From: a virus
IMG/VR virus record: IMGVR_UViG_3300009537_000094
Coordinates: 1 to 32,453 of that record
Direction: 5' to 3' (one strand)
DNA length: 32,453 bases
Positions 1 through 32,453 of the stretch are shown in pieces. A program made the translations under genes and the position numbers. The notes below the pieces were generated by a model that was not told where the DNA came from, made no database searches, and worked only from the letters and a program-made list of their open reading frames with translations. The first letter of the stretch is position 1, and every line of letters begins with the position of its first letter.

Positions 1-103
1 ATTGTTTTTGAAAAAGATTATTTTATTATACAATGTATTTATAATATCCTTTTTAATGATATCCTTTTCGTCATCGTAAGACGGTATCATTATTCCGTTA
101 TGT

Positions 104-388
104 TTGTTATTTATGATATTTTCATTTGTTGACAATAGAAAGAACATAAATGGATTTGAAACTCTTACCTTCAAAGGTGAGGGTATCTTAACTCCATGTC
201 CATACGAACCAGATAAGTGCCATGCAATGCGTGGATTAGGTCCCTGGCAAGAAGTGGATTGTGATACAGGAAGATTTCTTTCAGATCCATTAGATGTGGA
301 ACTGGAGCTACTATTGAACCGCAATATTTGGAGCGCTAATAAAGATGTTTGCAAATATCCTCAATCTTGGCCATGGGGAAGACAATAA
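104..388 (+). CDS. Small hypothetical protein with hydrophobic N-terminus
   Basis: I do not recognise this protein of about 94 residues. The frame is open from position 80 and the first usable start is TTG at 104, with ATG at 113 as the alternative; neither has a convincing ribosome site. The N-terminus is hydrophobic (LLFMIFSF), so it may be membrane-inserted or exported. The rest is polar with four cysteines (CPYEPDKC, then EVDCD and KDVCKY), which could form disulfides if exported. It lies directly upstream of another small membrane protein on the same strand. The gene looks real from length and composition, but its start is uncertain. Confidence 0.5.
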   Translation: MLFMIFSFVDNRKNINGFETLTFKGEGILTPCPYEPDKCHAMRGLGPWQEVDCDTGRFLSDPLDVELELLLNRNIWSANKDVCKYPQSWPWGRQ

Positions 389-411
389 AAATTATATTCA
401 GGAGAATAACC

Positions 412-828
412 ATGGATATGCCCGAATTGGTCTTATTGGTCTTATTGGTCTTATTGGTCTGTCTTTTAGGTTTAGCAATACTTTTTATCCATATAAGCTG
501 GTTGGGCCTATATGAGCTATACGATAGATATAGCGGTCAATATAAATGGATAGATGCAACTATAATCGAAAAATCATATACACCACAGCAAACACATACT
601 GGCGTTGGACCATCTATGGGTAGTAGTGGTGGTATTGCGGTAACAGTCGGTTCAACGCCAGAGAAACATATGGTTTTTTTAAAAGATAAAGATGCAGATA
701 GATGGAAAATGAATGTAGATGAAGATTTTTATTTTGATTGTAATAAAAAAGATAAAGTTAAACTTGAATTTACGGTTGGAAGATCAGGAAAATATTATGG
801 ACCATTAGCTATACGAAAAGGAGACTAA
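412..828 (+). CDS. Membrane-anchored hypothetical protein, one N-terminal TM segment
   Basis: The ATG at 412 is chosen because AGGAG lies just upstream; an in-frame ATG at 349 lacks this and overlaps the previous gene. The protein has about 138 residues. Residues 5-28 form one long Leu/Val-rich membrane segment. A soluble domain follows, with a Gly/Ser-rich stretch (VGPSMGSSGG) and a beta-rich C-terminus ending GPLAIRKGD. The layout resembles small membrane-anchored phage proteins of unknown role. The membrane segment is partly encoded by a perfect 9-bp tandem repeat at 427-453. It forms a short rightward operon with the 28-residue protein that follows. Confidence 0.7.
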   Translation: MDMPELVLLVLLVLLVCLLGLAILFIHISWLGLYELYDRYSGQYKWIDATIIEKSYTPQQTHTGVGPSMGSSGGIAVTVGSTPEKHMVFLKDKDADRWKMNVDEDFYFDCNKKDKVKLEFTVGRSGKYYGPLAIRKGD

Positions 829-830
829 AA

Positions 831-917
831 ATGGGTGAACTGTGGACGATTATAATTGCTTTAGGTACTGGAATAGCCGCAACGGCTGCTTGGTTTCTTA
901 AAAAGAAAAATAAATAA
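831..917 (+). CDS. 28-residue single-TM miniprotein
   Basis: ATG at 831 sits two bases after the preceding stop codon and has a clear ribosome site (AAAGGAG overlapping the end of the previous gene). The product is a single hydrophobic helix (TIIIALGTGIAATAAWFL) followed by a basic tail KKKNK, a layout typical of very small phage membrane proteins. It could be a holin-type or regulatory membrane peptide, but nothing in the sequence settles this. Tight coupling to the upstream membrane protein supports its being translated. Confidence 0.6.
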   Translation: MGELWTIIIALGTGIAATAAWFLKKKNK

Positions 918-950
918 AAATATTATTATGACATACCTGGTGAGCTAATA

Positions 951-1421
951 ATGGGTTTTTTTAATTGGTTCAATCCAAAGAAGAAATATCTTAAAAATTC
1001 AGTGCGTATGGATTCCGATTATATTGAGCAGGTATTTAATCAATATGGTTTAAAAAATTTTAGATCCAGGGATCTCTGGTTTATGTGTTTGACCCATGAA
1101 GCCATGAAAGCGCTTGTCTTTAGGGTCCATGACACAAGATGGTTTAAATATCATGGCAATTCAGAAGAATTCCCGGATTGTGATGATTCGGAATTAGTCC
1201 TGCGGGCGCAAGTTATTAAATATTGTGCTGAAATAGGGATGCCCTATCCGCCCGTTTTTGGGGGATTAAGCTATTATTCAAAAAAACTCGATGAATGGCA
1301 CAGAGCAAATTGGTCTTTAGATAGAAATGGGCGTATGTGGATTTGTGAACCACAGGCTCAAGGTGGACTTTGGTATAAATATGAAGAAGAAGTAAAAGAA
1401 GCGAGAGAGGCAAGAATATAA
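951..1421 (+). CDS. Hypothetical protein with Cys/His/EPQ pattern (possible transglutaminase-like fold)
   Basis: This protein of 156 residues begins MGFFNWFNPKKK and is preceded by GGTGAG eight bases before its ATG. Conserved-looking motifs are PDCDDSE near residue 75, PVFGGLSYYSKK and EWHRANW near residues 100-122, and WICEPQ near residue 132. A Cys, then a His, then an acidic or Gln residue in this order is reminiscent of transglutaminase-like or papain-like folds found in phage proteins, so a peptidase or structural cross-linking role is possible. That is inference from pattern only. It converges tail-to-tail with the phosphoesterase gene at 1434, so it closes the short rightward operon at the left end. 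Confidence 0.65.
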   Translation: MGFFNWFNPKKKYLKNSVRMDSDYIEQVFNQYGLKNFRSRDLWFMCLTHEAMKALVFRVHDTRWFKYHGNSEEFPDCDDSELVLRAQVIKYCAEIGMPYPPVFGGLSYYSKKLDEWHRANWSLDRNGRMWICEPQAQGGLWYKYEEEVKEAREARI

Positions 1422-1433
1422 TAAGAAATAAAT

Positions 1434-2315
1434 CTATAAATTACGTGGATGTTTTGTTAAATGTTCTACAGATAGATATCCATGTCCGGATCTACCCGTT
1501 GGTTTGTTTTTATCTTTTCGTGTTAACCTGAATCTAGCTATTGCCCATCCTATGGGTTGAGGAGTTAAACCGGCCTTTTCAACATAGGAACTCCTCCAAC
1601 CGTCAGTGTATCCTTGACTAAATCCACCGACATTTAAACATCTAATCAATGTTTTATCTAATCCAGCTATTCCAACTCTCCTAACGTTTTGTCGCTCAAA
1701 AGGTATCCAGGCAACGCTCTTGCAGCCATGTCCTTTAACATATAAATTTGCTTCAAATGCGGGAACTATATTAACCTCCAACCAGCGGGAATCTGTGGTT
1801 GCGTATCTGGCCGCACCAGTGCCATGCATGGAAATAACTGTAAAGATAAGGCCAAATCTTTTATTATATTTAGAATAAAAACAAAATCTGGTTGAAGCCA
1901 TCCAGCTCAAATAGGGGGCTTTTAATGCGGAGCACAGTCTCTGCGTGCCATTTGTACCGTCAGAGAAATCATGTTCATGATGCCCGGTATGCAATCCTAT
2001 TAATTTGCCTTTTAAAAACTCCAATTCATCAAGCATTTTATCCTGGGATTTTCTATACATGGCATCTAATTGTCGTCGTGCTGAATCATCATGAGCCATA
2101 GGCCCCATCAATCTTCCGCGCATACTTGGGCGCAACCAATCTGAATAATCACCCAATCCAAGAGCATAACTATTGGGAGTACCTATGAATTCTTCTTTAA
2201 ATTCCTGCCAGGCTTCTTTTGAAAAGCCATCTGTTCCTAATTGAAGGTCACCAAAGAAAAATAATGTTACGGGCTTTTTCCAATCCAAGGGGATTCGGCT
2301 GATATGGTGTATCAT
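1434..2315 (-). CDS. Calcineurin-like metallophosphoesterase
   Basis: The product is about 293 residues. It carries the metal-binding motif series of the calcineurin-like phosphoesterase superfamily: GDLQLG near residue 22, GLGDYSD near residue 54, GHHEHDF near residue 108, then SMHGTG and VKGHG. These enzymes use two metal ions to hydrolyse phosphomonoesters or diesters; in phages the substrate is usually unknown (nucleic acid or nucleotide). ATG at 2315 is chosen over the longer TTG form because GGAGG lies five bases upstream. It is the last gene of the leftward structural/lysis arm. Confidence 0.85.
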   Translation of the reverse strand: MIHHISRIPLDWKKPVTLFFFGDLQLGTDGFSKEAWQEFKEEFIGTPNSYALGLGDYSDWLRPSMRGRLMGPMAHDDSARRQLDAMYRKSQDKMLDELEFLKGKLIGLHTGHHEHDFSDGTNGTQRLCSALKAPYLSWMASTRFCFYSKYNKRFGLIFTVISMHGTGAARYATTDSRWLEVNIVPAFEANLYVKGHGCKSVAWIPFERQNVRRVGIAGLDKTLIRCLNVGGFSQGYTDGWRSSYVEKAGLTPQPIGWAIARFRLTRKDKNKPTGRSGHGYLSVEHLTKHPRNL

Positions 2316-2352
2316 AAAGCCTCCGTATAGCAAACAGCTATATAACTATTTG

Positions 2353-2625
2353 TTATTTTTTTCTAATAGCGGACAATAAATTCTTTTGGCGCTTTAATTT
2401 TTCCGCAAAACTTAATCCGCCCAGTCCGGACAAAAAGGCCATTGCTTCACTCCATTTACCCTCATCCATCCAGCCTAACAAATAAAATATTGTTATGGCT
2501 ACCATGGCAGCTATGGACGCTTGTGTTTTATATCCCTCCGACCATTCATAAGCCTGAACCAAATATCCTAACGCCCATTTTTTTAATGCAAAACCTAAAA
2601 TAACGTCTTTGAGTTTCTTTAGCAT
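2353..2625 (-). CDS. Small membrane protein, holin candidate
   Basis: This protein of 90 residues has one clear membrane segment (QASIAAMVAITIFYLLGW, about residues 35-52) and a second weaker hydrophobic stretch (AMAFLSGLGGLSFA). It ends in a basic tail (KLKRQKNLLSAIRKK). The ribosome site TAGGAGG sits six bases before the ATG. Small size, one or two membrane spans, a charged C-terminus and a place near a probable endolysin fit a holin or another lysis-cluster membrane protein. The XhlA-like protein at 3978 is the competing candidate for that role. Confidence 0.65.
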   Translation of the reverse strand: MLKKLKDVILGFALKKWALGYLVQAYEWSEGYKTQASIAAMVAITIFYLLGWMDEGKWSEAMAFLSGLGGLSFAEKLKRQKNLLSAIRKK

Positions 2626-2634
2626 AACTACCTC

Positions 2635-2910
2635 CTAATCCACGGATGTTATACCGTGATCTTTTAAATTAACGATGTATGCGGATGGATTGTTAACGCT
2701 CCACCCAAGGAAATCTTTTCGTGGTTTATCGTTTAGCAGGGTTCTAATAAATCTTCTTAATCTAAAACAAGCCCTTATATACTGCTTCTTATTTTTTATT
2801 GTCATGGAAGATAATAGTCCTATTGTTCCTAGTCTAATTAGCTCTAACTCAGCGTCACTATATTTATTCAAATACCTGTCAATCCTTTCTAAAAAACCAC
2901 CTCTTTTCAT
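2635..2910 (-). CDS. Small basic hypothetical protein
   Basis: About 91 residues from ATG at 2910, which is preceded by GGCGGAG. A longer in-frame form from 2979 exists but lies mostly inside the Zn-ribbon gene upstream, so the shorter one is preferred. The sequence is basic and helical (ERIDRYLNKYSDAELELIRLG, RACFRLRRFIRTLLNDKPRKDF) with a short hydrophobic stretch in the middle. I recognise no family. It overlaps the end of the upstream gene by 32 bases, suggesting coupled translation within the lysis cluster. Confidence 0.6.
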   Translation of the reverse strand: MKRGGFLERIDRYLNKYSDAELELIRLGTIGLLSSMTIKNKKQYIRACFRLRRFIRTLLNDKPRKDFLGWSVNNPSAYIVNLKDHGITSVD

Positions 2911-3064
2911 TTTCTCCGCCCTTCGTTCCGATTTCCGATTCAACCATCCATCCCGTTCCGCAGCCACAACACTGTGCATAACTATCCTCCTCCCTTAGTT
3001 GAACTCCAAGTATTGTATTACCACACTCACAGTCAATCGGTATAAAACTGCTTAATTCATCCAT
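2879..3064 (-). CDS. Small zinc-ribbon protein
   Basis: A 61-residue protein with two cysteine clusters, DCECGNT near residue 12 and QCCGCGTGW near residue 32, typical of a treble-clef or rubredoxin-like zinc ribbon. The C-terminus is charged (GGENEKRWFFRKD). Such small zinc proteins are common between phage late genes, and their targets are seldom known. The start at 3064 overlaps the stop region of the 45-residue reading frame upstream, so the pair may be translationally coupled. No function is assigned beyond likely zinc binding. Confidence 0.6.
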   Translation of the reverse strand: MDELSSFIPIDCECGNTILGVQLREEDSYAQCCGCGTGWMVESEIGTKGGENEKRWFFRKD

Positions 3065-3194
3065 TGATAAGTTTTTCCAGATAATCTTCCATTTCGTCGA
3101 TTAATTCTTCCGTGCTTTTCCAATTATCAACGTTTGTCAGTCTTTCTAAAGCCTTGTCTATATATGTCACCAATCGTTGAAGTAAATTTAGCAT
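3057..3194 (-). CDS. Possible 45-residue helical protein
   Basis: This short frame has an ATG at 3194 and ends inside the start of the zinc-ribbon gene (stop and next ATG overlap by eight bases). The translation is amphipathic and coil-like (LLQRLVTYIDKALERL, STEELIDEMEDYLEKL), which is more protein-like than random. AAGG abuts the ATG and a GGA lies 10 bases upstream, so the ribosome site is weak. A competing 47-residue frame (3127-3270) on the same strand is less convincing. It fills the gap between the endolysin candidate and the zinc protein. Confidence 0.4.
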   Translation of the reverse strand: MLNLLQRLVTYIDKALERLTNVDNWKSTEELIDEMEDYLEKLING

Positions 3195-3266
3195 CCTTAC
3201 GTCCGCCAAATCTTATCCTTAGTAACGGGGCGAATAGGCCCACTCTGAGCCATTGATCTAACCATT

Positions 3267-3749
3267 TCATATAGTACTCTCAACCAGAAGAAAAAAATCA
3301 GGTTCATTGTTAAACGCCCAGTTGGCGCCTAAAATTCCATTCAGTTTCCCAATGTTCGCAACCAAAGGAACCTCTTTATTCCATTTATTGGAATAAACTA
3401 ATGGACCAGGATAAACAACAGCTACATGGCCATGCTTTTTTCCTTTACTGGACGCTATTGCAATGCAATTTTTTTTAGCATGCCCCACAGCCTTGACGGG
3501 AGAATCTCTTATCCACTTAATGTTTTCTTTTAACATAAAGTCATGCATTTCATTGGCCAGCATCACTGGTTTGATCCTATTCCCCGGATTTTTAAATCCA
3601 TGGTATCCCATGGTCTCACATATTTTATTTACACCCCAATTGCACATAGTATCTAAAACACCATCCCCATTTAAATCTCTGGCTTTTAATTCTTCACTAA
3701 AAACAGTCTCCATGCAGGCTTGAGATAATTTATTATTAATTTTCTGCAA
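3267..3749 (-). CDS. Probable endolysin, cysteine-peptidase type (CHAP/NlpC-like)
   Basis: A 160-residue protein. Residues 36-45 (CNWGVNKICE) resemble the nucleophile helix of CHAP or NlpC/P60 hydrolases. A His motif follows at 106-115 (HGHVAVVYPG), then an N-rich end (GANWAFNN). Those families cleave peptidoglycan peptides or amide bonds, which fits an endolysin in a lysis cluster. Residues 25-33 (DLNGDGVLD) match the calcium-binding loop of EF-hand or dockerin motifs, just before the proposed catalytic Cys. Translation appears to start at TTG 3749, right after the previous stop, with AAGGA a few bases upstream. No signal peptide is seen, so release would need a holin. The exact family is uncertain. 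Confidence 0.65.
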   Translation of the reverse strand: MQKINNKLSQACMETVFSEELKARDLNGDGVLDTMCNWGVNKICETMGYHGFKNPGNRIKPVMLANEMHDFMLKENIKWIRDSPVKAVGHAKKNCIAIASSKGKKHGHVAVVYPGPLVYSNKWNKEVPLVANIGKLNGILGANWAFNNEPDFFLLVESTI

Positions 3750-3968
3750 TTATTCCTTCCCCCCGAGACGAACCTTGGGAATATGAATTATTGAACTTGG
3801 TAATTTATCCATCGCCTGGAATAACAATGTTTTTATTTCGCTAATATTAGACGGCAACTCCTCATTTCTATCTGTAACAATAGTAAATCTAAACGGTTCC
3901 CCTACACTTTTTTCAATAATAATATGCATTGGTTTATCTGTTTTCTGCCCTTTAATATCAATAATCAT
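3750..3968 (-). CDS. Small hypothetical protein
   Basis: About 72 residues from ATG at 3968 (GTG at 3974 is an alternative start). The sequence looks like an alternating beta/alpha domain (MHIIIEKSVGEPFRFTIVTD, then EIKTLLFQAMDKL). It ends IPKVRLGGKE immediately before the TTG start of the endolysin candidate, and its last codons supply the AAGGA ribosome site for that gene. I recognise no family; it may be a lysis-cluster accessory. Confidence 0.6.
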   Translation of the reverse strand: MIIDIKGQKTDKPMHIIIEKSVGEPFRFTIVTDRNEELPSNISEIKTLLFQAMDKLPSSIIHIPKVRLGGKE

Positions 3969-3977
3969 AAACACATA

Positions 3978-4232
3978 TTAAGGCACAAATAACTTAAGAA
4001 AAACTCCTAATAAACCAGATAATGAAATAAAACAAAATCTCTTTATCCACCTTATAGACTCATCATGCTTGGAAACCTGAGAATTTAACGGATTGAGTAA
4101 TTTAAAAAGCTCAGTTCTAAAAACACGGATCTCATCACGGGTTTCTTTTTGGGTTAGGGCCAAATAGCCCTGCTTTGCCTCTATATTTTCTATCTTGGTC
4201 TCAAGCCGGGCTAAGCGTTCGGGTTCGGTCAT
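3978..4232 (-). CDS. XhlA-like holin-associated protein: coiled coil plus C-terminal TM
   Basis: This protein of 84 residues starts MTEPERLARLETKIENIE, a coiled coil of about 58 residues. A short basic linker (SIRWIKRF) and one C-terminal membrane segment (CFISLSGLLGVFLKLFV) follow. That is the layout of XhlA/hemolysin-type phage proteins, which work with a holin and endolysin in host lysis. The ATG at 4232 has AAGG eight bases upstream and directly follows the large internal virion gene. Family membership is by layout, not by a residue-level match. Confidence 0.65.
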   Translation of the reverse strand: MTEPERLARLETKIENIEAKQGYLALTQKETRDEIRVFRTELFKLLNPLNSQVSKHDESIRWIKRFCFISLSGLLGVFLKLFVP

Positions 4233-4233
4233 T

Positions 4234-5706
4234 TTATTGCCTTGGTATTGCCCCTATGGCTGCGGCGCGTGTTGTACCACGAACTATGGGAGAAATTTCC
4301 GACCCCGCCCGTATACCCCTGCCGATGTTTGTTGGACTGGCGAGTATCCGTATTAAATCTTTAACCATTCCAGAGGGGGTCCCGACAGGAAGTTCGGTAA
4401 AAGCTCTTGCAGCCAAAGAATCCAATAGCTTATTAGTGGTCTTAAACCCCCCTGGTATTTGTGATGCTAAATTTTCCAATATTTCCCTGCTTAAACCTCC
4501 ACGATTAAATGATGAGGTTAGCCTATTTAATCTTCCCAATAGTGATCTTTGGGATAAATCTTTAGTTCCTATTTCCTGACCAACCTCATCAAAGGTATTG
4601 GCAATTTTAGAGAAATTAAAATTTGCTTCTGCTAAATCATCGAATCCCACCCTCTCGGCAGAATCACCTATTGCTTTACGAAGATTAGAACCCATATTTT
4701 TTATTGTCCTTTCCCCTAAATCCGAGCTAATTGCTTTAACACCTCCTCTTTTAAACGATACGAGATCATCCAATTGCCTTCTTAAATTTATAGCTCCCCT
4801 GGGATCAATTTTAGGATTTTTTCTAATTGTCTCTATTAATTTTGTTATTTTATTTATTTCTGAGCTGGTGGTTAATTGGGCAACAGAGGGTTCTGATAGA
4901 GATGATTGCCTGAACAATTCCTCCGCCTCATCAGCCATTGTTGAAAGATCAATAATACGCTCTCCACGGACCCTTCTTTGAAATCTTGCCAGTGCATTGT
5001 CAACCTTTTGTCCAGCCCCACGCCTGGCTTGTTCTATTGTCTCCTGAAGGCTTCTTAACAGACCAATGCCCTGTTTTTCCACTTCTGCCCTAGCAGAATT
5101 TCCTCCCAATGGGACCAATTCAGGCCTTTTAATGGCGCGTTTTATTGATTCAAATGGTGTTTTTAAAAGAGCCTGAGAAACAATAGGAAGTGTTTTTTTA
5201 ATGGCTTTTATGCCTAGGCCTAGGCCCAGCTCACTAGCAGCCCCCTCTAAACCAGTGGTGGCTATTTCTTTTGCAGCCTCTAATGGTGTTTCTGGCGGTT
5301 GCCCTCCTGCGGCCCTGGCTCCTAACTGGCCAAATGCCTCACCTCCGGCAGCCCCTAAAGCGGCTGCTCCGGCCAATGGTACAAGGGCTGTTCCGCCTGT
5401 AGCGGCTCCTAAAGCTAAGGATCCCGCAATGGGGGGTCCAAATCTTCCAGCAAAACCACCCAATCTCTCTGCAATCGTTCCACCAACCTCTTCACGCCTA
5501 AATCCTGCCCTTGCTCCACCAGCGAATCTTTCCAATACCCCTGGTTCATCTACAAATTCAACCTTTGGTTCTAGTGTAAGCACTTCTTTTGTAAGATCTT
5601 CTTGTGAAATATCCGTAGGAGATTCTCTTATCGGCCCGTCTTGAATTTCAATCAATTCTTTTTTTAATCGGGTTAATTCTTCCCTTTCTTTTTCAGTTAA
5701 GGCCAT
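4234..5706 (-). CDS. Putative internal virion/ejection protein (490 aa)
   Basis: The N-terminus is charged and helical. It is followed by a long Gly/Ala-rich hydrophobic region (about residues 60-135, with GSLALGAATGGTALVPLAG) able to insert in membranes. The C-terminal 300 residues are helical and charged. Such proteins, in a row after the tail genes, match podovirus internal core or pilot proteins that are ejected with the DNA to form a channel across the host envelope. The start codon overlaps the previous stop as TAATG and has AAGGAGAAAG upstream. The GC-rich low-complexity region makes the opposite strand falsely open. No sequence-level family match was recognised. Confidence 0.6.
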   Translation of the reverse strand: MALTEKEREELTRLKKELIEIQDGPIRESPTDISQEDLTKEVLTLEPKVEFVDEPGVLERFAGGARAGFRREEVGGTIAERLGGFAGRFGPPIAGSLALGAATGGTALVPLAGAAALGAAGGEAFGQLGARAAGGQPPETPLEAAKEIATTGLEGAASELGLGLGIKAIKKTLPIVSQALLKTPFESIKRAIKRPELVPLGGNSARAEVEKQGIGLLRSLQETIEQARRGAGQKVDNALARFQRRVRGERIIDLSTMADEAEELFRQSSLSEPSVAQLTTSSEINKITKLIETIRKNPKIDPRGAINLRRQLDDLVSFKRGGVKAISSDLGERTIKNMGSNLRKAIGDSAERVGFDDLAEANFNFSKIANTFDEVGQEIGTKDLSQRSLLGRLNRLTSSFNRGGLSREILENLASQIPGGFKTTNKLLDSLAARAFTELPVGTPSGMVKDLIRILASPTNIGRGIRAGSEISPIVRGTTRAAAIGAIPRQ

Positions 5707-6878
5707 TATTCTTTCTCCTTCTGTTCTAATTGCTTAATTCTGTTTTTTATCTCATTAACCCTATCAGTTTTAGGACGTTCAACTCCGAAGATCGGTAAAA
5801 CAACATTTCTAACATCTACCCCAGCTCTTTCTGCAATTCCAGAGAATGCTTGCTGGCGTGTTGTTAATGCCTGTTTTTGAGAATCGAATAAAACTTCAGC
5901 CCTATTAAGAAAATCCTCTCTTTGTGTCGGGGTTAAGCGCGCTCCCTTTAGAACATTTTCTCTAAGGCGAACCAATCCCTCGGGAACACCCCTTTCATCC
6001 AAAAAGGCTCTGCTAATTTCAGCATTTCTGAATTCACTTTCACGAACAACAGATCCGGGATCTAGTATTTTCATGAAATTAAATATCAATGCGAGATCTC
6101 CTGCCGCAGACGGGTCTTTACCGGAGGCTCTCACGCGCTGTATAGAATCTCTTACGGTTAAGAAAGTTTTATTGAGACCGGATAGTTCTTTTCTTAAGCC
6201 GGATTCTGTTGATAATTTTGTTTTTAAATCTAGCCCCACTATGGCATCATCTGTTCTTAATCTGGCAGCCTTTGTGGCTATACCGAAAGCAGATTCTATT
6301 TCATCCAATGTCCTGCCCTGAAATTCCTCCTGCTTCCTTCCTGTTATAGAGGCATAAAATTTTGCCTGATCCTCAGAGAGAGGCAAATTTCTTCTGGCGG
6401 AGGTTTGAAACTCATCCAGGGATTCTGTAAATTGTAATAATCTTAGATTTTGCTCTGCATTCTCATTAAATCCTCTTAAAGACATGTTACGAACCGGAAT
6501 ACCAGCGTCCTCAAACCTCTGAATCACTTCCGGTGCTATAATTTCTTGAGCGGGAGTATTTTCAAGCTGTTGTTGTCTTATTTGCGCTTGTTCTAAATCT
6601 CTTTGCGCCTCAATCATTTCAGGTGTCGGAGCCTGTGCTCCGGCAGTTATTCCAGCCAAGAAACCGCTTAAGGGGTCTCTGGCCCCAGCCTGGCCCGCGG
6701 CGCGCGCTCCGGAGGCCACGCCAAGTAATGTACTGAGGAATCTTGATCTAAAGCCTGGTGTGGGCCTATTTGCCTCCGTTGAAGGCTGTCTAGAGAATAA
6801 AGATCTATCCTCCTTGGTCCGTCGTTCAATTTCATTGTCATCTAATCTTCCCTGAAATGGTTGATTACCGTTGGCCAT
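5706..6878 (-). CDS. Putative internal virion protein (390 aa)
   Basis: Mostly helical, with an N-terminal polar tail, an Ala/Gly segment (FLSTLLGVASGARAAGQAGA, about residues 47-66) and a Gln-rich stretch (EQAQIRQQQLENTP). The central and C-terminal parts are long charged helices. It is sandwiched between two proteins with similar low-complexity hydrophobic regions, so I infer a shared role in the ejectosome or internal core. GGGGATAA precedes the ATG. An alternative is a tail-needle or assembly cofactor. Confidence 0.55.
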   Translation of the reverse strand: MANGNQPFQGRLDDNEIERRTKEDRSLFSRQPSTEANRPTPGFRSRFLSTLLGVASGARAAGQAGARDPLSGFLAGITAGAQAPTPEMIEAQRDLEQAQIRQQQLENTPAQEIIAPEVIQRFEDAGIPVRNMSLRGFNENAEQNLRLLQFTESLDEFQTSARRNLPLSEDQAKFYASITGRKQEEFQGRTLDEIESAFGIATKAARLRTDDAIVGLDLKTKLSTESGLRKELSGLNKTFLTVRDSIQRVRASGKDPSAAGDLALIFNFMKILDPGSVVRESEFRNAEISRAFLDERGVPEGLVRLRENVLKGARLTPTQREDFLNRAEVLFDSQKQALTTRQQAFSGIAERAGVDVRNVVLPIFGVERPKTDRVNEIKNRIKQLEQKEKE

Positions 6879-6887
6879 AGTTATCCC

Positions 6888-7574
6888 CTAAACTCTGAAT
6901 CCTAAACTAGATAAAAGATTGAAATTTTGATTTGTAGTTGTTGCGCTTGGCTGTAAACCAGAGAAAGATGGTTGAGCGAAAAGACCCGCTGTTTGAGTCG
7001 GAGAAAAATCAAGCCTTGTTTGACGCTGTGGCCTTCTTTGTGTCGGTGCTGATTGTGGTCTTAATAGCCCCGCTAGTGCGGCTCCGCCAATTCCAAATAG
7101 GCTCGCCTGCCTCTGCTGATCCTCTGCTCTTTGTTGGGCTTCCTGGCCTGCCCTTATTCCTAAAAGACTGCTTAAAACCCCTGCTTCTGCCTGCGCCTGC
7201 CTGCCAAAGCTGCCACCAAGGGCCTGCTGTAACTGTGCCTGCTGCCCCTCAGCGAGCCTTCCCAGCTCCGCCTCTGCCACAGGTGACCTGAAGGTACCCC
7301 TAAGGGCCTGTCTACCCCTTAATGCCCCTGTTTGACGCCCGAAAAGACGGGTAGATGCAGCCTCAATCTCTGTTCTTTCTTTTTCAAATAAACTTCTTAT
7401 CCTGTTTAACTCTGCCGTAATATCAATCGTAGGCGCTCTTCTCCTACCACCAAAAGCACCAAATAAACCCCCGGCAAGACCACCCACAAGAGCCCCGGGC
7501 AAACCACCTATTTGCGCGCCAGCCAGGGCTCCGCTACCTGCCCCTACAAATCCCACTGTTGTTCCATTAGCCAT
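6888..7574 (-). CDS. Putative internal virion protein with glycine-rich N-terminus (228 aa)
   Basis: Residues 8-46 are very rich in Gly and Ala (GFVGAGSGALAGAQIGGLPG and a following GGLAGG repeat), similar to membrane-active glycine-zipper segments. A long Gln/Ala/Arg helical region follows, then a polar C-terminus (PTQRRPQRQTRLDF). Small podovirus ejection proteins often pair a glycine-zipper with amphipathic helices. AGGAG lies seven bases before the ATG. It leads a three-gene set of putative ejection proteins. Confidence 0.6.
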   Translation of the reverse strand: MANGTTVGFVGAGSGALAGAQIGGLPGALVGGLAGGLFGAFGGRRRAPTIDITAELNRIRSLFEKERTEIEAASTRLFGRQTGALRGRQALRGTFRSPVAEAELGRLAEGQQAQLQQALGGSFGRQAQAEAGVLSSLLGIRAGQEAQQRAEDQQRQASLFGIGGAALAGLLRPQSAPTQRRPQRQTRLDFSPTQTAGLFAQPSFSGLQPSATTTNQNFNLLSSLGFRV

Positions 7575-7583
7575 AATATTCTC

Positions 7584-7847
7584 CTATAAAGCTGTCCAAA
7601 CTCCTGAATTGGGATGTCTAAAATAAAGAGTCCCGGCTTCGTAATCCAACCATAACCTGCCGCCCTCGGACTTGCTTGGCGCTCTATCCGCGAATATAAT
7701 TCTTTCCTCTTTAATGAAATCAATGTTTTTCAATTCTTGATTAATTTGATCTGGATTATTATGCCTATTAAATCTCAGGGCCATTGATTCACTATCTAAA
7801 TGTATTAACAATGCTAGAAATATGAATATTAGAAATAAAATTCTCAT
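7584..7847 (-). CDS. Small protein with signal-peptide-like N-terminus
   Basis: This protein of 87 residues begins MRILFLIFIFLALLIHLDSE, a hydrophobic N-terminus that looks like a Sec signal or anchor. The body ends in an aromatic, beta-like domain (GRLWLDYEAGTLYFRHPN) resembling fibre or tail-associated caps. ATG at 7847 is supported by AAGGA just upstream. An internal ATG at 7784 (MALRFNRHNN) has no ribosome site but would remove the hydrophobic segment, so the signal depends on the start choice. It overlaps the end of the large tail gene by four bases (ATGA). Confidence 0.55.
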   Translation of the reverse strand: MRILFLIFIFLALLIHLDSESMALRFNRHNNPDQINQELKNIDFIKEERIIFADRAPSKSEGGRLWLDYEAGTLYFRHPNSGVWTAL

Positions 7848-10576
7848 TCTGTCCTTGCCTTGTATACCCTTGTCCAGCCCGCAATTCCCAATATGGTAGC
7901 CGATTCATCTACTGTGTTATTAAGAATACGTAAACGATAATCATGACTACTATCCGCATTGGGCCTTAATATGGATATTCCCCTACCAGACCCCGACATA
8001 TCTACCGTAAAATCAGTAAAGTTTGCCCCGTTATCATCAGAAAATCCTATTTTTGTATTAGATGCATTGTCTTTTCTGAAATCAACATTAATTTCGATAA
8101 GTTGTTTTTTATTATAGGGTGCTTGCCATATCTCATCTTTCCATTCCCAGAACCATACTATAGGAACTCCGTCATCATTACTACCGAAATCAAGCCTGTA
8201 AATAGCGCTATGCGTACTGGCTCCTCCATAGAAATTGTCATTAAACCGGGCCATGGGGCCAATTTTTAAGTCATACGGCACCCAACTATTGGTGGGATTT
8301 TTTGTCTTAACAACAACAATATCATTAGTGGTTGCTGTGGTCGCAGCACTAATCCAATATCTATTTTTATGAGAAGCGCCATAAATCGGTGTGTTTACCG
8401 CCTCCCCCTGTGAAAAATTAATAGTAACATCCTGCACTGTGGGCATATCTATAGCCTCACCTGCACCGCTTAAAGTGGCCCGCCATTGAACATTAGTATC
8501 TGTGCTCGTTGCGGGTATGGAATCACCAGGGGTTATTGAAAGAAATGCCCTTGCACTGATAGAATCCGTATCAGATCCTGTCCTGATTTCCCAATTAATT
8601 GAACCGCCACTTAACTCCTGAGTGGTTTCAAAGGCCCCCCAAGAGGAAACTGTCACAGTATCAAACACGTCACTGGTTAGGATTCCAGTTGATTCAGTTA
8701 GAAGGGTAACAATATCTACTTTGTTTGTATTTTGACACTCACCGCTGCATGAGAATATCGTTTTATATTTAATATATTGCCTGCTCGTGCTTGTAATAGG
8801 ATGTCCCGTACTTACTGAAATAAATGCATCGAATGTTGAATCATCATCACTTGTCGCTGTTTGGAAAGTAACCGAGGAGTTGGAAAGAACCGTAAATGTT
8901 GCCAAAAGATTTCCGTATGTGGGTGAACTTAATTCCGTATTAAAGGATCTAGACTCAAAAAATGTTACAGGGGCATATTGATTGGCCACAATTCTGTCAA
9001 ACAGTATTCTTCTATTCGCCGTGGTCTTCCAGGCCTTAGCCACAACACCGGAGCTGTGCCATATAAAATCTTGTTCTATTGAAGTTCCAAGGCAATTGCT
9101 TGCGGATGGGTTGGTCCCTGTGGCCCTAATTGTGAGTGTATCACCCGCCACTGCTCCTGCCTCTATTGTGGCAGCCGAACAAGTGAAGTCTTGCCAACTG
9201 GCGCTAGCTGTAAATGTACTGGTACATAACTCAACCCCGGAGGTTGATACAACAACATTAATATTTGGTGTGTCACTCTCACCACCAAATAAGCACCCCG
9301 AAGCGTTTGAATCATCAAACCCATTAGATAGATACTGGAAATCATTTCCAGTACCGCCCGTAGTAGTCCAACCGCTTAAATCCCCTTCCTCAAAGGTGGA
9401 GTTCTCCAAACCTATTCTCACAGATAGAATAGCGCCAGAGCTTTGTACCGTTGTAACAAGGTTAGTGCTTGTAAATTGATCGAAATCACTCTGATCGGTG
9501 TCCGTAAAAGATGAATTAGATATTGTAAACTGTAATGGTTGAACTAATAAACTCGCTTCTAATGTCCCTGCATTAAAATCGTCTTCATTGGTCCATAAAT
9601 TAAATGATTCATTGGATAATGGCTGTTTAAAGGATTCAAAGGTTCCGACTATTCTGTCTGATATTCTCACGCTTTGATCTCCATCGAAAACATACATACC
9701 ATCCGGGCCAACAAAATAAAGCAGTCCGTCAATTTCCGTAATTGATTGCTGGAATCTGCTCCCGACAGAGGACATGGTTTTTATTACTTCGAGGTCAAAT
9801 TCGGATCTAAATAAAACACGCCATATTCCATTGTTTTTAAAAACATAGAGATTATCCCTATAAGATCTAATTCCATAGATAGGACTGCCCCCATCCTGGT
9901 CAATGTTTATGGCATTCACCACTGGCCAGGCTAATGTTCCAGTGGATGGATCAATATCCACACCGCTTGAGTCCACAAGCGCAGAGAAGGCAATTTGAGA
10001 GGGATTGGATTTAGTTCTAGCGCACCACACCCGTTCCCTCCAAAACTCCAAATAAGAACAATTCGGTGGGGCGGGATTGGGTGTATTGGCTCTACCATCC
10101 AATAAATTTGAAGTAGTGCCGTTCCAGGTAAATACATGAGTGGAGCCGTTGGCAACCCACAGCTTATCCCTGACTATTGCATATGTTCCTAAAGCGGTAT
10201 CCGATAATCCGGTTATTATCTGTGTAAATGCCTTACAGTTCCTGGTTTCATAATATGTTTCATTATCAGAAACTATAAGCGCCCTATTGCCACTTCCCTG
10301 GAAATATTCAAACAATGTCTTCGGGGCATTTCCAGAGGGGAGATTTCCGCATAGAAGTATTCCATTTCTGGGTAAAAGACTGCCTAGCGGCTCATCAATA
10401 ACCACATTTTGAGTATTCGGACTTTCATTATCTTGTAAAAATAATGCGTCGGTATTGGTATTTAAACCGCCAGAGAAATCCCTGAAATCCTTGGGAACCA
10501 AATCTTTTTGTGCAAAAGAAATATTTGCACAAAGGAAAAGGACATTAGATAGAAGTAAAAAAATCCTGTTCGACAT
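7844..10576 (-). CDS. Large tail/stabilisation protein, propeller-like, with signal peptide
   Basis: About 910 residues. The N-terminus is a good Sec signal (IFLLLSNVLFLCANISFA, then QKDLVP). It is followed by DFSGGLNTNTDALFLQDNES and repeated beta motifs (YAIVRDKLWVANGS, LYVFKNNGIWRV, LYFVGPDGMYVFDGD). These resemble the propeller domains of podovirus tail tubular or head-closure/stabilisation proteins. The C-terminal half is a string of Ser/Thr-rich beta domains. It sits immediately after the head-tail adaptor, where such a protein is expected. ATG at 10576 has GGTGG ten bases upstream, and an in-frame TTG at 10582 is possible. A secretion signal on this class of protein is unexpected. The function is inferred from order and fold pattern. 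Confidence 0.7.
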   Translation of the reverse strand: MSNRIFLLLSNVLFLCANISFAQKDLVPKDFRDFSGGLNTNTDALFLQDNESPNTQNVVIDEPLGSLLPRNGILLCGNLPSGNAPKTLFEYFQGSGNRALIVSDNETYYETRNCKAFTQIITGLSDTALGTYAIVRDKLWVANGSTHVFTWNGTTSNLLDGRANTPNPAPPNCSYLEFWRERVWCARTKSNPSQIAFSALVDSSGVDIDPSTGTLAWPVVNAINIDQDGGSPIYGIRSYRDNLYVFKNNGIWRVLFRSEFDLEVIKTMSSVGSRFQQSITEIDGLLYFVGPDGMYVFDGDQSVRISDRIVGTFESFKQPLSNESFNLWTNEDDFNAGTLEASLLVQPLQFTISNSSFTDTDQSDFDQFTSTNLVTTVQSSGAILSVRIGLENSTFEEGDLSGWTTTGGTGNDFQYLSNGFDDSNASGCLFGGESDTPNINVVVSTSGVELCTSTFTASASWQDFTCSAATIEAGAVAGDTLTIRATGTNPSASNCLGTSIEQDFIWHSSGVVAKAWKTTANRRILFDRIVANQYAPVTFFESRSFNTELSSPTYGNLLATFTVLSNSSVTFQTATSDDDSTFDAFISVSTGHPITSTSRQYIKYKTIFSCSGECQNTNKVDIVTLLTESTGILTSDVFDTVTVSSWGAFETTQELSGGSINWEIRTGSDTDSISARAFLSITPGDSIPATSTDTNVQWRATLSGAGEAIDMPTVQDVTINFSQGEAVNTPIYGASHKNRYWISAATTATTNDIVVVKTKNPTNSWVPYDLKIGPMARFNDNFYGGASTHSAIYRLDFGSNDDGVPIVWFWEWKDEIWQAPYNKKQLIEINVDFRKDNASNTKIGFSDDNGANFTDFTVDMSGSGRGISILRPNADSSHDYRLRILNNTVDESATILGIAGWTRVYKARTE

Positions 10577-11210
10577 CCTCAAATTTCCACCTATTTTGTT
10601 TATTGGAAAACTTGGTCGTTATTGAATGCTGGGATTTCAATAAACCATTAACAAGGATTAACTCGGAGGTCGATCTATCTGTTTCGGATAATTGGGAAAA
10701 TGCCCGATATGCGGCATAATGAGCGAATAAATCATGCATATTCAATGGTAAATCCGGTATATCCGTATCACTGGAAAGATCGGAAGGAAATTCCAAACCA
10801 TGTGTTCTAAGGGTCTGGGATGTATTAGCGGTATTTGGTTTAGGATATAACCTTGCACTGAAAGTTCCCATACGGACCAGATACCTGGGTATATCCTCCT
10901 CTACATTTTCCCAATCCGGATCGAGCCTGGCCAGGGTATCGATATCTATAATGCTTAACTCCTGGAACTCATTAGCGGGTTGAACATTTAATCTGACCGT
11001 ATTTATCGTTAGTGTGCGGCTATTTAGGGTAATGGTCTCAGCGGAACTGTAATCCCTCTCTGTTATAGGTACAGCATCCAGTTTTGTCATGATGTACCTA
11101 TAAGCCTCGTTAAGCCATATATTTATTTGAGAATCAGAGAAATGAGTTTTAGAAGAATCCAGTTCATTTAGAATCCTTTTAAACTCGGTTCGCATATCAC
11201 CAAGATTCAT
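10545..11210 (-). CDS. Head-tail adaptor / connector protein
   Basis: This 221-residue protein starts MNLGDMRTEFKRILNELD, with FSDSQINIWLNEAYRYIMTK next. That is the signature N-terminus of phage adaptor proteins (gp6-like/DUF6682 type), which bind the portal ring and prepare the tail attachment site. The middle is beta-rich (SARLYPKPNTANTS) and the C-terminus helical. It follows the capsid cluster and precedes the large tail protein, the expected place. Its 3' end overlaps the start of that gene by 32 bases. No signal peptide is present here, in contrast with its downstream neighbour. Confidence 0.75.
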   Translation of the reverse strand: MNLGDMRTEFKRILNELDSSKTHFSDSQINIWLNEAYRYIMTKLDAVPITERDYSSAETITLNSRTLTINTVRLNVQPANEFQELSIIDIDTLARLDPDWENVEEDIPRYLVRMGTFSARLYPKPNTANTSQTLRTHGLEFPSDLSSDTDIPDLPLNMHDLFAHYAAYRAFSQLSETDRSTSELILVNGLLKSQHSITTKFSNKQNRWKFEDVEQDFFTSI

Positions 11211-11630
11211 TTATACGACCGCCTTAACTTTTTTGGGTCTGCCCACATTTCTGCGTACCTGGGCCTGAGCAACCTCATTAACCTGGTTCCTGGTGGCCTC
11301 AGCCTCTGAGCGAACCTCCTTGGCGATTAATAGATCCCTTTGCGCCTCATTGATAAGCTTATTTGCCTCAGACTTTTTAATCTCCACTTCAGCCAATTTT
11401 GTCTCGTACTGTTTCTTAATCTTATCTAAACCCTCTTCAAACTGAAGAAGTCGGGTTTTAACTTCCATTTCAATCTTTGCCAATTCCTTTCTTTTTTTAT
11501 CAATATTAACTCTAAGGCTGTTTAAGTCATTATCAGCCTGCGTGAGATTATGTTTAGTTGTTTTAATCTCACCGGAGAAATCACCTATAAACTTCTCAAA
11601 CTTTGCTAATTTTTCCATTAATTGATTCAT
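11211..11630 (-). CDS. Coiled-coil protein with basic C-terminus
   Basis: A 139-residue protein, almost wholly heptad-like charged helix (about residues 1-120, for example LNSLRVNIDKKRKELAKIE). A short basic tail with a GRPKK motif resembles an AT-hook. A DNA-contacting or scaffolding role in the virion is possible. The ATG at 11630 is followed in frame by another at 11618. The stop abuts the start of the adaptor gene (TAAATG). I recognise no family. Confidence 0.6.
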   Translation of the reverse strand: MNQLMEKLAKFEKFIGDFSGEIKTTKHNLTQADNDLNSLRVNIDKKRKELAKIEMEVKTRLLQFEEGLDKIKKQYETKLAEVEIKKSEANKLINEAQRDLLIAKEVRSEAEATRNQVNEVAQAQVRRNVGRPKKVKAVV

Positions 11631-11640
11631 GATGTTTTTT

Positions 11641-11865
11641 CTACCTCCATTTTGGATGTGGTCTGGATATTCCGTCCTTTTCGATCTTCCTGGTTGTTAT
11701 ATGTTTCATGTCCGCATACGTCATTTTAGGATTATGCTTGTTCCCTGCACGTAAATGAAGATTCGGGCTACCGGGAGTACCAATAGAAACACAACTCAAA
11801 CACCCGAGTAGATCGCCTTTAATAACCTCAGTTCTCGTCTCTTTACCGCAGTTATGACATCTCAT
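11641..11865 (-). CDS. Small zinc-finger protein downstream of the major capsid gene
   Basis: About 74 residues starting MRCHNCGKETRTEV with a second cluster GCLSCVS, a CxxC...CxxC zinc knuckle. The rest is basic and His-rich (HLRAGNKHNP, SRPHPKWR). The frame is open further upstream into the capsid gene (to 11952), but the ATG at 11865 sits just before the first Cys pair and is preferred. A hairpin lies between the capsid stop and this start. Small zinc proteins at this place are frequent in phage genomes, but their role is not known to me. Confidence 0.6.
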   Translation of the reverse strand: MRCHNCGKETRTEVIKGDLLGCLSCVSIGTPGSPNLHLRAGNKHNPKMTYADMKHITTRKIEKDGISRPHPKWR

Positions 11866-11877
11866 ATTAAAATCGTG

Positions 11878-11903
11878 CCTGTGGGAGAATAATCCCCCAC
11901 AGG
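11878..11903 (-). terminator. Hairpin after the major capsid gene (attenuator/terminator-like)
   Basis: A perfect 8-bp inverted repeat, CCTGTGGG and CCCACAGG, lies nine bases past the capsid stop codon. On the minus strand it is followed by GCACGATTTTAAT, only a weak T-run, so termination is likely to be partial at best. A leaky hairpin here could keep capsid mRNA levels above those of the downstream genes, or stabilise the capsid mRNA 3' end. The hairpin is seen directly; the role is inferred. Confidence 0.5.
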
Positions 11904-11911
11904 ACTTTTTA

Positions 11912-12987
11912 TTAGCTTGTTGCAGTACGAACACTGACACCCATGGATTCACGATTTGTTATCACACCAGAAAGCTGGTGAACAACAACCGGAGTGGAGA
12001 GTCTCGTGCGTGCGAGCCGTTCAATAGTAGGTTCCTTTTGAACAGCAACGGCAACAGATTCTCTGTGCCCGAGGAAGTTTAAACGAGCCGAGGAAGCTGT
12101 GTCGATTAGCGGACTAATCACCACAGGAATTCCATAGATATCGGGAAGCGGCATTTTAATACCACCACCGGACATTTGACCCGTAAGATTGGCGTCATTG
12201 TACACGTCAATCTTCTTGAGTTTCGCCCAATCCAGAGGATGGAAAAACCAAGTAACATTATTCGGATTAGCTACAGATACGCTGGCTTCAAGCAATTTTT
12301 GGACCGCAGATGTAAGAAGATCCTCATCGGGTTGATCCGTTGAGCTGCCGACATTATTAGTCGTAAAATTGCCAGTAGTCCATAGGGCCGCAATCGCATC
12401 ATCCAGATCTTCTGATAATTGACGAGCAAATGTCGCGGGGAAATCCCGTGTAGCATCAATTAGAGCCTGGATATTGGCGCGATCAACAACGTCTATGGCG
12501 ATATGACGCCATCTCGATACAGTGAGCTGTGCCTCCGTGGGAGTAACAGCGCTATTGGTAATTGCACCAGTAGCAGCGGTTACATCCTGCACAGTCCCTT
12601 CTGCCATTGTCGGAATATGGAGCAAATCACCTTTTGCTTGGATATTCCCAGTAACTTCCAGGAATCGTGGTCGAATCTTCTCGGATTCAATCAACGCCTC
12701 TAGAAGTTGTGGACGCCATAATTCCTGAATTACAACATCTAATTCAGTAGCATCTATTTCATTCTTTTTGTTACTACTCTATTTTCCTAGAGCGTCTTAC
12801 CATTTCTGGCAAGCTCCATTACTTGAATTAGCAATGGTTCGGACTGTCGCTTAACCCGTCTTTGAGTTCCAGGACGCTCAGTCTCTGCCCCTGCCGGATG
12901 TAAATTACATCTGCTTGGGTCGGGTTGCCATCTCAGGGTTTCCCGTTATTCAGTCCCGGTTTTACATGACCAATGAAATTTAGCCAT
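11912..12987 (-). CDS. Major capsid protein, gene interrupted by a group I intron
   Basis: The main exon is open from the codon just after a TAG at 12781 to 11912, about 288 codons. It begins SSNKKNEIDATELDVVIQEL, an N-terminus typical of HK97-fold coats (DATELDVVIQELW...LIESEKI), with a capsid-like body (MAEGTVQDV, HIAIDVVDRANIQ, FFHPLDWAKLKK, LTNRESMGV-like end). No ATG, GTG or TTG precedes the conserved N-terminus; the first usable in-frame start, TTG 12694, would delete it. Upstream, ATG GCT AAA TTT CAT at 12987-12973 gives a start, and a group I intron lies between. A frame-keeping join is 12987..12973 to 12778..11912 (about 293 residues). The precise splice sites are not proven. The gene follows the scaffold gene, as expected. 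Confidence 0.8.
12779..12972 (-). ncRNA. ORF-less group I self-splicing intron in the major capsid gene
   Basis: Reading the minus strand, the conserved series of group I introns is present in order. P3 pairs CCGGGAC (12959-12953) with GTCCTGG (12875-12869). The P4-P5 core is ACGGGAAACC ... ATGGCAACCCGACCCAAGC. A P6-type hairpin is GATGT/ACATC. The P7 strand is GCAGAGACT (12888-12880) and its partner AGTCC (12845-12841). P8 is AACTC/GGGTT, with J8/7 AAGCGAC. P9 is CCATTGCT/AGTAATGG, and a second hairpin is TTGCCA-GAAA-TGGTAA. The core reads much like the 205-nt Azoarcus tRNA intron. There is no homing endonuclease. A plausible P1 pairs TTTCAT with GTAAAA, placing a U-G at CAT. The ends given are the frame-compatible choice and could be off by a few bases. 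Confidence 0.85.
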
Positions 12988-13002
12988 GATTTAACTACCG
13001 TG

Positions 13003-13815
13003 TTATTTAGTTATTATCCTTCCCTCTCTTACGACCTTCTCCATTTCCATAATTCTTTTCTTTCTTTCAGGAGTTCCTTCCGCGGCGCCACGTATATGCG
13101 CCCGTATTTCCTCCCTGGTCCATTGCTGCTTAGAGCCTCCGCTTGAGGATGCCGAAGGTGACACCCCGGAAGCCCTAGAGCTTGAAGTTGCTGATTGTCC
13201 AGCCCCCGCGCCATTAGAGATACCTTTAGACGCTAACCAGCGCCTATTGGCCTCTTCTACGGCTAATTGCGGGTCTGCATCGAATACTCTAAGAAGGCGT
13301 TGATCGCCTTTAATAAGAGCACCGACTTCATTCAAGCCATTTGGATCTTTTTGGAAATGGCTTTGGGATAGGAGCCATTTTTCGGCCTCATTCACCTCAG
13401 AAAACAATTTCTGCTGTGAAGCGAAAGCATTTAATTCCTCTCTAACAACGCTTCTAACATCATTAAAGCTGCTTACGCTCGGTTTGGATATATCATCACC
13501 CGTGGACACCAACGAGTCCTGAACATCCTTTTTCGTCTGATTAAGAGACTCCTCCAATTCTGCAATTCTCCGGTTTGAGGCATCAATTTGCGCTTTGAAA
13601 TCCCCGGTTTCAGAACGAAGATTTCTTCTATCTTCCCGCAAATTGGCAACCTCCCGAAGAATTCCCTTGGGGGGAACCATCTTAACAGGCTCTTGATTGG
13701 CCTTTTGCGGAGCAGAATCGACCGTCTGACCCGTGGCTTTCTGACTATTTCCAGGGGCCGAACCCTGCGCGGCGTCAGAAGAAGAACCGCTTACGGCTGT
13801 TTTTTCTTCGGGCAT
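13003..13815 (-). CDS. Capsid scaffolding protein
   Basis: The protein has 270 residues and lies immediately upstream of the capsid gene. It has an acidic, low-complexity N-terminus, a central coiled coil (about residues 52-105, LREDRRNLRSETGDFKAQID), a Ser/Gly/Ala linker near 205-230 and a basic helical C-terminus (ERKKRIMEMEKVVREG). This is the standard build of phage scaffold proteins, whose basic C-terminus binds the coat. The ribosome site GGGAG lies 7 bases before the ATG. A strong terminator-like hairpin lies upstream, suggesting that scaffold and capsid are controlled as a separate unit. Confidence 0.75.
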   Translation of the reverse strand: MPEEKTAVSGSSSDAAQGSAPGNSQKATGQTVDSAPQKANQEPVKMVPPKGILREVANLREDRRNLRSETGDFKAQIDASNRRIAELEESLNQTKKDVQDSLVSTGDDISKPSVSSFNDVRSVVREELNAFASQQKLFSEVNEAEKWLLSQSHFQKDPNGLNEVGALIKGDQRLLRVFDADPQLAVEEANRRWLASKGISNGAGAGQSATSSSRASGVSPSASSSGGSKQQWTREEIRAHIRGAAEGTPERKKRIMEMEKVVREGRIITK

Positions 13816-13860
13816 TTTTATTCTCCCGTCTTAGTCTCTCCTGTAAGGCCGGAGGTAGCC

Positions 13861-13910
13861 GACAACAAAAAGGCGAGCCCTGAAAGCACTTGGTGCTCTT
13901 GGGCTCGCCT
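13861..13910 (-). terminator. Strong rho-independent terminator upstream of the scaffold gene
   Basis: A perfect 10-bp stem (AGGCGAGCCC / GGGCTCGCCT, 13871-13910) encloses a second 5-bp stem (AGCAC/GTGCT). On the minus strand it is followed by TTTTTGTTG, giving a textbook terminator for leftward transcription arriving from the membrane and fibre-like genes. Scaffold and capsid would then need read-through, antitermination or their own promoter in 13816-13870, where I see no clear promoter. Confidence 0.8.
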
Positions 13911-13937
13911 AGAATGAGCCTTATCAGTGATTCTAGG
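13908..13937. repeat. Inverted repeat overlapping the terminator stem
   Basis: CCTAGAAT at 13908-13915 pairs perfectly with ATTCTAGG at 13930-13937. It shares three bases with the terminator stem, so a leftward transcript would form this hairpin first and partly compete with the terminator base. A third small hairpin, TGGGG/CCCCA, lies just beyond at about 13945-13959. The dense hairpin cluster suggests an RNA processing or readthrough-control site. Confidence 0.6.
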
Positions 13938-13965
13938 AATCTAAATGGGGAGCTACCCCAACCTG

Positions 13966-14166
13966 TTAAGTTTTACTCGGTACCTGATAAAATTCTTTTA
14001 ATGTCTGAATCCTCCGCCTTTCTTCCTCATATTCATGCTTAAGCAAAACTAAAAATCTATTAAACTGAGACATCACGTAAATGTTTCCGGCTGTCATTAA
14101 AAACCAAACGGTAAAAATAAGCCAAAACATTTTATCCGCTTTTCTTCTGGTTCTCCTTCTTGACAT
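13966..14166 (-). CDS. Small membrane protein with basic N-terminus and coiled-coil tail
   Basis: A 66-residue protein with a basic start (MSRRRTRRKADK), one membrane segment (MFWLIFTVWFLMTAGNIYVM) and a charged helix (LLKHEYEEERRRIQTLKEF). The layout fits an inner-membrane protein with a short coiled coil facing the periplasm or the cytoplasm, like an i-spanin or a small virion-membrane factor. It lies between another small membrane protein and the terminator at 13871. GGTGG lies about nine bases before the ATG. Confidence 0.6.
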   Translation of the reverse strand: MSRRRTRRKADKMFWLIFTVWFLMTAGNIYVMSQFNRFLVLLKHEYEEERRRIQTLKEFYQVPSKT

Positions 14167-14178
14167 TATTCATACCAC

Positions 14179-14340
14179 CTAAGAACCATCCAAATGAGAC
14201 ATGTGCCTGTAATGATACGCATAAATATTTCTAAACCAACCCCACATCGCTTTAATAACAATTACAGACATCCAGAGGACAAAAAGAATATATGTGTAAA
14301 ATAATATGTCTCCCTGGATGCCGTAACTGTGTGATGACAT
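14179..14340 (-). CDS. 53-residue membrane protein
   Basis: The ATG at 14340 follows the stop of the fibre-like gene by two bases. The product starts MSSHSYGIQGDILFYTYILF and continues into one membrane segment (VLWMSVIVIKAMWGWF), with a His/Tyr-rich tail (NIYAYHYRHMSHLDG). Together with the next gene it makes a pair of small membrane proteins following the fibre-like genes. They might be anchoring or chaperone factors for those exported proteins, which is inference from position. Confidence 0.55.
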   Translation of the reverse strand: MSSHSYGIQGDILFYTYILFVLWMSVIVIKAMWGWFRNIYAYHYRHMSHLDGS

Positions 14341-14342
14341 AA

Positions 14343-15569
14343 TTAATGCCAGGCCGTTCCGCCAACCCCGAAACTATCGAACTGTGAAACAGCAGTCCCG
14401 GTAGAAACAACACCATTGACAGAATTGCTACAGTCCGAGCAATAATAAACCTCACCCGCCTGGGTGGGGGTTCGTGCCTGAAGCTGTGCCTTTGTAAGGG
14501 ACAATAGACCTGCTCCATTGCCCATGCTTAACAATCCGGCGGCAGTAAATGAGCTTTGGGTAGCAGTACCGAATTGAGCGGTTCCTGAGACATCAAGATT
14601 GCTCTGTGGATCTGCCGTAGCAATACCAACTCTCTGGGTCCCGGAAATAAATGATGTATGAACGGTACCATCACTCTCCTCAATAAGCATCAAGGTTTCA
14701 CCGGATGAAAGATTGGTGCGATCAGTCCCGCTTTGCCTGGCTCCCCTGATCCTAACAGCACCGAGTGTGTCCGTAGGATCTGTATTTCCAAATGTTCCAC
14801 GGATAATAAGAGGATTAGCATCATTAGCGTCAGTAAGAGCCTCAATAATGGCCCCTCCTTTGGTGTTATCCCCGATTTCCATTTGTAGATATGTTTGCGT
14901 TGGAGCGCGCGTAGTCAAACCATGATCCACATCCGTATCAGTCAGGTTGAATTTTCCATCCTGAACATCTAATTTAGCGCTCGGCGCGGCAGTTCCAATA
15001 GCAACCCTCTCATTACCGGCGTCAACATATAAAAGATCCGTCTCCGTGTCTCCCTCAATCCGGGAATCATTATCACCACCCGAATCATTTCCCACAAATC
15101 CCGCGTGAACATTCAAGGCACCTGCCGCGGAATGGGTTGATTTAGTCGCACTAGCACCAAGGGTAAGCGCTCCTAAAATCTCGGCAGAGCCCTCCACCTG
15201 CAAATCATCCTCTCCGGCTGTGGTGCCGAATGTAGATCCAGTGCCTAACCTCAGCGCGCCATCTAGAATTTGAAGTGTTGCCTCCGGCTCCTCATCACTA
15301 TCGCAACTGATACAAACTCTTTTATTTGTCCCATCCAAACGCATTGTTCCCTGAGCGCCAGCCCCGGAATTGGAATGCGTAGAAAAGAACAATGAAGTTA
15401 CTGTATCCGCAATAACCACAGTCGTTGCCTTTAACTCAAAGGTATCCGCCGAGTTACTGCCGAATGTGACATTTTGATTAAACTTAACATCGCGGTCAAA
15501 CGTCCTCTGTGCGGAGGCGAGGCCAGTACAGAGAACCAAGGCCGCAATTACTGTCATTAACTTTTTCAT
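14343..15569 (-). CDS. Fibre-like protein with Sec signal peptide (408 aa)
   Basis: The N-terminus is a textbook Sec signal (MKKLMTVIAALVLCTGLASA, then QRTFDRD). The body is made of short beta repeats of the type LDVSGTAQFG..SSFTAAG, found in long beta-solenoid phage fibres and receptor-binding proteins, and it repeats with its neighbour at 15863. The C-terminus has YYCSDC and several Gly/Ser-rich turns. AGGAGAGG precedes the ATG. Without the signal I would call it a tail fibre. With it, the protein should be sent to the periplasm or cell surface, so either the virion takes it up outside the cytoplasm or it modifies the infected cell. Confidence in the signal is high and in the role is moderate. 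Confidence 0.7.
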   Translation of the reverse strand: MKKLMTVIAALVLCTGLASAQRTFDRDVKFNQNVTFGSNSADTFELKATTVVIADTVTSLFFSTHSNSGAGAQGTMRLDGTNKRVCISCDSDEEPEATLQILDGALRLGTGSTFGTTAGEDDLQVEGSAEILGALTLGASATKSTHSAAGALNVHAGFVGNDSGGDNDSRIEGDTETDLLYVDAGNERVAIGTAAPSAKLDVQDGKFNLTDTDVDHGLTTRAPTQTYLQMEIGDNTKGGAIIEALTDANDANPLIIRGTFGNTDPTDTLGAVRIRGARQSGTDRTNLSSGETLMLIEESDGTVHTSFISGTQRVGIATADPQSNLDVSGTAQFGTATQSSFTAAGLLSMGNGAGLLSLTKAQLQARTPTQAGEVYYCSDCSNSVNGVVSTGTAVSQFDSFGVGGTAWH

Positions 15570-15617
15570 TACTTTTTTACCTCTCCTGGTTTATTTTTGG
15601 AATTTCTTCCAAATCCA

Positions 15618-15851
15618 TTACTCATTTTCTTCAAATACATGGACATCAAAATAGATTTTTGATTTCTTATTGCTTGGAACGGTGTATATCTCTAACCTGC
15701 GTCCAGCGGCATTACAATCCCAGCTTTGACCCTCAGTCAAACTTATTGTTTGATTCCAGGTTCCTCTAGTCTCGGTTCTTGTGGTAGGCGTAAAAGCCAA
15801 AACAAAAGATACCGATAAACCGAAAAGAAATCCTGTTAATACTTTTTTCAT
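15618..15851 (-). CDS. Small secreted protein (77 aa)
   Basis: ATG at 15851 is chosen because AAAGGAG lies seven bases upstream; an in-frame ATG at 15872 lies within the previous gene's end. A Sec-type start (MKKVLTGFLFGLSVSFVLA) is followed by a short beta-rich domain (TISLTEGQSWDCNAAGRRLE) ending in an acidic tail FEENE. It lies between the two fibre-like genes, so it may be a cap, lipid-interacting or chaperone subunit of the same exported assembly. I recognise no family. Confidence 0.6.
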   Translation of the reverse strand: MKKVLTGFLFGLSVSFVLAFTPTTRTETRGTWNQTISLTEGQSWDCNAAGRRLEIYTVPSNKKSKIYFDVHVFEENE

Positions 15852-15862
15852 GGCATTCTCCT

Positions 15863-16828
15863 TTAAAAACATCCTGTGGCGCCGCTACTCCCTATCCGCG
15901 CCCAATTACCCGCACTTGTCCCTGTTGCAATACATAAATCATTAATAGATGAGTTACATATAACCACATTGAGTTTATCCGGAACCTCAGCTAATAGACC
16001 TGCTGTAGTTAGACACCTCGGAGCGAAATGACCATTCGCGGTAAAAGAAGACAGCTTCGGGGTGTCTCCGAAAGAAGCGGACCCATGAACACGTAATTTT
16101 GAACCCTCAGTAGCCGCACTTCCAATTATCAAACTTCCTCCGGATCTTCCTATTGTTGAATTACCCCCCGCCATATTTAACTGGTGTCTGGTTATAGAAT
16201 CAGTTTCATTCCGGAAGCTCATAATTAATGCATTAGCCTCTATATACATATCATCACCGGAAGAACCAGATGTGGTATCTTCAAAAACAATTTTTGGCTG
16301 AGCATTGGATATAACGACATCACCCTTGGTCATAATTGAAATCAACTCGGGGGTAGTGAATGTCGCGCCATGAATGACAAACCCATTTCCAACAAAGAAA
16401 GTTGTACCTGCCCTCAGTGTGGCGCTATTATCAAGGGATAATGATCCAGCGGCAGTAAAAGTACTCTTAGTGGCTCCGGAACCGAATTGAGCGTTGCCAT
16501 TAACGTCCAACTTGGTCGACGGGGAGGGTGTGCCAAGACCAACAAAATCAAGGCCAGCGTCAAGAAATAAAAGATTTTCATCACCATCCCCCTCTGCTCT
16601 TAAATTTACATCCGCCTGATTATCATTAAAAACAGCTTCCGTATTACCGCAACCAGGGCCAGCCTGGAAATGAGTACCACTGGAATCCGATCTCAGACAC
16701 TGCGATGCGGAGACAGTAGATGGACCTATAGAAGTTCCCTCTACCGGGGGGGCTCCTAAATGCTGGATTGCCCCCCAGGAATTGGGGGAAATAAAAGATA
16801 TGGCACAAGTCAAAATAAACTTTTTCAT
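15863..16828 (-). CDS. Fibre-like protein with Sec signal peptide (about 321 aa)
   Basis: ATG at 16828 begins MKKFILTCAISFISPNSWGA, a Sec signal; a start three codons earlier is possible. The body shares repeats with the 14343 protein, notably LDVNGNAQFG..KSTFTAAGSL and LRVHGSASFG..LSSFTANG. The C-terminus has cysteines (VVICNSSINDLC) and ends SSGATGCF, like receptor-binding tips. It looks like a paralogue of the other fibre-like protein that has kept the repeat unit and diverged at the tip. The pair may form a heteromeric or alternative adhesin. The signal peptide sets both apart from ordinary tail fibres. Confidence 0.7.
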   Translation of the reverse strand: MKKFILTCAISFISPNSWGAIQHLGAPPVEGTSIGPSTVSASQCLRSDSSGTHFQAGPGCGNTEAVFNDNQADVNLRAEGDGDENLLFLDAGLDFVGLGTPSPSTKLDVNGNAQFGSGATKSTFTAAGSLSLDNSATLRAGTTFFVGNGFVIHGATFTTPELISIMTKGDVVISNAQPKIVFEDTTSGSSGDDMYIEANALIMSFRNETDSITRHQLNMAGGNSTIGRSGGSLIIGSAATEGSKLRVHGSASFGDTPKLSSFTANGHFAPRCLTTAGLLAEVPDKLNVVICNSSINDLCIATGTSAGNWARIGSSGATGCF

Positions 16829-16840
16829 TGTTTCCATCCC

Positions 16841-17251
16841 CTAATTAAAACCGAAATATTCGATAGATATTGGAGTTCCGTCAGCTCCAGCCGCATCCGA
16901 AGTAATGCAATAAACAGACACATCCTCATCAACAGCGAAAGGACCGTCCTGCTCCGCGGCCAGGGTAACACCCAAATTACCTATTGCTCCCGTGTGGGTA
17001 GAAACAACAGTGTCATAACCTATCCATATTTTTTCAGTGCCATGATTTTTAATCCTGACACCAGCGTGGCGGAAACCAGTCAATTCCGTTTCCCTGTCCG
17101 TATCGACTTGAATAACCGTTCCGGTAGTGCACGCTATTCCTTTTACTGTCGCACTACTAAACCCCTGGTCAAAAACCGGGGTGTATGCATAAGATTTCCC
17201 AATAAACACGGACAGAGCAAATAAAACTGTAAGTAATAAAAGTTTTTTCAT
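16841..17251 (-). CDS. Secreted beta-rich protein (136 aa)
   Basis: A Sec signal (MKKLLLLTVLFALSVFIGKS, then YAYTPVF) leads a beta-rich domain with VQVDTDRET-like strands, IWIGYDTVVSTHTGAIG and two cysteines. This resembles small virion decoration or adhesin domains. GGAG lies ten bases before the ATG. It is the first of four consecutive leftward genes whose products carry signal peptides (17251 down to 14343). I infer a shared export-dependent role, such as forming or decorating a surface structure. Confidence 0.65.
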   Translation of the reverse strand: MKKLLLLTVLFALSVFIGKSYAYTPVFDQGFSSATVKGIACTTGTVIQVDTDRETELTGFRHAGVRIKNHGTEKIWIGYDTVVSTHTGAIGNLGVTLAAEQDGPFAVDEDVSVYCITSDAAGADGTPISIEYFGFN

Positions 17252-17254
17252 TAT

Positions 17255-17356
17255 TTATTTCTCCATTTCCCTCTTTTCCTCATTTTTATCATTTGCCCCC
17301 GGTTGAGGCTGCTGCTTCCTTTTTCCGGATTGACCCCTTCTTCGCCTTCTAGCCAT
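17255..17356 (-). CDS. 33-residue Arg/Lys-rich peptide
   Basis: ATG at 17356 follows the preceding stop codon directly (TAG|ATG) with GGAGG nine bases upstream. The product begins MARRRRRGQSGKRKQQPQP and ends with a charged tail. Its strong positive charge suggests nucleic-acid binding, as in small DNA-condensing capsid peptides. It is part of a TAATG/TAG-ATG coupled chain with the 21-residue peptide upstream, which supports translation despite the small size. Confidence 0.5.
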   Translation of the reverse strand: MARRRRRGQSGKRKQQPQPGANDKNEEKREMEK

Positions 17357-17422
17357 CTATTTCTTCCTCCGTTTCCTGCGTTTAGACGATCTTCCACGGT
17401 GAAAAGGAGTGTGCTTAGGCAT
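17357..17422 (-). CDS. 21-residue Arg/Lys-rich peptide
   Basis: The start overlaps the previous stop as TAATG. The product is MPKHTPFHRGRSS followed by a run of Arg and Lys (KRRKRRKK). Its mRNA also carries the GGAGG site for the next gene, so it could be a leader peptide as much as a protein. Size alone keeps confidence low, but the overlap at both ends and the shared basic character with its neighbour are unlikely by chance. Confidence 0.45.
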   Translation of the reverse strand: MPKHTPFHRGRSSKRRKRRKK

Positions 17423-17697
17423 TAATCATCCTCTAATACCGGTTGTACTGACTCAACGGCTTGGGAAGCTTTAAGAATTCTCTCAGCCATTGTCGCTGCG
17501 AAATCAAATCCGTCAAGTCGTGCCCAATTCTTAACTCTTTTCTCATCCGCACGCGCCGATTTTCCTTCATTTATAATCCTCTCCCTGGCCTTGGCTAGTT
17601 CATAAATCAGTATCTGCCAACCAAGACTATTAATAAGAGTCTTCATGTGCTGGAATCTGCTTTCGTCTGTAATATTGGCAATGTCTATCTCATTCAT
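17422..17697 (-). CDS. Small hypothetical protein downstream of portal
   Basis: A 91-residue helical protein (MNEIDIANITDESRFQHMKT, then RIINEGKSARADEKRVKNW). Its start overlaps the portal stop as TAATG and its own stop overlaps the 21-residue peptide. Position between portal and the scaffold region fits a head completion or portal-associated protein, but I recognise no family. Confidence 0.6.
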   Translation of the reverse strand: MNEIDIANITDESRFQHMKTLINSLGWQILIYELAKARERIINEGKSARADEKRVKNWARLDGFDFAATMAERILKASQAVESVQPVLEDD

Positions 17698-19433
17698 TAT
17701 GGACTCGCCAAGGACTGACCTATATTTGTCTGTACCACACCCTCAGGAATTTGCTGCTGGCCAATACCGGAAGGTATCTGCTGCTGGCCCTGCAATGAAA
17801 TCTGATCCCGAGCGGAGGACTGAACCTCTTTAATAATTGAGTTGGGATTTATTCCTAAACTCCCCGCCAACTCCATGGCGATAGGGGTGATATCCAAATT
17901 GAACTTATCCGGGTGCTGGTTGCGGATACTGGTTAAAATATTTAATAACTCTAAAAGTGTTTTAATTCTTTGGGGCTTAAAATCCTTATCCGTTACAATC
18001 TTTACTCTGAAATCAACATCAACCTGTAAGTCTATCGGGTAAACATTAACCGGATCTCCGTCAATATTCACATTGAGGATTTCATTAACATTCTGCGCGT
18101 TATTGGAATGCATAATCTGTAAATGTTTACGGACCAATTGCTCCGCGGCCAGTTCTGCGCGGACGCTTATGGCGCGTAAAGCCTCATTCTGGGAAAGCAC
18201 CGCCTCCGAGGCGGTTACACCTCCCTCAGAGGCTATTGCCTGCAACGTATTGGTCGCACCGCTAGCAGCCCTGAATTCGTTCTTCAGGATTTCATCGAGT
18301 TTTAGACCTGCATCTGCACCACGAAGATCGGGTACAATTGGCTTAATGCCATTGATATTGTCCGTTTCGATGACCTGTTGAGGACGAATTTTCAGCTCGT
18401 TTGCGTTTATGTTTGCTAGGCGATCCTTTAACCAAATATTGTATGTTCCCATGGAAATCAAATCTTGAATCTTCTGACGGTTGGCATCCATGGAGCGATG
18501 CGAACGCGCCAATAAGTGCCCCAAACCCTTCCCAGTTACGGACAATTCGAAATCAATCCATTTAGCCACACGGAAAGGCTTTTTACCATGCATGGAATTG
18601 TTTTTATGAAAACGGATCATATGCTCGCGGTTTAGTAGAGCCACCAGGTAGTCCTCACCGTCATCTATGGCGTCCAGTTTTCCATGGTATGTCAATAATT
18701 CCTTTACACCGGTAAGGTTGGAATCCTCATGAAAACCAGCCCTGTCAAGACGATTGCGAACAAATGAATTTAAAGTGTTCGTCATACCCTGCTGCTTTAT
18801 CGCCTCCTCAATCTCAGCCTTATTCCATTCAATTCCGATATCACTATCATTTGGAAGGCGGCGAAGTTTTCCATTTGAGATAACATCAGCCGTCATTAAC
18901 CAATCCGAGTCTTCAATCTCAAAGGTGTTCCTGTCAAAAAAAACATTTGTCATTGAACGGGGAGTAAAAGTTGTAACCGGGAATCTCCTTAAATCGTTAA
19001 TACCTATGATTTTATATTGCTCCTCTACAATAACGGTTCCGAATAGAATCTTTGAGGTTAGAGCGCTAAGTAAATGCCTCTTATACTCGGAAAGAAGTAA
19101 TTGAGTCTGTATCGTTGACTCGACAATCTTTAAACGCTCGCGATCAGCTCCCAGCTCCATGGGAACTGGCTCAAAGAATGGATCTTGGGATGTTAACAGG
19201 CGGTACTCAGTGGTGGCTAAAGCATTAACAGCCCTGAACATCTCGGTTAAACGCGGATTGGAGAAACGATGAGAACTTCTGGTATTCTGATTCCTGAATC
19301 TACTGGGCGGACGGACACTGTAGATATCCGCCCAATCATTGTATTCCTCCAGGAAATGAGACATGTTAGTCTCAAAATCCTCAGCCTTATTTGTAATCTC
19401 GTCAATAATTCCCTGTTTAAGAGAGGAGGCCAT
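17697..19433 (-). CDS. Portal protein
   Basis: A protein of about 578 residues lying directly after TerL, beginning MASSLKQGIIDEITNKAEDF. It contains RFRNQNTRSSHRFSNPRLTE, FARALA-like helices and the aromatic/basic stretch SVTGKGLGHLLARSHRSMDA that is common in podovirus-type head-tail connector portals. It has a Gln-rich C-terminus (LQGQQQIPSGIGQQQIP). The portal ring forms the DNA gate and binds the terminase. The ATG at 19433 overlaps the TerL stop as TAATG; a start at 19463 would lie inside TerL. The length matches P22/T7-type portals. Confidence 0.8.
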   Translation of the reverse strand: MASSLKQGIIDEITNKAEDFETNMSHFLEEYNDWADIYSVRPPSRFRNQNTRSSHRFSNPRLTEMFRAVNALATTEYRLLTSQDPFFEPVPMELGADRERLKIVESTIQTQLLLSEYKRHLLSALTSKILFGTVIVEEQYKIIGINDLRRFPVTTFTPRSMTNVFFDRNTFEIEDSDWLMTADVISNGKLRRLPNDSDIGIEWNKAEIEEAIKQQGMTNTLNSFVRNRLDRAGFHEDSNLTGVKELLTYHGKLDAIDDGEDYLVALLNREHMIRFHKNNSMHGKKPFRVAKWIDFELSVTGKGLGHLLARSHRSMDANRQKIQDLISMGTYNIWLKDRLANINANELKIRPQQVIETDNINGIKPIVPDLRGADAGLKLDEILKNEFRAASGATNTLQAIASEGGVTASEAVLSQNEALRAISVRAELAAEQLVRKHLQIMHSNNAQNVNEILNVNIDGDPVNVYPIDLQVDVDFRVKIVTDKDFKPQRIKTLLELLNILTSIRNQHPDKFNLDITPIAMELAGSLGINPNSIIKEVQSSARDQISLQGQQQIPSGIGQQQIPEGVVQTNIGQSLASP

Positions 19434-20755
19434 TAATAAGGTACCCCCGCGTCCCAATCCCATCTTATATTTTGACTTGGAGGAGGAATTTTAAGATAAT
19501 GGATATTAGGGTCCACGGGTTTTCCCCCGGGAATGTCACCCTTGAATGTAATGGAGTCCGTTATAGTGGAGAGTTTCTTTCTGTATACATGGGCCAGTCC
19601 GTACCTTAGGGCGGCTAAAATGTCCGGCTCGTGCTCATCCCACTCCCAGCTCTGAAGTGAGCTTAAAATATTCTTGCAATGAGTGGAGATGTATAACCAT
19701 GGCTTCTCACCATCACCGCGCAGGAAACGCTTTACAATGTCGATGCCAGTGTCCAAATCCTTAATGCTGCGGTTACAGTAAATTGCCTCACGACGGAATT
19801 GATCGCTAATGGACATATTTCCGTCTAAAGTTCTAAATGCACTCTGGTCTAAAACGTAGTTTCCAACATCTATCCTAAGTCCACGGCTCTTGACTTTTAT
19901 GATGTCGCAATGACGGTTAACACCCCAACCCGAACGAAGATGCTCGGCGGAAACTATAACGTGACCCTCATTATTTACATGCAGCCAAACAACACCCGTG
20001 TCATCTCCAAAACCCCAATCAATACCAACAACACAAGGCCATTTCTTATAATCCCGGAATTTCTCCGTTGGACTAAAAATTGAGGTGTTGTTGAACTCCG
20101 TGTAAACCTGACCGAATTCATTTACTTCCTCGGCTAAATATTCACGTTCCCATACATGCTGGGAAGTGGTATTTTTTATCTGTAAAATCTCCTCACGGGA
20201 GATGTGGGGGTTATCGTAAATCGTGTAATGAAAAGCGGAATACTCGGGGTCCTTATCGGACGCGGCATAATCATAGAGCTTAGTAAACCAACCACGCTTT
20301 GGAGTTGAAATAAATAAACCGGGGGCTCTTAAATCAGCCAACATGGGACGTATAACCTCACTGAAAATGTGCGGCTTGTGATATGCGGCCTCGTCAATAA
20401 CAATGGAACCGATGCGCCTGCCACGTAATGAGTCTTCATTGTCAGAACTCTTCAACATCATTCTAGCGTGATTGCAAAACTCAATGGTGAAATCACGCTT
20501 GTTGCAATCAATGACCAGTTCCTGCGGAACCATCCTGAGAAGCTCCCGCCAGGCAATGTCATAGGCCATGCGGTACGTCGGAGCCAAATACCAATGATCC
20601 TCACTAGGCATGCCCAGACATTTCTTGAGCTGCCAGTACAAGGCATATCTGGTCTTGCCGAAACGCCTACCAGCTTTGATAACCTTGAATCTTGTGGTAA
20701 TCGCGTCAATTGCTTCCTGCTGCGGAGTGAGAATAAGCTGTAATTGAACATTCAC
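19433..20755 (-). CDS. terL: Terminase large subunit
   Basis: 440 residues with the full terminase pattern. Walker A is KAGRRFGKT at residues 27-35, followed by YWQLKK; Walker B is SIVIDEAAYH, with LRGRRIG just before it. The RNase H-like nuclease motif is VVGIDWGFGDDTGVVW near residue 237. The protein packages DNA into the prohead by ATP hydrolysis and cuts the concatemer. The start is GTG at 20755, overlapping the stop of the small-subunit gene (GTGA). An out-of-frame ATG just inside the gene encodes no long product and is not the start. Confidence 0.93.
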   Translation of the reverse strand: MNVQLQLILTPQQEAIDAITTRFKVIKAGRRFGKTRYALYWQLKKCLGMPSEDHWYLAPTYRMAYDIAWRELLRMVPQELVIDCNKRDFTIEFCNHARMMLKSSDNEDSLRGRRIGSIVIDEAAYHKPHIFSEVIRPMLADLRAPGLFISTPKRGWFTKLYDYAASDKDPEYSAFHYTIYDNPHISREEILQIKNTTSQHVWEREYLAEEVNEFGQVYTEFNNTSIFSPTEKFRDYKKWPCVVGIDWGFGDDTGVVWLHVNNEGHVIVSAEHLRSGWGVNRHCDIIKVKSRGLRIDVGNYVLDQSAFRTLDGNMSISDQFRREAIYCNRSIKDLDTGIDIVKRFLRGDGEKPWLYISTHCKNILSSLQSWEWDEHEPDILAALRYGLAHVYRKKLSTITDSITFKGDIPGGKPVDPNIHYLKIPPPSQNIRWDWDAGVPY

Positions 20756-21228
20756 CCACGAACCGTCCTTTTCCTGTATTCAATACCATCAGGATTAGGC
20801 TTCCTGGTGGTTACCTCAATCCGGCCGATCTTTACGGGTTGATTAACCAGTTTAATTCCACCCATGGCAGAGTTGCTTATCATTCCCAACCGCTTCATAA
20901 TGGTCAGGAAGATCCTGTCCTGTTCCCTGGTGAATGCACATAAACCAAGGATCATGTCGAATAAACGGGCATCAACAATGTCCTTAAAGCGCGGGTCTCT
21001 TAGAAGAGTCGCCTTTTCTTTATTCGTGTATTTCTGGGATTTTAAAATCTCAACGTCATTTTGATCCAACTCACCATTCCAAAATCTCTCTAATCGCTCA
21101 ACCTTATCGAAATTTACAATTGACCGGCCGTCTTCAGGTGTTGTCATGGGGTGGGAAAACCTGCGAGCATCCTCCACGGGATCGCCAGTGGGTTGTACGT
21201 TGCCCTTATGTCCCTTCGGTAATGTCAT
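20752..21228 (-). CDS. Putative small terminase subunit
   Basis: A 158-residue protein immediately upstream of TerL with a four-base overlap. It begins MTLPKGHKGNVQPTGDPVED and has a helical core (DVEILKSQKYTNKEKATLLR, RFKDIVDARLFDMIL) and a basic C-terminus (ITTRKPNPDGIEYRKR-like). TerS proteins bind the packaging initiation site and form rings. The assignment rests on position, size and helical layout, since TerS sequences diverge quickly. A terminator-like hairpin lies upstream at 21252-21293, so expression may depend on readthrough. Confidence 0.65.
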   Translation of the reverse strand: MTLPKGHKGNVQPTGDPVEDARRFSHPMTTPEDGRSIVNFDKVERLERFWNGELDQNDVEILKSQKYTNKEKATLLRDPRFKDIVDARLFDMILGLCAFTREQDRIFLTIMKRLGMISNSAMGGIKLVNQPVKIGRIEVTTRKPNPDGIEYRKRTVRG

Positions 21229-21242
21229 GCTTAAAATCCACC

Positions 21243-21293
21243 CAAAAAAGAAGCCAGAGTTCAGGGACCGTGTGTGATCCCTAAAGGCTGGCT
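21243..21293 (-). terminator. Terminator-like hairpin upstream of the terminase genes
   Basis: AGCCAG (21252-21257) pairs with CTGGCT (21288-21293), with an inner AGGGA/TCCCT stem. On the minus strand it is followed by TTCTTTTTTGGG. This has the form of a rho-independent terminator for leftward transcription and lies between the small gene at 21809 and TerS. If it functions, late genes need antitermination or start just downstream of it. A second perfect hairpin, GCGT-AGCTT/AAGCT-ACGC, lies at 21302-21331. Confidence 0.65.
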
Positions 21294-21808
21294 CCGAGTC
21301 TGCGTTACAGCTTAAATTAAAAAGCTTACGCCTTCCTACTCGTTAAAATATCTTTAAAGTCTTGTAAATGTTCAATATACCACCCTGTGATAATTGAATT
21401 CTTATCTCTCCGGTTTCTGAGTTATTAATCATCGATGAAATTGTGTCATGTAATGTGTCAAGCTTAGTTGATGTCATGGTGGATTATATATATATATTAA
21501 CAGACGCATATGGTATTTTGCAAATAATTCGCAAAGGGGGTTTTACTTTCCACCGTCATTCCCTGGTAAATAACGTATATAAATGGGGTTTTAGGGACCC
21601 CCCCTGGGGTGGGGTAGGGGTGTTTTTGAGGTATTTTGTGGTGTTTAAATGCATTAATTTCATTTAAATAAGCCAATATATTAGAGATAGGATTCATGAG
21701 TACCGAATTACCCTTATTTTTATTATACTATTTATTTTACTTACGATAATATACATTATGTTACTATTTTAAGAAGCAGTTTAGTCAGATATTAAATGAG
21801 CACGCTTT
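21294..21808. other. Non-coding switch region between terminase genes and a small leftward gene
   Basis: No convincing gene. Contents: the hairpin at 21302-21331; three TGTCA motifs between 21444 and 21476 (TGTCATG, TGTCAAG and GTCATGG), possible binding sites; an alternating TATATATATATATTA tract at 21487-21501; a G-rich block at 21585-21620 with four or more runs of three or four Gs next to a run of seven Cs; and an 8-bp perfect inverted repeat TTTAAATG/CATTTAAA at 21644-21668. On the minus strand the central TGTCAA gives a TTGACA -35-like box (21461-21456), but no good -10 box stands at normal spacing. This is a likely control region of the late arm. Confidence 0.55.
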
Positions 21809-22132
21809 TTATTTGGCTTTTGGTGTTTTTCTCGACGGGGAATGTACTTTTTTTGATATCTTAACATTTACTTCAGAACAGATAAAGTATCTTCCCTTAT
21901 CATGAAACATCCCTAGAGTTCCCGGCTTCAGGTATTCAGAAAGTTTCTTACCATTAATATCCTTATCAACAAATCTTTGATACATATTTTTTTTAGATGA
22001 GACTTTATTTTTTAATTCAACATTCATCGCCAAAGAAAAACCAAGTGCCGTGGGGACTGAACAAAACAATATTACTTTAAAAATATTAAACCAGTTAGCC
22101 ATTGATGCAACATACACAATTGCGCGCCCCAT
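21809..22132 (-). CDS. Small hypothetical protein with N-terminal TM
   Basis: 107 residues. The N-terminal third is hydrophobic (FNIFKVILFCSVPTALGFSL, about residues 14-33) and the rest is Lys-rich, ending SRKTPKAK. Two starts are possible, 22132 and the internal ATG at 22102, and neither has a clear ribosome site. Codon use is AT-rich like its surroundings. It could be a membrane-associated regulator or an exclusion protein, but I cannot tell. Its transcript would run leftward toward the terminator at 21252. Confidence 0.5.
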   Translation of the reverse strand: MGRAIVYVASMANWFNIFKVILFCSVPTALGFSLAMNVELKNKVSSKKNMYQRFVDKDINGKKLSEYLKPGTLGMFHDKGRYFICSEVNVKISKKVHSPSRKTPKAK

Positions 22133-22195
22133 TTCAAGAAAAAAAATTCAATTTTTATTTTAAACACCTTTAACCAAATAAAAAAAGAATACTAC

Positions 22196-22257
22196 TTGAC
22201 ATTTGAATCAAAAATATGATAGAACACTAACTCATGTATTAATTAGTTAATGAGTTA
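22196..22257 (+). promoter_or_regulatory. Promoter-like box followed by operator-like palindrome
   Basis: A perfect TTGACA lies at 22196-22201, but the TATGAT at 22215 follows after only 13 bases, so the -10 box is uncertain; TAGAAC at 22220 gives 18-base spacing. Next comes a 30-bp imperfect palindrome, TAACTCAT at 22228 with ATGAGTTA at 22250-22257. It is a plausible operator for one of the two small HTH proteins. The rest of 22133-22326 is AT-rich and holds no gene. Confidence 0.4.
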
Positions 22258-22326
22258 GGGTTCTATTGAGTCCCTTGTTGTTTCTTTTTTTCGCTTTTGT
22301 TTTAAATCTTTTAAAAGTATATATGC

Positions 22327-22386
22327 GTCAATCGCGTCAGCGATTGACAGCAATCTAAATCTCGATGTCAATCGAGTTTAGATTGC
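22327..22386. repeat. Twin perfect hairpins with identical GTCA loops
   Basis: Hairpin 1 is GTCAATCGC-gtca-GCGATTGAC at 22327-22348. Hairpin 2 is GCAATCTAAA-CTCGAT-gtca-ATCGAG-TTTAGATTGC at 22350-22386, with one bulged T. The two stand one base apart, have the same four-base loop and share GTCAATCG. A pyrimidine-rich stretch (22387-22430) follows. Only sequence is visible: this could be an early-transcript RNA element, a bipartite protein site or an origin-type structure. The remaining 22387-22521 carries no gene. Confidence 0.8.
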
Positions 22387-22521
22387 GGCCGCCGTTCTTC
22401 TTCTCCGTTTTGGTTGTTTTTGTTTCTCCATAGGATTCCGAGGGAGAAGTGTCTTTAAAGCACGTAGTTGTGTGTTTGAAAGGCCCCCTATACTACTGGT
22501 TAAAACAGAACGGAATGGTCC

Positions 22522-22550
22522 TTGACAGCCAGCATAAAATCCTTTACAAT
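22522..22550 (+). promoter_or_regulatory. Strong sigma-70-type early promoter
   Basis: TTGACA at 22522-22527 and TACAAT at 22545-22550 with an exact 17-base spacer. The expected start, near 22557, gives a short leader before the HTH gene ATG at 22577. This is the best candidate for the main rightward early promoter feeding the recombination and replication genes. The twin hairpins at 22327-22386 lie upstream of it, so a protein bound there could act on it. Confidence 0.75.
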
Positions 22551-22576
22551 AGGTTTGATACCAACAATTTTTTAAA

Positions 22577-22741
22577 ATGACACTAAAAGAGTTCGTCCTA
22601 AAGCATGGCAGCCAGGAGAAAGCTGCTCATGCCTTGGGCTGCACATATGCTTCCATGAATGCATGGTTAAACGGACGGGTCCGTCCGAGCGACATGGCCC
22701 TGTCCTTATTCCGTGAAGCTGGAATTGTATGGAAGGATTAA
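22577..22741 (+). CDS. Cro-like helix-turn-helix regulator (54 aa)
   Basis: 54 residues, MTLKEFVLKHGSQEKAAHAL followed by GCTYASMNAWLNGR. The motif GSQEKAA...ASMNAWLNGR is a small Cro/YdaS-type HTH, in which the second helix reads DNA. It has the same length and layout as the HTH at 31720 (both have FVxxxGSQEKAA and a WLxGxxxP turn), so the two are likely paralogues. It is the first gene after the TTGACA/TACAAT promoter, where phages place early regulators. No clear Shine-Dalgarno site precedes the ATG (TTTTTTAAA), so translation may be weak. Confidence 0.75.
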   Translation: MTLKEFVLKHGSQEKAAHALGCTYASMNAWLNGRVRPSDMALSLFREAGIVWKD

Positions 22742-22826
22742 AGAGATTGCTCATTTTATTTTTTGATTTGGTGCGTTATTACTCCATCATATGGTTATTG
22801 CGTGACATAACTGGTCCGAGGGAGTT

Positions 22827-22991
22827 ATGAAAAAATCAAAAATTAAGCGGCGCGCCATAAAGCGTATATGTGCGTGGTGTGGAAATTTCATGGGATTCAA
22901 GTCTGGAATTCCCGACAAGGATTTATCTATAACCCATGGAATGTGTGAATCATGCGAGAACGAGGTTAATGAGAGGATTAATGGCGCATAA
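22827..22991 (+). CDS. Small zinc-finger protein (54 aa)
   Basis: 54 residues with CAWC near residues 15-18 and HGMCESC near residues 37-43, a zinc-binding CxxC...CxxC pattern. The N-terminus is basic (MKKSKIKRRAIKRI). The ribosome site GAGGGAG is close to the ATG. It could bind RNA or DNA, or a host polymerase. The last codons overlap the start of the next small gene. Confidence 0.65.
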   Translation: MKKSKIKRRAIKRICAWCGNFMGFKSGIPDKDLSITHGMCESCENEVNERINGA

Positions 22992-23097
22992 GGATTTCTG
23001 GGATCTTTACTATAAATATTGTGATTCCTTGGTAAACAACTTGAATCATGTTCCTTCTGATTTCTGGAAGAGTTATGGAAAGAAAAGTGGGAAATGA
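22981..23097 (+). CDS. 38-residue hypothetical peptide
   Basis: MAHKDFWDLYYKYCDSLVNN, ending FWKSYGKKSGK. The start lies inside the end of the zinc-finger gene (11-base overlap) and the stop overlaps the ATG of the next gene as ATGA. Aromatic residues dominate. Coupled placement on both sides suggests it is translated, but no family is recognised. Confidence 0.5.
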   Translation: MAHKDFWDLYYKYCDSLVNNLNHVPSDFWKSYGKKSGK

Positions 23098-23984
23098 AAC
23101 GCGGGGTACGCTTCTCTTGTGGACATGGTTCAGACAGCGTAGGAACTCCTTCTCCACTTTGCAGCGTATGCCGGGATCACGCATTAAAACACATCGATAT
23201 ATGGAACAAGAGACACAGATCCGCAGGACTGGAAGATTGCGATATATGTTACCTAACATGGAGGACAAGAATGCAGCTTGTTAAATGGCGGGAATGCGAG
23301 GAAAGGGGTTTACCTAAGAGCGGGTTAATTATTATATCTGGCAGAGTTAAGACGGGAAAATCCCGCTTTGCGGCGAGTTTTCCTGATTCATACGTAATTA
23401 TGGCTGAGAGAAATGGTGGAAAAAGAATACCGGGCAGGATTCATCCTGTATCGTCATTACAAGAATTTGCTGATGTTTTAAGTGCTATAGAAAAGGAGAA
23501 ATCCATAAAGTGCATAGTTATAGATACTCTTGACGCTGTGGGAAACTGGATTGCTCAGGCCGTGGCGAAGAAACACGGTCTTGAGAATATAGACGAGAAG
23601 AAAAAGGGGATTGATAAGTTCGCGGTATGGGGTTCTTTTCATCATGCAATGACGAGGATTATAGACAGGCTTTTAGACACTGATAAGCTTATTGTAATAC
23701 CTTGTCATCACAGAGAACCAAAGACAGATACGGATGGAACCATTATTAGTCCTGCCAGAATTGCTTTACCTGGCAAATCCGGTGATTACGCGCTGTACCA
23801 TGCTCTCGCTGTTGGTGCTACATACAGAGAAGGAAAGAAATACTATCTCACGTTTGAAGGTGGACCTCTTGCTGAATGGGGATCACGATTGGATGAGGTA
23901 GCCAGTAAGACGATAGAACTCCCCAAGGAAAATCCTTATAAAGCCTTTGAGGGGTTATTCAAAACTAATGGAAAGGGAGGATAA
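23094..23984 (+). CDS. P-loop recombinase-like ATPase (Sak4 type) with N-terminal zinc module
   Basis: 296 residues. Residues 1-60 hold a zinc module (C9, H11, C23, C26, then C49 and C52). A RecA-like P-loop domain follows: Walker A GRVKTGKS at 83-90, Walker B CIVIDTLDAVGNW near 145. The C-terminus has IVIPCHHREPKTDTDGTII and a stretch like the DNA-binding loop of phage Sak4 recombinases. Those proteins anneal or exchange single strands. It forms a cassette with the DUF669 protein and nuclease that follow. The zinc module in front of the ATPase is unusual for this family and might be a fusion. Confidence 0.75.
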   Translation: MKRGVRFSCGHGSDSVGTPSPLCSVCRDHALKHIDIWNKRHRSAGLEDCDICYLTWRTRMQLVKWRECEERGLPKSGLIIISGRVKTGKSRFAASFPDSYVIMAERNGGKRIPGRIHPVSSLQEFADVLSAIEKEKSIKCIVIDTLDAVGNWIAQAVAKKHGLENIDEKKKGIDKFAVWGSFHHAMTRIIDRLLDTDKLIVIPCHHREPKTDTDGTIISPARIALPGKSGDYALYHALAVGATYREGKKYYLTFEGGPLAEWGSRLDEVASKTIELPKENPYKAFEGLFKTNGKGG

Positions 23985-23986
23985 TA

Positions 23987-24502
23987 ATGTCATTCACTCA
24001 GGACTTCACCAATGTAGATGAGGTAGAGGATCGCACTCCGGTACCACAGGGTGTTTATATCCTGAAGGTTGTAAATGTAAAACTGGGCAACAGTAGGGAA
24101 AAGGGTTTCCCTATGCCTACTGTTGATTTCGTTATTGAAGGGGGTCAGTTCGCTAACAGGAAAATATTGTATCACAATGTTGTTTTCCTGCCACCTTCTC
24201 AGAAGGGCGCGGGCATTGCAAAGAGATTCCTAAAAGCTCTTGGTCTACCCCATGAGGGTGTGGTTCAAGTGAACCCTCTTAAATGGTTGGGGTTACGGTT
24301 AAAGGCGCGTGTTTTTATTGAAGATCGACCATATAAAAACAATAGCATACGTGTTAACACTGTGAATAATTTACAGGTTTGGCATGTGGATGACGCTACC
24401 GGACCTATTGTAGCGTTAGATCCAATCCATTCCTCGGTTGTTGCTTCTGTTAAAACCGGCGAATCGGATAAAATTCTCGAAGAAGTTCCCTTTATCCGGT
24501 AA
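23987..24502 (+). CDS. DUF669-type ssDNA-binding/annealing protein
   Basis: 171 residues. It starts MSFTQDFTNVDEVEDRTPVP and has a beta-rich core (GVYILKVVNVKLGNS, GGQFANRKILYHNVVF, WLGLRLKARVFIED) matching the DUF669 family of phage proteins that accompany recombinases and bind single-stranded DNA. Its role would be to protect and load ssDNA for the ATPase upstream, which ends two bases before its ATG. GGGAGG lies at a normal distance from the start. An imperfect hairpin element begins two bases after its stop. Confidence 0.8.
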   Translation: MSFTQDFTNVDEVEDRTPVPQGVYILKVVNVKLGNSREKGFPMPTVDFVIEGGQFANRKILYHNVVFLPPSQKGAGIAKRFLKALGLPHEGVVQVNPLKWLGLRLKARVFIEDRPYKNNSIRVNTVNNLQVWHVDDATGPIVALDPIHSSVVASVKTGESDKILEEVPFIR

Positions 24503-24503
24503 A

Positions 24504-24571
24504 GGCATCTACTTTAGCCCTCTGGTTTGCATACGTGGCTGTATCTCACCGGAGGGCCTAAGCAGGTGTCC
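24504..24571 (+). ncRNA. Extended imperfect hairpin between recombination genes
   Basis: GCCCTCTGG (24517-24525) pairs with CCGGAGGGC (24549-24557). The helix continues outward through TTA/TAA, ATCT/AGGT-type and GGC/GTCC pairs with single-base bulges down to 24504 and 24571, giving about 19 base pairs. A short inner ATAC/GTAT stem is also possible. No run of Us follows, so it is not an obvious terminator. It ends one base before an ATG (24572) that opens a 24-codon frame across the start of the nuclease gene. It may be an RNA processing or translation control element. Confidence 0.55.
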
Positions 24572-24597
24572 ATGTTAAAAAAACTGGGTAAGACAAC

Positions 24598-24894
24598 TTG
24601 GGTAAAAACAGAAATTACCTTCGTGGTAGAAGCCGGGAATATTTAAGGGTAAATTTTTACAAGTGTCGTGGTTTTGTGGCCACACGCTTCGCAGGTTCTC
24701 ACTCTCCCTCCGATTTAGCTGCCATAGATCCAAGATTATACGGAATTAATAAAATCCCGCAGGGCGCTCGTCCTGAAATACCTGAAATTTACTTGGAGCA
24801 AATTAAATCCAAGAAGGGGAAAAGAAAGATTATTATCAAGCACAAGTGGACCAAGTTGGCTTTGATTACATTTCAAGAGGTTCATTACGTTTAA
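24598..24894 (+). CDS. Hjc-like PD-(D/E)XK nuclease (Holliday junction resolvase type)
   Basis: 98 residues. The series GRSREYLR, GFVATRFAGSHSPSDLAAID and IYLEQIKSKKG matches the small PD-(D/E)XK resolvase fold: an N-terminal GR/RE motif, a Ser-rich loop with the metal Asp, then the QxK strand. Archaeal Hjc and phage homologues cut four-way junctions, so it fits the recombination cassette. The start is TTG at 24598, the first possible after an in-frame stop; no ATG occurs before the GRSRE motif. Length is near the lower end for this family. Product assignment is by motif order. Confidence 0.75.
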   Translation: MGKNRNYLRGRSREYLRVNFYKCRGFVATRFAGSHSPSDLAAIDPRLYGINKIPQGARPEIPEIYLEQIKSKKGKRKIIIKHKWTKLALITFQEVHYV

Positions 24895-24919
24895 TTTAAT
24901 ATTTTAGGACTTTAGACAC

Positions 24920-24949
24920 TTGTTGTTTTAACTGGTGCTGTAGTATGAT
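24920..24949 (+). promoter_or_regulatory. Candidate sigma-70 promoter before the replication gene
   Basis: TTGTTG at 24920-24925 and TATGAT at 24944-24949 with an 18-base spacer. The -10 box overlaps the left arm of the outer stem of the leader structure (ATGATCGT at 24945-24952). A transcript starting near 24956 would therefore lack that arm and could not hide the ribosome site, whereas one arriving from upstream could. This would give promoter-dependent translation control. The promoter is inferred from match and spacing only. Confidence 0.45.
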
Positions 24950-25086
24950 CGTAACCATGAAACTGGCAGGGGAAATGCATAGGTATAATTTTGTCGGCGT
25001 AGTCCCGTCAAAAGCCCATGCATTCCCTGCCAGGAAAGTGTGCTTCTGCACAAGCTACGCCGACACTCTTCATTGGAACGATCATG
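24945..25086 (+). ncRNA. Pseudoknotted leader structure covering the replication gene start
   Basis: Three long inverted repeats are nested and interleaved. Outer stem A: ATGATCGT (24945-24952) with ACGATCAT (25078-25085), continued by CC/GG and ATGAA (24957-24961)/TTCAT (25069-25073). Stem B: CTGGCAGGG and AATGCAT (24963-24980) with ATGCATT and CCCTGCCAG (25018-25033). Stem C: TGTCGGCGTAG (24992-25002) with CTACGCCGACA (25055-25065). C starts in the loop of B and closes after it, forming a pseudoknot. A small hairpin TGTGC/GCACA (25039-25052) sits between. Stem A takes in GGA (25075-25077) and the first two bases of ATG 25084. A translational switch is inferred; a DNA role (origin) is the alternative. 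Confidence 0.8.
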
Positions 25087-25839
25087 ACAACGGAGCCAGA
25101 GACATTAGAAGATAGTTTATTAGAGAAAGGCTACGTTAAGATATTCAGGAAAATCCTTGAAACAGGATTCTGGTCTAACCCAAATGACAGGCTTATGGCA
25201 ATTTCCCTCATAATGATGGCCAATTGGAAGGATAAGAATTGGCAATCCCGAAATGGTGAGCAGTTTATTATCAAACGCGGGGAATTAGTCACTAGCGTGT
25301 CTTCTCTCCAAAAACATACAGGCCTTTCTATGCGATCTACCAGGACATCGTTGCTGCATTTGGAGAAAAGCAATTTTCTGACACAGAGAGTGACAAACTG
25401 GTATAGGCACATAAAGCTAACAAAATACTGCACTTTTCAGGATTATGAATATGGCGATCGACAAGGACCTGACAAGGACCCGACAAGGACCCGACAACGA
25501 CTAAAGAAGGGTAAGAAGGGTAAGAATAACCCCCCTATATCCCCCCAAGGGGATTTTGAGCTTTTTTGGAAGGCTTACCCGAAAAAAATAGGCAAATTGG
25601 CGGCTCTTAGGGCATGGAATAATGCTAAACCGGGTATTATCCTTACAGAAAAGATCTTAAAGGCCGTTAGCAAGCAGCTTAATTTCAGGACTTGGCGGGA
25701 GGGATTCATCCCTAATCCCTCCACATGGCTCAATCAGGGACGCTGGGATGATGAAATAGACACGATAAATCACGATGCCATCCCGGAGTGCCCTAAATGC
25801 GGTACGGTACATAATGAGCACCAGGAATGCTGGAAATGA
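25084..25839 (+). CDS. Replication protein: winged-helix N-terminus and helicase-loader-like C-terminus
   Basis: 251 residues from ATG at 25084 (MTTEPETLEDSLLEKGYVKI). An earlier in-frame ATG at 25018 would be within the leader stem and lacks a ribosome site. The N-terminal part (YVKIFRKILETGFWSNP..., SVSSLQKHTGLSMRSTRTSL) is a winged-helix domain like DnaD-type or O-type phage replication initiators. The middle is Lys/Arg-rich and contains tandem DNA repeats. The C-terminus (FELFWKAYPKKIGKLAALRA, FIPNPSTWLNQGRWDDE) is a motif shared by phage helicase loaders. A CPKCGTVHNEHQEC knuckle ends it. It would mark the origin and hand the helicase encoded downstream to DNA. Confidence 0.8.
   Translation: MTTEPETLEDSLLEKGYVKIFRKILETGFWSNPNDRLMAISLIMMANWKDKNWQSRNGEQFIIKRGELVTSVSSLQKHTGLSMRSTRTSLLHLEKSNFLTQRVTNWYRHIKLTKYCTFQDYEYGDRQGPDKDPTRTRQRLKKGKKGKNNPPISPQGDFELFWKAYPKKIGKLAALRAWNNAKPGIILTEKILKAVSKQLNFRTWREGFIPNPSTWLNQGRWDDEIDTINHDAIPECPKCGTVHNEHQECWK
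25460..25527. repeat. 11-bp and 9-bp tandem repeats inside the replication gene (possible origin)
   Basis: GACAAGGACC(C/T) occurs in three perfect tandem copies at 25460-25492, with a degenerate fourth (GACAACGACTA) to 25503. AAGAAGGGT then repeats twice (25504-25521) with a partial third. An 11-bp unit is not a multiple of three, so the protein reads the copies in shifting frames (DKDPTRTRQR). This points to DNA-level rather than protein-level selection. Repeats inside the initiator gene recall the lambda origin inside gene O. Confidence 0.7.
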
Positions 25840-25969
25840 GAAAAATGTTGGAAATCGCCCGTTTAAGTACGACGGGACAGGTTGTTCCTGGTGTCAGGAA
25901 GACAGTTCGCGGATGATGCGTCGGTTCGAGAAATTACTCGAAAGGATGAATACACATGAGCCTGTATGA
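25814..25969 (+). CDS. Small Cys-motif protein overlapping the replication and helicase genes
   Basis: About 51 residues from ATG at 25814: MSTRNAGNEKNVGNRPFKYD, then GTGCSWCQEDSSRM and MMRRFEKLLERMNTHEPV. A C-SW-C pair followed by an Arg-rich helix suggests half a zinc site. It overlaps the end of the replication gene by 26 bases and the start of the helicase gene by 14 bases. A frame that also opens upstream of the ATG is possible. The ribosome site is weak. I regard it as probable but not certain. Confidence 0.45.
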   Translation: MSTRNAGNEKNVGNRPFKYDGTGCSWCQEDSSRMMRRFEKLLERMNTHEPV

Positions 25970-27581
25970 TATAGCATTTAATTATCTCAACCTCGGATAC
26001 CACCCCATTCCCTGTATGCCAGGAACAAAAAAACCATTAATAAAGTGGAAAGAATTTCAGGACAGTCCTCCGACAATACAGAAATTAAAAGAATGGTTTA
26101 ATGGAAATGAAGATAGAAATATCGCTTTGGTTCTTGGCCGTGGGACAATGGCGGTCGATTTGGACGGTCATAAGGAAGCCGAGCGGTTACTCTATGAACG
26201 TGGCATAATACTGCCTGAAAATGCACCGAGAAATATAACATCAAAGGGTTATCACGTTCTTCTGAAAGTCAAAGAGTTTATCCCTGATTCCGTTGGGTTG
26301 CTTAGCAATATGGATAAACGTGTTCAAGTGGATATACGCGGTGTGGGATATATTATGGTTCCCCCTTCCACTCATCCTGATGGAACAAAATACAGGTGGG
26401 CAGTAGATTTAAAAAATGTTAAAAACCTCCCCTTGGCTCCCAGTGAGCTGATAACATTAATAAAATCACAAAAAATAAATCATGAAAACAAAACTGATAA
26501 TGTTATATATGGCAGAAATTGGATAGTTGACAGTCTTATTGGAGTAAATAAGGGGGAAAGAAATAATATCTGTTCTAAATTGGCGGGGTATTTTTTTGCC
26601 AAGGGATTAAGCAGGGACATAGTCAAAACCATACTGGTTAATTTATACGGGAATAAGTGCAATCCTCCCCTGGAGAAAAATGAAATAGAAATAATTGTCG
26701 ATTCCATTTCAAATAAAGCATCATTAAATGGCCAGGTAATAAGAGAAATTCAACCCAGAACCATTGGCGATGTTGCGGACGAGTTCTACGAGAATTTAAA
26801 AACAAAAGATACATATAGGGTTTCCACGGGAATAAAATCCTTGGATGATTTATTCGGGGATGGTTTTTCTACGGGTGAACTTATATATATGGGTGCTCGG
26901 CCGAGTATAGGTAAGACCGCCCTGGCCCTTCAGATAGGAACTAATCTGGCTAAAAAAATGAAGTCCGTTTTATTCGTTAGCAGGGAAATGGTGGCCAGCT
27001 CATTAATTAAAAGAATATTGGCCAATCAATCTGGTGTTGAGATGTACAAATTGAGGCATAGTAAAATATCATCCCATGAGCTGGAACGGGTTAAAAGATG
27101 CATATCCAAAATAGGAACTATCCCTTTTTACATGTCAGATGATATTGTGACAATGTCGGATCTTATAGAAACATTAACCCATTTCCATCCCGACCCACCA
27201 TTATCGTTAATGATTGTCGATTATCTGCAAATACTTAACTCGGGTAAAAAACACAGAGATAAACGCGCTGACGTTGAGGCAGTCTCCGGATTATTAAAGA
27301 ATGTCGCAATGCAATATAAAATACCTGTTTTGTGTTTATCTTCCCTATCCAGGGGGAATAATGATCCGAGCATGGCCTCTCTACGTGAAAGCGGGGAGTT
27401 GGAGCATGACGCGGATATTGTAATTTTGCTGGATAGAAAGGTGGGGGCTCAAACAATTTCTTGTCGTGTGGTTAAAAACAGGGATGGAAGAATAGGAACA
27501 AAGGAACTGATATTTAAAAGTGAATTTATGCAATTTGAGGATGTCAAGGAAATTATTAATTCCGAGGAATTCATTGTTTGA
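25956..27581 (+). CDS. Bifunctional primase-polymerase / DnaB-type helicase
   Basis: 541 residues with two modules. Residues 1-170 are a primase-polymerase (Prim-Pol) domain: YHPIPCMPGTKKPLIKWKEF, the metal motif MAVDLDGH near 66-72, and VDIRGVGYIMVPPSTHPDG. A linker of about 90 residues follows. The RecA-like helicase core has Walker A GARPSIGKTALA near 312-322, Walker B MIVDYLQIL near 417-425, and CLSSLSRG..DP and LRESGELEHDADIV later. It would prime and unwind at the fork. It is a replicative protein of the gp4/prim-pol-helicase kind and needs no separate primase. GAAAGG lies ten bases before the ATG. Confidence 0.9.
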   Translation: MSLYDIAFNYLNLGYHPIPCMPGTKKPLIKWKEFQDSPPTIQKLKEWFNGNEDRNIALVLGRGTMAVDLDGHKEAERLLYERGIILPENAPRNITSKGYHVLLKVKEFIPDSVGLLSNMDKRVQVDIRGVGYIMVPPSTHPDGTKYRWAVDLKNVKNLPLAPSELITLIKSQKINHENKTDNVIYGRNWIVDSLIGVNKGERNNICSKLAGYFFAKGLSRDIVKTILVNLYGNKCNPPLEKNEIEIIVDSISNKASLNGQVIREIQPRTIGDVADEFYENLKTKDTYRVSTGIKSLDDLFGDGFSTGELIYMGARPSIGKTALALQIGTNLAKKMKSVLFVSREMVASSLIKRILANQSGVEMYKLRHSKISSHELERVKRCISKIGTIPFYMSDDIVTMSDLIETLTHFHPDPPLSLMIVDYLQILNSGKKHRDKRADVEAVSGLLKNVAMQYKIPVLCLSSLSRGNNDPSMASLRESGELEHDADIVILLDRKVGAQTISCRVVKNRDGRIGTKELIFKSEFMQFEDVKEIINSEEFIV

Positions 27582-27743
27582 ATGCTTATCTGGTTTTGCA
27601 CTAAATGTAATATTGAAACAAAATATTTCAATCTCTGTAAGGAACATAAGATTTGCCCGAAATGCAAGTGTCCTTCCTGTATATTTGATATCAATTCAAA
27701 AAGACGGAAATGGGAGGAATATTGGCTGGAACAAAACAAATAG
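27582..27743 (+). CDS. Cysteine-rich zinc-ribbon protein (53 aa)
   Basis: The ATG at 27582 directly follows the helicase stop (TGA|ATG). The product is MLIWFCTKCNIETKYFNLCK, then HKICPKCKCPSCIFD, with seven cysteines in CxxC pairs, and a charged C-terminus (KRRKWEEYWLEQNK). It should bind one or two zinc ions. The role is unknown, perhaps nucleic-acid binding or partner recruitment at the fork. Confidence 0.65.
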   Translation: MLIWFCTKCNIETKYFNLCKEHKICPKCKCPSCIFDINSKRRKWEEYWLEQNK

Positions 27744-27860
27744 GGGTTATTGCCCATAACTCCATTAAAAATGGCTTGGAGCGCATCCTCGAACCATTCA
27801 AGGGCATTGTAGCAGGTTCTTTAAATACATAATGATTAGGACCACAAATATATTATATTT

Positions 27861-27959
27861 ATGAAAATGGATATTTTGGATTTATTTATTATTTCATTAC
27901 TGGTTGCATGCATATTTGCATTATTTTTTCAGTGTTTATTGATAAAAAGAAATGATTAG
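27861..27959 (+). CDS. 32-residue single-TM peptide
   Basis: MKMDILDLFIISLLVACIFA followed by LFFQCLLIKRND: one membrane helix with a basic tail. It ends in an 8-base overlap with the next gene (ATGATTAG). No function can be assigned. The 117 bases before it contain no gene that I can support. Confidence 0.5.
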   Translation: MKMDILDLFIISLLVACIFALFFQCLLIKRND

Positions 27960-28113
27960 AAAATCATCTATGAGTCATTTGTATGCTGTAAGACTGGCGG
28001 CGAGGATCTCCGCAAGGGATTTTGTAAGTGATGATGAGGCTGTAATCATATTGGCCACAGAAGTTCAAAGATTAAGAAAAAAGCTTTCTAAAACAAGGAA
28101 AAAACACAAATAA
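27952..28113 (+). CDS. 53-residue basic helical protein
   Basis: MIRKSSMSHLYAVRLAARIS, then ARDFVSDDEAVIILATEVQR and a Lys-rich tail (LRKKLSKTRKKHK). The heptad-like C-terminus suggests a small dimer. The start overlaps the previous small membrane peptide, so the two may be translated together. No family recognised. Confidence 0.55.
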   Translation: MIRKSSMSHLYAVRLAARISARDFVSDDEAVIILATEVQRLRKKLSKTRKKHK

Positions 28114-28125
28114 GAGGGAAGAGCA

Positions 28126-28404
28126 ATGGGGAATGATATTGAATTTAAATCAAAAATAAAGCAGAAAGATATTAATCAAAACAGGGTATTACTCGGACTT
28201 AATCCAATGTTCGCGGGAATGGTTTTATTAATTTTAATTTCAATACCGGTTTTTGTTTTAGTATTTATCCACAAAACAAATGATATTTATAATAGATTAT
28301 CTGAAATGTCTAAAGTCCAGAATAATATTATCGAATCAAATAAGGTAATGGTTAAAAATCATGATGAATTAACCGGGATTTTATTTGGAATGGATGAGAA
28401 ATGA
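28126..28404 (+). CDS. Small membrane protein (92 aa)
   Basis: A polar N-terminus of about 28 residues, one membrane segment (MFAGMVLLILISIPVFVLVF) and a helical C-terminal tail (IYNRLSEMSKVQNNIIESNK). AGAGGGAAG lies just upstream of the ATG. The stop overlaps the start of the RNA ligase gene (ATGA). The layout fits a one-span membrane anchor with a coiled coil outside, but no family is recognised. Confidence 0.65.
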   Translation: MGNDIEFKSKIKQKDINQNRVLLGLNPMFAGMVLLILISIPVFVLVFIHKTNDIYNRLSEMSKVQNNIIESNKVMVKNHDELTGILFGMDEK

Positions 28405-29054
28405 AACAGTATCATAAAATTCAATCTGTTTTTAAGAGAGATAAAAAAGGAAGAATGCTGTTTGGGGAATATTCTGATCCTGTTTTTGAATATCTTAAAG
28501 ATAATGATTGGGTGTTTACGGAAAAGGTTGATGGAACAAATATCCGCATAATGTGGGACGGTAATAATGTCACGTTTGGAGGTAGAACGGATAATGCGAT
28601 GATTCCATCATTCCTGGTCAATCGTCTTTCGGAATTGTTTTCCACGACGACAAAAAAATTATTATTTAAGAGTACTTTTCCGGAAGGAGCATGCTTCCAT
28701 GGCGAAGGATATGGTGCGAAGATCCAAAAGGGCGGAGGAAATTACAAATCAGATGGTCAAGACTTTGTTTTGTTTGATATTAAGGTTGGTGATTGGTGGT
28801 TGAAACGCCCTGATGTTGAGGCAATAGCCAAATCATTTAAAATTGATATTGTACCTATTATATCTGATTCCGGAACACTGTATGATATGGTTAATATGTG
28901 TAAAAGGGGAATAATTTCTTCTTGGGGAAATTTTCCGGCAGAGGGAATTGTGGCAAAACCAAAAATAGAGTTACAAACAAGGAGCGGAGATCGAGTTATT
29001 GCAAAAATCAAGTCAAAGGATTTTATAAATACTCCGTTTCCTGTGGAGGCCTAA
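28401..29054 (+). CDS. ATP-dependent RNA ligase (Rnl2-like, compact)
   Basis: 217 residues with the nucleotidyltransferase motifs in order. Motif I is EKVDGTNIRI (residues 41-50, Lys42 being the AMP acceptor). Motif III is CFHGEGYGAKIQKGG, motif IIIa FVLFDIKVGDWWL, motif IV EGIVAKP and motif V VIAKIKSKDF. The enzyme seals RNA ends via a lysyl-AMP intermediate. Phages use such ligases to repair host-cleaved tRNAs or to seal their own RNA. There is no C-terminal domain, and I see no partner kinase/phosphatase in this window. Confidence 0.85.
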   Translation: MKQYHKIQSVFKRDKKGRMLFGEYSDPVFEYLKDNDWVFTEKVDGTNIRIMWDGNNVTFGGRTDNAMIPSFLVNRLSELFSTTTKKLLFKSTFPEGACFHGEGYGAKIQKGGGNYKSDGQDFVLFDIKVGDWWLKRPDVEAIAKSFKIDIVPIISDSGTLYDMVNMCKRGIISSWGNFPAEGIVAKPKIELQTRSGDRVIAKIKSKDFINTPFPVEA

Positions 29055-29396
29055 ATGACAAATGATTGTGAGTTTTGCGGAGATGTTGTATGTCCAGAAA
29101 GTTCCAAAGAACATAAATTATGCAAATCTAATATCAGGCCAGGAGGGAGAAGCGCGGTTGAGCTTGGGTGTAGATGTCCGATAATAGACAATAATAATGG
29201 AAAAGGGGCATTTAATACATCTGGATCTATCGCTCAATTTATTGTTTCTTCAATTTGCTCCCTGCACTCACCACTGGGAAAAAGGGATCACAAGGCAATT
29301 TATGCGGTCATGGAAAGATTTGTACTGGAAATGTCAAGAAAGGATTCTCAGATAGAAAATCTTAAAAGAGCCGTAAACTTGCTCGATCAGAAATAA
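29055..29396 (+). CDS. Conserved-type phage hypothetical protein with CPIIDNNNGKG motif
   Basis: 113 residues, starting right at the end of the ligase gene. The N-terminus is Cys-rich (CEFCGDVVCPE, then KLCKSN). The core AVELGCRCPIIDNNNGKG matches a motif often seen in small phage and mobile-element proteins, whose function is not known to me. The C-terminus is a helical, possibly coiled-coil region (RFVLEMSRKDSQIENLKRAV). It is a boundary gene between replication and accessory blocks. Confidence 0.65.
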   Translation: MTNDCEFCGDVVCPESSKEHKLCKSNIRPGGRSAVELGCRCPIIDNNNGKGAFNTSGSIAQFIVSSICSLHSPLGKRDHKAIYAVMERFVLEMSRKDSQIENLKRAVNLLDQK

Positions 29397-29457
29397 TAAA
29401 GCAAAAACAAGAAAGATTGATTGTTTATATTAAACCATAAACCAAGGAGAAATAAAA

Positions 29458-29771
29458 TGCAAATACAACAGGGTGATGTGAATATAGAATCAGTAAATGA
29501 AATTCCACAAGGAGCAAAAAAAGTAAACCCGACTAAAAGAGGTTATATATTAGCTGAAGGAGAAGCGACTGGTCATGCCCATAGAATAGAGGATGTGGAA
29601 GGTGTTGATATGTATGAATCCAATGGTATGTTTTATTTTAAGGTTTCGCGTCGAGTTCAATTAATGCATGAGGAACATAATGTAATATCCATAAATCCGG
29701 GAATTTATAAAAGCTGGGGAGTTCTTGAATATGATCCTTTTGAGGAAGAGATTAATCGTGTCCAAGATTGA
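29458..29771 (+). CDS. Partner protein of DUF6745-type gene
   Basis: 104 residues from ATG 29458 (MQIQQGDVNIESVNEIPQGA), with AAGGAG nine bases upstream. The core GEATGHAHRIEDVEGVDMYE and RRVQLMHEEHNVISINPGIY recalls short proteins that precede DUF6745-domain genes in many bacterial and phage genomes. The two genes overlap by 14 bases here, so their products are likely made together. The His-rich motifs (GHAHRI, HEEH) could bind metal. The biochemical role of the pair is unknown to me. Confidence 0.7.
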
Positions 29772-31023
29772 AAAACTTACTAAAGAGCAGGAGGCGCGTT
29801 TTCCTGAGTTTATAGATAAATGGATGCGAATTGGTTTAAGCACAGATCCAATTAATAAGGAGAAAGCGAAATATGGAATATACCTGGCTTATAAGATTGC
29901 GAATTTGGGTAGACCGAAGATTGTTTTTTGCACTTCACCATTAGCCCAGGGGTTAATTATATATTTTTGTTTAACTCTTAAAAAGGATTCCGTGGGGGCT
30001 TCCGTGTTGGATTCCGTGAGGGATTCCGTGTGGGATTCCGTGGGGGATTCCGTGGGGGCTTCCGTGTTGGATTCCGTGAGGGATTCCGTGAGGGATTCCG
30101 TGGGGGATTCCGTGAGGGATTCCGTGATGGATTCCGTGAGGGCTTCCGTGAGGGCTTCCGTGATGGATTCCGTGAGGGATTCCGTGATGGATTCCGTGAG
30201 GGCTTCCGTGAGGGCTTCCGTGTTGGCTTCCGTGAGGGATTCCGTGTGGGATTCCGTGAGGGCTTCCGTGTGGGATTCCGTGGGGGATTCCGTGGGGGCT
30301 TCCGTGTGGGATTCCGTGGGGGCTTCCGTGATGGATTCCGTGAGGGATTCCGTGATGGATTCCGTGGGGGCTTCCGTGTGGGCTTCCGTGTGGGCTTCCG
30401 TGTGGGCTTCCGTGTATGGGCAACACGATGCCTGGTGGCTCAGTTTTTATGATTATTTTTGTGAGGTTTGTGGGCTAAAAAAACAAACAGAAAAATTGGC
30501 TGGATTATGGATAATTTCTAAAAATGCGGGGTGGGCTGCTCCCCATGAAAAAATATGTTGGGTGTCTGATAGACATAATGTTTGTAGATTAAATTCTAAT
30601 GGTAAAATTCATTCAGAAAAAGGGCCAGCCATTGCATACCCAGATGGTTTTGAAATATACGGTCTAAATGGTGTTAGAGTTCCGAAATGGCTAGTCATGA
30701 CACCTGATGAGAAAATTGATTCTAGAAAAATTTTAGAAGAAAAAAATGTTGAAATTAGGAGAGAGATAATGCGTAAGATTGGACCTGAGAGAATTTCCAT
30801 TAAACTGGGAGCAAAGTGTATCAATAAAGTTGGAGATTATGAACTTTTAGATATACCCATCGGTTCAGGCAGAACAAATCCATATTTAAAAATGAGAAAT
30901 CCGAGTACAGCTACATGGCATCTGGAATGCGTACCAAAGGACATAAAAAATGTCGAGCAGGCTGTGAATTGGCGGGGAAAGGGTGATAAAAATAAACCAT
31001 GGAATCCCGAAATATTAACCTAG
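29758..31023 (+). CDS. DUF6745-type protein with 36-unit DSVx repeat insert
   Basis: 421 residues from GTG 29758, which has GAGGAAGAG upstream and overlaps the partner gene; an in-frame ATG at 29725 lies deep inside that gene. The N-terminus (TKEQEARFPEFIDKWMRIGL, VFCTSPLAQG) and C-terminus (AGWAAPHEKICWVSDRHN, EKGPAIAYPDGFEIYGLNGV) match DUF6745. Between them, residues 77-220 are 36 four-residue units of the form (D/A)SVx with x = R, G, W, M, L or Y. The array could form a long extended or helical spacer. The family's biochemical function is not known to me. Confidence 0.8.
   Translation: MSKIEKLTKEQEARFPEFIDKWMRIGLSTDPINKEKAKYGIYLAYKIANLGRPKIVFCTSPLAQGLIIYFCLTLKKDSVGASVLDSVRDSVWDSVGDSVGASVLDSVRDSVRDSVGDSVRDSVMDSVRASVRASVMDSVRDSVMDSVRASVRASVLASVRDSVWDSVRASVWDSVGDSVGASVWDSVGASVMDSVRDSVMDSVGASVWASVWASVWASVYGQHDAWWLSFYDYFCEVCGLKKQTEKLAGLWIISKNAGWAAPHEKICWVSDRHNVCRLNSNGKIHSEKGPAIAYPDGFEIYGLNGVRVPKWLVMTPDEKIDSRKILEEKNVEIRREIMRKIGPERISIKLGAKCINKVGDYELLDIPIGSGRTNPYLKMRNPSTATWHLECVPKDIKNVEQAVNWRGKGDKNKPWNPEILT
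29986..30417 (+). repeat. 36 x 12-bp tandem array coding (D/A)SVx
   Basis: 36 in-phase units of G(A/C)TTCCGTGNNG. Bases TTCCGTG are fixed in all units. Position 2 toggles A/C (22 Asp, 14 Ala). The fourth codon varies as AGG (12), GGG (8), TGG (7), ATG (5), TTG (3) and a final TAT (1). No synonymous change occurs at Ser or Val, so the array is young or maintained at DNA level. Lack of stops makes several frames open on both strands; those are shadows. Confidence 0.95.
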
Positions 31024-31087
31024 TTTAAAACAAATAAAACCAGGTAATAATAGTTTGTTCTCCAAAAATAGTGGATAAAATTAGGTA

Positions 31088-31116
31088 TTGACAAGTGACA
31101 ATTAATGTGCTATACA
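31088..31116 (+). promoter_or_regulatory. Strong sigma-70-type promoter for the accessory block
   Basis: TTGACA (31088-31093) and TATACA (31111-31116) with a 17-base spacer. It sits in the only sizeable gap between the DUF6745 gene and the pentapeptide gene and should drive the pentapeptide, HTH and 32071 genes. Its presence suggests that this block is expressed on its own schedule rather than only by readthrough. Confidence 0.75.
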
Positions 31117-31145
31117 GTAGTATGACTATAATTCACGGGGGGGAT

Positions 31146-31673
31146 ATGAAAAAAGAAATTAAATCACGATTCAGTGGGAGTGTGCTGTTTTCTGGTGAAT
31201 ACAGTTCCCTAAAAATTGCTCTGGAGTCTGCCGTTAAATTGAAAACAGATCTACGGGGCGCGGATCTGAGGGGTGCAAATCTGCGAGGTGTATATCTGAG
31301 AGGTGTAAAAGGAATAAATAAATATTTATGCAATCCACTTTTTGGGCTGTTCGATCAACCAGGAAAAATCAGAGCATATAAATTAGTTAATGAAAAATTG
31401 AAGGGCATATATAATGGTTGTCTTAAATACGAAATTGGAAAAACTATTTCGGTTGAAAAATACGACACAAATGAAAATAACGAATGTGGTGAGGGCATTA
31501 ATTTAGCTACGTTGGATTGGTGTATTCGTGAATGGAAAAGGGGATATAAAATAATAATTTGTGAATTTAAATCTCAGGATATTGAGGCTATCCCAATTGC
31601 CACAGATGGCGAATTCCGTGTCAAAAAATGCAAAGTGATTGGTGAAAAAGATTTAACAACTATAGGTCTGTAA
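31146..31673 (+). CDS. Pentapeptide-repeat protein
   Basis: 175 residues from ATG 31146, chosen because a G-rich ribosome site (ACGGGGGG) lies just upstream. After a short beta N-terminus (RFSGSVLFSGEYSSLKIALE) come about four pentapeptide repeats near residues 38-57 (DLRGADLRGANLRGVYLRGV), which make a short right-handed beta-helix. A C-terminal domain of about 120 residues follows (GEGINLATLDWCIREWKRGY, then DIEAIPIATDGEFRVKKC). The architecture is common in phage genomes. Pentapeptide proteins can mimic DNA or bind gyrase, but this one has too few repeats to say that. Confidence 0.75.
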   Translation: MKKEIKSRFSGSVLFSGEYSSLKIALESAVKLKTDLRGADLRGANLRGVYLRGVKGINKYLCNPLFGLFDQPGKIRAYKLVNEKLKGIYNGCLKYEIGKTISVEKYDTNENNECGEGINLATLDWCIREWKRGYKIIICEFKSQDIEAIPIATDGEFRVKKCKVIGEKDLTTIGL

Positions 31674-31719
31674 GGGGACAGATATGAGAGATTGACCATT
31701 ATTGGAAAAGGAGAATGAA

Positions 31720-31884
31720 ATGAAAACACTGCACCAATTCGTTAAAATAAGCGGCTCTCAGGAGAAAGCCGCTATAAAAATAAGAGTATCTATATTTACT
31801 ATAAATAGGTGGCTGAAAGGAAAAAATAAGCCCAAAAGCGGCATAGTACTGGACAAATTGAAGGAATTGGGCATAAAAGTATAG
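31720..31884 (+). CDS. Second Cro-like helix-turn-helix protein (54 aa)
   Basis: 54 residues from ATG 31720, with AAGGAG seven bases upstream; a TTG six codons earlier is open but less likely. MKTLHQFVKISGSQEKAAIK, then VSIFTINRWLKGKNKP. The length, FVxxxGSQEKAA start and WLxGxxxP helix end match the HTH at 22577, so the two are paralogues. The recognition helix differs, so they probably bind different operators or compete at one. It may regulate the accessory block from the promoter at 31088. Confidence 0.75.
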   Translation: MKTLHQFVKISGSQEKAAIKIRVSIFTINRWLKGKNKPKSGIVLDKLKELGIKV

Positions 31885-32070
31885 AGAGCTTAATGCAAAT
31901 ATTTTTATGAAAAACCCATGCAGTTTAAATTAATGCCGATATGACTATCGGAGATATACGTTTAAGAATATATTTAAACCATTGATTTATATGTTTGCAC
32001 ATATACCAATAATTTGTTGTATACATATGTGGTAGCACTGCATGGCTTGGTTAAGTATAGGAGAATAGCA

Positions 32071-32334
32071 ATGAAAAAAATAGTTAATGTCAAGGAATTA
32101 AATGGCGAAGGGCTTGAAGCACTGTTAGGAGAGAGAGTAACTCTGTTCTGTGTTAATTACATTTATACTGGAAAATTGACTGGTGTGAATAAAACCTGCG
32201 TTCTACTCGAAGATGCAGCAATTGTTTATGAGACTGGCGAACTAACAGGATTGGATTGGAAAGATGCCCAAAATCTCCCTAATAATTGGTATGTCAAGCG
32301 ACATGCTATCGAGAGTTTTGGAATGCTTAAATGA
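32071..32334 (+). CDS. Small beta-rich protein, possible SH3/Sm-like barrel
   Basis: 87 residues from ATG 32071 with AGGAG about seven bases upstream. Strands are predicted in VTLFCVNYIYTGKLTGVNKT and CVLLEDAAIVYETGELTG, a strand-turn pattern like Sm or SH3-type small barrels, then AQNLPNNWYVKRHAIESFG. Similar small proteins appear near pentapeptide or DUF6745 genes in phages as I recall. The intergenic stretch before it (31885-32070) holds CCGAT/ATCGG and TGTATACA short palindromes and a TTGCAC box with poor -10 spacing. Function unknown. Confidence 0.65.
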   Translation: MKKIVNVKELNGEGLEALLGERVTLFCVNYIYTGKLTGVNKTCVLLEDAAIVYETGELTGLDWKDAQNLPNNWYVKRHAIESFGMLK

Positions 32335-32347
32335 CAATGTTGTGTCG

Positions 32348-32453
32348 ATGGAGGAGCGGGAGCTTGAGCGGGAGCAGGAGCAGGAGCTGGAGCGGGATCT
32401 GGAGCTGGAGCAGGAGCTGGAGCAGGAGCAGGAGCGGGAGCAGGAGCGGGAGC
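32348..32453 (+). CDS. Partial Glu-rich repeat protein, runs off the window
   Basis: From ATG 32348 the frame reads Met then alternating Glu with Arg, Leu or Gln (for example ERELEREQEQELERDLELEQ) and stays open to the end, so the gene is cut by the window. A second frame from ATG 32331, overlapping the previous stop as ATGA, is also open and would read Ser-Arg/Trp/Gly repeats. Translation coupling favours 32331; the more protein-like Glu coil favours 32348. I cannot decide between them here. Confidence 0.35.
   Translation, partial: MEERELEREQEQELERDLELEQELEQEQEREQERE
32351..32453 (+). repeat. GAGCNG hexamer tandem array, open at the window end
   Basis: About 17 tandem hexamers of GAG C(A/G/T)G, with two deviating units (GAGCTT near the start and GATCTG). 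GAG and the C and G of the second codon are fixed; the middle base of that codon varies. The array continues past the window. It shares the fixed-backbone, one-variable-site pattern with the 12-bp array at 29986. Confidence 0.85.

Follow-up and report, generated by a model that had tools for sequence, protein, structure and literature searches.

The window, a viral contig of 32,453 nucleotides (32.5 kb) from a single environmental IMG/VR record, carries a podovirus-like late operon on its minus strand, with genes for the large terminase, a portal or head-tail protein, a protein in the scaffold position, the major capsid protein (MCP), and structural and internal virion proteins. The MCP frame (11912-12757) is open and intact and matched phrog_267 (E = 7e-15), PF25209 (E = 4e-10) and the MCP structure PDB 8e16 (E = 7e-7), all three matches beginning at the N-terminal residues of the frame. 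No in-frame ATG, GTG or TTG lies upstream of this conserved N terminus, the first in-frame start being a TTG at 12694, 21 codons inside the homologous region. An ATGGCT is found at 12987-12982, 15 nt past the stop codon of the upstream gene, and is separated from the MCP frame by a group I core. The apparent lack of a start codon and the upstream ATG GCT had both been pointed out in an original prediction, which read the interval as an ORF-less group I intron.

Searches of IMG/VR with the MCP and with the terminase brought up no close relatives, and a tblastn search of phages with the MCP and portal proteins returned nothing at 1e-5; at E <= 5 it gave only weak cyanophage MCP matches and one Enterobacter phage match. 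On these comparisons, the viral lineage is an isolated one, without a close IMG/VR relative (MCP, terminase) or GenBank phage relative (MCP, portal). We recovered no close relative lacking the intron; none of the sequences retrieved exceeded 26% identity to the MCP. Elsewhere in this small phage, the plus strand, opposite to the late operon, encodes an RNA ligase domain (PF09414, 8e-17) at 28401-29054, and a DUF6745 protein (4e-20; 29725-31023, plus strand) adjoins a pentapeptide-repeat protein (31095-31673, plus strand).

At the gathering cutoff, Rfam returned nothing in the whole 32.5-kb window. The search of the interval with the Rfam group I model that had been proposed gave Intron_gpI as the sole match in the 401-nt stretch from 12650 to 13050 (12796-12991, minus strand; 21.7 bits, E = 0.002), but this score lies under the RF00028 gathering threshold of 50 bits, which is a search threshold and not a biological defining feature. 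Since true relatives of the element also fall below this cutoff (L008, 36.2 bits; L014, 30.0 bits; and L011), the low score reflects the general model and not the element. We built a covariance model, R1, and an alignment, A1, from the cores of 23 relatives, with the window left out of both. R1 matched 12841-12960 on the minus strand (82.8 bits, E = 6.5e-20), the only match in the window at E <= 10, which places the element in the phage intron lineage marked by the J8/7 sequence AAGCGA.

Table 1. Positions of the predicted intron, its structural elements and the flanking exons and gene in the window
Feature	Position	Strand	Basis
Upstream gene, scaffold by position only; ends 15 nt before MCP start	13003..13815	-	order as in Saffermanviridae
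Coding part of exon 1, ATG GCT (Met-Ala), ending in the U that pairs with the IGS G	12982..12987	-	sequence, spacing
Predicted group I intron, no ORF, 218 nt	12981..12764	-	R1 match, P1/P10 splice-site analysis, fold
P1, AUGGCU^AA (AUGGCUAA) pairs with UUGGUCAU, includes start codon; IGS GGUCAU 12971-12966	12966..12987	-	fold, spacing
P10 intron side AUUUCAUU, partner 3' exon AAUGAAAU (12763-12756), 8 Watson-Crick pairs	12972..12979	-	P10 scan
P3 5' strand CCGGGAC, partner GUCCUGG 12875-12869	12953..12959	-	alignment
P4 (CGGG/CCCG) and P5 (CC/GG)	12921..12945	-	alignment, R1, fold
P6 (CCC/GGG) and P6a hairpin	12888..12919	-	alignment, fold
P7 5' strand GACUG, partner CAGUC 12846-12842, guanosine site	12879..12883	-	alignment
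P8 hairpin AACUC AAAGAC GGGUU	12853..12868	-	alignment, fold
J8/7 AAGCGA, lineage signature	12847..12852	-	pattern scan, alignment
P9 hairpin	12816..12837	-	fold
P9.1 hairpin CUUGCCA-GAAA-UGGUAAG, GAAA loop	12796..12813	-	sequence, relatives, fold
P9.2 hairpin CUCUA...UAGAG	12777..12792	-	fold
3' splice-site motif AGUAACAAAAAG, omega-G = 12764	12764..12775	-	motif common to relatives, P10
Exon 2, MCP body	11912..12763	-	phrog_267, PF25209, PDB 8e16

The conserved core (P3-P8 and P4-P6 with P7) is present in the correct order, and the succession of elements from P3 to P9, together with the GAAA-capped hairpin, is as originally described (Table 1). A thermodynamic fold (z = -4.15; none of 200 shuffles equally stable) drew P1, P4, P5, P6, P8, P9, P9.1 and P9.2, and a sequence within P9.1, CAGAAATG, is common to the window and its relatives. 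In an alignment of 18 sequences that included the window, standard base pairs occupied 95.6% of pair cells versus 77% in shuffles, and pairing fell to 36 to 44% when partners were slid by one to three columns. Two-sided changes were seen in 17 of 25 pairs, a level reached by none of 500 shuffles, with strong covariation in P3, P4, P6, P7 and P8. The clearest case was P3, in which all seven pairs form and six of the seven show compensatory change across the 18 introns (CCGGGAC/GUCCUGG in the window, UCCCUUC/GAAGGGA in L008 and CUUCUCC/GGAGAAG in L009); the window's own P3 and P6 (CCC/GGG) are both maintained through compensatory changes. Most phage introns belong to subgroup IA, which is marked by P7.1/P7.2 between P7 and the 3' strand of P3. 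These helices are absent here, where only 3 nt (AGC) separate P7 from P3', which argues against subgroup IA.

The ends of the intron were located from P1, P10 and the 3' motif. A U-G pair in P1 sets U12982 opposite G12971, 22 nt from the putative 5' splice site to P3 and 5 nt from the end of the guide to P3; most lineage members in which P1 could be resolved have 19 to 24 and 4 to 6 nt, respectively. The U-G pair thus points to a 5' splice site after codon 2. Of the Gs downstream, only five are in the right frame to be candidates. From four of these the frame stays open to the MCP, and G12764 is the only one of the five with a P10, of 8 Watson-Crick pairs; elsewhere in the window, a P10 of at least 7 pairs occurs at just 1 of 6,729 Gs. 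In addition, the last 12 nt of the intron (AGTAACAAAAAG) agree with the intron ends of L008 (AGTAACAAAATTG), L009 (AGTAACAAATTG) and L010 (AGTAACAGATTG); for L010, no 5' splice site satisfying P1 was found. The P10 and the family-wide AGTAACA...G motif together place the 3' site at 12764, so that the U-G pair of P1, an omega-G at the 3' end and P10 are all found at the predicted boundaries. These boundaries differ from those first put forward, namely, an intron of about 195 nt with its 5' site after codon 5 (ATGGCTAAATTTCAT) and its 3' end near 12779. G12779 is indeed a candidate end in frame, but a P10 there would have just one pair and the position falls inside the predicted P9.2 hairpin, and the codon 5 site offers no U-G P1 and a spacing to P3 outside the family norm. 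We regard the shorter intron as the least probable of the alternatives that we weighed. Nor is the element exceptionally small, as had been thought: the same procedure gave 201 nt for L008, about 204 nt for L009 and 216 nt for L041, and the introns of Jug-phages average about 206 nt (PMC12363816).

Taken together, the R1 match, covariation, P1 and P10 sustain the reading that an ORF-less group I intron interrupts the MCP gene close to its 5' end. It is very probable, as judged from sequence and structural modeling, that a complete intron, predicted to be self-splicing, lies on the minus strand between MCP codons 2 and 3. As the original prediction had said, it encodes no homing endonuclease, there being no ORF of useful length within its 218 nt.

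The predicted splice (ATGGCT^AATGAA; the caret marks the junction) puts ATGGCT in frame with a bona fide MCP, the in-frame product being MA^NEIDATELDVVIQELWRP... and the protein read from the joined exons starting MANEIDATELDVVIQELWRPQ. The predicted N terminus of the spliced MCP is MANEIDATEL... (MANEIDATELDVVIQ), or ANEIDATEL... with the Met removed. Among the MCP relatives found, L029 is the nearest (26% identity); its exons read as the N terminus MAFSSPTDAYTASDLAAMIP^EVW, to which that of the window, MANEIDATELDVVIQELW, is comparable. Read from the AUG, the unspliced RNA gives 13 codons and then a stop (MAKFHWSCKTGTE-stop). The claim that no capsid is made unless splicing works stood to this extent: a complete MCP N terminus is impossible from unspliced RNA with a standard start codon. 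If the region were instead a structured 5' leader with no intron, the MCP would have to start, unspliced, at TTG 12694, ATA 12757 or ATT 12730. The MCP frame is open from just past the TAG in P9.2 and AGAGGCG precedes TTG 12694, as such a leader would allow, but a start at this TTG would drop the conserved E-[LIV]-W region of relatives L029 and L079, and a leader accounts neither for the covarying catalytic core nor for P1, P10 or the conservation of the 3' splice motif; we consider it highly improbable. Slightly less remote, although still very improbable, is a degenerate intron that has lost splicing and leaves the virus with a defective capsid gene. Activity is beyond what a predicted structure can demonstrate, and the virus, represented by one environmental contig, may not be viable, but all core elements are intact and paired, P10 and the reading frame have been preserved and the MCP frame is itself open and intact.

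The relatives of the predicted intron were collected by exact patterns. A first pattern gave no match; scans seeded with the core common to the window and an Exiguobacterium phage intron (L002) yielded four intron relatives and then 70 viral loci with the P7-P3-P8-J8/7-P7' signature. Rfam returned nothing on L002, probably because an HNH gene splits its core. L006, L007, L012 and L013 were set aside as chance pattern matches, as were the Alcanivorax loci L017 to L020 and L022 (L020 and L022 on likeness of position and organism), and blast matches to Vibrio phage ICP1, a 33-nt match in the tape measure gene, were taken as chance. The MCPs are too divergent for an alignment-based scan.

When 20 downstream ORFs of lineage members were scanned singly, 16 were MCPs of several families, 1 was a tape measure protein, 1 was a ribonucleotide reductase and 2 received no assignment. 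By a redundant count of all 56 downstream ORFs, 14 of which are close relatives of each other, 14 matched phrog_9953 and 13 matched phrog_1357, both MCP families. Comparison introns with the usual J8/7 (AAGATA) gave 1 MCP and 4 RNA polymerase beta genes among 19 downstream ORFs. The compact J8/7-AAGCGA lineage (L008 to L088) is thus concentrated in phage MCP genes of several PHROG families (16/20 versus 1/19), in a collection that, being assembled with exact patterns, favors similar cores and may give a skewed count of genes. As far as these sequences indicate, the lineage is widespread and mobile in phages, mostly in MCP and other late genes. At seven loci (L049, L037, L057, L015, L064, L034 and L074), two to five lineage introns lie within a few kilobases, apparently in one gene. 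In L034 and L040, whose MCPs belong to the window's PHROG, the intron follows about codon 6 (MANTIV^ and MGNTVV^), so start-proximal insertion into MCP genes recurs; codon 2 was seen only in the window. Several lineage members carry homing endonucleases, L079 and L031 encoding LAGLIDADG proteins, and the window intron probably arrived by homing, its endonuclease gene having been lost or never carried.

Two GenBank phages resemble the window in that an essential gene is split by an intron of the same lineage, their records showing split coding sequences and no intron annotation: Podoviridae sp. ctn9Y15 (MW202674, L122; P22-type coat gene, R1 97.6 bits) and Roseobacter phage CRP-118 (OR420741, L120; ribonucleotide reductase gene, R1 89.3 bits). 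Their introns lie mid-gene, whereas that of the window lies at codon 2. The unannotated introns occupy the gaps of the split genes at 1191-2706 of MW202674, where a spurious "hypothetical protein" has been called inside the intron, and at 520-2593 of OR420741. Streptococcus thermophilus phage SW13 (MH892362, L121; 989-1272) has terL as two coding sequences with a short gap, the 3' part of which matches the lineage 3' end; R1 scored it at just 12.5 bits.

Introns of this kind are already known, both in MCP genes (PMC3706429, PMC7886860) and as ORF-less phage introns of about 206 nt (PMC12363816). The group I-type MCP intron of mycobacteriophage LittleE (Cluster J), the splicing of which was shown by RT-PCR and the protein N terminus, likewise has an exon ending in U and an intron ending in G; it differs in its 819-bp length, its endonuclease ORF on the opposite strand and its location away from the start codon (PMC3706429). 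In crAss-like phages of the Delta and Zeta groups, group I introns also interrupt MCP genes, some of which hold several, although these phages are unrelated and the introns were identified mainly through endonuclease domains (PMC7886860). Jug-phage introns, 37 of 76 of which were shown to be spliced in metatranscriptomes, share the compact ORF-less size class, but the phages are huge and the introns are reported in terL and nrdD (PMC12363816). We met no description of the J8/7-AAGCGA lineage; our coverage of the literature was incomplete, so novelty is not proved. What is unusual, on the predicted structure, is the position, with an exon 1 of two codons and a start codon paired inside P1.

In the established group I mechanism, guanosine at P7 attacks the 5' site and the freed exon then attacks the 3' site. 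Here, the intron would fold within the late polycistronic RNA, its internal guide pairing with the start region AUGGCU to form P1. Exogenous guanosine at P7 would attack after U12982, and the freed exon 1 would attack after omega-G 12764 with P10 assisting, joining AUGGCU to AAUGAAAUAGAUGCU... for a protein that begins MANEIDATELDVV.... The full MCP would require this splicing, before which the start codon would be paired in P1, an 8-bp helix. Because exon 1 has only two codons and its start codon is paired in P1, initiation and splicing would compete for one helix. ATG 12987 is preceded by a weak Shine-Dalgarno sequence (-3.0 kcal/mol versus a random median of -2.7), such that coupling of translation to the preceding gene is possible.

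In the Clostridioides difficile c-di-GMP riboswitch-intron, too, it depends on splicing whether translation start signals are accessible; that intron has an aptamer and alternative 5' sites (PMC3984707), neither of them seen in the window intron. With that precedent, and with a start codon that splicing would free directly from P1, a ligand or host factor might decide splicing and hence capsid synthesis. We consider such a riboswitch-ribozyme very unlikely: no Rfam aptamer was found in the window, just 15 nt separate the upstream stop from the start codon, and in size the intron does not exceed relatives that look unregulated. We also think it doubtful, although less so, that the intron is kept as a gate, with capsid protein started only on spliced RNA, and not as a neutral passenger. 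If it were a gate, the timing of capsid synthesis would be set by the folding of the ribozyme and by ribosomes that terminate at the upstream gene, 15 nt away. Host conditions acting on RNA folding might, as first proposed, govern virion formation as a possible consequence of the intron.

A capsid gene that looks startless to gene callers would, with a 218-nt ribozyme taken out, prove to be intact, and the general Rfam model at its standard cutoff misses many members of the J8/7-AAGCGA phage lineage. With the lineage so concentrated in MCP genes, one may ask which gene sites are favored by homing introns. In-frame stops within introns and competition with translation have been discussed (PMC3984707), and splicing in T4 relies on the upstream exon being translated (cited in PMC11878797 and PMC3984707). 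Given that dependence, a start codon inside P1 with almost no upstream exon would offer a clean natural test of the competition between translation and group I splicing.
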